From contig OX485808.1 in assembly GCA_950295325.1 (NCBI GenBank), positions 12,464,501 to 12,528,500 on the forward strand: a DNA stretch of 64,000 bases. The letters are read 5' to 3'. This DNA is from Polytrichum commune (lineage: Eukaryota; Streptophyta; Polytrichopsida; Polytrichales; Polytrichaceae). The notes below the pieces were generated by a model. It was not told where the DNA came from and did not search any database. It worked only from the letters and a program-made list of their open reading frames with translations. Positions 1 through 64,000 of this stretch are shown piece after piece; position 1 is the first letter of the stretch; each line of letters begins with the position of its first letter. The translations under genes and the position numbers were made by a program.

Positions 1-13
1 TAAGTAGAAAGCC

Positions 14-405
14 TAAAGGTCGAGGCATTCATAGTTGAACATGTCCATTTAACCACTCACTAGGGTCATGTAAAGCCAACGTGGATGAGCTCTATATTTT
101 TTAAGTGAACAAGTTAAAGTTTATGTGAAAGCAGTTTGGGATTGAGCATTTTCAAGAGTTTGGACGATTTAGTCAAGGAGTAGCATTTAGATGAGCAATT
201 ATGGTTTAACCTATAGATTGATTATGTGTAACCCCAAAATTTACACTTTGAAATTTGTAGCAGTTTTCATATTTATGAATTGTTTTAATAATACTTGCAT
301 TCTCCTAAAAATTTGATTGTCTTGACAAGAAATTGAGTCTTTGTTATTTCTCATAAACATATGCGACTCGCTTTTTGTATCAGTTATAGATGCCTCAACC
401 TTAGA
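14..405. mobile_element. Small inverted-repeat DNA element, family D, copy 1
   Basis: The left end reads like AAGGTCGAGGCATTCATA and the right end (about 383-401) is its inverted counterpart (ATAGATGCCTCAACCTT). The interior matches another copy at 44134-44544 over about 400 bp, including shared stretches such as CATTTAACC, TAGCATTTAGATGA and CATAAACATATGC. No coding capacity is visible, so it looks like a non-autonomous element. Family assignment is not possible from the ends alone. Confidence 0.6.
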
Positions 406-1636
406 TGGAGACTTTTTCTATGCAATTCTCATGCAATTAGTTTGAGATGATTAAGGTAAGCGACCCATTCTTGACTAGTTAAGCAATTTAGCATATCTAT
501 AATTTAGGTATGATCAGAGAAGAAGTTCGTCATGTAGAGAACTAGAAACAAGAATCAATTTGTATTTTTCCTAATTGTTTTTGTAATAAGCAAATTATTA
601 TGAATTTTCAAAGTGGATACCCTCTTCGACGTATACCCGTGATATAGGCCAATGTACGAGGAGTTCCAAGGTTTAGTTACGAGATAGCTGAATTTTTTTT
701 TGGAGATTTCCGAATGAGTTCGCAATGATTGGGATGAGGTGCCAATGTAAAATTGCTAAGTTCAGAAATCGACCGGTTCAAGGTAGAATAGACCGGCAAT
801 ATGGCCGGTTGAGGCATCATAGTTTGAGATATTTATTGAGTAATTTTTTATTTTAGGTGAACTACCCTCTAAAAAATGTATCCACCTCTTTGGATCTATA
901 CATATTTTAAAGGTTACATCCTTGGCCCCAAGATGGTGGAGGCTTGGCAAGGTTCAATTCCTTCCAAGGATACTTGGGATTTCTTTCAATACAAATTCAC
1001 CCCCTTAATAGCATAACATCAATGTTATTTTATGAATTAAATAAAAATTGACTTACTATACATAACTTCGGAAATGAACTGAAGTAAAATTTAGAAACTA
1101 AGAAAACTATTGAATGGTGAAGGTAAATGTAGGAATTTGACCGAGTTAAAAAATGGCTTTCAGTAGCTTCCGAGTACAAAGAAAAAATAATGCAAATATC
1201 TTTATTAAAGGTAGGAAATGTATTGATTTTTGTATAGAACTCCCTAGATTGTGATATAGGCTAACCTCTTCCCAATCATCGATTAATTAACAAAATTGAG
1301 AACGCTAGATTCTCAAAAGTGATAATTGTGGCACCTAAATATGCTTGTAATCTAAACATAGTTTTCAACTTAACAATTGATGTTTGGCAAAGTTGGATTT
1401 CAACCATGATATGTCAATAATGAATGCAACTTGATCTTGTGATGCATGGAAAGAGGTTGGCCTAAGCTTTGAGAATGGGACGGTGGTCGGGACTAGGTCA
1501 CTTACCTTTGCAACTCCAAATTGTTCTTGTAGCCATTTACCTCCAACTTTTTGGAGTTCAAATGAATATCTTATTCATAGTCCAACGGAAGATTCTTGTG
1601 CTCATTAAATGGTCATATGAGTCTTCCCAATTATGT
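406..1636. other. Non-coding AT-rich stretch
   Basis: No ORF that looks coding was found. The stretch contains CCGGTT-rich sequence at 768-812 related to the repeats near 26.0, 43.2, 56.8 and 57.2 kb, and the SINE-like segment listed separately at 895-1000. Confidence 0.5.
895..1000 (+). repeat. Possible tRNA-derived SINE remnant
   Basis: A segment with an A-box-like TTGGCCCCAAGATGGT (922-937) and a B-box-like GGTTCAATTCC (951-961) about 28 nt apart is shared with 58390-58450, where the same two motifs have the same spacing. Two dispersed copies with internal Pol III-like boxes suggest a SINE. No tRNA cloverleaf can be drawn and no tail or target duplication was identified, so this is tentative. 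Confidence 0.35.
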
Positions 1637-2375
1637 TGAGCATTGAGCCCATGATGCTTAGCATATGTTGAGTATAGATTTCAATCTCTTTTACACGACA
1701 TGTGTTTTTGGTGTCCATTCTTCCACTTGCACCTATTCCTACACCATTGAAGTATTGGTGTCTAGATTATTGCTACGTGGGAAGTAGGCACGTCTACCTT
1801 ATCCAAATTGGGAATCACATGTTTTGGCATGAGTGAATCACATCGTTTTTGCCACAATCTCAATGAGTTTCTCCAAAGAAGTACTCCTCAAAGCCGTACT
1901 TAGCATGGGCCAAAGGGAAGTCAATGATTGTGAGATGGGAATCCTTGAATAGGGGCACACCGCACTAGAAGTGGAGAAAAAACAATCTTTGTTGGTGCTT
2001 TGTTCACTTAACCATGTGAGTCATGGGGAGAAAGTGTCACTTGTAGGTGCATTTGAACCGACATGTGGACAATAATTTGTAGGGTAGGAAAAATGACTCC
2101 CAAGTACCTTAGCCAACATAACCCTTAGATAAATAGAATGATGCCCTTATTCTAGTCAACACCCTCTCACAATATGACTTTTTCTTTGCACATGAACCAT
2201 GTGATAGGGGCATAAGGTAGACGTGCCTCATTCCCACATACCGATAATTTAGACACCTATATTCAAGTGCTATGTGATTAATGTGAATCTAAATAACGGA
2301 CATCAAATAGACATGCGTTTAGAAGATATTGCACTGTGTGTGAAATATGCTAACTATTCTAAGCTCAATAATTAA
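1637..2375. mobile_element. Fold-back element with long inverted arms
   Basis: The segment around 1640-1803 (for example GTAGGCACGTCTACCTTAT near 1784) is matched in inverted orientation by 2213-2370 (ATAAGGTAGACGTGCCT near 2213). The similarity continues outward through the TTAGCATAT and GGTGTCCAT blocks. The arms are about 160 bp and diverged, with roughly 400 bp between them. This is the structure of an old fold-back/MITE-like element. No coding sequence is seen inside. Confidence 0.55.
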
Positions 2376-5325
2376 TATTACTTTATTTATTTTTGAAGGG
2401 GGGGGGGGGGGGGGACCCTCTATGACCACTTAGAGGTTGTTTATACCATGGACCATGAAGTTGTCCCAAGGCCCTGTAAAATCTGAGATTGGCTGGTGAA
2501 CTTGTCTCAAGACCACTTCGGTTTACACCGAGGAAAAAATGTCAGAGTGAGCATGGAGTTCGAAGTCCCACAAAGACGTATTTTAAGGCCTACATTATCC
2601 AATGACATGGTCTAATAGGGTTTGCGGTGGAAGAGGCAAAAATGGCGCTTTAGTAGAATAAACCAGGGGCCCATGGCAGAGAAATGATGTTATAGTATTT
2701 TTGTTAATGAAATGTTTTTTGGGGAGAGAAGATGAAGACAAGAGAATGGTCAAACTTGAATGTATTTTCCAAACCGCCCTTTTTGGACATATCATAAAAA
2801 CAATCATCGCATTCACTTTTGGTGCATGGTCATTCCTCTTGGTCCACATTTGGTTTACACCTAGTGAGGGGCCAAAAGGCTTTGTACATTGATTTTTAAA
2901 GAAACTAAACCATGGAATAGGGCCATCTTCCATGGTCCAATTTCATTCTCCATGGTGAAAACTCGCCGTTAGTGAGCACTAGATTCTTCACTTTGATTAT
3001 AAATAAGATATTTGTATGACTTTTGAAAATTATAAGCAAAATGACTATGGGCATGATGTGGATATGCTATTGTAGAAAATCGGAAAATGAATGACCAGTA
3101 TTGTTGCACTAGACTAGGAGTAGAATGATTATTGTGTGGACCCAAAATGGCTAGTTGTAAAAGTGGTGGCCCAAAAATGATGTAGTGGTTGATCATATAG
3201 GTGTTTTATCACACCACTTTTGGGTGTCATTGAGTTAACCTTTTTGTGTGCATGCATTGCAAAATGAGATAATTTGATGCTCAAACTAGGGAGACTATAC
3301 TGTACAATGAGGGGTTTGACTTACTCACATCTTTGGAAAAATGTAACTAATTGTTTATAGGGAATAAAATTGCAAAACAACTTGCATTCCTCATCATTTC
3401 CTCTATTCCATCTCTAAGAGTAGAACTAATACATATCACAAATAGAGCCATATGTGTTAGTACTAGATGTGCTAATGTGCATGTGGTAAGGGCACCTTCA
3501 TAAAAGTTCTGTATTCTCCTCACTACATTGGCAATGATAGATGGAAAGTTTGTGTGGGCCTTATTTTGGTCACTACTCTTCTTAATTGGGAACATATATT
3601 TGAGTGCTATATGCCCAATATCTGGCAAGGCTTGTAGTTTGAAACAAACACTAAAAAGACACATGTTATGGTGGAGTATGTGTTCAAAGTATAGACACTA
3701 TCCTAGGTTCAACAATATTACAATTGGGAGTGGCCTATGTGATGGTGCAAAGGGAAGTTAAAGCTTCATATTTACCTTTTCCAACTTTTACTTATGAACT
3801 TTGATTTTGTAACTTGAATTGACAATCTCTGTGGTTCACAATTGCTAACCGGATGGGATATTTCCCAATTCGACCCAACCGCTAAAGTTGGTTTGTGGTG
3901 TTGGAAGTGCCCAAGAGAAGAAATGAGTCACCAATGTCTAGTAATCCAATGAGAAGTTGAGCATGATGGTGCCACCCTACTCAAGAGTCCCCTTGATGTA
4001 GGGTGGTGTTTTATTGCCTACCATGTAGTATGTGGGCTTTTGTATGTACAACAAAATAATGATCTTGATCTTTCGTGCATCTTCCCAGGCTAAAATCAAG
4101 TCTATATTATTTTGATAGATGTTTACCACCGGGGGTGGGGGAGTACATGTTATTTTTTATTTTTTATTGTCGAGCTTTCTCTTATCAAGTATGAGGTATG
4201 CGAGATATGTGATGGAGTTCAATGCTTCTTGTGTGTATGACTTTCCTAACTCTTGTGGTGATATCCATGAGGGGATTGACTTTCTAGCCTTGTGTCTCGG
4301 GGGGTGCACCTTTCATTAAAACCTAGAATCACGTGCGTTCACTGCATACTCTAAAAACCCCCTATATACAAGTTATTTTTTGTGAAATGAAATAATACAC
4401 ATACAATTGCAACAATAAATATACAAGTGACAATATGTATACACAAAAGAACATCCATTCATATATAGTCATTAACATAAGTATACAAATATACTTTTGA
4501 ACAATAATCAACCCCTATAATATGTATAACAAAATATCCTAGCTTTCATCAACAAAGTTGTTGAAAACTTTTTCATCTCCCGGATGTAACTCATAAACAT
4601 TTGATTCACCAATATATGTCATTATAGCCAATGCAATTATTGTCTCTAAGTCTACCATCAAATGATCAGTAAGATCATATGTCCACTTGTTGTTAGCCCC
4701 TTTTTGATACCAACATAAACCAATCTCCACGTTTGATGGACGGTCCATCAAGTCAATTAGATCCCTATACTCCACCCAACAATTACAAAACTTCCTCCGC
4801 ATCCAATATGAAAACTTATGATATGTGATATAGTAACAGTACCATACAAGTACAATTATTGTATACTTTTTAAAGGCCTTCCATATATGTACGTAACTAT
4901 AAATTATAACATGTATACCATATGTATACGTAATACGGCAAGGTCCAAATCAATACCCCTCCTGTGCACTCACGTATACTCGTACATGTTTAGTACAGTG
5001 GTATATGGGAGGGAAATGTGACAACAAGGAGGGAGTTTTAAACCAAGAACATCCATTCCCTAGAGTTCCGGGATATCAGAGAGGGAGTGACATTAAGGAG
5101 GGTGATATCACGGATGTTAGGGTGTACTTGGGACTCAGGACTTGGCACCTTGTGTGAAGTGGTAAGTCCCAACTTCCATGCTCTCAACGGCCGAGATTGC
5201 ACAGATTGACCTCAAGTGACTGGGGACTTAAGAATTGGGACCCGTGTGAACCGGCCCTTATTTATGCCCACTTCCCTTTAATATCCTCCCACGGAATCTA
5301 TACTGGCACTGACAAATAGAAACCA
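2376..5325. other. Gene-free stretch with a G17 tract
   Basis: An uninterrupted run of 17 G lies at 2398-2414. Short ORFs here have no recognisable similarity. One minus-strand ORF at 4539-4802 (87 codons) is slightly less random in composition but lacks identifiable motifs and was not accepted as a gene. The rest appears to be AT-rich non-coding DNA. Confidence 0.5.
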
Positions 5326-5329
5326 AGTT

Positions 5330-5900
5330 TGTGTGCACCAGTCACCAACATTTGGCTCGATAGTTTTTTTTTGCAACATCTCGGTTATAAATTTCTGCAT
5401 CGTTTTGATCAAGCTAAGGTTGTTCAATCTCGGTGGCTATGTCTACGTAGTTGTTGGAAGTCGACCATTCCATAGTTTTCTGGGTCTCGAAAGCTTGTCG
5501 ATCGAATTGGGAGCAGCTTCGTCAAATCGGAACACAAGTGTACTCAGGTTAGGCCTGCTCGGCACAGTTTTGTCTACATTGTTTTGACACACGGTAGCCG
5601 GATTGCTATTGGGATGTTTGGGGTGTTGGATTTGAAGTCCATTCACCCCAGTTGTTCCATGAACATTTTCTAGTGTCTGTGCCTCTCGGAAGCTTGATCA
5701 AATCGGGTTCAGGTTGATCAAAATAGAAGCTTCATGGATGCGGAACACAAGTATAGCAGGGTTTTTGGGCCTTCTTGGAATAGTCCTGTCGAAAATGTTT
5801 TAGGACATGTTAGAAATGCTTTGGGGATGTTTGGCAATTGGATTTCAGTGCATTCACCCGAGCAGTAACAAGGACATTGGATAGTTTCTGTGCCTGTAGC
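5330..5900. repeat. Two diverged ~210-bp tandem repeats
   Basis: Blocks around 5529-5690 and 5739-5900 share GGAACACAAGT, GGCCT.CT.GG, GGGATGTTTGG.., ATTCACCC and TCTGTGCCT in the same order. The upstream flank repeats AGCTTG.TCGA/TCAAATCGG. They may derive from a decayed repeated coding sequence, but no intact frame spans them. Confidence 0.5.
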
Positions 5901-6170
5901 ACAGTTTAGGTGCTAAAATGAGTTTGGCCATCAATGAACCCATTTACAAAATTCTTCGGTCCAACCCCCACACCGACTCCAAGGATGCACCAAAAACTTA
6001 CCGAACATGGAGAGTGTTGGATGCAAAACAACCAACTCCCGACCAAAAACTCCGGCCGAATTAAAGAATAACTCTCAATGTTGTTCAAAACTTACAACTG
6101 TTTTATTTAATTACGTGTCCACGATGCACATTTTCAGAGCAGGAGGGAAATAGACGAACAGCTGAAAATA

Positions 6171-6710
6171 ATGGCCACCAACGTCACGATGCAAACGTGG
6201 GACGAAGCCCAACGGGAGTACCGGACCCTACTACAAACGCGACTCGCGCGCTACCTTCAGATTCCGGCGGGGCAAGGCGACCCGAACAACCAGAAGCCGC
6301 TGAACGCAATCATGGCCCACGTGCCCATGCATTTGTTGGAGTACTCCAAGACGGGCGTCGCGGAGATCACCATCACCGTGAAGCTGATGCGCGGGAAGAC
6401 GCCGGTGGCCAACAGCGGCCAACTGTGCCCGACCGTGAAAGTGAACGTGGACGGGCGGAACAACACTCCCGGGCGCGAGCAACTGCCCCATATCGGCTTC
6501 AGTTTGCGGGCGGACGGCTCGGGCGAGTCGCATGTGTTTGTGCGTGACCCGATCCCGAAGGGAACCGCGATCCGGGGCAAACTGGGCGATGAGGGCCAGC
6601 GATACGTATCGGCCACCGTGGTGACCCCACGCGGGCCACCCAGTGCGCGCCCCAGCGACGTACGCGATGAGTGGCATGTCACGGCCGAGGTTCGCCGATT
6701 CGATCAGTGA
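6171..6710 (+). CDS. GC-rich single-exon ORF, unknown protein (179 aa)
   Basis: I do not recognise this protein. The ATG at 6171 has a good plant context (A at -3, G at +4), and the frame runs 179 codons to TGA at 6708. A possible splice acceptor (TTTTCAG) ends at 6137, so a 5' UTR intron is conceivable. The ORF is strikingly GC-rich, with G/C at most third positions, against AT-rich flanks. The product appears soluble: no signal peptide or membrane segment, a charged N-terminal helix-like part (residues 8-30), then alternating hydrophobic stretches suggesting beta strands (ITITVKL, VKVNV, SHVFV, YVSATVV, WHVTAEV). All three frames on both strands are fairly open because of the GC content, so coding status rests on the clean start, the length and the amino-acid pattern. 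A decayed copy of its 3' end lies at 7020-7135. Possibilities include a recent gene transfer, a captured gene or a lineage-specific gene. Confidence 0.6.
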   Translation: MATNVTMQTWDEAQREYRTLLQTRLARYLQIPAGQGDPNNQKPLNAIMAHVPMHLLEYSKTGVAEITITVKLMRGKTPVANSGQLCPTVKVNVDGRNNTPGREQLPHIGFSLRADGSGESHVFVRDPIPKGTAIRGKLGDEGQRYVSATVVTPRGPPSARPSDVRDEWHVTAEVRRFDQ

Positions 6711-7019
6711 AGAAACAGTTAAGGGTAAGAGAGCCTAACTATACTCGGTCGCTGAATCCAGCTCCATATACCTTTTCGGGTGCTAGATCGACCCATGAAA
6801 GAAAGAATGAAATGGATGAATGAGACGGACGACTCCGATGTTGCCACCGGCGTGATTCATGGTGTTATGTCATTCTCGAGTTGGTCTAATTCTATATGTA
6901 ATCCAGAAACGGGTCTTACGAGAATTAGCTAGAGAGCATCCAACTACTACTGCTTCCTTTCGAATGTTGTTGGGATCTATATTTATCTCAGCTGGTTAGC
7001 AATTTTGATTCGTGAAGAA

Positions 7020-7260
7020 TATCGTTACCACTGTGCCCAACGCCGTCGTGATGAAGGGGTGGCCGCCTAGCGCGCGTCCCGGTGACGCGCGCAACATGGT
7101 TCGTGTATACTATCAGTGAAGAAACTGTTAAGGAATGCGGGCCATCAATGGAAACTTCCAACACCACATACACTTCTGACTGCTATATGGGATTGCAAAT
7201 TGCCTCAGCGGGTTAGCAATTGTGAATCATGAAGAGTCTCGTTTCAAGTGTCAAAAGTGG
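7020..7260 (+). pseudogene. Degenerate copy of the 3' end of the 6171-6710 ORF
   Basis: The stretch 7020-7135 matches the end of the upstream ORF: GTGGTGACCCC / GTCGTGATG, GGCC.CC.AG.GCGCG..CC and the stop region TCAGTGAAGAAAC.GTTAAGG (7106 onward versus 6704 onward). Substitutions and indels have destroyed the frame. The following TCAGC.GGTTAGCAATT block occurs at 6989 and again at 7205, so the whole 3' part including downstream flank was tandemly duplicated. Confidence 0.6.
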
Positions 7261-7530
7261 AATTGTGATTCTAAAACTAGAACAGGCCAAAGTAAAGATG
7301 ACTCTTCCGTTTTAAGCCATCACATATCTCCTCCTAATTGTGTTAACTACTAAATCTATCTATTGGTATCCTTACTGAGAGCATGTAGTCCAATCCAATC
7401 TCATTGTAGCACATGTCTTTTCGCTGTCCGTTCCCAACTCCAAGCTTGCCCATGTACTGCTCAAATCAAGGCATCTGCATAATTAAGAGTAGTGTTTGAT
7501 TAAGGGTCGAATATAATCGTAGTGCTCTTG
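7160..7530 (+). repeat. Dispersed ~370-bp repeat, copy 1 (second copy at 13005-13365)
   Basis: From the GGTTAGCAATTGTGAATC block through TGTGTTAACTACT, CCAATCTCAT, GCTCAAAT and AGTGTTTGATT, this stretch is collinear with 13005-13365, inside the intron of the DUF716 gene. It is the 3' flank of the duplicated GC-rich ORF, so that flank has moved or been copied several kilobases away. Confidence 0.6.
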
Positions 7531-8350
7531 AGGAGACATGTGGCTGTGGCATGTTGTGAGCATTGTCGATAATGGTGCAAGTTATATATGATCTAACAAT
7601 GATGATCAGATGTTCATAATTATGTTTTAAATTCTGGTTGTAAGTTGTTGGTTTCTGTAACTAACTAGTCTCCATGGCACCTGTGTGATCGGCTCTTGCC
7701 GTGCTTTTGGACTTGGATGGAACAGGCAGCTTGTGGAACTGTCACAGTTACAGCTAAGATTGTGCGATTCGATCAGGGAAGAAACTCGTTGTGAGGAGGC
7801 AGGAGGCATGCGTGGTGGCATGTTGATCATGGCGCATGATGTGATGACCGATGATGGACCAGGGTGTGCATCATCAAGTTTTTGTAGTTTCCGTTCCTCG
7901 GTGTGTGTAATTAAAGTAGTCTTCATGGAACCTGTGTGTTAATTGGCTATTCCCTTGGTTTTAGGAGTCCGACAGAACATGTGGGAGGCGGTGTGGCATG
8001 TCGATGGTGCATGTGACGACCAAGGATCGATCAGGTGTTCATCATTAAGTTTTTGTGGTTTTCATACCTCGGAGTATATCTATATGTGACTCAATCTCAT
8101 GCCATGGCTTGTGAAAATGCCACCAAGTTGAATCTTTAATTAGGAAATTGTATTGCTGCTTTTGATAATCTCCTGAAGAATCTGTCCTGTGAATTTTTGT
8201 TTATGCTGGATGACCGAGGTGATTCTCATTCAATTCTTGTGGAAAGTATACTCACCTAGATGAGTGAGATGAGTGTTCGTGCATGTGATCACTAGTCATG
8301 AGCGTGTGTTCATCAACAAGTTTAATTTTCGGATTTCCTTAGTGTGTGGA
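7530..8350 (+). repeat. Diverged tandem repeat array, at least three units
   Basis: The blocks GTGGCATGT.GA, GTTCATCAT.AAGTTT and CATGG.ACCTGTGTG recur in the same order around 7548, 7817 and 7993, with a weaker unit near 8260. Unit lengths vary between about 175 and 270 bp. No coding sequence is recognised. Confidence 0.5.
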
Positions 8351-8492
8351 ATCAGAGTAGAGCCGCTCATTCCCAATCAGGGCCTCATAAGGAAATTGTA
8401 GGGTGCCCTAATTTCGATCAAGTTGGGTGTGATCTCCGTAAATTCTTTTCGTGAGTGGTTAAAATAAGGTTCCACGTTTCACAGTTTCTAAG

Positions 8493-8613
8493 GGTTAGTT
8501 TTCATGTAGGTTGTTCACTCACCAAATTCTAGTGTAAATGTAGTTGCCACCAAGTGGAGCCTACATTTTTATTAGAATTTGGTGGGTGAAGTGGTCTACA
8601 TGGAAACTAACCG
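8493..8613. mobile_element. Short hairpin MITE
   Basis: GGTTAGTTTTCATGTAG at the left end is inverted at the right end (CTACATGGAAACTAACC). The arms continue inward through CACCAAATTCTA / TAGAATTTGGTG, leaving a short loop. The total is about 121 bp. Related ends (CCTACATGGAAACTCACCC) occur near 22030-22048, so this is a dispersed family. Confidence 0.65.
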
Positions 8614-8959
8614 TAAGTCTCCAATTTCGGTTATGGTATCATCATGGAATCGATAATGCCATAACACATGTGAGGATGAATTCATCGCAAACTGAGCAAT
8701 TTATGGCAGACTCTAAACATTGGTAATTATGTGTTTGAACAACTTTTGGCTTCAAAAATTTACAGTAATCTTAATTTAAGGAATAAAAATACCAAAAGTT
8801 TCCTCTTGATTTCTATCCTCCTACATGGGAAAAGTTTGCACCGCCTTACACTTCTCTAGATTTGGCATAGAATCTCTTAAGTGATCGGTTATGGGCACCT
8901 CTGCTCTTGTACACTACTCACACACTGAACGTAGAACGTTCTGAAACATTCGCCATCTC

Positions 8960-9200
8960 AAAATGACTTGCAAGTGTGAATCACTTTTGAGATGGAAAAT
9001 GTCATATAATGGCCAGCAATTTGGGCAAAGTGTTTCAGTAGAAATTCACCACTTGCACACACGCATGGGATTTCACTTAAAGAATTTCACAATGCTTGCA
9101 CACACAGATGGGATTTCAATCAAGTTTTTACGATGCTTGCACACCTCTCATGTATGTATAGCTGAAATCGATGGGGCTTGACCCATGCTAAATGAAGAAA
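8960..9200 (+). repeat. Short tandem repeat with TTGCACACA blocks
   Basis: Three spaced copies of CTTGCACAC followed by a GATGGGATTTCA-like block lie between 9052 and 9145, about 40 bp apart. The open frame through them is a by-product of the repetition. Confidence 0.4.
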
Positions 9201-9239
9201 TAGATGGAAAAATATGCACAACATGAATTCTGTTATTAT

Positions 9240-9860
9240 GTATTTGATAATTTGGTAAATATATAATATGTTCAAAATATCATATTATAAATACTTGACA
9301 GCATGCATCAGTAGTAACAAGGGGCGGTTCACATTGGCTAGATAAATATATCAACAACCAAATAAAATTAGACTATGTATGACATTAAGCCTATATCTCT
9401 TGTATTTTGGAAAGCATGCAATAAATTTTTTAATACTGGAAATAGAATACTACAAATTATGTTTTGGATACATCATAAATATGACTAATAAATTTTCTGC
9501 ATCTGTAGGAAGGTCGGTTTACAATAGCTACAATACTACATATCCCAGTCTACATAATAATATGAACAATAAAAAATGATAATATGAATGACATGGCATA
9601 TCTTATAAATTAAAAGATACATAGTATATTTGGAAGATGATAAATTTCAAATACTACAAAATAATATTCTCTTGATAGATCTTACATATGGTTAATAAAC
9701 TTCATGCATTAGTAGTAAGAGTCGGTTTACATGTGTTAAATAAGTATATCAATGACAAAGTAAAATTACAGTGAAGGACATAATATATCTTATGATATTG
9801 AAAAGTACACCATCATTTCTACCATCATATTTCAAATATTATAAACCTTTGTTTTGGCTC
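9240..9860 (+). repeat. Three-copy ~200-bp AT-rich tandem repeat
   Basis: The motif CAT(C/T)(A/T)GTAG(T/G)A.. followed by GGTTTACA or GGTTCACA recurs near 9307, 9500 and 9707, flanked each time by ATA-rich sequence with shared ACTACAAA, CATATGG/CATAAATATG and TATATC blocks. The spacing is about 193 and 207 bp. It looks like a small satellite-like array. Confidence 0.55.
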
Positions 9861-10073
9861 TCAATCATGTAGGGCACTTTTTAAATTGGAGCCTCTTCAT
9901 CCATGATGATGAGTTTACATAGAGCACAAATCCTAAGCCAACTACTAAGAGGTTTTATTACCATGGTCATCATAATCACCATCATCATCTTGTTGTACTC
10001 TTAATCAAGATTAGGCTTACAAAGACCTCTGAACAAGTTATCAGAGGTTTTTTTTTAGCCCTGATATCAATTT

Positions 10074-10910
10074 ACTGAGACCAAATTCTTGGTCTTTAGT
10101 CACAACAAAAGGCAATCAAACCAAGAGGCATTTTACCTAAGCAAGGACCGAATTGAGATAACCCATGAATATAAATACTTCGGGATTGATTTCTACTCAC
10201 ATGGCCACTTTGAACCATCAAGTAAAAGGCGAAGAATTACAAGTTTGAAGGCCATGATGGACACCTTAAGGGCATAAGCAATAGTTGGAGTTACATGTTG
10301 GGAACTCAAACCACATCTAATTAAGGCTTTGGTGCTTCCAACTTTCACAAAGGGCACTAGAATTTGGAGAGGTGACTTGAAAAACTCTCATTGGAATGTT
10401 TTTGAGAGGGCATGAAGCCCCATATGATGTCCCATGTCGAAGTGCGTTCTTTGACAACCTACCATGTTTTGTTGGCCGAATTTGGAGAACTTCGCATGGA
10501 ATTATTCACTCCAAAGCTAACTATGAGTTTTCAACAATGGCTTGCCCACCTACCCTCCTCTTGGTTAGCCAATCAAGCAATCTCACTTTCATGTCACCTT
10601 GCCGAACAAGGGGCTAACACTCGGCATAAATCTACAACCATGTGGACAGCATCATGGGGTCTATCTCATCACGGGCACATCCCAACATCAAAAATCAAAT
10701 TTGATAATACGAAGGAGGCTTTTCTTGATATAAAGAGTGGAACTCTTTCAATCTCCTAGGGAAGAACCCAGATTACCTCCATCTCAAGGATTTTCTCAAA
10801 TACGCATCTGAATTATACTTGAAGCAATCATTGACACCACCACAACACAAGATCATTGTTTCTTGCCACACCTCGAATCACAGGTTTGCCATCGAAATTA
10901 AATGGTGACA
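10074..10910 (+). pseudogene. Non-LTR (LINE) retrotransposon reverse transcriptase remnant
   Basis: Conceptual translation from 10077 gives ETKFLVFSHNKRQ followed by EYKYFGIDF, the conserved stretch after the catalytic core of LINE-type reverse transcriptases. After a stop (10275) and a frame change near 10400 it continues with the carboxy-terminal region (KPHMMSHVEVRS, then LAEFGELRMELF, then LAHLPSSWLANQA). A further frame shift near 10735 leads into WNSFNLLGKNPDYLHLKDF and ends at a TGA near 10905. The element is 5'-truncated and broken by several stops and frameshifts, so it is dead. No poly(A) tail or target duplication could be defined. Confidence 0.75.
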
Positions 10911-11761
10911 GACCATCTTCACATCAGTAAAAAACCAACATTATTCTTCTACTTGAACATGTCCACAATACACATTATTTTGGATACAACAAAATTCAAT
11001 GCAGTGGACATCCATACACATTAATCGTGTCAGTATTGGTTTGGGATTAAAAACTTTCCGTGTGGAAATGGCATAAAATATTAAAATAAAAAGATAAAAG
11101 GAGACAATCCTCGTAACACCTCATTCACACAATCTCGGCTTCACAATTGCTCCAGTTGTAGTTTGATATGAACATCAATAGCTGACCATTATGACACACA
11201 GAAGTGCTTCACCCAGACACCTCCTGCAGGAAGTTGCCTAGTCTTTCTGAAAGATAGCTGTTGCCTAAATCAAAACTGAAAGAGTAAACTATTCAGAATC
11301 TGCAATAGAAACTCACATGGACTTGGTTCCATGATGGACAGGCAACCTGATACACTAGAGCAGAACTTCACATCTAAGCTGCAAAGAGGTAGGATGTTTT
11401 CTTGGTTATCATGATTCGATCTACCTAAAAGACCACACTCGTGACTTTGTTACAGCTGCCTTTTTGTCATTTGACATAACCTCAGTTCTGTATGAAGTAT
11501 TACACTCTGCAATGCTAACTGCAGGTGATGGAAACTCATTTTTCCTAAGTGATGCTGCATTCTAATGAGCAACTAGCACTAAAAAGGGAGACTTGAGAAT
11601 GTACTTGGCACAAACTAGTACAACCTTGTAAAGAGCCTCCCTACCGAGGTTCAGAACTGTATAGGGTTGCCTTCAAATATCTAACAATGAACAGCCTCAC
11701 TTCATAAACAATGAATTCACAAAACCCAGATTAGGGTTCCTCTAAGACTAGATTTGGCAGG
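10911..11761. other. 3' flank and probable 3' UTR of the DUF716 gene
   Basis: There is no ORF of interest. The part from about 11100 to 11761 lies directly downstream (minus strand) of the DUF716 stop codon and could hold its 3' UTR. No convincing polyadenylation signal was fixed by eye. Confidence 0.4.
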
Positions 11762-13400
11762 TCACGACATTGGGGAGTCCACTGTGTCCGACTTGAAGTC
11801 ATTCAACTCAGAGCCAGGTGGATGATACAAATCTGAATGACCCCATAAGGCGGCAGCGACACCGTATACAACTAGTACAAAAACCCAAAGGCAGGGTATC
11901 AAGATTGAGAGTTGAAAGTGTGCCAATGCTTGACCTCGTGCTTCATATGGCTCAGCATCACAAACAATCTCATCATGATCGTCTGTACACCTGAATGGCA
12001 TGAGCGGGCCATAAAGTGTGAAGGCAATCATGTAAAACCAGGCCCCTTGCAGAGTGATGGCCATACCACTGAGGATATCCACAGCGAAACTTTCAGGATA
12101 TGCTGTAGCCAGAAGTGCACATAGGATGCACAAACCTATGAGCAGGACCAGAATCATGTGGTATCTGCCCTCCAGACCTTGGTGGTTTGTGGAATGAAAG
12201 TAGAATAGAAGAAACTCAGCTGTAAACGCCATGGCTGCCACTACAAAGAGTGAACCGTCTGGAAGTGGCAACAGCCTGTTCACAATAAGACCTTGGTTAA
12301 TTCCAACCCCACGTGCAATCATGAAGCAAATAATTCATCCTAAACAAATTTGGTGAGGAGAAACATGCAGACATTTATCAGGCCCTCTAAGCAGCAGGTA
12401 GCCTGTGTTCTTGTATATAACGAGCCGAACATGAGATTTGTCGTGACATGATACTAACCCTTCACAGAAACTATATGTACTCTTGAAAAATGTCACGTAT
12501 TTATGCATATCCTACCTGCATGGTCTAGAACTAGAATACACTTCATCGTCAAATCATTTCATCCTAAAAATTTGAAGAGCATTAAATTAGGTCTGCTAGT
12601 TCAGTTTACAAAGGACCTAGAGAACTGATTATAATTCGTGTCCGATTGGCTGTACAAGAATGCCAACAGCGCTAGAATGACAATCAGCCATTACTACTAT
12701 ATGATGTTACAGCTGAAGAATATGAATGCCGACGGTTATTTATGAAAAAAACATGAGTGCAACTAGAGCAATTCATGAATGATTTTCTAAAACCGGAAAA
12801 AAAGTGCACACAAAACACAGGTCCTACTCCCAAATAAGTCTCAAACACTAACCCCTGTGAGGACTAATTCGATTCAAGCCAGAACATTCTGTCGATTCAA
12901 ATTCTGCAAAGAATCGAGTCACATTCACAGGAATCCACAGTTTATGCATGTGCAGATAACGTATGCGGGCCTATAACAGACACATCCAACCCCACATACT
13001 CTTTTGGCCATTAGATGGGATCGCATATTAGGATCGCATATTGCCTCATGCGCTTAGCAGTTGTGAATCGTGAAGATTATCTATTCAAGTGTCAAAATCG
13101 GAGTGAGGTGTAAAAGTTATAAGAGGTCAAAGTGAGGATTCTTCTCTCTCTTTCAAAAATCACATAGACCGTTCCAAATGTGTTAACTACTCAACCTAGA
13201 AACCTAGAATGGTGTCCTTATATTCCAATCTCATCCAAGCATGTGCCTTCTTGGTGTCTGTTCTTACCTACAAGCCTTGCCATATAGCACTCAAATATAG
13301 GCGTCTGGATAAGACTAGTGTTCGATTGAGGCCTGCATATCTAATCGCAATAGAATGTGAATGTGTACAGAGCAATAGGCAAACCGTATGTACGTAGGAA

Positions 13401-13434
<34 letters not shown>

Positions 13435-13791
13435 GATTTGTTACCTGGTCCATTCGTTAATCAAGACGATGACGCAGAAGAGGAAGAACATAAGAAGCAT
13501 GGCGGCATGCTCAAAGTCGTTCAAATGGACGGTGTTGAGCGCCCCGTCGACGAAAAACTTTAGATGCGTGGAGTAGAAAAACTCGATACACATGTCCGTG
13601 AACGTGCCAAAAAGAAGAACGTAGAGCTCAATGTATCTTCCAGCCCCTGTAAAGCATCGAGCCGGATGCCAAACCCGTGCCCGAAATGTTTTCGGGCTGG
13701 TAACGTAGTTCGTAATCGAATTCAACAGGTGCCATACTCCCACTAGCAAGAACATAGAACCCGGCAACACGTGCCCCTTGAATGACCCCAT
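11762..13791 (-). CDS. DUF716 / TMEM45-like multi-pass membrane protein
   Basis: Two exons: 13791-13445 and 12275-11762, separated by a 1169-nt intron (donor CCAG|GTAACA, acceptor AACAG|G). They join in phase 2 to give 286 residues, typical for TMEM45/DUF716 proteins. The ATG at 13791 sits in a near-perfect context (ACCATGG) and opens with MGSFKGHVLPG, the usual amino terminus of the family. Hydrophobic segments lie at about 11-30, 52-72, 97-114, 125-142, 155-175, 184-206 and 237-260. The family histidines appear in NDFEHAAM (91-98) and FHSTNHQGLEGRYH (142-155). The carboxy tail is short and polar. The molecular function of the family is not established; plant members have been linked to responses to infection. 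The intron carries a copy of the dispersed repeat also seen at 7160-7530 and a GA microsatellite. Confidence 0.9.
13005..13365 (+). repeat. Dispersed ~370-bp repeat, copy 2, inside the DUF716 intron
   Basis: Collinear with 7160-7530 (blocks TTAGCAGTTGTGAATCGTGAAGA, trimmed here, then TTCAAGTGTCAAAA, TGTGTTAACTACTCAA, AGTGTTCGATT). An internal short duplication (GGATCGCATATT twice near 13020-13042) is present. It lies wholly within the intron. Confidence 0.6.
13403..13432 (+). repeat. GA dinucleotide microsatellite
   Basis: About 14 uninterrupted GA units lie only about 11 nt from the splice donor of the DUF716 gene. On the transcribed strand they read CT repeats just inside the 5' end of the intron. 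Confidence 0.9.
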
Positions 13792-16700
13792 GGTCCTTCT
13801 CAAAATGCACAAGTTATGTTTCGCCTTGTCTGCCTTCAACTAATCCCTTGTCCTCCTACTAGATGATCCCTGCAATCCTAATTGCAAACACACATGTGAA
13901 GCGATGTCCTTCGCTCCGGGTGTTACGATCCTGTGTATTCTCATCTCGCCCCTGCGGCCAATCGTCCACAAAACCCTCGATTCCCCCCAGCCTCTGCCTT
14001 GCAAAGTTGCTTCTCTCAAGCTAAAAAATCCCCTGTACATAAGTTAACACATCTCATACAGTAGAATCGAACAGAACCAGCAAATCTTACATGCGCCGGG
14101 CCGTTTGAATCCATGTCCAAACTACTCAGAGACGGAGCAGTGCAGCCATTCTAGCATGAAATTGCTGAAGAATGATTAGGATGCAATCTAGGGTTTCTGT
14201 TCCCGAGTCTTCCAAGTTCCACTCCGCTAGCCTTGCTGGTGGGTCCCATTCCATGAAGCCACTTTGGCCTTCTCTTTGCTTTCATTCATCTTAGGCCTTG
14301 AGAATATAATCATGGGATGTCTCAACCTAGTGCAAGAAGACTCATATTAAGTCTAAACAGTGCCCACTGCTTAATAATGTAATATCCCTTTACACGAATG
14401 AAATGAAATTGATTTTGAAGTCCGGAAAGTCAAAAGGTTACGGGACTAAAAATGTATCAAGATGATGATGATGATGATAAAGAGGTGAAATTCTTAGAGT
14501 AACGGGTGTGCACTGGCATGTGTGAGGTAGAGGCTAATATCAACTTGGTGGTCTAATTGGAAGAAAGATTTGAGACCGCCCTAGTACTACATTCCGAAAT
14601 AGAGCTTGCAAAGAGAGCTTGAGCTATAAATATATATGTATTCGGGAGGTTGATGCTTGCGCCGAGAGGGAGTTGTCAGACATGAGCATACTTCTCATTT
14701 GTTCAACATATAAAACTTGACTCTATTTAGGTTTGTGATTGATTCAGCTTGACTTACTTTGACTATACTAGTTTGGATTTTTTAGCTACTTCAAGGCAAG
14801 GAAGTCATGGTTTTTAGTAAATCTAAGAATTCAAGAAAGTGCTTGGGCAAGTACATGTTAAACATGTACGAAATTTATATTTACGTATTTCCTAACAAAT
14901 ATTCATTTATGGTTTGTCCATTGGGAATAAGAAGTATGCAAAATGAGCCACGTGGAAGGCATGTGGTGTAGTATGCATCCAAATTCTAACGGTGAAGGAG
15001 TTTTGAATAGTTCAGAAACTTGGTATTAGGACAACTTGTCACAATTTTAGGGGTCCACCTTAAACCTCTTTCCACATCACTTGTAATTAAAGTAGGCTTG
15101 AGGCCAAATGTTCCAAATTGGACATTAAACAAGTTTTGAGCTTGTTGTGCTCCATGTGAGTTCACAAAGATCACTAGTTTATGAATAACAATAATGCTTG
15201 GGTAATTAAGCGCTAAGTTGAGACATTTTGGTAGGGCCCCAAGCGTTGGAAGAATGGTGGCTCCACATGTTGGAAAGTACCTTGCAATATAACAATGATC
15301 AAGGAGCCCCATAGGCCCTTCGTAAGGGTAACTTAAGGGCAAGGCAATGGCAGCTCTATGCCATAAGAGCAAGATTTACAAACAACTTTCATATATAAGA
15401 TGAAATCAAGCAAGTTGTCGTACATGTAATTTAATGTACCTCGCTTCACAAGTATGTTGCTTTCATTTGGCAATCTCATATGGAAAGATTGTGAGGAATA
15501 GTCTTTGAAGAGAGTTTACTAGCTCAACCGCTTTTCCATGGTTGATGTAGGTAGTTGTTTTCGAGTTGTCGTGTTTTAGGCGTAGCTAGAGGATGTATAA
15601 GGAACATCAAGAACATGTATTTTTGTGTTCGCAAGACACTTGAAAGCATACTGATCGCAAAATGATGAATTCATATTCCTAAAGGTTGTTGCATGGTGTG
15701 GTGCAAATTTTCTAGGTTTTTTTGGTTTTGTTTTTTTGAATTTAATTCTCTCCAAATTGATTTTATTGTGTTTTCAAATCGATTTAGCACAAGCCTCCAA
15801 TGCTTTAATTTGGTTTCAATTTTGTATTCATTTCAGCGGTGTGCGCAATAGAGGATTTCCCTACATCAATCCCCTTGGACTTCCCACCATGGCAACCATG
15901 TAAGGTTTTGTTGAAGATCAGAATGTGGGAATGAAGACTATATGAAGAGAAATCCATACTTCACATCCACCCTGGATTTTCTTGCTAATTGCATGCAACT
16001 TCAAATCGACCCTCTCTTTCTTTCTAGCCAAAGGTTGTGAAGGTTATATTCTCTTTGCACCGATTGTGATGCGCCATGCGTTCAAATTGCTCATTAGATT
16101 TTAAAGTATTTTACATCAAATATGCTTCCCACTTACAATATTTGCATAATGCTTGGTTGACAATCATTAAATATATATTGTAGTCATATTTTTTTTCATC
16201 CATTTATAGATTGGACATACATTATTATTCATCTACACATATGCATTTTTGTCATCAAAATATGATAATTTCATCGTTTTTAATACAATAATGAGCCTTT
16301 TTGACACCCAAGACAAACCTGTAGGAACGTAACATATGATTGTTGAATGTGATAGTTCAAGTTTGCCTCACATGAAGGGTTGAGTGACCATGTGGATGAT
16401 GTTTAATGGTCTTCTTAGTTAATTTCACTTCCACCCCTTAAAAGTAGGCCAAATGTAAAACATGATTAGGAGACCATGGCATTTGATGTCTCGCAACCCT
16501 TGATTTATTCTATATTTTCTTCTTGTGGGGGAATGACATTGAAATAACATTGGTTGAGGGCTCGGTTGTGTGTGGCTTTACGCTTTGATTGAAGGTACTA
16601 ACTTAAATAATGAAGGAACTCCCTTGGAACTCCCTTGGAATGACCTTTGGTGCTTTTAATTGTGCTCTTACACTTTCTTTATCATGGACCTTGGCTCTAG

Positions 16701-17345
16701 TGTGAAGTGCCCCTTATTTAGACAATCCTAAAAATTGTCACTATATCGTATGCAAATTATAGAATATAAAAGATTTCCTATTGAAAAAGAAGAAGTATGA
16801 ATACAATGTATTTTGGATAGTAACTCGATTTTATAGTGTATTTGGTGTATAACGAGGGTTTTAAAAAAGAAAAAAGAATCAAATTTTATAGTGTTCACTT
16901 TAATCAAATCAAACACAACAACCTTAATGAATCTAACATGATTGGTGATTTGTTGTGTTTTTGTGAGATGTACAAATCTGTTTAGACCAATGTTGGATTA
17001 TTACGTAGATTCAAATACAGTATGAACTACACTAAATCGTCTAATTAGTGTGGGTTACCATTCGGAGTTAAGTGTTGTTATAACTTTTTACTGACATGAT
17101 CATTTCTTACCACCTAGACTATATTGTATTCTTCAATTTGCATACTAACTACTTATGTTATTTGGGTAATAAATGATACTCTCAGTAAAATATTACAACA
17201 ATGCATAACTCCAAATGGTAACCCACACTAATTAGGCAATTTAGTGTAGTAATATTCAATAATAAAAACATATCAATTGTGTTATATTGGGATGGTCACC
17301 CATACGGTATTGAAAGTTAACAAATGCTAAATAAAGTCCCGAGGC
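13792..17345. other. Intergenic region without a recognisable gene
   Basis: The first 300-400 bp are upstream of the DUF716 start and should contain its promoter; no clear TATA box was seen. A block at 14285-14400 (GGCCTTGAGAATATAATCATGGGATG, shared in part, and GCTTAATAATGT) recurs at 18708-18800. A minus-strand ORF at 14986-15372 (128 codons) has no recognisable motif and was not accepted. The inverted blocks TTAGTGTGGGTTACCATT near 17045 and AATGGTAACCCACACTAA near 17214 mark a small fold-back structure. Confidence 0.5.
17040..17232. mobile_element. Small fold-back element
   Basis: The 18-nt block starting TTAGTGTGGGTTACCATT at about 17045 is repeated in inverted orientation at about 17214-17231. 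The inner parts (GAGTTA.G.GTTGT versus ACAA..C.TAACTC) also pair. This gives a hairpin-type element of roughly 190 bp. Confidence 0.5.
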
Positions 17346-17348
17346 TCG

Positions 17349-18090
17349 ATGTCAATTCGCGAGAAGATGTCGGAGGATCGGATGATTTTGCTCGAGGCGC
17401 TGCTGGATTTTGACTTGCTTCCAATTCTTAACTGCCAGAAAGCGGTGTATTACGAACTGACCGAGGAGCTGCAAAAATTGGCCAAGTCGCAGGAAATCTC
17501 CTTGCATTGCTTCTTGTGTTTGGTATGCAGATTTATGTGGACGCATCACGTCTTGCGAGAACAAGTAGACCTTGGGCTTCAAGAGGTCCAAGTGCGTGCT
17601 GGAAAGCGCGTCACCACCGCAAGCTTGCAAGATCGGGATCCAAATTCTCCCACTGTAAAGTTTAAGAACTGGCCCGCTTCCAATGAGGCGTCTGTGGAGA
17701 GTCTGAATGTCTTCATCAAGAATATTGTCATTTTCAGAGACTACATCGCCGACATCAAGCAACCCCTTACTTTCTCGTTCATTGCCTGGTCTTCAAATTG
17801 AGGAGTACTACCTCCTCGGCCGTCATATCCCTTCTTATGCGGTATGATGCAATTCAAGCTGCAGCTCATTTTTCAGGGTTTAGGGTGGGCCTTAGCTATT
17901 GCGCGTGGGGTACAATTATGTGCTTGAGCCATCTGTACGAGGCGGGAAACTAAACACGCGGGATTTGTAAAACCTGACTCATGGAAGGACATGGAGTGGG
18001 TGATGAAAGTCCACGATAAAGAGCGAATGCTTCGAGGGCGAGTGCCGCAGAACGCCGACGAGTCGTTCAAGAGCTTTTGGTAGATGATCA
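17349..18090 (+). pseudogene. Decayed GC-richer coding remnant, unrecognised
   Basis: An open frame of 150 codons starts at the ATG at 17349 and stops at 17799-17801. Its composition (about half G+C) contrasts with the AT-rich surroundings, and its residues are protein-like: an amphipathic helix in 15-50, a charged middle part, and FIKNIVIFRDYIADIK at 126-141. Beyond the stop, another frame continues plausibly (LPGLQIEEYYLLGRHIPSYA from about 17785), and a third frame gives KPDSWKDMEWVMKVHDKERM and more up to a TAG at 18080. This suggests one longer gene broken by at least two frameshifts, or exons joined by introns I cannot place. A transposon-associated plant-mobile-domain-like origin is possible but unproven. 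Confidence 0.4.
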
Positions 18091-19325
18091 GGGTGTCGAC
18101 CTCTTATTTTGCTGCTTCTACAAATCCTTCTTCCAGGAGGAAGAAACAACAGTCTACAGGAGGAATGAATCAATCGGTGAAGGGCCCCCTCGTTCTTGAA
18201 GGAAAACTCTCCCGTTTCCGCCATATTCCGCGACCCGATCGTCCACGGAAGGCAAATAGAGGAGTCATCACTGCGGCTGGTATGAGGACCCTCACTGAAC
18301 TAGAGTGAATTAGATGGCCAACGATGACTTTACTCTTTTTCCTTCACAGCATCATGAATTTTTTATAACGAGGAAGAAGATCATCGTTCGAGGAGGAGTG
18401 TTAAGACTGGATGAATGTCATCCATTCACTCTCCGGTTCCATCCATAGCTTAGTAAGCATACCTACCCGACTGGTCCTTAATAACTAGTTAAGTCACAGT
18501 AGGTAGATAGCGATAAGGTAGATGGATGATAAATCCAGTCACACAATTGGATAAATCCCCTCTAATTCTTGTGATGCATATTTTGGGAATACATTTAGAC
18601 TTAGACAAACTCAAAAATTAAGCAACATTAACGTGATCATAGTTCATGCTAGTGACAATAGCGGGGTCATCATAACATTATTAAGCAGCGTGCGTTTGTT
18701 CACGTGGGCCTCAAGAATATAACCATGGGATGCCGTAACTGGTGCAAATTCATTATGATCTATTGTTTAATCTAATCTAACGCACATCGCTTAATAATGT
18801 TATGATCTATGTGTATAACAACTTTACATACTTATCACACCATTAAATTGGAACACCTCCCCTAAATCATTGACAGATTTGAGATTTTGTAGTAGTGAGT
18901 CAATAATAATATACAAAAATATTTTTATTTTTATTTTTATTTATGATAAAGTTTGAACAGTGGATCCACCACAGCAAGACTACAACGTGCCATGCGAAAC
19001 TCACACTACAAGCTATATTTTTCAATAGTTAAAGGGACTCAAGAAGTAGGAGGACCTGGGAAAAACATCTAACCACACACTATGAAGTGCATGTCACCTA
19101 TAGCCCATATGACATTACACAAAAAGAGAGCAAGTGGACACTTAACAACCCAAGTTAACACATGTGGTTAGGACCGCATCTTATTTACATGTCAAATTCT
19201 ACAAGTGACATATAGCTAGATATTCAAACGTGACCTTTTGGAGGAAGCAAGCATAAATGAAGAGCCTTTTCTCTTAAGGTTGCTAGTGATAGGATCATGT
19301 TGTATTGAATTTTGCGGTCTCTCAA
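18091..19325. other. Intergenic region
   Basis: Contains a second copy (18708-18800) of the block seen at 14285-14400 and AT-rich sequence, including a short (TTTTA)n-like stretch near 18922-18943. The last few hundred bases are the 3' flank of the thaumatin-like gene. No other gene is seen. Confidence 0.5.
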
Positions 19326-22300
19326 TCAAGGGCACCATGTGACTTTGTAGTTGCTGGTTGTGGGGCACCCATACACGTGGTTTGCATCGTCTTTGGAGTA
19401 CGAGTATGCTTCAGGGCATTGAGATGCAAAAGCTTCAGTGCCCGCGGTGGGAACGTTTCCTGGACCGTCAGTGTTGTAGCAACCTTCTCCGGGGGCCCCG
19501 GTGAGGGTATTGGGTGACTGACAAAAGGCACTCAAGTTACTGATTGTGCAACTCGGGGATGTGCAAGTGGTTCCTGTGGGCGTGGTTCCACCAGCAATGA
19601 AGGTCAAGCTTATCTGCATGCCAAGGTTGTATGCATTCTGCAAGGATCATCACACACCCATTAATTAGCAAGCTTTCCAACACATTCATTTGCCACTCAA
19701 ACATTCACGTACACTAGTGTAGCCAACTTTGGCCTTCTGTTGATTGACATGCCACTTTTATATAACATGTAGGTAAAACTATCAAGGACTTGACTCACGA
19801 TTGCCTGTCAAACTAGACTTTGAGTTCATTATTATGATCCTCTGCACAAACACGGATGTGCACGGGCTTTTTAAAGTTTATTTAGATTTTGTGAAAGAAT
19901 TTCGAGCATAAGTCGAGAATTACAATTTGGGTAAACATGAACAAAATGTTTGTCCAAAATGATGCATGTATGACAGTGCCATTTACATAATCGATACATG
20001 CACATAATTTGTAAAACAATGTATTTGGAAGAAGCAAACTAGCTATAAACATATGATAAGAGTCCTAATTATACCTACTTTGAGAAGAAGCAATATGGTT
20101 GAAGCACCAAGTGCTTCTAGACTTGTGATTTCCACCATTGACTCAACGCACATGCAATAGACACGTGTTTACAACAACATACGTAGTTCACATTTACAAC
20201 TAGTTTTTGCCATTTCTATCATAGGACCCGCCAATAGTTGTTGCATGTCTGCAACAACTCTTGCATAAATACAAATTCACTTAATACCTAAGAAACCTCG
20301 ACACTTGATTCAAGCAAAACGAAGACGAAACATGTCAATCGGGAAAGTCGAATTGTGTAAACCACTATCTATACACATGGATTGTCAACTATATAGAACT
20401 GATCGAGAGAGAAAGAGACGACGTTGGAGACTAGCGTGAATGAGGAACGCTTCACTTTTAGCACAGCCGCCACGAGCTGATCATATGTAAAGCCGAGGCA
20501 GATCTACGGAGCAGGAGAAGTGCTAGAATTGATCGCACTTACCACATTGCTAATGTCATAGGAATCCTGGCCGTTCCCATTGATGGTGAACTCCGCCAGA
20601 TTTGCCTGAGGCTTGGCGTTGATTCCCGTTCCGGGATCGGTTCCACTGCTGGCGGGGAAAGCCCAGAAGAGGCCCCCCGTCCAAGTGGTTCCCACATCAA
20701 TAGATTGTGTCCCTCCACTAGCACTCAACACATAGCAAGTCGTCGACGTGTCTACTTGATCAGTTCGGCACGCTGTTAACTCTTCGGTGCATTGGTTGAG
20801 GATTTCGATCGTGGTGCCTGCATAGCAATGGCACATCGTAGCAAGGAGCTCTAGTAAATAAACATGTCAAAAAAGAAGTTTATGTAAGGTAAGCAGATCG
20901 TCAACGGACATTTGTAGCTCTGCACCCACTTCTCGTAGGAATTGGATCACAAAATTAGTGCAAAATTATTGGCAAATCCAAATCTTGCATATAGCTCAAC
21001 ACATAGCAAGTCGTCAACGTGTCTACTTGATCAGTTCGGCACACTGTTAACTCCTCGGTGCATTGGTTGAGGATGTCGATCGTGGTGCCTGCATAGCAAT
21101 GGCACATCGTAGCAAGGAGCTCTAGTAAATAAACATGTCAAAAAAGAAGTTTATGTAAGGTAAGCAGATCGTCAACGGACATGTGTAGCTCTGCACCCAC
21201 TTCTCGTAGGAATTGGACCACAAAATTAGTGCAAGATTATTGGCAAATCCGAATCTTGCATACAGCTCAACACATAGCAAGTCGTCGACGTGTCTACTTG
21301 ATCAGTGCGGCACGTAAGCGGGTCGTGATCTTCTCAATTATGTTGGAAATTGAACCTAGAATGATTAAGATTTTTTGACCACGTAGTCCCATCTCTTTTA
21401 AAACGCATGTTTGTTTGGTGATCGTTTAAGATGAGCAATCGAATTAGGCCAGCTTATCTTTTATACACCAACTCTTATTGATTCACCGGTCGAGAACTAT
21501 TTTAATGTGTTTTAGAACACGTGAAGTCGGGATGCTGGGCACCACATGATGGTGCATCTATTCATTCATAGAGAAATAGAGGTGGTGGGAATGCGCAACT
21601 CAATTGATCTGCTCAATAGAAATGAATTAGTTGGAGAAACCCGAGTCATTATCCATGTAGGCCGCTCGCCCATGAGATTCTAGTGGGAATATGGACAAAA
21701 ACTACCTAAATGCAAATGAAATATGGTGGGGTGGAATGCGTATGTGTCAACTCGCTACTCTCATCTTCTGAAATCCGGGCCCACTTATTAATCTCGTCCT
21801 CTAGGTTAAGACCTTGTGCTCCTCCTAGAACCGGTCTTCAATCCTTCGGTGACTAACACTTGTAAGTTAAAAAGTGCTTTAGTGGACACATGAAAGTCTA
21901 GTAGCCCATGTCCACGGCCCTCCACATTCTAGTAAGCCACTAAAATGTGGTTGGTTGACAACTTGTGCTTATCTAATATGAACACCTCCAACCCACTATT
22001 ATCTAAAATATAGTGGGCGAGCAGCCTACATGGAAACTCACCCTTAGCATCTCCAAAATGTCCATATTCTCTCCACTGTCCATATGCAATTCTCCACAAT
22101 TGGGAATGGATTTAAAATGAGGATTATAATCTTGGTACCCAACTTAACCCTCCACAAAGAACTACAGTCACATACCTTGATAGATACTTGTATAACAATT
22201 ATTGATTCAGAAACAATGAGGGAGTTTATAGATATGTTAGTGTATAATACATGTCATGCATAGTCAAAATAAGTGCTGGACCAACACAATAAATCAATTT

Positions 22301-23078
22301 ACAAACTATATCCAAGTGAAGTGTTTCAATATGAAGGAAATGTTTTTTGTTGGAGGATTCCGTTCATTTCCAGATTCTCCGTAGAGTTCTCTCCACTGTC
22401 AATGTGCAATTCTCCACAAATGGAATTGGACCACAAATGGGGATAACATACACCCCACTTAGCCCTCAACAGAAACAAAAAAAAAAAAGCTGTCACATAA
22501 ACTTTGATACTATTCTTAAAATAAATGAATCAGAAACAATGACAATGTGATTATAGCTAGGTTAGTATATAAAAATATGCATACCGTAATACCATAGCAG
22601 GTTCGTTCTTAAATAATTCCAAAAAAAAACGAAAAAAATCAGAAATTCCAGGCCATGAAGAATGAAATTATGGAAAATTATATTATGAAAAGAACGAAAA
22701 TCCAGAAAGTTGGGTGAAGCAGACTCTGTTGAAAAAATCAATTTAAGTTGTCATCCCGGTACATCTACTCTGTTCCAGGACGAATTATTTTTTTCCCTCA
22801 AAATAGAAGAACGAATTTCAAAAAAAACTATTTTTAGCGAACGAACCTTATTTTTTCAAAATAAATAAATATTCGTTCGCCTGGTGATGAACCTGCTATG
22901 GTGTTACGGTAGTCAATATATGATGGACCAACGTAATAAATCAATTTCCAATCTGTGTTCAAGTGAAGTGCTTCAAGAATGTGTATATGTAGCTGGATGA
23001 ACCTTGAACAAAGCTGATCATCATCAACGCCAAAGTGCTCGCCAAGCACAGGGCTGCAGCAATTCCCTGATCAGCCAT
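19326..23078 (-). CDS. Small thaumatin-like (PR-5 type) secreted protein
   Basis: Three exons: 23078-23003 (ATG, signal peptide), 20817-20543 and 19637-19326. Donors are CAAG|GTTCAT and AATGTG|GTAAGT; acceptors are ATGCAG|GC and CTTGCAG|AA. The phases agree and give 220 residues. Residues 1-25 form a signal peptide (AAALCLASTLALMMISFV). The mature part has thaumatin signatures: IEILNQCTEE (29-38), LAEFTINGNGQDSYDIS in the middle, and the family ending CPEAYSYSKDD...NYKVTWCP. The mature chain has 10 cysteines, as in the small thaumatin-like proteins with five disulfides rather than the 16-cysteine type. The region that in large members carries the conserved arginine reads GLFWAFPAS here, so the full acidic-cleft set is incomplete. 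Expected role: apoplastic defence or stress protein; antifungal activity is a family property, not shown here. A TATA box lies upstream. Confidence 0.92.
20728..21320. repeat. 271-bp tandem duplication of the exon 2 start of the thaumatin-like gene
   Basis: The block beginning CATAGCAAGTCGTC occurs at 20731, 21002 and 21273, exactly 271 bp apart each time. Copies 1 and 2 are full length and differ at only a few positions; copy 3 breaks off near 21316. Each full unit contains about 90 nt of exon 2, its splice acceptor and about 180 nt of upstream intron. The acceptor is therefore duplicated at 21088, giving a decoy exon start inside intron 1. Confidence 0.9.
21880..22050. mobile_element. MITE-like element related to the one at 8493-8613
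   Basis: The right end reads GCCTACATGGAAACTCACCC (22031-22050), matching the end of the 8493-8613 hairpin. Interior blocks such as CACTAAAATGTGG and CCACTATT..TAAAATATAGTGG are partly inverted. A related GTAGGC.GCTCGCCCA block lies at 21656. The left boundary is not sharp. Confidence 0.4.
22064..22976. repeat. ~310-bp tandem duplication in intron 1, second copy split by a transposon
   Basis: Copy 1 (about 22068-22330) and copy 2 (about 22376-22583 plus 22910-22976) share CTCTCCACTGTC, GCAATTCTCCACAA, AGAAACAATGA, GACCAACAC/GACCAACGT and AATAAATCAATTT in the same order. Copy 2 is interrupted by the element at 22584-22909, while copy 1 retains the uninterrupted site. Confidence 0.8.
22584..22909. 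mobile_element. TA-flanked MITE in intron 1 of the thaumatin-like gene
   Basis: The ends are inverted repeats beginning CCGTAATACCATAGCAGG at 22584, with its counterpart CCTGCTATGGTGTTACGG ending at 22909. TA dinucleotides flank both sides (22582-22583 and 22910-22911). The interior is AT-rich, with inverted GTTCGTTC/GAACGAA-type blocks and no coding capacity. A TA target duplication is typical of Tc1/mariner-type elements. The tandem copy at 22261 shows the empty site GCATAGTCA. Confidence 0.85.
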
Positions 23079-23224
23079 CTTGATCAACTCAAGCTGGTTA
23101 AGATTCAGCTCCGAATGATGTAATATACCGAGTGAATCGTCGCAAACTCCAGGTTCGAATGGTGTCAAGGAAGCGCTTGAATGATCTGTGGCACCCGATT
23201 GTGAAACATGCAGAAATGGACGAT

Positions 23225-23232
23225 TATTTATA
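23225..23232 (-). promoter_or_regulatory. TATA box of the thaumatin-like gene
   Basis: The minus strand reads TATAAATA here, about 147 nt upstream of the ATG at 23078. This predicts transcription starting near 23195-23200 and a 5' UTR of roughly 120 nt. The call rests on consensus and position only. Confidence 0.6.
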
Positions 23233-23239
23233 CTGCTTG

Positions 23240-26200
23240 CTGTCCTAGTCAGCTAGAGTAACACTAGTAGTTGAAATGACAGTGATACTATGACGCAAAT
23301 AGTGAGCACAACGACATGCAACTTCCTACCTCCAGAAAGTGATCATTATTGTCCGTCGAGGCAGTCTTGCATGTGTCCGTTGAATCTTGAGCAGACAGTT
23401 GAATTTGAGGAACATGGCAAGACGAATGTAAGAGGTTGCAGACAACTTTGAAGAGCATGGCATCAGTTGAATGTAATAAATTGCAGTAATAGATCGATGC
23501 AAAATGAACCAATCGACGAACCTTAATAATTACCAGGTACATTACAGTAAGTACCAAAACAACTCTATAGTGTACCCTCTCAAAGTGTTAATTTTCCGGG
23601 AGTAAAATATTTGTAACACTTATGGAATTCTAACACAATACCAATTAGAGAGGGTGGGCAATTCTAAAAAAATAAACTCTTCTGAGAGTAACGATTACGT
23701 GGTGAAAATAAATTCATTAGTAACACTTATAAAATGCCGTCACATATATTAATAATAAAAACTTACACTTCCTTAGTGATCAAAATAAGAGTCTACTATT
23801 GTTTGATGAAACTCTTGAATACGGGAAAAAATGATGGATTTCTTTATTAAAGACAAAAGCTTTGTCCTAAATTCACTAGCATTGTTCTATTGTTGTTCTA
23901 GAAATGTATATAGGGTTTCTATTGCTTCCTGCTCTTGCAAAAATGAAACATTAGGAATTGCCACTTCACTAATTTTTGAATCATCCTCAATGATTTCATG
24001 TACATCTAATGCATCAAGTATATTCAAGATATCTTCCTCAGTGGAACATAAGGATGATTCATATCAACCTCAACTTACGGCAAAATAACAATTAAAGAGG
24101 TAACAATTAGAGAGGGTAGACTATAGTTGAAAGATCAATTTCAAGCAAGTGAGTTTGGAGTCTCAAAGCATAGCTTAAATCAGTCCTTCTAAGAAAGAAA
24201 TAAATATTCTCCAGAGCAGTTCATAATTCATATCATGTGATTGCTATTTCAATTATCATGTGCTTAAGAAAATTGGAAATTAAGGGAAGTTCAAATAGAA
24301 ATATTTTGGTACCCAATGGCAATTACGATTCATTGCACATGTCATCCTTGCCCAACACAACTCATTGCAACTATAAAATAGATGCCAAATCTTGTTGCCT
24401 TGGAAACAATCAAATAAACAAATAACAAACAAAAGGGTCCCATAATGGAATTTCATCTTGCAACTTGTTCCATCTTGCAAATTTTGTAAATTCTCTCTAG
24501 AGGTGATTTGGAGGATTATCTCAAGAACATTCTCCAAATAATCCAAAAAATGCAACTACAAGCAATTTATAATCGCCCCACACCTTCGGCAATATGGGGG
24601 GTATGCCCATGTGGAAAACTTCATACTATTTTGATGATAGAATGGGACATAGTAAATCCATTATGTGTTGAGAATATCCTATGAATATTACTGCTATAGA
24701 CAATCCCCACACACACACAAATATATATATATATCGTGCATATTTTGACAATACAAGCATGTATGAGACTTGGGTAACACATCATATGTCAATGAAAAGT
24801 GTACCGTGTCATTGAAAATCATGTAAAGCTATGATTATGATTGACTTGTACAATTGTTCATTGATGCATGATGTGTTGCCCAAGCCCCATATGTCGGTTA
24901 TGTGACATTGAAGCCCGCATTGAAGCTTGTAGAAAAATGGTGTTCAAGTTACCACGCTAACTATAAAGTGATCCCATTGCATATTATGCTCGTTAGTTGA
25001 TACATAGGGCACTTCAACGTCAATAGAGATACTTCATATACATTTGTATTATTCTCTCTAATATTGCTAATGTATACTACACTATATATTTTATTGAATG
25101 ACATGGCATTAGAATTCGTGTGCCTTTTTAATTAAAGTGGTCTTCATGACTCATCTTATAGTGCCAAGTGTCTTATGACACCCTCTCTAGTTGTCAGTCA
25201 ATTTGGGTCAATGATGAATGGTGTGGATCGCACAAAATCAAATGTAGTGTAGTTTCTCTTATTTAGACTACCATTTATGGCTGCTTCTTGTGTCATTTTT
25301 TTTATGCTTAGTATTTTTGAAGATTTTTCACATGGCTCTCTCACATTGCTTAAAAACCACTCAGAGCCAAATTTCATTTCCTATCACCTATCATGGGGGA
25401 TGCAATAAACATATGCCCATGTAGGTTTATTGTTGATTCATACTAAATTTAGCTATACATGCTACTTCGAGGTCTTTGATCCCGATTTAGGTGTTAAATT
25501 GTCTTTAAAAACTGATGCATGAGCTCTAAATAGAATTCAACGTTTTTACACTTCCTAATGGTAGGTGTTTTGAACAATACCCCTCAAAACCTACATGGAA
25601 ACTATAGTTTGGCTTCAAAATTTGAATTCTTGGAAGAACCTTACATGTACATCACATTATGTACATAGTGCATGACCCTGTAGCTGAAGTTGTTGTAAAA
25701 CTACTCTATCTATTATATCTTTTGGGGAAAATTTATTGTACATCTTCTGCTAACGTCTTTGACTTAACTATGAGTTCTCAACTTTCCATGTTGAAGTAGG
25801 TACTTAACTTCCGATATTTCATAAGCTTGCATGATCATATTGTCCTTTGTCACTTGATGTACTTACATTGTCCAATGGGTACAAGTTTATCAATTGGGTA
25901 CATGTCCGGTCCCCATGACCACGTAGACATGGGTAGGAGATGGTGAATGGACCAATGATCGGGGAGATTTTTGGGCATAATCGGTTGAGATCCGAGTGTT
26001 TGCAAGTCCAACCGGTTACATGTTGACATCCTCTGGTTTTCCTTGATTAAATTGGGGTGTATTTTATAAATTCCTCTAAAATGATTGGTAATTTTCCTGC
26101 AGTGTCTAACAATGATCAATATGCATACAACATAACATATATATATATATATGAGTGTAGCTATTTCTCTCCACAATGTGAAGGCATCTTTATGTAATAA

Positions 26201-28745
26201 GGAAAAATCATAAAACTATGTTGATGTAGCAAGATTAGAACTTGGGATTTGCAAGGATATGAAAGTTGGAGACAAAGAGGCATACAAATGTGGGTATTTC
26301 TAGAGTCTCATATATGACTCAAACTAAATTAGTTCTCAGTTTTAAACCATGGGGCTCACCTCGGGAGGGGGGGGGGTGACTAGCGAAAATTGTAGAAACA
26401 ACGTGCAATAAAAAATAAGGTTTAATGTATTCATTGTAGATAAATTTTGCAAAAAAACATACATATAATATAGGGGTTTTTAAAATAATGAAACATGTTT
26501 ACATGTAAAATACCATCACATATAATGGCATTTTTTTATCTAGTCAGTACATGTAAAATAACTTGGAAACAATTACTAGGGGTAGCAGGTCTAGGGTAGG
26601 GTTTGTGTTAATGAATGAAAATAGGTAATTTTCAGTTGAAAAAACTTGGATTAATGACTTTGCAAGTTGGTTGGCTTGAACGATACTAAACCAACATATC
26701 CAATGTGGAGTTAATGTTCTTTACCTACATGCCGGGAGGGAAAATTTCAACGCGTTGTTTGAATTGCAATCTTCTTTCCAATTTTCTTTGGCAATATAAG
26801 TAAAATAAGGTATTTTAAAACGATTCCCCCCAAAAGTTATAATTAATGATAGGGTGTATTAAAATACAAGCATTTACCTTTATTCTAAAAAATACCATGC
26901 CTTATAGTCTATTCTAGCAAGGTAAATATCCCCCCCGATAAATAGGTCTTGAGCCCACGTGTATGCATTAATATAAGAGGGAGTGACCCCCCTGAGGGAC
27001 TGACTGCATCCATGTGGTTGAGTTCATGTTTTGGATTTGATAGTATGAATGCATTATAGAAAACAACGATATCTTGTATGCATGTATAAGTAAGGCTATG
27101 GAATAGAACAATCAAGCCCATGTGACTCAAGAGCATTGAGTAATGCTAGTTTGAAAAGCAAACTTGGTTTCTCTTTGGACAAATCAACAACGTAATTAAA
27201 AAAATTGCATTACCACATAAATTTCTTATTCCATTTGATAAAGAGATTTTTGTACATGAAGAGTAACCTTGGTCACATAAAAATTCTTATACTTTGGTCT
27301 TGAAGTCAACCTCTCTATCTTATGACAAGGTGTTCAAATAAGCATAAAACCATTGTCTTTGCTGTGAAATGTTTTGAGGAAATAATATGGAATTCTCAAT
27401 TAATATGTGTCAAAAGAGAATTTTATTGTCTATGATCATGACATGTGTGAATGTAACTTAGTGCAAGCAATAAATTATTTTCTGAGTGATCTCGATAGTT
27501 TTGATGTTTGATGAATTGGCCTTCACCTAATATGCTCGGTGAGAAATCCAGGAAGTTGAAAAGACTATGGTCTAGAGAGTAACCTTTTAGACTACCTGAG
27601 TTTTTGTCTTCCTAACTTCTGGCAGGTTGGAAGTTGGAAGGACAATATAATCAAGACATTGACTACAAAGGGTAAAGTAATTTGATCTAGAGATGTTGAG
27701 GACTAGTAAGTGTTAAAAATTATTCGAATGACATTAAGATACCTTGATGTATGTTGAGAACAATTATGTATTATCCTAATCATGATGATGAATACAATAT
27801 GTCGGTAATATTGGACCATTACAAATGAATTAAAAATTAATATGAATTCTTAAAATGAAAATGTGTGAGACCATTAAAACATGATAAATGAATGAACCAA
27901 ACCACGATCTACAAAGCGTGTTGTGGTTTGGCCTATGCCTGTAATCCCTGGACATAATGATTACTTTGGCCAAGACTAGGTAAAAGAGCATTGCCAGACA
28001 ACATAATTAAACAATAATTAATCAAGGAGTATTAAAAATCATGGAAGGATGACTACACGCCTTTGCAAGTTACACTAAAAATATTGAATTAACATGAGAC
28101 TATTGACTACACCAAAGCGCCCTTGGCTTTGGTAAAGAGACTCAAATGGGTTACTAAATGCAACATTATTAATAATGGTTGTGCCTAAGCTTGTGCACCG
28201 CCCTTGGTCCAATTAAACTAAAAAAATTATGAGACTATTGTTTGGGTAAATAGTGAGAGATTGGGTGATTGCAACAATTGCATATACTTACATTAAGAGA
28301 TTTTGAAGTCTTTAACCCCAAATCATCACCTAATTGTTATTTTAACCTTGAAATAATGTGAAATTACCTGGTGTTTTCCCTAAATAAACTTATATGAAAC
28401 ACCTAGACATAACCAACATCACCTTTTAGGTCTTCCCTAAGTGTTTCCCTAGGTGTTTTTCAATACCAAATTCTAAACTACACTTATTTGGAGCTTCTTG
28501 TGATTGTAAGTGAGTCTGTCCTTGAGTATGACATCTCTAGCTAACTCCATGGTTAAAGTGGTGAAGGCAAAGTCTTTGTCTAGCTCTGGTCTTATAAGGC
28601 CCATGAATTCGTAGTGAAGTCCTCATGAGATGTTGATAGTTGTAAGGAACTCCCCCCATACTTAGAGGAGACACCTTCAAGTTGCATATCAAGTTTTTCA
28701 TCATGAGGTTGGAGAGGATTGTTTTTAAAGAGGTTGTGTTTGTTC
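23240..28745. other. Long gene-poor AT-rich region
   Basis: No recognisable gene. Contents seen: the CCGGTT-type repeat at 25955-26108; an (AT)n stretch at about 26138-26152; an AC/AT microsatellite near 24710-24736; a 9-G run at 26367-26375. Short ORFs are consistent with chance in AT-rich DNA. Confidence 0.5.
25955..26108 (+). repeat. CCGGTT-type dispersed repeat, copy near 26 kb
   Basis: Shares GGGAGATTT.TGGGCATAAT, CGGTTGAGATCC, GTGTTTGCAAGTCCAACCGG (20 nt) and AATTTTCCTGCAGT with 43097-43255. The same order, more diverged, appears at 56688-56880 and inverted at 57195-57380. Confidence 0.7.
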
Positions 28746-30540
28746 TAGCTCCATGTTATATCCCTTGGCCCTTCAATTTTGACTCCTTGTCACGACCCTA
28801 GTGCATCTCTCCATTGCCATGGCCCACTCAATGTCTTTTGATGCTTGTTTCTCCATACGGTGATTGTAGGTGTTGTGGTTTTTGTTGGAATACATGTTTG
28901 TTGTTGTGGAAGAAAGGAAAATGTAGAGAAAAATGAGAGCAGATTGAGTGTTGAATTGGGTTGGTAATGGGGGTATGAAAAGTTGTTGGAGAATGGCCGT
29001 TGGGGTTTGTGATGAGATAAAGGCCGCTTTAGAGTGGGTGATTGAGTAAATCAAATTCAGTTGTTGCTGGAATTGATTTGTGTGGTGTAAGCTAAGTTGT
29101 GATGAGTGTGATCAATATTGTTGCCATTGGGAGATTGGCATTTCGTAGTGTATTCTTGGTATATTTTGGACTTTGGTGCGATTGTTGTTTGGCTCCAAGC
29201 TTTGACTAGGAGGCATGTTTGATTGTGTGTGACAGTTGTGGGCAAGTTGTAGGTACAATGTGTAGGGTTTGCTCATTTTGGAGGTTGTGTGTTCATTACC
29301 ATTTTGCAAGTGTGTATGGTAACTAGGTGGTGGTGAGGCAATTTCTTGATCTCTATCTAATAAAGGTGTGCTATCATGTGTTGAATATTTGGGGGGGGGG
29401 GAGAAGTGGAGGCGCCTAGTTGCGTGTATTGGTGATTGTGTTGCAAGTTGCATTGCAATGCGCAAGCTTGAGTGATTTGGGTGCCATGTGCATTTTGCCA
29501 TTGTACGGTGTGTTGCATGTGTGTTTGGGTGCTTAATTCTTTGGTCTCTATCCAACAAAGATGTGCTAGCATGCATTGAATATGGGATAATTGTTTCAGG
29601 TGATTGTGGCTTTAGTAAGCTTGTGTGGTGTGTTTGTTTGGCTCTTCTTTGGCCCGTTTTGGTGTGTTTGGTTTATTTGGAGGAGAGAAATGTGGGGATT
29701 GGGTTGCGTGTGAGGGTGACATTGTTGCATATGCGTTGTGGGCTATGCGTTTGACTGATTGGGTGGTGGGTGGTTTATTTGGGGAATTCATTGTGGGAGT
29801 ATATGTGGGAGTATATGTGGGCATTGATGATAGGACATGGCATGATGGGAAGGAGGTGTGAGTAACCTTGTGGCGGATTAGTGAGATCTTATTGGGAAGG
29901 AGTGTTGGCAACCTTGTGTCAACTTGGAGGGGCAATGTTGGGAGCTTTATGGGGAGAGAGATATGTATATATTGTAGCAGATTGGTGTGACTTCATTTAT
30001 ATATGGTGGTGGATTATTGAGACATTGATGGAGTATGACAAATCATTGTCGAGGTGCGGTGGTGGACGTGAGAAGGCATAGCTCTGGCAATAGTAGTATC
30101 AAGACCCAATATGTTGTGGTAGCATTTGTGAAATAAAGATGGCTCCATTTTGGGTAGCTTGTTGTATGTGGTTGTTGTTGCTCTTAGTCTCATGGGTCAG
30201 TTTTTGATGTGTGTGACACACATCTAGGTGTCTAGGATACGGTGCATGGTGTTGGGTGCAAGCCGTTTGGTTGGTGAGTGCGAGCATGCAAATATATTGG
30301 TATTGATATTTGTTGGCCTTGTGTGGTGTTTTGGGGCTCTTTGGTGCGGAAAAACATGTAGATCTTCTAGCTTGTTGTGGTTGTGTGCTCATTTAGGGTT
30401 GTGTTTGGTGGCTACAATGCATGTTGGGGTGTGTGAGCTTGTTGTAATTCTTGTGATATGCTTGCTCATGTCAAGGTTGAGGCATGTTTGTTGATGTCTT
30501 CAATGTTGGTTGTGCTTGATGTGGTGTGTGCGGGGGAGTG
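28746..30540 (+). repeat. Strongly G/T-skewed repetitive block
   Basis: Over about 1.8 kb the plus strand is dominated by G and T with few A and very few C, so long ORFs appear in several frames without protein-like content. Internal repetition is visible: TCTCTATC.AA.AAAG.TGTGCTA at 29350 and 29542 (about 190 bp apart), AGTATATGTGGG twice near 29800, and many GTGTG/TTGTGG blocks. A related block lies at 54240-54830. I see no gene in it. Confidence 0.5.
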
Positions 30541-31230
30541 GTGGCATCGCAAAGCTTTCCACTCTCCATTCTCTCCAACTGGTCATGGTCTAGCCCTTGC
30601 AAACATTGTGCCATTTAGCCATGTGAGGTTTTGGTAGAAATGACTATATAGTTTTGATAAGTTGCTTCTATTCTGAACTTTGCTCAAAGAAGTGTGAAAA
30701 CCCCCCTAAATAAGTTTGCAATGTATATAACTAAGGACTACACTAGTATGTGCAATTAGGTTGCCTTTGTGAATAGGTTGTCTCTTTATCCATGCAAATT
30801 TCCTTAGATCAAAACCAAATAAAAAAACTTATAAAAAAATTCATGTTATTTGTTGTTGCTTTGATAACATATATTTAAGAAAGTGTGCAATGTCAATAAA
30901 TTAGCATAGGGCAACCTCATTGCACATATAAGGGCCACTTCACACATGAGCCATGTGCCGTGATCATGTAATTGTGAGGGCCCTCGATTCTCATCCAAAG
31001 GCAGTATCATTGACATGATTTGCTAGAATTTGCGTCAGGGTAACCTAATTGCACATGTCCGTGTAGGATGATGGTGCATAATAGGAGTCATTTCACTGTA
31101 CAAAAGAAGATGCAAAATATTGAAGCTTGCTGGGAGTATACTGATACCCGGGATGATAAAGGGTATCACCAGAACCATAGTGGCCAAGCTATACCCTTCT
31201 TTCCAAGTGTTCATACCCGGTCTTTACTCT
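30541..31230. other. Intergenic region upstream of the SLX9-like gene
   Basis: Contains the truncated family A element at 30932-31003 and a GGTAGCCTAATTGCACAT-like block (seen near 31027, and also near 38900 and 39100), which marks a further dispersed repeat. The last 100 bp should be promoter of the SLX9-like gene. Confidence 0.5.
30932..31003 (+). mobile_element. Truncated family A element end
   Basis: Begins GGGCCACTTCACACATGAGC, preceded by TAA-like sequence, and matches the first ~70 bp of the full elements at 42177 and 45115 through GTGA.CATG.AATTGTGAG and CCAAAGGC. The remainder is missing. Confidence 0.65.
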
Positions 31231-31245
31231 CCTTAAACCCTCCTT

Positions 31246-31254
31246 AAACCCTAA
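31246..31254 (+). promoter_or_regulatory. Telo-box (AAACCCTAA) of the SLX9-like gene
   Basis: An exact AAACCCTAA, with an imperfect neighbour AAACCCTCC at 31235, lies about 130 bp upstream of the first predicted 5' UTR splice donor. Telo-boxes near the transcription start are characteristic of plant ribosomal-protein and ribosome-biogenesis genes, which fits the product. Confidence 0.6.
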
Positions 31255-31800
31255 TTGGAGCAGACAGGGAACCACGCTGAGACATTCGACGGATTGAGTT
31301 GAGAGGTAGCAATTTGAAGCTCTTAGGTTGTTTGTGGATTGAGTAGAATTGGAAGAAATTGAAGGCTATAATCACTTCAAGGTACGATTCTCAATGGTGG
31401 CCTTTTTGTCGTCTTTCAAATAGCCTGCTGGTCAAGTTCAGTTTTCGCTCTGGGTTTTAAGGGATGGGATGAGGTCGCCTTTTGCAACCGCAGACTTCAC
31501 ATGATTTTATCATAATTCCGTTTAGAATGCGGCTCTCTCAAGTGGCGAAGCAGTTGTGCTTCTCACAGGATGGAGATTTCTGTCCTCTTTGAATTAGCGT
31601 AGTTTCTTTTAGTCAGTTTGATGTGTTAAGAATTAGGTCTCCATTGCATCTTCCTTGTTTCCATCAGAAACCCTTTTCGCTGGGATCATTTAGCACTACC
31701 GCTCAGGGTTCCTGTTTGATAAACCTCTCCTTGCAGAGTTGAGAAGCTGAAAGCGTACTTGCAGAAGAAATATTTGGGTGAAACTTAGTGGTTGTTTCAA

Positions 31801-34689
31801 ATGGTAAGCATCACAAAGCTCTAATTTCATGTATCGTCAACACTGATTTCACATTGATTCAATCACATCAAACTACATCGGCATTGAATAAATGCATACT
31901 AAACCTAGAGTTGCAATTTTAATCTCTTGTTACTATGTTTAATCGATGAAAGACCTAAAAGGGTGAATTATGAGTTGAATTAATTTTGAATGAATTATTA
32001 GCTTAATGTTGAGGTAGCATTGAGAAGATATGAAACCCTGAAAGGTATATGTCAACAGTAACTCAACATCAAACACCGGTCACTTGCATTTTGAGATGGG
32101 GTAATTCCTGCTTTCACTGGCATTTCTTATTATGTAGTTGCAGATGTAAAGATTTTCCGGCAGATGCAACAATGTTTAATTGCCTTAATGTCGCTGTTAT
32201 TAGAGGGATTAATGTTGTAACCAAGTTAACATTGGGTTTGGACTTGCTAAGGTCGACACTGAGCATTGGACAAATTTATAAACAAGTGTGACCTAGTAAG
32301 AATATGCATGGCATGGGATGACAGGTGAAGAAAAAGACAGCCCGACAGAAAGTTCGGGAGAAATCAACCAAAAATGAAACATCCACTAAGGTGATGTCCC
32401 CGCATACACTTTGTTGGAATATATTGTGCAGCCCAGAATTGTTTCGAGTAATTTCAGTGTGCCACAATTGCCCCTTTTCCCTGAAGCCCTGGTGTTGGTA
32501 TGGTTGCAGGGTGATGGGGACCCTATAGTACAAGATGGTACAACAAGGTGTGTCTCATCTTAACCAACAATTGATTTTGTAGCATTTCCTGGATAATTGT
32601 TCCAGAGGAATCCACTTTCGATTCTGTTAATTTGTGTTTATATCAATGTGATGAGTGCACTTTCTCTGTAGGCACACACATCCTTGAACAACAGTAAGGA
32701 AGATATGGGGAGGTTTAATATGAATTCTGTATGATGGTATGCTGTTGAATGAGAGAATTCTTCTGTTCTTCAATCACAGTTTTGTGTGTTTTAGACTGGC
32801 AATATGGGACCTTATCCTTTTTACATGTGGTTTTGCATCAGCCAATGGGATGGTGGAGAAGAAGGGGGGTCTAAGTCTGTGGTGCGTGCGAGTGTGAAGA
32901 GAAAAATGGATAAGCAGCTTCGCTTCCTGTCAAGTAAATCCTTTTGTGCATCTTTTTTCATTTTTCCCACAATTTTCTAGGGTGTGATCTCTTAGAGATT
33001 TTGGCTGCACTTGTATAGGAACTCTTGTAGGTTTGTACAGAAGTTCATGCATCAACAGGAGCCATTCCAAATTGTCCAGACATAATGTAACACGCATCTT
33101 GTGCTTTCCTCATGTTGTAAATTATTAACTGGTAAAGGAAGTCGTATTCTAAAAAGGGCATGTCATTGCTACAATCACTGGCATTCCTTAGTCTGAAGTG
33201 GAAGACAATTAACTACCTTAATAATGAAATCATCAGGATATTAATTTACTTCAATTGAATTTGGACTGCATAGTGCTTGATTGTATGTGTTACCTTTTTC
33301 TTTGCTGCAGAGTTGCAAGAGACACAACGGGTGCTATCTGCTAAAAAAACCATCTCGAAGGTCTATCCTTGACCACCTTTGGATTCCTTTCCAAATTTCT
33401 TACTTTTTGGGAAATCTTTTTGTTGGTGAGAGATGAACTGAATAAGCATATGAGTGGAATATATAGTTGTCAATTGCAATCTGAATCTGATATGGACTTT
33501 GCTAGACTCCTCACAATTGGCTATACACAATTTTAATTGATGAGTAGTACTGCCAGGGAGCACTTGCAGTTGTTTAATCTGAGCTCCAGAACATCAAAGG
33601 TTGTAGTAATGTTGCTATAGTTCCTGGATTGACATGTTTTGCAATTGGATAATTGCAGAAGAGAAGGAGATCTCAAACTGGCAAAACCCTCAATGATCTC
33701 TCATCTCTTGCAGAGTTTTTGCCTGCTCTTGGCACTCCAACAACTGCTGCTCCACCTACTAAAATCCTTCGAAGCAAAGCAAAGCAAAAAATTGTGTGAG
33801 TTTCTTGTTACCAGATTGATTTTTCCAGTTTGAACTGATTATAGGAGTTTGCATGAAACAGAGATGTATTTAGAACAATACTCAAACCTATCTCCGTGTG
33901 CAAAGAATTTCATAGATGTGTAAGACTGCAGTCAGCTGAATATGTCCTTGTTCCAGCATTTGTGAATTCGTTGGATCATATTTCCAATCAGATTAGTGAA
34001 GTGTAGGAGCTTAAGAAGAACTAGGCACCAAATTTTCTTAACCCTTAAAGGTCCAAGAAGCTCATTCTTGGCTTTAAGGTGTCATACGGAGGGGTTCAAG
34101 ATTAACTTTTGATATTTTAAAGTGAACATGTCAAAGGTGGCCCTATCTGCAATGAGCCCATTTATTGTATGTATTAATCCAATCAGAGCATACATATATG
34201 TAAATTGAATTGTAGGAAGATTTGAGCTTGGTTAAATGACCTAGACTCAAATACATACCATGTATATTTAATCACCATTGTCACATATGACTTTTATTTT
34301 CAGGCTGTGCTAAATATGGATTGAATATCATAGAGCAGATAAAATATGATTTTAATACTTGTTGGGAATTTGAATCATCACATATGTAAAGGGTAACCTG
34401 CCTTTCAGTGCCCACATGTATGTGGTCTGTAACAAAAACGGCGTTAATCCTTTCTTTTTGTGATTCTTCTTTGGCAATTGGTAACTGATATATCTATAAT
34501 GCTATTTGCAGTGTGAATGAGACTAAGCAGCTAGCAGCGGTCCTTGCCCATCCACAATTTCAGTCCAACCCATTTGCTGCCATTCAGCAGCACCTCATTG
34601 CCACTCTTCCTCCTCCAACTCCAGCACCATTAAGTAAACCTGCACCCAAAGCTGGTCAGAAGAAGAGACCAAATTCAAAGAAGGCATAG
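31801..34689 (+). CDS. SLX9: SLX9 / FAM207-like ribosome biogenesis protein
   Basis: Seven coding exons: 31801-31803 (the ATG alone), 32325-32390, 32510-32547, 32842-32933, 33311-33360, 33659-33795 and 34512-34689. All joins agree in phase and use GT-AG borders; the donor at 33361 (GTCTAT) is weak. The product has 187 residues: a basic amino terminus (MVKKKTARQKV), KRKMDKQLRFLSKLQETQ and AKKTISKKRR (about 55-86), NDLSSLAEFLPAL (95-107), and the family carboxy region NETKQLAAVLAHPQFQSNPFAAIQQHL (131-157). That order is typical of SLX9/FAM207 proteins, nucleolar or nuclear factors in 40S pre-ribosome maturation and export. A 5' UTR intron is likely (donor after 31381, acceptor before 31737). 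The initiator codon is the last three bases of its exon (ATG|GTAAGC). The gene converges on the RNA-repair gene downstream. Confidence 0.85.
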
Positions 34690-35402
34690 GTTAGAGTGTG
34701 CATTTTGAAAGGCTCATATGAAGTCCGCTGAGTATAAAAAGCTATATGCATCCCAAAATCAAACCCAATACTATATTTACCAGCATAATGAATGTATTAT
34801 GAGCTGGTGGCACCATGTTTTAACAATGCTGCTCAACTTTCTCTTACTATTCATTCATTGTATAATTGCAAGATTGGAACAATTCTCTTGTCATTTGCAA
34901 TGTAATTCTAGAGTCCAGACTGCCCTTTGGGTCCTTTGGGGCTACATTCCTACTCTCTTTGTTTCTAAGCTATCAGTCTCGCAACACGTAGATAGTAGAC
35001 TCAACATGCGTACCAATATGTTTCACCAAGTCCTCGATGTGCACAAAAAGCCACATGAGGTTGATTATGATCTCTGGATAATTAGATCACATGATGCCCT
35101 AAAGGTTTGCGTTCTTGGTTGTGAAACTCTTGACAGTCATCAGGTAGTTTGGTTTTGCTGGTCCTTGTTTGCAAATCATTGATAGTAGAATGCAAGAGAT
35201 GATAGTAATGATTGTGCCACCATGTTGTCCCTGATGTCAACCCATGTACATAAGAATTGCACTGAAGACACAGATGAGGTTGATCATGGTCTCTGGACGA
35301 TTAGAGAATGTTCACAAGGTAGCAGTGCCTTCAAGCTGCATTCAGTTTAATGGATAGCAGCGATTCAAGCAACAAAATCTTGTTGCACTTCTCCCTGCTG
35401 AA
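34690..35402. other. Convergent intergenic region
   Basis: Holds the 3' UTRs of the SLX9-like (+) and RNA-repair (-) genes. A short tandem duplication is visible: GATGAGGTTGAT.ATG.TCTCTGGA at about 35274 and a close relative at about 35055, about 220 bp apart. The 154-codon open frame at 34718-35182 overlaps this and has no recognisable features. Confidence 0.5.
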
Positions 35403-38400
35403 CTATGTCACCTTCTCGGTGTACACAACACCATTTTCTCTGATGATTCCTTTGTCCCAATGCTCATTCCCACTGAGGAAGTTTGCACGCACCACCTTGC
35501 CTCGATCCAATGTGTATGTCCTTTCCTCATCCTCAAATCGGACATAGACACCTTCAATAGGTCCATCACAGAAAGCCGAAGTTCGGGTCATGTATGACTT
35601 GAGCTCGCTCTCAGTAACACCCTCTGAGCTACTTTGGATAATTGGCACCTGATGGATAGTGGTCCCTTGCAACAGCCGTGAGACATGCTCCCTTGATGCA
35701 AACTTCTTTGTGACGCGGTCGTAGAAATCATATGCCAAGAATAAATCTGGCAATCTCTCATAGTGGATTGAGTGTGTTGCAACAACCCATTCCCCGAACA
35801 AGATGTATCTCTCAGGAAATTGTTCGTCCTGGTGCAAAATTGTATGCAAATCCTTTGAATGTCGGTCCAGCCAAAGGTGCAGTTGCCGGAACTGTGTGTG
35901 CGACTGGGATGTCACAGTGTGGCTTCTGTTCTGCACCTGAATGTTGCCATAGTAATCCAGAGTGATCCCCATATTTGCACCATCAATTTTCTCTTCAACC
36001 ACAACTATGCTACCCAATTGAGGTAAGACTTTGTTGGAGATGATGTCATCCACTGTCGCCCCACCAAGGTTAATGAGGTGTTGCGTTCGCGGAAATTTGT
36101 ACAGCTGAGGTATACCGCCGAGTAATTTGATCACTTCTCTCGAGGCTTCAAAAGATGGGATGGTGATCACAGCACCAAATCCTTCGTCTAACGTTGGAAT
36201 ACTCATATCTCGGTTCATCTGCTCTGTTGCATGAAACGATCGGCCAGCACGAAGAGTCGGATGGTCGATTCTTCGGTCGATTCGTTGCGTGCAGAGATTT
36301 TTTTCATAATCAAAGTACACTGCAACTGCTTTCTCCCCCACATCAGCCAACCCTAACCAAGTTTTCCTATCCTCCCTGGAAGGATTACAGCGGTCAAGAA
36401 TGATCATTTTCCCAGCTCTTCGCCTACCGATGGCAATCTCACATGTCGATCTTGATCCACACTCATCTTGCGAAACCACATCCACATCTCCACATCTCCG
36501 TTTCTGTAAAGCTGAGCTGAACCAGCTCTTTCCACTTCCAGGCAGACCAACGAGTAGGAGAAGTTCAGGGTTATCTGGAACACGTCCTTGAACTTCAAAC
36601 CTTAATCCTTGGGGTTCAGGTAATAGATTCGTCTTTTGCTTCCACCGATAGCTGATCCAATTCGCAACGAAAGCCTCCTGCACGGGAGTCTCAATTGATC
36701 CTGGCCGTATGGTACGCAACCATCTGATGACGGTTCCAGCATCACAACAAGGTTTAGGTTGCACGTCAGCTTTCGCATCCGGTTTTTGAAATCCATAGAG
36801 TGCAATGTAACATGCAAGCATGGTCCCGGCTCTCCCTTTCCCTCCTCCACAATGAACAAGCCAGCAAGCATCATCTGATTCCTCAGTAACAGCCTCGATG
36901 AAATAGTCCACCTCTTGAAACGTCGGTGCCTTGTAATTCGCCACCGGAATGAAAATGTTCTTGATCGATTTGTATGCAAACCACGAGGCTGGGAGTGGCT
37001 CTTCTTGTGTTAGGGTTAGAATTCGAGTAATGCCAAGCTCAGCAAGTGCATCCACATCCTTTTCGCATCGAGGTGTTGACATGCCTGCCAGGAAGTAAGG
37101 AACGATCCAAGAGAAGAATCGAGGCATTTCATGTTGCTTATACCATAACCGATCTCTACCTTGCGTCACAACTGTCTCCGGAGGCTCAAGTGGCAATAGA
37201 GTATGTCCAATTTGCCTGGCCTCTTCACACCAAGGTTGCACAAGAATCTCAACAAGCTCAGTAGGGATGGAATCTCTCTCCGCAGCCGACATCACTGGAC
37301 CGTAATGTGTCAATTTCACCAATTTGCGAAGCCTCCGGGTAACATATTCATGCAAAGAAGAATCAAGTCGAAGTGCATATGCATAAGCTAGGATTGCTAA
37401 CTTAGAGATTCCATCAGCGGCCGCTGCATCTCCCAGGCGGACGAAATGATTCGCGGATTCGGGGTGAGTAATTGCACTCGCAACAGTGAGAGGTAAAGTG
37501 AGGTCACTTCGAATTAAATGGAGATGGTGTAACACATGGTCTTGCTTCTCCGGTGAAAATTGAGGAAACTCCGTGACCAAACCCTTGGAATCCAAAAGGG
37601 AGGAAGCATTCTTGGGAACTTCGTGAACATCATCCTCTGTGAGTGTGATGTGGAAATCCTTCATAGGCAGGTTGTGTGATTTCCTCCAAATGTTACCTGC
37701 GGAGCATACAAACCAAACGAGAGCATTGTGACCCACTAATACAAGCAATAAGACCCAAAGGATAGAACATAAAACCCCCTTATAGTCATCACCGCAAGAG
37801 TACGAGGAGCAATACACAACTAAAGCATAACAAAACTTGGAGAACTACACATCCCCCTCCATAATCAAGAAATCCATAAAGACAATGCACCAAACAATCA
37901 TAAAATATTTCACATAGTCATCACCGCAGGGGCACGAGGAGCAATACGTAAACCAAGCATAACAGAACTTGAAGGGCTACACATCCCCTCCATAACCAAA
38001 TCAAGAAATCCATGAAGGCAATACACCAAATTAGCCATGAAATACCTCCCACACATTATACTCAACACAAAAAAACATTAGATACTAAACAAGAATACGT
38101 TATTTTCTTACCTGCGGACCAAATGCACACAATCCAGTAGGCTGCTGAACCCGACGAGAGATTGGCACTGCCGAGGCCGAGGAAGTACAAATGGTCAAGA
38201 GGAATTGCTGGAGGCTTCTCAATAACTTTGTGCATCCGAAGTGACCTAAACTCTTCCTTTGTGACCAGAGTGATGTGGTACGCCATGCCTGGACTTGAGC
38301 TCCGAAGATTCAAGGTCCTTCGAAATTGGGTGGCTTCGTCGTCGATGAGGGAGCCGAGCAATGCAAGCCCCCCTCTGAATCTTACAAGAGATGCCGCCAT
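35403..38400 (-). CDS. Multifunctional RNA repair protein: 2H phosphoesterase - phosphatase - kinase - RNA ligase
   Basis: Two exons, 38400-38112 and 37696-35403 (donor GCAG|GTAAGA, acceptor CGCAG|GTAAC, phase 1), encode 860 residues. Start: ATG at 38400, the first in frame, in strong context (AAGATGGC); a second well-placed ATG is residue 39. Domains in order: (1) two H-I-T-L motifs at 42-45 and 112-115, the paired H-x-T signature of 2H phosphoesterases, which open 2',3'-cyclic phosphates; the exon join completes this domain. (2) A helical linker, about 130-270. (3) A dual-specificity-phosphatase-like domain, 287-445, with HCGGGKGRAG at 378-387 (Cys379, Arg385). (4) A P-loop kinase, about 470-630, with GLPGSGKS at 480-487 and DRCNPSREDRKTW at 531-543. 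(5) An Rnl2-like ATP-dependent RNA ligase, about 636-845: motif I EKIDG (Lys666), FGEW 730-733, EGVYVR 811-816, KVVRAN 830-835. Together these could heal and seal broken RNA. The usual general-acid Asp of the phosphatase is Asn350. The first 38 residues are basic and could be an organelle-targeting peptide. Confidence 0.92.
37783..38046. repeat. 132-bp tandem duplication within the intron of the RNA-repair gene
   Basis: TAGTCATCACCGCA begins at 37783 and again at 37915. The two copies share ACGAGGAGCAATAC, AAGCATAAC, CTACACATCCCC and AATCAAGAAATCCAT with scattered differences. Together they make up most of the 415-nt intron. The intron borders also carry an 11-nt direct repeat, TCCGCAGGTAA (37693-37703 and 38108-38118). 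Confidence 0.85.
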
Positions 38401-40559
38401 CTTCACTCTAAAGCGAAATCTTATGAACTTCGAAACCCCGGTGATGGTCCTTGCCCAACATCTGAATCTCTCCACTTCTTATCCTTTTCTGCCAAATCTG
38501 AACGATGAGCTTCGATTGCTTGACAACATATTTTTAGATTCGTGACTTGCATTCGGAGTAAAGTCGGGCACAGATGTGGAGGAAAATTTGGAGTGCGCTT
38601 CACTCCATCCACTCGAGGATTTTGCATGCAAAAACGTGTTTCACAACCTATGCAAACTACCACTGTCGGTAGACAAGAGATTGCAAATAACATTGACTTC
38701 ATCTACCCTGATTTGTGCAATTAGGTTGACCCATGCTACTTTATCAACATTCCACACTATTTTGGATATTCATTAGCATCGTAACAAACGTTACGTGAAT
38801 TGATTTCTTTATTGTGGTTACTATGCACATTAATAAACAAAGTTTTTGTAAGATGATTTTGAGTCAATGTAATTTGGATGGGTAAGAGGCAGCTTGTTCA
38901 CAAAGGCAACCTAATTGCACATATCATCAGTGTACTGATTTATCAACGATTCACACATTATTTTGGATTTTTATGACCACAAAAACAAAATGTAATACTT
39001 GTTTTACTATGGTTGTTATATGGATGATTAAACAAAATTATAAGTTTTGCAATTTGGCTTTGAACCAAGGTAAAGAGGCCACCTATTTGTGAAGGTAGCC
39101 TAATTGCACATACTAGTGTGGAGAGTTTAGGATATGGGATTTAAGGTTTTCGTAAAGACTCTTCTAGACCTTTCGTAGATTGATTGTGTCAGTTTAACAA
39201 AGCGGTTATTTGGAATGTGTTGTTTGGGACCATGCTTTCTATGAGTGCGTATATGGCATCTCATTTTAGAATTAGGTTTGAGGGGTCCCCTATATCAAAA
39301 CTTGATTCATTAGCCTCCTTTCATATCAATAGGGTTATGTGAACAAAAAAGAAAACCCAAAACATCCATGCTATGATTTCAAAAAATGAAGCATTCCCAA
39401 TTGGTTATCATGGCTCAAATGCATAATGATACTTCCTAAAGCATCTGGTTGTTGCAGTCATTAATCTAGTTGGGATTGAGTTCTTTTAGAGCATGACCAC
39501 TTGTCATCAATATACCTGGACACCATGGAACAATCCCCGATTGGATCTAGAAATGGCTCCCACCAGTTGATGTGAACTGGGAAAAAGCTTAAAAATACCA
39601 TCCTTAGCCATAATAGCTTGGGTATATTATGACTTAGCTTTCAACTCCTCTATAAGGAAATCAAGCATCAATATGTAACCTCACAATCTTTGACCAGATA
39701 GAATCTTAGCTTCAACTATTTCAATTGTTTATTGAAAAGTGCAAACGGGTCTTGTAATCTGATGGGAGGAGGGTTTGCCACTAAGACCCTATACTCGTAC
39801 AATGGGATGGACTCTGTAAATAAATAAATAAATGACCAACATTGGGCAATCCGATGTGAATTTGAGCATGTTGGTCCTACCTTGCTCAGGAATCCTCTTG
39901 GTGGAGGGTGGGGTTTATTGCCTACCTTGCGGTGGGTGGGCTAGTGGCGTCCTACTTACCTAGCTAGTTTTCCGTCAAGTAGAGAGATGATCTCACATCG
40001 GGAATCAAACTGCCAACCACTCCATTTGGAAGTGGGTACCTCTCCATTATCACTTGGTAGTCTAGGGTCATCTCAGACCAGGCTTTGTGAATAAACTAAG
40101 TTGTAGAAATTTTTAATTTCCATGCATTCTTGTCATGGTGTTTGTTTACAAATGGAGGGAGGGAGGGACTAAAACTGGTGAACAAAAGAAAATAACATAA
40201 ATTCAAGATTTCTGACTGAATTATGCATGAACATATGTCCACAATTCAATTACACTGATTATCCCAATTATTGCGTGTGGTACTTATTCCTGAAATATGC
40301 ACTACTTTGCCAGGTCTCAAAATAAATGAGGGTTGAACTTTTTATTGAGTGATACTAAATTCATGAATACACGCTCATATACCATACATCTCAAAAAAAT
40401 TAATGTGTGCTCTAAGGTATTTGTGGAGTGATTAACAAAGAAATTACATGCAAAAGTGAATAGTGCCAGGAAGGATGATGTTGATGCTTTCAATGAATAG
40501 TATTTCTATGAATAGCATCTCAGTGAATGATGTCGGGGAGCGCAAACACAACCAAGTAG

Positions 40560-41155
40560 ACAACTCCATGTAAGCGAAAGTGATTCAAAACTATATAATA
40601 ACTTTGAATTTTGTGAAAGAAAAAATTGTAAACATTTGAAAAAACACATTGATCTACAAAGCTAAGCAATTTATGTTGACAAATTTGTTTTCAAGCAAAG
40701 TATACATATCTTAGAAGACGGTACAAGTAGTGTGCAAGTACATATATTGAACTCAAAATTGTCTAGAATTTGTTTAAAACATGATAAAAATTACATTAAA
40801 TTGATTTTTTCTAGAAATTTTTGTAATGGTGCCCTCAAATTTATAATGAAATCAAGGAATATGAAAAAAAATCCAACTTCAAAATATTTAAGGTCATGAA
40901 ATCTACGTCCAAAACTAGAATTAGTCATTACCTTTTGAGTGGTAATTTTAACATTGATAAGTTTTGAAGATCTCATCTTGATATTCTACATTTGAGCACC
41001 TAACACAACAATAAAAGGCACCATGAATAAATTCCAATTCAAACAACACTTTGCTACAACTTTTAGATGCTTGACCAAAAACATTTATGATTTTAGTATA
41101 TTGGAGTAGTTTTCCATATACTTGATTGTGCTTGCTCTTTGGGATGAACAATACT
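40560..41155. repeat. ~600-bp dispersed repeat, copy near 41 kb
   Basis: Shares with 50185-50760, in the same order and orientation, GTGATTCAAAACTAT, CACATTGATCTACAAAGC, CATTAAATTGAT, AAGGAATATGAAAAA and the TTGAAGATCTCA..TTGATA block. A shorter inverted relative lies at 56520-56670 (GCTTTGTAGATCAAT). No coding function is seen, so it is probably a transposon-derived family. Confidence 0.65.
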
Positions 41156-41769
41156 TCTTAGCTCTCCTAGTGACACTAATTTCATAGCGTACAAAAATTT
41201 AGTATCACCTTCACTAATTTCCCATAGTCACTATTATCCCTCCCTCACTAATTGGGAGAATCAGTGTAGTAGGAAATTCCCCTTGTTACTTTACTTTCCC
41301 TCAAAGTTTTCCACTTTTAAATATCTCTTTACTAAAAGGTAGGCATTACCCCCATGTATTCTATCCAATTACTCACGCTCATGAACAATGATGGCAAAAT
41401 GGATGGGTTTCATATAACTTGTGTCCAACATCATTGTTTTCTCTTTCTCTTTGCCACCTTCACTATAGGAACCATGGTTCCCATTGGTTCTTTTTCAATG
41501 GATGATTTTATGTTATACTCCAATACAACAAAACAAAACAAAATAAAAGTATTTTCGTAGATTTCAAACATGTTTGATGAAAGAGATTTTGTGATAAGGA
41601 ACCCTAATTCTCATAGTGCTTCTTTGTGGCCACCAATCCATTTCGGGAGCCTAATCTTGGCTCTCTCATTAACAACCAACCGTAGCTCATTGGTATTCAT
41701 GAAGAGTAGACAAAAAACCACGATTTCGTACATCCTTGTGTAGTTCCTCTAGGGACATAACATTACTCA

Positions 41770-42120
41770 CCCATTTGGGCTAGTTCACTGGACCTTGGAA
41801 TAATGTGATTTCATTTTGTGGGTCCCGCAAACAAAGTTGTAATGTTCATACACACAAGTTGACACTTAAAAAATTTGGGTGTAGTTATATTCCTAGCATT
41901 TTTCATAGGAAACATCGTTTATCCCGACACTATTCATTGAAAATACTATTCATAGTGATGATTTTACTGGAAACATTGTTCATAGTGACACCTCGTTCAT
42001 TGGAAACACTATTCATATCAACGTCAGTTTCTTCCCATTATCCACTATTTTTTTCCTATGAAGGTAAGATGGTGGAGGCCCCTAGAAGATGCTAAATATA
42101 GAAAGGCAAACTCAACTATA
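41770..42120 (+). repeat. ~330-bp dispersed repeat, copy near 42 kb
   Basis: Collinear with 53935-54240: GGACCTTGGAATA.TG, GTGGG.CCC.CAAACAAAGT, AAG.TGACACTT and repeated CACTATTCAT blocks, then TTCTTCCCA.TAT and AGATGGTGGAGG. The CATTCAT/CATAGTGA blocks are internally reiterated. Confidence 0.6.
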
Positions 42121-42176
42121 TGGCCAAGTAATGTTATGGACCATTGAACATCCCAACTTTCTTATATCACAACTAA

Positions 42177-42683
42177 GGGCCACTTTACACATGAGCCAAG
42201 AGCTGTGACCATGAAATTGTGAGAGCCCAAAATAAAGTGTCCAAAGGCCATCCCAAATCACCTCCAAAACCATTTATTGTGGTCACAGACCCTCAAGTGC
42301 AATGTGAAGGCATATGTGACCGGTCCCTCAACCACATACTATTCCAATGAATTTCTATTCATGCGGGTCCTCACACATGATAAAATAGAATAAATCAACG
42401 GTTGTGAGCGTTCGGAGTGCCATTGATCTCCCAGTTTTGTGGTAGGCCTACATCCAAGAAGTGGTTTTTGAAAATAATCCAAGTGACCATGAAACACGAT
42501 CCATTCGATGCCATGTAGGAACGAATCCATGTAGACTTTACATCCATCTTGCATTCACATACTCCGTCGGTCCCTCAAGTGTACTAGCGTGAAGCGAACT
42601 TAGACTGGCTCCGCCTTTTCCACCAATGAGAGTGCTTGAAGTGATATGGTCACGGGCTCTCAGTCTCGTGTGTGAAGTGGCCC
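42177..42683 (+). mobile_element. Family A MITE (PIF/Harbinger-like), complete copy
   Basis: 507 bp with inverted ends GGGCCACTTTACACATGAGC and its right-end counterpart (CGTGTGTGAAGTGGCCC), bordered on both sides by TAA (42174-42176 and 42684-42686). A 3-bp TAA/TTA duplication with GGG-beginning ends is typical of PIF/Harbinger elements. No coding capacity. Full-length relatives lie at 45115-45620 and, inverted, at 55985-56484. Confidence 0.8.
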
Positions 42684-42689
42684 TAATGA

Positions 42690-43815
42690 TTCAGAGAATG
42701 CCGCAATTTCAGGAACCGACGTCGAATCTCACCTGAAGCCTGAACCCAACAAAGTACAACACCCAAACTGTTGATCAATCATCCAAATAGTGAAGATTCG
42801 AAACCCAATTTTAAGTTAGAGCAGCATCAGAATGATGCATGTCTGAATACAATTGAAGTATAACTAGTACGGCAGGAGGGAGAGAGAGTGCGATCAGTCA
42901 ACTGCCAAATACCGGCCCGCATGCATGAGCTGATGATCATGCGCTTCAGATTCATGAAAATCATCGTTTGTTGTCAGAAGTAAGTTTAAAAGTAAGGTTT
43001 AATAATCTAGTTTATGATCTAGTTCCGTAATTCACATCTAACTGATGAACCAGAGAATGCCACATTTTCATGAAACGACGTCGAATCTCACCCAGTAGTG
43101 ATCAGGGAGATTTCTGGGCATAATAATCGGTTGAGATCCTAGTGTTTGCAAGTCCAACCGGTTGCATGTTGACATCCTTCGGTTTTCCTTCATTGAATTG
43201 GGGTATATTGTATAGATTCCTCTAAAATGATCAGTAATTTTCCTGCAGTCTTGAGCTTCAACCGGTTATTTCTCAAACTCAACCGGTTCATCTGTAACTA
43301 ACTGCCAGTTCTCTCCGATCATAGATCTCACCTGAAACATAAACCCACCAAATTAAGTACAACACTCAAACTGTTGATCAATCATGCATCCACCTAGCGA
43401 AGATTCAGGAACCCAAATTAAGTTCGAGCATCAGGATACGATTGTAAGTGTAACTAGTACGGCAGGAGGGAGCGAGAGAGTGCGATCAGTCAACTGTCAA
43501 ATACTGGCCCCGCATGCATGAGCTCATGATGATCATGCGCTTCAGGTTCATCTGATCATTGTTTGTTGTCATAAGCAAGTTTAAAAGTAAGGTTTAATAA
43601 TCTAGTTTATGATCTAGTTCCGTAATTCACATCTAATTAATGAGCCAGAGAATGTCACATTTTCAGGAAACGACGTCGAATCTCACCTGAAACATGAACC
43701 CACCAAATTAAAGTACAACACTCAAGCTGTTGATCAATCATCCAACTAGAGGAGATTCGGGAACCCAAATTAAGTTAGATCAGCATCAAAATGATGTCTC
43801 AACACGATTCGAGTA
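42690..43815 (+). repeat. Three-copy tandem repeat (~400-bp unit), first copy interrupted
   Basis: Blocks such as GACGTCGAATCTCACC, GAAC.CA.CAAA..AAGTACAAC, CTGTTGATCAATCAT, GTACGGCAGGAGGGAG and AAGTAAGGTTTAATAATCTA occur in order at about 42719-43092, 43326-43687 and, truncated, 43673-43815. The junction between the first two copies is occupied by the CCGGTT-type repeat. Confidence 0.8.
43097..43315 (+). repeat. CCGGTT-type dispersed repeat inserted in the tandem array
   Basis: Matches 25955-26108 nearly throughout and extends further (CTCAACCGGTTATTTCTCAA-like, trimmed, then CAACCGGTTC), as also seen at 56830-56870. It sits between repeat copies 1 and 2 of the surrounding array. Confidence 0.7.
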
Positions 43816-43819
43816 TAAT

Positions 43820-44028
43820 TACACTAAATATTATAAGATATTCAGTGTCACTTATTATTTGGATTTACACAGTGCTCTGTCTTTTTACTGTTGATGTGAT
43901 TTTTTTACCAAGTAAAATTGTTAATGTTTTGTAATGTTTAAACAACCATGTTGGTAAAATATGAGATATACAGCTTATAGATATAGCATTACGTAGAGTA
44001 TGTGACACTATATATCATATTTAGTGTA
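43820..44028. mobile_element. Family B MITE, short copy
   Basis: Begins TACACTAAATATTATAAGAT and ends ATATCATATTTAGTGTA, matching the termini of three other copies at 44546-44936, 51385-51738 and 53125-53459. The interior is AT-rich with no coding capacity. The CACTA-like termini resemble the CACTA superfamily, but target duplications could not be fixed. Confidence 0.65.
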
Positions 44029-44133
44029 GTATGGCAAGAGTGAGTGCAATAATTCAATTGTCAAAAACCCACCTGCATGAGTTGATGATATGCACTTGAA
44101 TATCATTTGATCCACATTTTGTTGTCATAAGTA

Positions 44134-44544
44134 CTAAGGTCAAGGCATCCATAGTCGACTGAGTCCATTTAACCGCTCGTTGGGGTCATGCAATGCCAAC
44201 ATGAATGAGATATGTGTTTTTTAGGCGAATGGATTTATTAAGATTTATGTGGTGGCGGCGGCTTGTGATTGATTCCCTCACAAGAGTTTTGACAATTGTC
44301 ATAGCCAAGCATTAGCATTTAGATGAACGGTTACAGATTAACTTATAGATTGACTATGTGTTACCCTAACTTTACCATTTCAAATTTTGTAACAGTTACC
44401 ATATTCAAGGAAAATGAAAAATAAACAAAAATTGTATTCTCCCTAGAATCGGTCTCTCTTCACAAGAAAAAAAGATTCCATGCTATCATCCTCCTAAACA
44501 TATGCAAACGCCCTTATTTTATCAGTTATGGATGCCTTAGCTTA
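44134..44544. mobile_element. Family D inverted-repeat element, copy 2
   Basis: Left end CTAAGGTCAAGGCATCCATA (20 nt) and right end TATGGATGCCTTAG are inverted counterparts. The whole element is collinear with 14-405. It abuts the family B element that begins at 44546, forming part of a transposon cluster. Confidence 0.7.
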
Positions 44545-44545
44545 C

Positions 44546-44936
44546 TATACTAAATATGATATTTAGTGCCACCAATTCTAATTTTCTTGCTCAAAACTTA
44601 TTGTAAAGCGTGGTATAGTGTCACCGACACTAAAATTTAGCCCAAGAATATTTGTCATTCCTTGTAAATTGTTTGGGAGACAATAGATTTACGGTGTTGC
44701 AATTGCTGTCAATTACCAAGTAACGTTTCATCGAAATCTCAATCATCCATGACAATATCTCATCACAAGTTACTGATAAACCTTAAGAAGGCAGGGTTTT
44801 GGCCAATGGATGAACTCGTCCATTACTGTATTTGTTCACTTATTCATAAGAAGTGTCATCCGAAAAGTTTACCATAGCGACATATATATAACATACCATA
44901 TGACACTAAATAGCATGTTTAGTGTACCTAAGAGAA
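44546..44936. mobile_element. Family B MITE
   Basis: Left end ACTAAATATGATATTTAGTG (44549 on), right end GACACTAAATAGCATGTTTA(GTGTA). The interior shares TTTGTCATTCCTTGTA.A, GTTGCAATT.CTGTCA, AATCATCCATGACAAT and GAGTGTCAT or its variant with the copy at 51385-51738. No ORF of note. Confidence 0.75.
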
Positions 44937-45114
44937 GTAAGATTAAAAATCTAGTTAATGGTGTTGGCCTGGCCTGGGTGGTCAAGTACTGGAGTGGGTC
45001 AACAACTGGTACCTACAGCAGACAATGGCCAGGGGGTGTCAGATCAAAAAGGGGCCATGAAAAGCTGGTGGATGAGATGGGAGTCTTTGAAGGTTTAACC
45101 AAGTTGGCAGTTGA

Positions 45115-45620
45115 CGGCCACTTCACACACGAGCCAAGAGCCGTGACCATGAAATTGTGAGAGCCCAAACAAAAGTGTCCAAAGGCCATCCCAACACACC
45201 TCCAAATCCATGCAATATGGTCACGGATCCTAAGTGCAGTGTGAAAGCCATATGTGATCGGGCCCTCAACCAAATCCTATTTCACGGAATTTCTATTCAT
45301 GCAGGTCCTCGCACATGATAAAATAAAATAAATCAACGGTTATGAGCGTTCGGAGTGCCATGGTCTCCCAGTTTTGTGTTAGGCCTATCTCCAAAAGGTG
45401 GTTTTTGAAAAGAGTTCAAGTGACCATGAAACATGATCCATTCGATGCCATGTAGGAATCCATGTAGACTTTACAACCATCTTGCATTCACATACTCACT
45501 CCGTTGGTCCCTCAAGCGTAGTGTGAAGTAGCGAACTTGGACCGGCTCCGCCTTTTCCACCAATGAGAGTGCTTGAAGTGCAATGGTCACGGGCTCTCAG
45601 TCTCGTGTGTGAAGGGGCCC
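45115..45620 (+). mobile_element. Family A MITE, second full-length copy
   Basis: About 505 bp, collinear with 42177-42683 across its whole length (GGCCACTTCACACACGAGCC at the left, CGTGTGTGAAGGGGCCC at the right). The flanking 3-bp repeat is not evident here, so ends or flanks have mutated. Confidence 0.8.
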
Positions 45621-46364
45621 TGAGACTGATAGATAAGCTTAGGTGAAAGAGAAAGCGGAGTGGAGCACTGCCCCATTTGGCATGTGGGAAGGCCCAGAAG
45701 ACGCTGTCATGGCTCTGGGGTCCGGCCCCTCCTCACGGGCCCCAAACACCCCCCCCCCCCCCTTGTCTGTTGCTTATTTTATATATTGTTTGGGCCATCC
45801 ACTACCTTACTATTAAGTATGGGGCCCATGCCATCAATCCGTGCATATGACACATCACTTCAACCCTTGCAGGCCGAGGCGGACGTTTTTTTTGTCCAAG
45901 TAGTCACTGTTGTCCGACAATACCAGCATGCACGGTTACGTTCTAGTCTCCTAAGTCTAGACACGTGAACGGATGAGCATTTGTATGAACGACCCTGATT
46001 TTATAAAGCGTCTGTTGGTATGGTTGGATCCATCGTTAGAGATACCTGTTTTCTTTGATGAGTTTATGAATTGGACTTCATTGTTTTAGACGATTTTGGG
46101 AAGATTTTGTTTCAGCCTTTAGGGGTTAAAGGCCCAACTAGAATCTCCTAGAATTGTCTTAAGAAGTTCATCTCAATCCAGCATCTGAATATTATATTAA
46201 AAGTTGTATCTCTAATCATGTTTTTGATCGTATAAATGGCATTATTGTAAAGTTAGGATTTGTCACACGAATGTTTCAGTTGTGCGTGCCTTCCAAATCA
46301 TAAGATTATGACGTATACATATATGTTGGTATGTTTGAGTAGTGATAGTTGCTTGAAACCCCCT
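45621..46364. other. Short gene-free stretch with a C14 tract
   Basis: Contains 14 consecutive C at 45749-45762. An open frame of 102 codons covers it but is low in recognisable features and crosses the homopolymer. Confidence 0.4.
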
Positions 46365-46424
46365 CCCCCCCCCCCCCCCCAAAAAAAAAAAAAAAAAAAA
46401 AACAACAACAACAACAACAACAAC

Positions 46425-46474
<50 letters not shown>
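46365..46474 (+). repeat. Compound microsatellite C16-A22-(AAC)n-(CA)n
   Basis: Four simple repeats follow each other directly: 16 C (46365-46380), 22 A (46381-46402), about seven AAC/CAA units, and about 23 CA units ending near 46474. The ORFs on both strands here are artefacts of the repeat. Confidence 0.95.
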
Positions 46475-46476
<2 letters not shown>

Positions 46477-46590
46477 CAAAACAAACCAAAAAAAAAATTT
46501 AAAAATCTTGTCATCCCCCGCATTAATGGAATGGTGGAAAAAACGAGGAGCAATGGGGTGACAACCACACCACCACCACACCCTTATTCT

Positions 46591-46719
46591 ATACTCCCTC
46601 CGTCCCAAAATTATTGTCCTACTCCCCGGAGTTTAATATCCCAAAATGTTTGTCGGACAAACATTTTGGGATATTAAACTCCGGGGAGTAGGACAATAAT
46701 TTTGGGACGGAGGGAGTAT
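46591..46719. mobile_element. Stowaway-type MITE, perfect palindrome
   Basis: 129 bp reading TACTCCCTCCGTCCC at the left end and its exact inverse at the right. The two arms are identical and meet at a single central G (46655). TA dinucleotides at the borders fit the TA target preference, and CTCCCTCCGTCCCA is the classic Stowaway (Tc1/mariner) terminus. With no mismatch between the arms, insertion or copy correction must be recent. Confidence 0.92.
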
Positions 46720-47440
46720 TTCATATCTTCATTCACCCATGCTTAGTGTTTTCTTTCTATTTTTCTAGTAAAACTTGGTTCCTCCCTCGTTGCAAAATGC
46801 ACTTTCTGGATGATTGTTTAGCTTATGTCCATGTTGATGCTAGCATCTACCAGTATCTACCTAATATGATTCGTTTGAGAAGAAAACATGGCACTATTCT
46901 TTCTAAAGAATGTTATGTACCCATGTTGGACCAGGTCCCAACTAGTATATATAAGGTGTGTAGTCCTAATTGGTATTCATGCGCCAACATGAATGAGAAC
47001 CCAATTTGCTTTTAACTAATCATAGTGTTTCATGATACTTTAACATCCCTACCCTAGCGTTCATGTCCATGAGGATATAGCACTAGGATGCAAGAGAGGG
47101 ACACCCATGTTGGTAGACATGAAGGTGCCAAAGAGAGCTAGCATAGGTGCCCCGCAAACGACATGCCACGCTCACTCGCGCTCCCGGTGGCAGGGACATG
47201 TTTGAAAGCAACTTCGAGAAGAGTCAAACATGTGCGCTTGCAACGACCTATATTTGTACATAACATCCACTTTAAGCTCTACACCCACTTCTCCTAAGAT
47301 ATGAGACACTCAATTAGTGTGAGATGATTAGCGAATCCCAATCGAGGTTGTAAGCATTTTCGTCATAATTTTGTCAATATTAAGATTATCTTTCTTCTTT
47401 AATCTCTCTCTCTCTCAACAATTACATTGACTATTAGAGT

Positions 47441-47899
47441 TATCCGTAAAGTGAGCTGAAGAGAGGGTTTTGGGCCTGGATTTGAGAAAATTGTGTGACG
47501 GGCCCTAAAAGTGGAGCAGGTGTCTGTAGCTATAAAAAAAACACAGGCACAAATCTTTTGAGGGACCGGAAATGGTGAAAAAAAAAATTTGCTCCTGTGT
47601 TGCGAGCGCGCCCCGGGAATTTAGCGTTGCTTTGTCAGAGGATGCTAATTCTGTCGCCCTGTTTCGCTAATTCTGTTAGGGGTGCAGACAAGACTAAGTA
47701 AGTAGTGAAGCACGCATGACGGCCTCAACCACGAATAGGCGGATTCTCTTATCCAAAAACAAGCAGACCAGCTTTGACCCTAAACCCTGGCCTTGTGTAT
47801 TACGCCCCGGAATTCAAGAGCCTTACTTTGCGTTTTCATGAGTTTGTGTGAATAGTGCACTCAAAATCTGTCAAAACACCAGCTCACTTTACGGATAAC
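47441..47899. mobile_element. Inverted-repeat element
   Basis: An exact 20-nt inverted pair, GTTATCCGTAAAGTGAGCTG at about 47441 and its reverse complement ending near 47899, bounds about 460 bp of GC-richer sequence. Further inward pairing was not evident. Terminal inverted repeats of this size suggest a non-autonomous DNA transposon. Confidence 0.55.
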
Positions 47900-47969
47900 T
47901 TTATTGAACCTAGAAAACTTATGCAAATATGAGCATATAGTTATAAGATTTCCGAAATGTCTTGACACG

Positions 47970-48033
47970 GCCTTTGGACACTTCTCCGTACATGGGCTCT
48001 CACAATTATACGGTCGCGGTGTGTGACGTGGCC
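47970..48033 (-). mobile_element. Truncated family A element end
   Basis: Reads CCTTTGGACACTT...GGGCTCTCACAATT..ACGGTC followed by GTGTGTGACGTGGCCC and then TTA. This is the inverted first ~65 bp of the family A elements. Confidence 0.65.
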
Positions 48034-50184
48034 CTTACTTAATAAGTGCTTTCCCTCATTAACATGTCCATGCATGTAGACAAGGGAAACAACCCATCAA
48101 CTAATCATTCATTCATGTCCCCCCTCAACGTTCTTAATCCTCATAATTAACACACAAAACAATGGCCAATTAATGCGGATTAACGTCCTAATTATCCTGC
48201 ATTAACTCCCCATGCAAGATTGCTACTGGCCCTGCGGCTTGACTTATTGCAGGATTTGTAGTATTAAATGCACCCTGAAGCATCTACTACAACTTAATTA
48301 TTATTGGGAAGTGAGTCAGTGCAGGTGAACGTTGAGCAGTAAATGGCCTCCAGCCTATGGCCATTTCAAATTGGGGCCTAGGAACTTGGGGTGGGGTGGG
48401 TTCACACACTAGGGTCCAAGACCAAAGAAATTTCAAATTCGAGCGATGATTCTATTGGTCGAGAGATGAGTGACCAAGATTTTGGTTCACTTTTTGTGTT
48501 CTCCAACTTCTACCGATTAGATTCACACAACGAACGTTGTGCTGCATTATTTAGCAACACCTGCGAGGGTACATCTGCAAAAACCGGATTGAAAATCGGA
48601 CCTTCCCTGATTTCGTTTTGTTTATCGGAAGTGCGTGTTTGTTGGTTTCTTGACTGGATACGTCGGTCATCCCAGTTGTGGTCGTTGTTGAGTGTAGAGT
48701 AGTTATTCGTATTTGAAGACTGTAGTGCAGTCTCTTTTAAGCATGTGTATTTATGGTGTTTGCTCTTTGGTGGGGATTCAATTAAGAAAACGAACCACTT
48801 TGCATTTGGGGTTCAGGTCCTAGTTTTGGGCTAGGGCCAAGCCTCACGGAATGAAAAGATGACGTGGTGTTGATGTGGCGTCTTCACTTTTATGCGGAAT
48901 TTGGTTGGTCCCAAGTCAAGAAAATACTCCTCCTAGGGTTGAGGGCTCAACCTTCGAGCCTGAAGCTTTTAATCATGAGTCTGAAAGCAAGTCCAATTAA
49001 GAGTTGCTTTGGACCCCGAGTTTCCTTCGGGTGGTGTAGGAAGGCTATGATTTTGTTGTGATCTGTGCATGGGAATTTGGGTGGGCTCAATTGCCAGATT
49101 GACTCATTTGTTATCTATATATGTCACATGTAGGGTTTGTAAATTTACGCACACGTGTTTGGTACATCCAATTCTTTTGGTCAGAAAATAAACTTGCTAG
49201 TAGTCATAGTGTGTTATAAATCTATGTATCCTATGTTATACTCAATATTGATAGGATCAATAAAATTGACAAAAAGTGGCACTCTTTATAACAACAATGT
49301 GCATGCAAATAAGAGTCTCGTACACAACACCCCTCAAATCAATACCCTCTTAACGCATGTTTATACCACAAAATATACTAAGTATCCGCCCCAAGGACAA
49401 AGATGCGGAGATTAGTCTTTAGGTTGGCTAGTAACTTCCCATTAGTCCGTGTTTTACAAGGAGCTATTTACCAATACAAATGATGAGGTAAAAGCCATGA
49501 TATTACGCAACAAGATGTATTCATTCTCTTTTCTATTAGTGGTGAAAAAAAGTGCTTGTTATCCTTGAAGCAAGGAAATGATGGAGAGGGCAATCATGTG
49601 CTTTCAAATTCAACATGAAAAGGTTACCATGTCAGGAATCTTAGATGGATTGTGTTTAAGTTATCCCTTTATGGAAATAACAACATGATGCTATTGATAA
49701 TGTTCATCCACTCTACTTTCGGTCAAATGACAATTATGGTGAGAGCAAGTTCTTCACCATCATTCTAGTCGAGAAGAAGTCTATGGGCGATGAAAGCAAC
49801 TTCTGGCTTCTGGTGAGGCCACGTTGCCTGTGCTTTCTCGACCGTCGAATTTGACCAATGTAACCCTCCTCCCCTAATCTCTTCTGTTCCTGCCACCACT
49901 CATCCACTGTGTGTGCAGACAGACAAACAAACACTCACTCTCTTCACCTCCCGATTACGATTTCTTTGCCGATTCTCTTCGCCAGAGGTCATCCAATTAC
50001 GCATTCTCTGTTCGGATTGGATCGGTTTCAATCTTAACCACACCTATTGTGAGGTTACGGAATTATCGTATACAAACATATTCTCATTAATCCATTGTAA
50101 ATGTCTTTAAATAGTATGCATCGTGAAGATTACAAATGGGTGCAAGCACAGTAAAGTGGATAGCTCCTTATTCAAGCTTAGGTT

Positions 50185-50760
50185 TAAGTGAAAATGATTC
50201 AAAACTATGCACTAACTTTGAGTTGTGTGAAGAAGAAGTTCATACACATTCAAAAAGCATATTGATCTACAAAGCCAAGTAATTGATGATGACAAAAACA
50301 GTTTGAAGAAAAAATCTACATATTTTAGAGGACGGTGCAAGTGGTGTGCAAGTAGGTGATATGAAACAAGTAATTGTCCAACTTTTGTTTAAAATACGAT
50401 AAAATTACATTAAATTGATGATTCTCTACAAAACTTTGTGGTGATGCCCTTGAGTATATTATGAATTCAAGGAATATGAAAAAGATTCCAAATTCCAAAT
50501 ATTTAAGGTCATGACATTTTCGTCCAAAACCAACTTCAACTATGAGCTTTTGAACATCACTATTAATGATAAGTCTTGAAGATCTCAACTTGATAATCTA
50601 GGTTTGAGTATCTAACACAACAACAGAGGTCATCATGAAAACGAATCTAATTTAAACAACGCTTTTCTACTACGCTTAGGCCTTTGACCCAAGAAATTAG
50701 GGTTTTTATATAACGGAACACTTTTTTTAAATCTAATTTACCATGCTTGCACCCAAATTT
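50185..50760. repeat. ~600-bp dispersed repeat, copy near 50.5 kb
   Basis: Direct-orientation counterpart of 40560-41155 with the same block order, roughly 75-80% alike by eye. No coding function. Confidence 0.65.
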
Positions 50761-51384
50761 CAATTGATTTGAGACCTTCATTAATCTTAGTTAAGTCCAT
50801 GTCATTTGAGAGGAATCGATCACAAACCTAGAGGAGATCCTTACTCTACTTGTGCTTAATGCTATTTTTAGAGATGAGATAACATCATGAGGGGCAACTT
50901 CCTTGACTCCGGTAGGTGGAGTCGCTCAATCTTATCACATGCTCGAGTTTTGAATTTCAAACCTTGATATTTAAGTTGTTCTTGTCAACTCTATCATTCG
51001 TATAGACATGTGTAGGGTGTTGTCCTAGAAGTGAGAGTAACAATCTCCATGTGAAAATGTACCTTAAGCAATGCGGGTAGACATTGAGGACATGACCACC
51101 TCTAGTTTAAATAATCGCGAGCTCTTCTAAAAACCCTACAATGATTGAACAAGTATGGTCAAAGGTACAAGAAACAAATACAAAGTACATTGAACACCAC
51201 CTCAATTCAAATGACAGAGTGCTTCTAGTGATAGTTAATGATTAGCTATTTTCATGTGAGAGAATTATTTATTTATTTATTTATTTATTTTTGGATTTAC
51301 GCATACAATGTGACTCTAAGTCCCTCTTAGAAGTTACATCAAGTTTTAAGCTACTCAAGGTTTAAGTTAGCTAAGTTTTAGCAC

Positions 51385-51738
51385 TACACTAAATATTTAG
51401 TGTCACCGATTCTATTTGTCTTGCTCAACACCAATTGTAAACCCTAGTGTCGTGTCACCAACAACAAATGTTAACCTAACATTATTTGTCATTCCTTGTA
51501 GAAAATTTTGGGCATTATAGATTTACAATGTTGCAATTACTGTCACTTACTAAGTGAATTTTCATTCAAATTTTAATCATCCATGACAATGTTTTATTAC
51601 AAAAATGTTAGGACGTGAAATAAACCAATAATGGATGAACTTAAAGTTGGGATGACGATAGTTCTAAACTCATTTATAAGGAGTGTCATTAGACAAGTTA
51701 CCACAATGACATAAAATACCATATGACACTTTGTGTTT
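51385..51738. mobile_element. Family B MITE
   Basis: Left end TACACTAAATATTTAGTGTC; the interior is collinear with 44546-44936; the right end (CCATATGACACTTTGTGTTT) is degraded. Confidence 0.65.
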
Positions 51739-53124
51739 CTATGAGGAACTTGTGTCCATGTGAAGATGGGCTTAGAAAGGTGTCTAAATTGAGTTGAATC
51801 TTTCAGTTTAGAGATAGAAATTACAAGCGTGTGAGACTTGGGCTCTTAAATTGGGGTTAAAACGAGGTAGACTTTGTGTTGGAGTGTCCCTTTTACAACT
51901 CCAATGAAACTAGGTTTGCTTCCCTAATTCAGATTGAGCGTTAAGTAGTCTCAAGTCTTTCTACCAACTTGACCATTATATTAATATTAGCCTTTGTCTC
52001 ACAAAAAGCCACGACACTCTAGGGAATTAGTTGTTATGGCTCCTCCTTGGTTGACTTCTAGTCTCATAAGTCTTTGGGCTTCTTGAACTCTAAAATTGAT
52101 TTTATTTCATTCCACTGGTTGTAGGTAGGTTATGGAATTTGACAACAACTAGCCCAAATTGGTGAGAGCTTGGCCATTACATTAATGTGATCCATAAAAT
52201 GGCAACAGATAGGGTTGAAACCATGAGTTTCAATGGAATAAGGCTTCAGAACTCCCCATTCATCGTCCCCTCTATGACGACTTGTCAATCGCAATGGGCA
52301 TTGCAGGGTCTTACCATTGGTTCTCTTCCACTAGATAGTTTCTAAATCTATGAACATGGATCAATAAATTATTATAAAACCACCTAGTGGAAAAAACCAA
52401 TGTCAAGACCATGTGATTCCTGTAGCGAAGGAAGATTGAGTGTGTGGGTCAAGAAGAGAGGATTCTTGAGGTAGAGCAAATGTATTATAAAAAGGATAAA
52501 CATCATCATTCTCCATGTGGGTTGAGGTGACATCAACTTCATTTGTAAGGCCGGTTTGATGTCATTGAAGTCTAGGTCTTGCCATTCAAAGTCCCAAAAG
52601 AGAGTCCATGAATTAAGTAGGCTTCCGTGACATTACTGAACAACTAGATGATGGTCTCTTTCCAAAGAAAGAGGATGCGATTAAAAAACTTTGATAACTT
52701 ACAGTTGCTTGTTGAAAACTCTACAATACACAGCTTGAGTGCTCCACATAAATGGAGAGTCCCAAAATTCAAGAAGAATTATGCTCGCCCGATACTTGGT
52801 CCCACAAACCGCAACTAAGGAGCTGAGTAATGTTATGTCAGTGCACAAAACAAAGATGGCAATCTTTAAAGTGCCTCTCATTTTGGATAAACTCCTAAAG
52901 CCTAATTGGAATGTCCCAATTCCCCATACAACACATGGTTACTTCTAAGGGTAACTCTATTACATAAAGAACAATTGTTTGAAGTTCTCCAACTTGGCAA
53001 CCCATTGCATAATTTACAAGTTTCCAATTTCCCTTGACATAATTCAGAGTTGACAATGGCCCCATGTTGCCAATCATGTGCCATGTAATTTGAGCTTGAA
53101 TATAAGCCGAATCTCCATAGTTAA
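51739..53124. other. Gene-free stretch
   Basis: Only short ORFs on both strands, none with recognisable features. No clear repeats other than the neighbouring elements. Confidence 0.4.
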
Positions 53125-53459
53125 CTACACTAAATATGATATTTAGTGTTTGATTATATTTAGTGTTGTTACCACCCTATCCTGCTCAACACTAATTTTC
53201 AATTCGTTGATAATTAATGTTAGACATAAATGTGCCACCACCTTCCCTACTGCCACCTCCTTTCTCCTTGTATCATTGATAATTTTTTTCCATATCCTAA
53301 CTAACACTAAATTTGTACATGTAACTTCCACATATTACCATAGTTGGTATTTAGTGTTTGAGTTTACTTTTGATGTTACTTACTTTCATAGGGTTAGTGA
53401 TATTTAGTGTATGCGTTCGTATTTAGTGTATCAAACACTAAATATCATATTTAGTGTAG
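53125..53459. mobile_element. Family B MITE with intact ends
   Basis: Left end CTACACTAAATATGATATTT and right end AAATATCATATTTAGTGTAG are near-perfect inverted repeats about 25 bp long, each itself nearly palindromic. The interior contains further TATTTAGTGT blocks. It is bordered by TTAA-like sequence on both sides. Confidence 0.75.
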
Positions 53460-53599
53460 CTTAACTTATTGTGAGATTATTTGTTGCCTACCCATGTTCC
53501 GTCCAAAGGCTTGTTCCAAATATACTTAAGTTATTTGTATCCACCCTTATAATGCCAACTTGGTTTGTCCCACGATTTGCGCGATTTCTATCAAGGAAA

Positions 53600-53632
53600 G
53601 AAAAAAGAAAAAGAAAAAGAAAAAGAAAAAGA
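53600..53632 (+). repeat. AAAAAG hexanucleotide microsatellite
   Basis: About five units of AAGAAA on the plus strand. A separate run of 18 G follows at 53754-53771. Confidence 0.8.
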
Positions 53633-53934
53633 AACGTCAATATTCTTATATTGACATGAATGTGAGCTTGTTCTCCTCAATTTGATCATGTGTGATCATG
53701 ATGCAATGCAAGGTGTGGATCTTTCTTTCGGAAGGTGGGTTCTATGATATCAAGGGGGGGGGGGGGGGGGGAAGACATAAAGAAGAAGACAAAGAGGGTG
53801 GTGTTTTATGATAGTGGTGTCATGTGTGCTTGTTTGTGGTTGAGTTTCTTCTTATTTAGGATAAGATATGTGAGGTATTATATGGTGTATTGGTGTATGG
53901 ACTTCATAACATTATTCAACCATGTGGGTTAGTT

Positions 53935-54240
53935 CCACTGACCTCGGAATATGTTGATTATTTTATGTGGGGCCCCCAAACAAAGTAGCAACATTTGTTT
54001 AGTATTCATACATTCAAGCTGACACTTGGAAATCTGGGTGGAGTTATACTCCCGGCCTACTCATAGGTGACAATACAAACACTATTCACAATATTCATGT
54101 TGTTCATACTAGCAATAGCTATTCACTATTCATATCAACATCAATTTCTTCCTATTATAGAAGTTTCTTCCCATGAATGTAAGATAGTGGAGGTCCATGT
54201 CATATGCTAAATATATGATGGAACACAACCATACAACTGC
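53935..54240 (+). repeat. ~330-bp dispersed repeat, copy near 54 kb
   Basis: Counterpart of 41770-42120 in the same orientation, sharing the reiterated CACTATTCA blocks and the TTCTTCCCAT.A segment. Confidence 0.6.
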
Positions 54241-54830
54241 ATATTGTTATGTTCATGAGGTTCTTCATGATTGATTTGGGGGTGTTGAGTTGTTGGAGCT
54301 TCTCAATCAAGAGTGTTCATTTATGGTGCCTTGTACTCTTGCTGTGATTGTTATTAGTGGGTTCACTTTCCATCTTTGTTGTTTAAGTATGCCTATCAAT
54401 TGGTCGTACTTCCTATTTTACTTTTTGGTGGTTGTCTATGAAGATTGGTTGTGACAGTATGTAAATTCTATGATTTGTAGTGTGTGGGACATGGATGGGG
54501 TTCTTGGTGTTGGGCTTTGATTGGGGGCATTGTTTATGCATAGGATGTTGGGTTTGAGCCTTGCCTCGCAATGGCACATTGCATCGCTGTAGGTGCATAA
54601 GAGTAGCCATTGTGGTACAGTTGGGTCATGTGGGTTTTTGTTGATGCTTCTAGCATTCATTAGTATGAAGAATTTGGTGGATTTGTTGGCTTGTAGTGTT
54701 TGGGTGATTAGATGACGGCTTTGTTATGTGTTGTTGTGCGGGGGGCCTTGATGTGTTGGTTTGTGCATATGGATAGGAGGTGCAGCCATGTGTCTTTGTC
54801 GTTGTTCGTGCATAGTGCATATTTACATAT
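54241..54830 (+). repeat. G/T-skewed block related to 28746-30540
   Basis: Again dominated by G and T on the plus strand. GGCTTTGATTGGGGGCATTGTTT here corresponds in outline to the AAGCTTTGACTAGGAGGCATG block at 29195-29216. No gene is recognised. Confidence 0.4.
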
Positions 54831-55984
54831 GGTTTCATCCTCACTCAACATCACTTAATACTAATCGATCTTTTTTTGAAACCTCAGGAGGTACCAACTA
54901 CACATATTTCTATCACATATACCTCAAGTACAAGTTTGCTTCTTGACGATTCTTATTGTGTTTTCTATGTTTTTCAAACACTGTGAGACTAATGTTTATT
55001 GGGCAAGCTAGTGGTGTGGGTTTGATCAGCATGCAATGTCCCGTGCTATTGAATGCCCATGTGTGAGACATGTTCCTGCATTTTTTTAACAAGTCCATCA
55101 TTATATTGAATATTTTTGTGATGTGATAAGTTAGTGCCTATTCACACACACTTCATACAATGGTCTCAGTAGGGGATATGTGTGGCCATGCCACTACATT
55201 TTAAAGTGTATTCTAGCACTAAAATGTCCCAAGTCATATTCACTTGTTGTTGAATGTCCCTACATGTGCGAGACATGTTCTTGCATTTAATTTTTACTCC
55301 ATTGCTATATAAATTAGTCATTGTGTATTGATGAGTTCATGGTTATCCATACATTTGTGGCCATGCCACTACACTTGTTAAGTGCATTTTGGCTATGGAA
55401 TGCGCCCAATCACTATAAGCATACGAGTCCTAGGAATTAATCATCCTCCATTGGCTGATTTGCACATTTTCCAATGACGTAGGATAATTGTTCATGACTC
55501 ATTTGCTTGTAATGAAGTCATTGGAATCATTCTTCTACATAACATGGTGGGATCATTCACACGTGGCCCAAGATACATTCACCACAATTATGTGCTCCTT
55601 CTACCCTCCAATGATAGTGTCTAGTGCGATGACCACATATTTTCTATAATATTTCCAAGTGATGTTTCTCAAGACATTATTTAAGTACTATCTACAATAC
55701 CTATCACATATATTGCTCGTTAATTGTGAGCCAATTGATAACACAATGTTGCCGAATGGGTGTGGTCAAGAAAGAATTGTGGCATATGAGCGTACGTCCC
55801 TCTTATCCAAGCATGTAATTCCGGTGTCAAAAGAACTTCAAAAATTAAGCTCCAAACTACACAAAACTTCAATTGTATTTATTTTTGGTTGAATGGATGT
55901 CAAGAGGTTATACCCTTTTATACGACTCGAAAAGGAATTAATGGTTTGGAAGGTACCCGATAAGTTTTGCAAACTAGTGACTAA
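54831..55984. other. Gene-free stretch
   Basis: Short ORFs only. Two GTGTGAGACATGTTC.TGCATTT-like blocks (55060 and 55266) and GTGGCCATGCCACTACA at 55181 and 55360 show a ~190-bp tandem duplication. Confidence 0.45.
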
Positions 55985-56484
55985 GGGCCACTTCACACAC
56001 GAGACTGAGAGCCTGTGACCATTACACTTCAAGCACTCTCATTGGTGGAAAAGGCGGAGCCGGTCCAAGTTCAAGCTTCACACTACGCTTGAGGGACCCA
56101 CAGAGTATGTGAATGCAAGATGGATGTAAAAGTCTACATGGATTCCTACATGACATCGAATGGATCATGTTTCATGATCACTTAGACTATTTTCAAAAAC
56201 CACCTCTTGGAGGCAGGTCTAACACAAAACCGGGAGACCATGGCACTCTGAACGCTCACAACCGTTGATTTATTCTATTTTACCTTGTGTGAGGACCCGC
56301 ATGAATAGAAATTCCTAGAAATAGTATTGGGTTGAGGGTCCGATCACATATGACTTCACACTACACCTGAGGATCCGTGACCACACTTCATGATTTTGGA
56401 GGTGTGTTGGGACGACCTTTGAACACTTTCTTTGGGCTCTCACGATTTCACAGTCACGGCTCTGGGCTCGTGTGTGAAGTGGCC
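55985..56484 (-). mobile_element. Family A MITE, third full-length copy, inverted
   Basis: About 500 bp. It begins GGGCCACTTCACACACGAGA (preceded by TAA) and ends CGTGTGTGAAGTGGCC. It is the reverse complement of the 42177 and 45115 copies along its full length (for example GGTGGAAAAGGCGGAGCCGG). Confidence 0.8.
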
Positions 56485-56684
56485 AATTACGTGTTCATAT
56501 ACCTACTTGCACAGTGCTCGAAAACATGTAAACTTTTCTTGAAATTTTTTTGGCCAACATCAGTTGCTTAGCTTTGTAGATCAATTTATTTTCTCAAATG
56601 TTTATGACCTTTTCCTTCGCAAAATTCGGAATTAGTATATAGTTTCAGATCACTTTCACTTGAACGCCCAACAATGTCTATGGG

Positions 56685-57400
56685 GATTTAAAAGCATAAG
56701 CGGTTGAGATCCTAGTGTTTCCAAATCCAACTGGATACATGTTGACATCTTTTCGTTCTTCTTAAATAATGAGGCATATTCTCTATATTCCTCATAATGA
56801 TCCGTAATTCACGTGAAGCCTTGAATCTCAACCGGTTATGTATGTCTCAAACTCAACCGGTTCGTTTGTACCTTAGTGGCCCCGTTCATTGAAGGAGAAT
56901 GTTGAGCTTCAAGGCTTAACTAAAGAGGAGTGTCCTATATATATAGAGGCTCTCGGGGACATTGACCTTTAATTAACGACAAGCTTGGCAGAAGGGCACA
57001 AAAACTAGCTAGAGGGTCAACTACCCAAGATACCGTCCCAGTCAAACATGCTAGATCGCAAACCATTAATTAGTTACACCCCCGATCCTCCATGGGCCTC
57101 AAATTTATGATACTTGCTAGTCGGTAATAAATGGTTGACTAACCAAAAGTCTTGAAGAATATCAATGAACGGGGTGAACCGACCGCTAGTTTACGGATGA
57201 ACCGGTTACCGGTCGAGTTTGAGAAATAACCGGTTGAAGTTCACGACCTCCTCGGGAAAACGACCGTTCATTATAGAGGAATCTAGGGAATATACCTTCA
57301 AGTTAATGGAAGAGAATCCGAAAAGATCGCAACATGTAATCGGTTGGACTTGGAAACGCTCGGATCTTGAAACCGATTGGTGCCCGAAAATTCCTCCGGA
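56685..57400. repeat. Inverted pair of CCGGTT-type repeats
   Basis: 56688-56880 carries the repeat in direct orientation (CGGTTGAGATCCTAGTGTTT, CTCAACCGGTT, CTCAAACTCAACCGGTTCG). 57195-57400 carries it inverted (GAACCGGTTACCGG, GAGTTTGAGAAATAACCGGT, GTAATCGGTTGGACTTGG). The 300 bp between includes a TATATATATAG stretch near 56937. Together they may be the two ends of one larger fold-back element. Confidence 0.55.
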
Positions 57401-59060
57401 TCGGTTGTGTAGTAGATGGTTTATGGCAAGGCTTGTGTAGTTAAGAATAGGCACCAAAAAGGCTCATGAGACATGTTACAATGGCAGTGGACTGTGTGTT
57501 TGGAGCATGTTGATCATTCTAGGTTCAACAGTTTGCACAATTGGGAGGGTTTCTGTGTTCACTGAGAAAGAAAGACGGTTGTTCATTTCAATCTCCTATA
57601 GTTTGTGCATCTCAATTCCGGCTTTGAGATGACAATCGATGTGATTCGCGATTGCTACTTGGATCGAGATGAGACAACTTCCGATCTAATCCAACGGTCC
57701 AAATTGCTTCTGGGCGTTAAGTGATCACTCATCTTTGAACAATTACATTTGATTGGAAACGATGATCTTTGTGTTTCGTGTTTGTGAAGTGGATGAAATG
57801 TTTATTGATCATATCCAATGGCCGAAATTGGTTTGTGGGTTTGGAAGGCCCACAAGAGTACAACATACCTCAAGAGACGTGTCACCAATCCTCTTCACTA
57901 ATTAGATGCTCACATTAAACTAGCATATAGCAAAGCATGTAGTCAAAGAACGGGCACTCAAAATACACGTGTTGCAATCCTGCTTCGATGAGGTCCGGCT
58001 ACATGCTCAAATGACATAATATTCGCCATTCTAGGTTAAACAATTCACCACATTGGGGGAGAGGCATGCGGTGATCTATGTTCGGGGAAAACCGACGGCT
58101 AGTTCATTATCAGCCGATGGATTTCCCCTCATGGCCGGTCCAATTTTCCAACCATCGGATGGCAATCCGACTGTAATTTCAATCCTCCGGCAATTAGCCG
58201 ATGAACGAGAAAATGTCCCGGAAATGTAGCCGATTCTTCTTGTGAGTTACTAGATTTCAGCCGGAAGCATCCATAGCGCTATTTGTCTGGGGCATCTGAT
58301 GATGCACTTGAGGAAGTACCCTAAACCTTAAACTTTGTGAATTATGCAACCTTTCCATGACCAAATCCAATTGCTTCTATGAAGAATTGGGGGACCCTTG
58401 GCCTTCAAGTGGTGAAGGCATTGCTAGGTTCAATTCTTGCCAAGGATATTAACTCTTCAAATTTAAAGTTTTGAACATGCCTTTCTTTTCACTTATTCAA
58501 GATTTTGTACTAAGAAATGATTTCTAATAACTTTTCATACATTCTTTAAACAATTAGTGCCGATATGAATTCCATTTAATCGGATATTGGCCAATGAAAA
58601 TATGAAAATATAAGCAATTGGCCGATTGATTTTACAAAAGACCGGCTCTTGCCGATGTAAATTGGGAAAAATCCGACCCTTTATAGCAACTACCGGCAAT
58701 TAGCCACTAAGGCTTCAAAAACTTCCCGAACTCTGGCGGTGATGTTCATATTACTATTCGAGACTCACTTTGCCTTTCTAACACTTTCTCACCTCACCTC
58801 CGATCCCAAAACTTTGAACCAACAAAGTGCACGATCCGCGAGCACTACCTAGACGAGACAATCTCGTTATTCCATCATATCCAATCCAACGGCCGAAACC
58901 GTCCGTGGAGTTGGAACTTTGCAAGTGCCCACAAAAAGCGCCACATGCACACACCTTATGTGGTACCATGTATATATACTAGCATGAAAGTTGAACCGAT
59001 TCGAGTCGCCGATTTTTTTAGACGAATGGCACCAATAGTACAAGGGGTGCTTTCCGGGCT
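57401..59060. other. Gene-free stretch with CCGAT/CCGGC-rich repeats
   Basis: Numerous GCCGAT, CCGGCAATTAGCC and AATTAGCCGATG motifs between about 58085 and 58735 mark another repeat family; GGCAATTAGCC appears at 58189 and 58693. The SINE-like segment at 58390-58450 is inside. No gene is seen. Confidence 0.5.
58390..58450 (+). repeat. Possible tRNA-derived SINE remnant, copy 2
   Basis: A-box-like TGGCCTTCAAGTGGT and B-box-like GGTTCAATTCTTGCC with the same spacing as the copy at 895-1000, followed in both by CCAAGGATA. Confidence 0.35.
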
Positions 59061-59068
59061 TATATATA
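59061..59068 (+). promoter_or_regulatory. Candidate TATA box of the receptor-like kinase gene
   Basis: TATATATA in front of a CT-rich stretch at 59343-59380, which is common around plant transcription starts. It lies about 1.9 kb upstream of the ATG at 60984, so it belongs to this gene only if the leader is long and spliced. Confidence 0.35.
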
Positions 59069-59339
59069 TGGTACTACTATGTTGCAAGCGTGGGGCCCGT
59101 GCATAGCACAACAGAGGTGTGGTGGGTTCACATTATGTGAGAATGTGCGAGCCTTTACGACCGTGGCAGGCGGATGGATGAGGGAGTGAATGGATGATAA
59201 AAGGCACTCCCCCCTCTTATTCATCAGCAGGGGATGGATGAGGCTGAGAATCATGGTAGCGCAGTTATGTCCCATGAGGAATATGGCTTTCAAATTCCTC
59301 ATCCCATCATACCAGCATGTGGAAGTAAGTAAAGTACCT

Positions 59340-60983
59340 TCACCTTAGCCTAGCCTCTCTCACTCTCTCTCTCACTCTCGCTGCAAGAATCCTTGAAGCA
59401 CTTTGTGGGATCTATCTCCTCTCCCTTCCTTTTGGCACTCACACTTGGAGTTCCATTCCTGGTTCATGTGAAAAACGAATCCTTTTTTGAGGGGCTGTGG
59501 TCATGTGTTTGTGTGTTTGGATTTGAATGTGTGCAAGTAGCTGGGTAGCTGGCTGATTCCAGCTAGTTGCGGAGGAGGATCAGTGACTGCTGGAGTTTTG
59601 TTTTGATTTGTTGTAACAGCCCATTTCAGTTGCGGATGCTCATGATGCTAGATCATCAACAACAACCAACTTGCCCAGTGTGGGAGTTCTTCCTGTGTGT
59701 GTGTGTGTGTGGTTTGATGGAGTAGTAGCTTGAAGTTGTTTGGAGGTACTACAAGCTGGAGGTGCCTGCTGCAGCCTGCCTAGAACAAGGGGCTTGATGA
59801 ATTTGTGAGCAGCTCATACATGGTGGGGACGTGCACCTAACTGGCACCTAACCAAGCTAGCTAGGTATTCCAGGGAGATCATCAACTGATTGATGGTAGC
59901 TCAGCCTAGCTAGCCTTGCCTGCATGTACCATGTGAGCATGCATGAAACAAAGAAGCTGTGATGATCATCGAGATTGAGACTCTACATGACATAACTGGG
60001 TCATTACTTCAGTTCCTCTAGGGGAAATCAAGCAGAGTGCAGCAGGCAGTGGTAGTGGGATAAGTTCTGGCAACTTCAATTCCCTCCGGACCTGCATCCT
60101 CCGAAACTCCCCAAGTGTGGTTGTTTTTGGGAAAACATTGCAACTGGAAGCAGATGAGCTTCTGAGATTTTCAAGGTATTTTGGGTTAACTACTAGACTC
60201 CTCTTCCCGTTCTCTGTTCGTACCGAGTCTGCCACTTCTGCTGGGGCTTAGCAAAAGAAGAACCTCCTGTAAGAGCTAGGACTGGCAGGGCAGGTCTGCA
60301 GATTTTGACTACAAGATATCCATATTAGAAGTTCCCACACTCGAGGGACGAGTATGAGGGAAGAGATGATGAGCAGCGGTGTATCTGGTTTTTGGGGCTT
60401 TGATGGGCAGCTGATTTCTGTTGCTTAATCTATACCCATACCTCCATGAAGGATTGGGTTGTTGTTGTTGTTTCTGCTCCTAACCCTCTCCTTGCAGTAC
60501 ACCACAGCCCATGAATCTTGATGAAGTCTAGTGTAGCAGCTCATCATGTGATACGCAGGTTTACCACCAACACACTTGTAGACACGAGCACAAACTACTT
60601 ATACAATCCTGACCCGAATTTTCTTATCACGCTGAAATTTTGATGATGACCTCTACCCAATAAGGCATGCAGCTGAACAATAATGCTGCTCTTGCTTGTA
60701 GGAAAATTGCAAATTCTTCTTGTGCTTGGCATTACCCAGGTAACACTTTCAGAGGTAGAGATGAGATCTCGAAGAACTGGAAGAACCTTTTGTTTTGTTT
60801 TGTTTTGTTTCTGACACAGAAGAATCTTGTCTGTGTTCAAATTGCAGAGAGGAGGACAAATTGGACATCCATGGCCACCTCTGTGGTGACATGCGAGTTG
60901 GAGGCGCATTATTGTTAGCGAAAGTGCTACCTAACTCGACTATTTGAAGGCATCGACTTAGAATTTTTGAGGAGTGTGTGGAG
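59340..60983 (+). other. Probable long spliced 5' leader of the receptor-like kinase gene
   Basis: No coding ORF fits. The region has GC content and a CT-rich start typical of plant 5' leaders and contains many short upstream ATGs. One convincing intron lies near its end: donor CCCAG|GTAACA (GT at 60740) and acceptor AATTGCAG ending at 60847, with a pyrimidine-rich TTTTGTTTTGTTTTG tract before it. A TG microsatellite lies at 59692-59710. Confidence 0.45.
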
Positions 60984-63900
60984 ATGGCTGTCATTGCTAA
61001 TCCCCACATTGCTGGATTTCTGATACTACTCAGCGTCGTCTTCACACCAAGCGAACTCCGCCTCGTTTCTGCCTACAGGCCATTCCAGTTTGCGTTTGTG
61101 CACAGCCATTTTCCCCAGAGTCGGGTGGTAACTGCTCCATTGAAAACCTTAGACCAGCCTTCAACCTCACGTTTCCCAAATGTTGTGTCGGATCGGTATG
61201 TTCTTGATGCCCGGCCGGTGGTGAGAGCTACCGCAACTCGCAATGACTCATCAGGCTCAGCTTCTTCGGCGCCACCTTCAGCTTGTGAGTTTCCTCTGTG
61301 TCCACTTTGCATAGCAATTGTACTAAGCTTGTTCAGTAAAGTTGAGTAGTTCATTCTTTGAGCATTTTTGCATGTACGAGTTCAACTCGAAGATAACCTG
61401 GGACAATGTGGGTAGGAAGAATTCAATCACCACCCACTTTGACTGCATTTAGATGCCTTCTAGTAACTTCTCTTAAAGTCTTTCGCACACAGTTGCAGTC
61501 GCAAAAGTATGTTACTATCTCTTCCGGAACTACAACATTTTTGGGTAGCAACGCCCAATTTTGGGGTGCAGGAATCTTGTGGGTAGGAGGGAGGTAGTTT
61601 GGAATTCAATCACATTCCACTTGACTGCATTTGAACACGTTCCACTTTCTTTTCAAGCCTGTCTTATACAGTTTTAGTAGCATAAAGTCTGCTATTATCC
61701 CTTCTGGAACTACTTACACTAGTTTTCAGTAGCAATGCCATCCTGAGGTGAAAGAAGGTAGTAGCATTCAATCACAACCCAGTTGACTGCATGTGAATGC
61801 CTTGCACTTTCTTTTCCGGCCTTTTAAGTATACAGTTGCAGTGACAATTGTCTGTTCTCTCATTCGGAACTACAATAGTTTTGGGTAGCAATGCCAGATT
61901 TGGGGTGAAATAATATTGTGGGGAGGAGGGAGATAGTGGGATTCAATCACCACCTGCTGGACTGCATTTGGATGCCTTCCACTAAATTCTCGTAAAGCCT
62001 TTCGTACACAGTTGTAGTGGCAAAAAGTCTGTTACTTTCACTTCCGGAACTACTTACACTAGTTTTAAGTAGCAATTCCATACTTGGGGTGAAGAAGGTA
62101 GTAGGATTCAATCACCACTTACTTGACTGCATGTGAGTGCCTTCGACTTCCTTTTCTGGCAGTCGCAGCGGCAAATGTCTGTCTCTTTCGGAACTACACT
62201 GGCTTTGGGTAGCAATGCCATAGTTGAGGTGAAAGACTTTTGTGGATAGGAGGGTGATAGTGGGATTCGATTACAATCCACCTAAGTGCATTGAATACCT
62301 GCCACTTTCTTTTCAAGCCTTTCCTATACGGTTGTAGTGGCAAAAAGCCTGTTGTTATCCCTTCTAGTACTACTTACACTAGTTTTAAGTAGCAATGCCA
62401 TCCTTGTGATGAAAGAAGGTGGTTAGCATCCAATCACCACCCCCACTTGGCTGACTGCATTTGAATGCCTTCCACTAATTTCTCTTAAAACCTTCGTACA
62501 CACTTGCAGTAACAAAAGTTTGTCACAAATCTCTTTCGGAACTACACTAGCTTGGGTAGCAATCATGCTATAAGTTACTTGGGATGAAAAAAATGTTGGC
62601 AATGCTCGAACGTTCAAGTTCTCCCTTTCACATACTACTAAGTTGTGCCATACAGAATAATCTTGCCCTATTTCAAGCCATTCTGGTATGCATGCGTTTA
62701 ACTTACTGTTTTCCTCTTCTTCAATGTGCAGCTGTGATTGCAGGAAGAAAGTATGAGACATTATCCAAGAAATGGCTGCTCATCATCATCCTCACGCCAG
62801 GTGCCTTGTTCGCAACCGGCCTCGCTGTTCTTCTTGTTTGGGCTTGCTGCAAACGAAGAGGAAAGAGCAATTTAACTCCAGGGATGTTAATTTGGACCAA
62901 CCAATCTACACTACAACGACGCCTTGATTGCGAACTCTCACCGGAATCCTTCAGTACGTAGCGCACGACCTATCTCTGACTGCTGGGATAAGTTTTTGTG
63001 ATTGAAACTACACCAAAAAGTTCTGTGAACTCCTTCAGCACGCCTGCGTGCATATCAACATTCACAGCATTTCTCAGGGTCCAGTGTGCCATTTTGCAAG
63101 TGATTCCCATGTTCAATGTACATAAGAGGAACTCCTATGGTCACTATAAAATGATTGTCTCATTAATCGGCTTTCAAAGTTTTTATTGGGGCCAATTCTG
63201 CATGCTCATCTCACAAATAGAGGCCATGTAAATCATAAATCTTCATCTCAAACAAATTATTGTGAGAGAGAGAGAGACTACCCCGTAACCCTCAATTCTT
63301 GTGTTACAGGACTTTATGGGGTTGGCTCTCTCTCACAATAATTTGTGGGCAATGAAGATTTATGATTTATATGGCCTTTATGTGTCAGATAAGTATGCAG
63401 AATTGGCCCCAATAAAAACTTTGAAAGCCGATTAATGAGATAATCATTTTACAGTGACCATGGGAGTTGCTCTTTGTACATCGGAATCATTTGCGAAACG
63501 GCACACTAAACCCTGAGAAATACAGTTGATGATTTTGAAGAATGTTTAAGAAGTCTACTGATGTAGTCTTTTGATGTAGTAGCACGCACGTATAGGCTTT
63601 GTGGGTGGAATGAGCATGCGTCTTGCGTTTAAAAACTCTAGAAAGCCGATTATTGAGAGAATCATTTTCCAGTGGCCATAGGAGTTGCTCTACTAACCTA
63701 CAGAGAATGTTTGAGTCTCACAACGAATATTGTTGATATTTTCTTCAGAGACGAAGGGGTCAGGAGCATGGATGAATCCTCTTCATGACTTTACCGGCTG
63801 CACTAAGAGCGGTGTACCATGTACCTTTCCCTACTCCTTGCTGCAAGCTGCTACCAGCAATTTCAGTTCCTCCAACTTGCTGGGGGAGGGGACTTTTGGG

Positions 63901-63990
63901 CATGTCTTCAAAGCGAGCCTGGATTATGGTGTGTATGCAGCTGTGAAGAGGCTCACAAATGCTGGAAAGCAGGGTGAGAAAGAGTTTCAG
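60984..63990 (+). CDS. Receptor-like protein kinase, 5' part (continues beyond the window)
   Basis: Three exons: 60984-61284, 62732-62953 and 63749-63990, joined in phases 1 and 1 (donors CTT|GTGAGT and TTCA|GTACGT; acceptors TGTGCAG and CTTCAG). The next donor is TTTCAG|GTGCGT at 63991. The 255 residues seen comprise a signal-peptide-like start (residues 1-31, AGFLILLSVVF), a short non-repetitive ectodomain without LRR, lectin or other known modules, and a transmembrane helix at 115-140 (WLLIIILTPGALF...VWACC) followed by KRRGK. Next come a juxtamembrane region and the kinase start: FPYSLLQAATSNF, glycine loop LGEGTFGHVF (219-228) and AAVK (Lys241). The LDYGVYAAVKRL...GEKEFQ pattern resembles the plant kinases of the At1g80640/At2g25220 type. 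Catalytic-loop motifs lie outside the window, so activity cannot be judged. Confidence 0.85.
61404..62580 (+). repeat. Seven-copy ~165-bp tandem repeat in intron 1 of the kinase gene
   Basis: ATTCAATCAC (or a one- or two-base variant) begins units at 61421, 61604, 61766, 61941, 62106, 62265 and 62428, 159-183 bp apart. Each unit continues with GACTGCATTTGAATGCCTTC, CTTTCGTACACAGTTGCAGT, GGCAAAAGTCTGTTA, CTTCCGGAACTAC and GGGTAGCAATGCCAT-like blocks. The array fills most of the 1447-nt intron. Confidence 0.9.
63069..63521. mobile_element. Fold-back element in intron 2 of the kinase gene
   Basis: The left arm (63069-63278) and right arm (about 63322-63521) are inverted copies about 200 bp long with high identity: ATTTCTCAGGGT..AGTGTGCC at the outer ends, ATTAATCGGCTTTCAAAG in the middle, and CAAATTATTGTGAGAGAGAG at the inner ends, with a loop of about 45 nt. 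Part of the arm recurs at 63640-63690 (AGCCGATTATTGAGAGAATC). Confidence 0.85.
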
Positions 63991-64000
63991 GTGCGTGCAC

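What the first reader, a model, noticed from the sequence alone, without database searches (positions are those of the whole stretch)
35403..38400. One-chain RNA repair protein with an unusual order: 2H phosphoesterase, phosphatase, kinase, Rnl2-like ligase
The spliced frame carries, in order, two HITL motifs, HCGGGKGRAG, GLPGSGKS and a full set of ligase motifs (EKIDG, FGEW, EGVYVR, KVVRAN). Families: 2H phosphoesterases act on 2',3'-cyclic phosphates, P-loop kinases of this kind phosphorylate 5'-OH RNA, and Rnl2-type ligases seal 3'-OH/5'-phosphate ends. The canonical plant tRNA ligase runs ligase-kinase-cyclic phosphodiesterase with a different ligase class. I infer an independent all-in-one heal-and-seal enzyme, possibly acting on damaged or endonuclease-cut RNA, with the phosphatase domain removing the leftover terminal phosphate. 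I do not recall a characterised plant protein with this layout.
Basis: partly seen in the sequence, partly recalled or inferred. Interest (0 to 1): 0.9.

Follow-up and report, generated by a model that had tools for sequence, protein, structure and literature searches.

The report
Plant four-domain RNA repair enzyme
This land-plant gene encodes one protein carrying the four activities expected to mend a cut RNA (open the damaged end, strip its phosphate, phosphorylate the other end, join them); it is real and intact-looking, but belongs to a kind of 'Swiss Army Knife' RNA repair protein that protein databases already name.

Summary
A two-exon minus-strand gene (38400-38112, 37696-35403) encodes 860 residues. 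Each exon alone carries part of one 2H domain (profile 19-98 and 100-124), so the join is right. Catalytic signatures of all four domains are present. The gene sits on a 44.7-Mb contig of a 408-Mb genome rich in GRAS genes (land plant or close kin), beside SLX9: not bacterial contamination. In the collections searched, the kinase groups with a Rhizopus kinase and phage-type phosphoesterase-kinase fusions; the ligase resembles plasmid and phage minimal ligases. Best reading: 2H opens the cyclic phosphate, the PTP domain removes the remaining phosphate, the 5'-OH is phosphorylated, ends are sealed without a leftover 2'-phosphate. No activity was shown. The kind is recognised: Pfam's two N-terminal models are named 'Swiss Army Knife'. 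Whether this exact plant layout is in print I could not check. The genome also has a Tpt1 exon, a second (Rnl5-like) ligase and an RtcB-like exon, so this is probably an additional repair route.

The parts
38112..38400 (-). exon 1: start codon, N-terminus and first part of the 2H phosphoesterase domain (YHITL at 38266-38280)
   Evidence: 2H-SAK profile positions 19-98 matched by exon 1 alone
37697..38111 (-). GT-AG intron, 415 nt, containing an imperfect direct repeat
35403..37696 (-). exon 2: rest of 2H domain, linker, phosphatase, kinase, ligase, stop
37623..37694 (-). end of the 2H-SAK domain with the second motif (FHITL 37641-37655)
   Evidence: profile positions 100-124 matched by the first part of exon 2 alone (21.6 bits, under the cut-off on its own)
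37125..37622 (-). linker, residues 122-287, no Pfam match; looks helical but the structure model is of very low confidence
36666..37124 (-). PTP-SAK phosphatase domain, residues 288-440, Cys-x5-Arg loop HCGGGKGRAG at 36825-36854
36186..36578 (-). P-loop polynucleotide-kinase-like domain, about residues 470-600 (bounds approximate), GLPGSGKS 36525-36548, QDECGSR 36450-36470, DRCN 36384-36395
35496..36005 (-). RNA_ligase (PF09414) domain, residues 661-830, motif I EEKIDGAN 35973-35996, III FGEW (LFGEW 35787-35801), IV EGVYVR 35538-35555, V KVVRAN 35481-35498 (running just past the Pfam match)
35406..35495 (-). C-terminal 30 residues after the motif V lysine; no appended C-terminal domain

Best explanation
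It is a nuclear-encoded plant 'Swiss Army Knife' RNA repair enzyme. On RNA cut so as to leave a 2',3'-cyclic phosphate and a 5'-OH, the 2H domain opens the ring (most likely to a 2'-phosphate), the PTP-type phosphatase removes the remaining phosphate to leave a 2',3'-diol, the P-loop kinase phosphorylates the 5'-OH using NTP, and the minimal nucleotidyltransferase ligase adenylates the 5'-phosphate and seals it to the 3'-OH. The product is a clean 3'-5' bond with no 2'-phosphate, so Tpt1 would not be needed. SHOWN: gene structure, domain order, presence of the catalytic signatures, genomic setting, relatives of kinase and ligase. INFERRED: every catalytic step, the order of steps, the regiochemistry of ring opening, and the physiological role (repair of RNA, perhaps tRNA, cut by endogenous or foreign ribonucleases).
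For: Four Pfam domains over cut-off in one chain; join supported by one domain split over two exons. Kinase: best solved matches over this stretch are 9d8a (Rhizopus azygosporus kinase) and 9drz, then chains named bifunctional polynucleotide phosphatase/kinase; NCBIfam gives PNK-3'Pase and bacter_Pnkp over the same stretch, far below their cut-offs; five-row group with these two solved kinases and two phosphoesterase-kinase fusions, support 100/98. Ligase: E-K-x-D-G-x-N (motif I), G-E (III), E-G (IV) and K-x-V-R (V) are invariant in 5 of 5 aligned ligases; a profile of them finds solved RNA ligases. Phosphatase: 195.1 bits to PTP-SAK with H-C-x5-R. Pathway logic from the review PMC3400036 (passages): yeast and plant 2H domains yield 2'-phosphate/3'-OH, while T4 Pnkp yields a 2',3'-diol that T4 Rnl1 joins; a phosphatase after a 2H domain would convert one into the other.
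Against: No activity, transcript or substrate evidence. No full-length relative was obtained, so no test of selection on the whole protein. The plant kinase is a long branch in its tree (1.78), so its exact place is unsure. The ligase lacks the extra domain of T4 Rnl2 or Rnl5, so it may join only special substrates. Sequence cannot tell whether the PTP domain acts on RNA; its nearest solved chains are dual-specificity protein phosphatases. The structure model is useless (mean pLDDT 37.4).
Confidence: 0.72

Rival explanations
1. It is the plant's tRNA-splicing ligase, replacing the canonical plant tRNA ligase.
For: It holds all activities needed for 5'-phosphate ligation; a search for the tRNA_lig_CPD family found nothing in the genome.
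Against: That search rang in none of 14 controls and is uninformative. A Tpt1 (PTS_2-RNA) exon is present (45.7 bits), as expected if a canonical 2'-phosphate-leaving ligase works here.
Confidence: 0.1
2. The phosphatase does not act on RNA ends but on a protein or a small molecule, and the chain makes 2'-phosphate junctions that Tpt1 later cleans, as canonical plant tRNA ligase does.
For: The closest solved phosphatases by phmmer are dual-specificity phosphatase 23 chains (1.2e-14); Tpt1 is present.
Against: A dedicated SAK subfamily of this phosphatase is defined by Pfam, and it sits next to end-processing domains in the same chain.
Confidence: 0.15
3. It is a degenerate or regulatory protein (RNA-end sensor) with one or more dead domains.
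For: Motif V reads K-V-V-R, not the K-x-K that I recall for T4 Rnl2; no activity known; long kinase branch.
Against: Signature residues of all four domains are present, and K-x-V-R is invariant in the five aligned plasmid, phage and window ligases.
Confidence: 0.08
4. Contaminant, or a very recent bacterial or phage gene in the assembly.
For: 2.3-kb exon with no intron; ligase 38% identical to a Tistrella plasmid ligase.
Against: Lies at 12.5 Mb of a 44.7-Mb contig, has a GT-AG intron inside a domain, neighbours SLX9; identities to the listed plasmid and phage records are 38.2% or less; no full-length prokaryotic or viral relative found in the searches made.
Confidence: 0.02

Closest known systems
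'Swiss Army Knife' (SAK) RNA repair proteins, Pfam PF22547 2H-SAK and PF22784 PTP-SAK
   Same: Both SAK domains present over cut-off, on one chain with a kinase and an RNA_ligase.
   Different: Member sequences and published domain orders could not be seen; whether a plant 2H-PTP-kinase-ligase is already in print was not checked (paper not held).
Canonical plant and fungal tRNA ligase (AtRNL, ScTRL1)
   Same: One chain with ligase, kinase and 2H cyclic phosphodiesterase functions (review passages).
   Different: Different ligase class and opposite order (ligase-kinase-CPD, partly recalled), no PTP phosphatase; leaves a 2'-phosphate.
T4 Pnkp plus T4 RNA ligases
   Same: Heals to diol and 5'-phosphate, then seals (review passages).
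   Different: Separate proteins; aspartate-based DxDxT phosphatase instead of 2H plus PTP.
Phage-type metallophosphoesterase-(putative ligase)-kinase fusions L025:3153-5459 and L006:4102-6465
   Same: Kinase of the same group with QDxxGSRxxC and DRCN; several end-processing domains on one chain.
   Different: Different phosphatase fold and order; their ligase part is weak in Pfam (17.4 bits against a cut-off of 27 in L006, no match in L025).
Plasmid and phage minimal RNA ligases (Tistrella, Aeromonas)
   Same: 38% and 35% identity and the same motifs.
   Different: Stand-alone proteins, in these two plasmids encoded after an AAA or DUF3696 gene and a hypothetical gene.

Membership tests
Swiss Army Knife RNA repair proteins | 2H-SAK domain with two HxT motifs | tested here: met
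   73.1 bits, cut-off 27; HITL twice
Swiss Army Knife RNA repair proteins | SAK phosphatase domain (PTP type) with C-x5-R | tested here: met
   195.1 bits, cut-off 27; HCGGGKGRAG
Swiss Army Knife RNA repair proteins | kinase and ligase in the same chain | tested here: met
   AAA_33 41.1 bits and RNA_ligase 104 bits
Swiss Army Knife RNA repair proteins | repair activity on cut RNA | not testable with these tools
   needs purified protein
Swiss Army Knife RNA repair proteins | domain order as in published members | not tested
   founding paper (recalled as Burroughs and Aravind 2016) not held
Rnl2 family ligase | PF09414 match and nucleotidyltransferase motifs I, III, IV, V | tested here: met
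   motif names are recalled
Rnl2 family ligase | C-terminal domain after motif V (recalled for T4 Rnl2) | tested here: not met
   chain ends 30 residues after the motif V lysine
Rnl5 (Deinococcus/Naegleria-type) ligase | N-terminal OB domain (recalled as defining) | tested here: not met
   no PHA02142 OB match in the protein at E 0.1, whereas the genome's other ligase has it
Canonical plant/fungal tRNA ligase | order ligase-kinase-CPD with another ligase class | tested here: not met
   order is 2H-PTP-kinase-ligase, ligase is PF09414
Bacterial Pnkp | metallophosphoesterase between kinase and ligase (order recalled) | tested here: not met
   no Metallophos match; bacter_Pnkp only 22.8 bits, cut-off 750

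The most novel reading that the evidence does not exclude
This plant has a self-contained RNA rejoining pathway that leaves no trace: a tyrosine-phosphatase-type domain, not Tpt1, removes the 2'-phosphate before sealing, so one protein repairs RNAs cut by its own or invaders' ribonucleases in parallel with the tRNA-splicing pathway. The gene was assembled from modules whose nearest kin found here lie in phages, plasmids and fungi, giving the plant a defence-type RNA repair kit.
Probability: 0.4. Interest if true: 0.62.

Novelty: new member of a known kind. Interest (0 to 1): 0.42.

Why it matters
A four-activity chain in a plant is a clean, testable enzyme: it predicts a 2'-phosphate-free RNA joining route in a lineage known for 2'-phosphate-leaving tRNA ligase. 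It could matter for recovery from ribotoxins, stress tRNA cleavage or viroid-like RNA circularisation, and as a one-pot RNA joining reagent. The general kind has been recognised, which limits the surprise.

Tried and rejected
Contamination and separate-gene readings were rejected (long contig, intron, SLX9 neighbour, one domain split across both exons). Full-length relatives: tblastn of the exon-2 protein gave 26 plasmid records (20 listed, all over the ligase part) and 19 phage records (17 over the ligase, one of these, H21, reaching back into the kinase; 2 over the phosphatase), none covering 80% of the query; used alone it found nothing in viral contigs. The kinase alignment gave 15 genome loci and 37 viral loci. 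By tblastn with the window's domains the 15 had no match but the kinase at E 0.01; the 37 had no 2H or PTP match at E 0.1, and one, L031, had a ligase match about 2.5 kb beyond its kinase. PF22547 was found in 1 of 386 genomes drawn from a cyanobacterium's phylum, a stand-alone secreted-looking 2H protein, in 0 of 297 from an acidobacterium's phylum and in 0 of 6 handled genomes or records; in all three searches none of the 14 controls rang. PADLOC: no match. PHROGs: RNA ligase families best. NCBIfam: four weak matches below cut-off, two over the kinase and two over the phosphatase. PDB searches with the ligase alone and the 2H domain alone found nothing of use. AlphaFold on exon 2 alone: mean pLDDT 37.4, not used for a fold search. 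Paper searches: searches listed no paper describing this layout among 11 of 12, 15 of 27 and 16 of 17 papers; two searches found no paper; others (20 of 25; 10 of 1,717; 10 of 47) listed neither the founding paper nor one on the solved kinases 9d8a and 9drz; (12 of 32) listed none on such a ligase in bryophytes; (15 of 1,147) did not identify the species. The founding paper and Pfam's member lists could not be read. No plant or fungal genome collection was available, so distribution in plants and fungi is untested. The canonical plant tRNA ligase could not be tested (uninformative). Whether the genome has another 2H-SAK exon, or a HAD-SAK gene, did not complete.

Full report
WHAT IS THERE. The minus strand carries a two-exon gene: exon 1 38400-38112, a GT-AG intron of 415 nt, exon 2 37696-35403 including the stop; 860 residues. 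Exon 2's open frame is 763 codons; in 300 first-order Markov resamplings of the same DNA the longest frame was 236.

THE DOMAINS. Pfam gives 2H-SAK (residues 22-121, 73.1 bits), PTP-SAK (288-440, 195.1), AAA_33 (best stretch 517-593, 41.1) and RNA_ligase (661-830, 104), each above its curated cut-off. The signatures are two HITL motifs, H-C-x5-R, GLPGSGKS, and ligase motifs I, III, IV and V (motif names recalled). Residues 122-287 match nothing in Pfam. The AlphaFold model without an alignment has mean pLDDT 37.4 and was not used.

THE KINASE. The best solved matches are 9d8a (named Rhizopus azygosporus kinase, E 1.4e-17) and 9drz (its record name gives no organism; that it is fungal is a guess); over the same stretch follow chains named bifunctional polynucleotide phosphatase/kinase (3.3e-5). 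From 52 loci fetched with a kinase alignment (15 genome; 37 viral), only L006 and L025 share QDxxGSRxxC and DRCN with the plant kinase and the two solved ones. In a tree of 43 rows (12 of 55 dropped because their first 60 residues were identical to another row's) the five form one group with support 100/98; the plant row is a long branch, so its place inside is unsure. Both loci encode a calcineurin-like phosphoesterase at the front and this kinase at the end. Between them I see an EK-x-N-G stretch that looks like a ligase motif I (read by eye), but Pfam's RNA_ligase reaches only 17.4 bits in L006 (cut-off 27) and nothing at E 0.01 in L025, so the ligase part is tentative. L006 is deposited as a Bacilli MAG but by eye its neighbouring frames resemble those of L025, a viral contig.

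THE LIGASE. The best plasmid ligases are 34-38% identical. In an alignment of five (window, three plasmid, one phage) E-K-x-D-G-x-N, G-E, E-G and K-x-V-R are invariant (one search shows the same five). A profile of these finds solved RNA ligases first (1.6e-5), among them Naegleria gruberi RNA ligase. The chain ends 30 residues after the motif V lysine, so it is a minimal ligase without the C-terminal domain I recall for T4 Rnl2 and without the OB domain found in the genome's other ligase.

THE SETTING. The window lies at 12.46-12.53 Mb of contig C6 (44.7 Mb) in a 407.8-Mb genome of 64 contigs. 70 GRAS matches (none in 14 control genomes) point to a land plant or close streptophyte; I guess a bryophyte from contig sizes, which is no test. 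The last SLX9 exon ends at about 34689 on the other strand. PTP-SAK rings three times in the genome: this gene at 199.6 bits and two partial matches at 29.5 and 29.1 bits, just over the cut-off. RNA_ligase occurs twice among the candidates scored: here and at C1:31328684, an Rnl5-like protein with a PHA02142 OB domain. A Tpt1 exon and an RtcB-like exon are also present. The tRNA_lig_CPD search was uninformative.

HOW IT PROBABLY WORKS. In the review PMC3400036 (passages read) yeast and plant 2H domains turn 2',3'-cyclic phosphates into 2'-phosphate/3'-OH ends, whereas T4 Pnkp makes 2',3'-diols that T4 ligase joins. A 2H domain followed by a phosphatase would produce the diol, the kinase the 5'-phosphate, and the ligase the bond. 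This would explain why a phosphatase is present here and not in canonical plant tRNA ligase. PMC9503650 (passages) describes the other known route, in which KptA-type enzymes and 2H domains act in RNA repair. All catalytic claims are inference.

IS IT NEW. The two N-terminal Pfam models carry the name Swiss Army Knife, and a table in PMC7765460 (passages) quotes the domain title 'HAD domain in Swiss Army Knife RNA repair proteins', so one-chain RNA repair proteins of this sort are an acknowledged kind. I recall that the name comes from Burroughs and Aravind 2016 (Nucleic Acids Research), which is not held; the papers listed by my searches include none on a plant member as far as titles and abstract starts show, and I read only passages of five papers: PMC8465782 (irrelevant), PMC9503650, PMC7765460, PMC3400036 and PMC4599027. 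[quoted passage not shown] I file the gene as a new member of a known kind; prokaryote and virus searches gave no full-length counterpart, so the layout looks eukaryotic, but no eukaryote collection could be searched.

Noticed in passing
L002:1465-2568 (own genome C1:31328684): Second RNA ligase gene of this plant: Rnl5-like, PHA02142 OB domain plus RNA_ligase (34.8 and 67.3 bits), open frame 367 aa.
   Followed up: partly
L067:1477-2001 minus (own genome C7:4602567): RtcB-like exon (profile 1-93, 53.9 bits), so this plant may keep another class of RNA ligase; rest of the gene not traced.
   Followed up: partly
L025:3153-5459 and L006:4102-6465: Phage-type fusions of calcineurin-like phosphoesterase and a DRCN-type kinase with a putative ligase between; L025 also has an Rnl5-like ligase gene at 1550-2665.
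   Followed up: partly
L006 (whole): Contig binned as 'Bacilli bacterium' MAG carries frames resembling those of the viral contig L025 (by eye); probably phage DNA.
   Followed up: no
L021:2224-4684 and L022:2062-4690: Plasmid RNA ligase genes lie directly after an AAA (Tistrella) or DUF3696 (Aeromonas) gene and a hypothetical gene: a three-gene set that may be a conflict system with its own RNA repair.
   Followed up: no
window 37782-38030: The gene's intron holds an imperfect tandem duplication (75 nt at 84% and 32 nt at 91%, spacing 132 and 136).
   Followed up: no
L063:1438-2082 minus: Stand-alone bacterial 2H-SAK-family protein with a signal-peptide-like start, in 1 of 386 genomes searched.
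   Followed up: partly
L031:7892-8353: RNA ligase match about 2.5 kb from a P-loop kinase in a viral contig: separate healing and sealing genes.
   Followed up: no
window 34512-34689 plus: Last exon of SLX9 (ribosome biogenesis, 32.5 bits) next to the repair gene, on the opposite strand.
   Followed up: yes
window 11768-12334 minus: DUF716 membrane protein exon, 133.8 bits.
   Followed up: no
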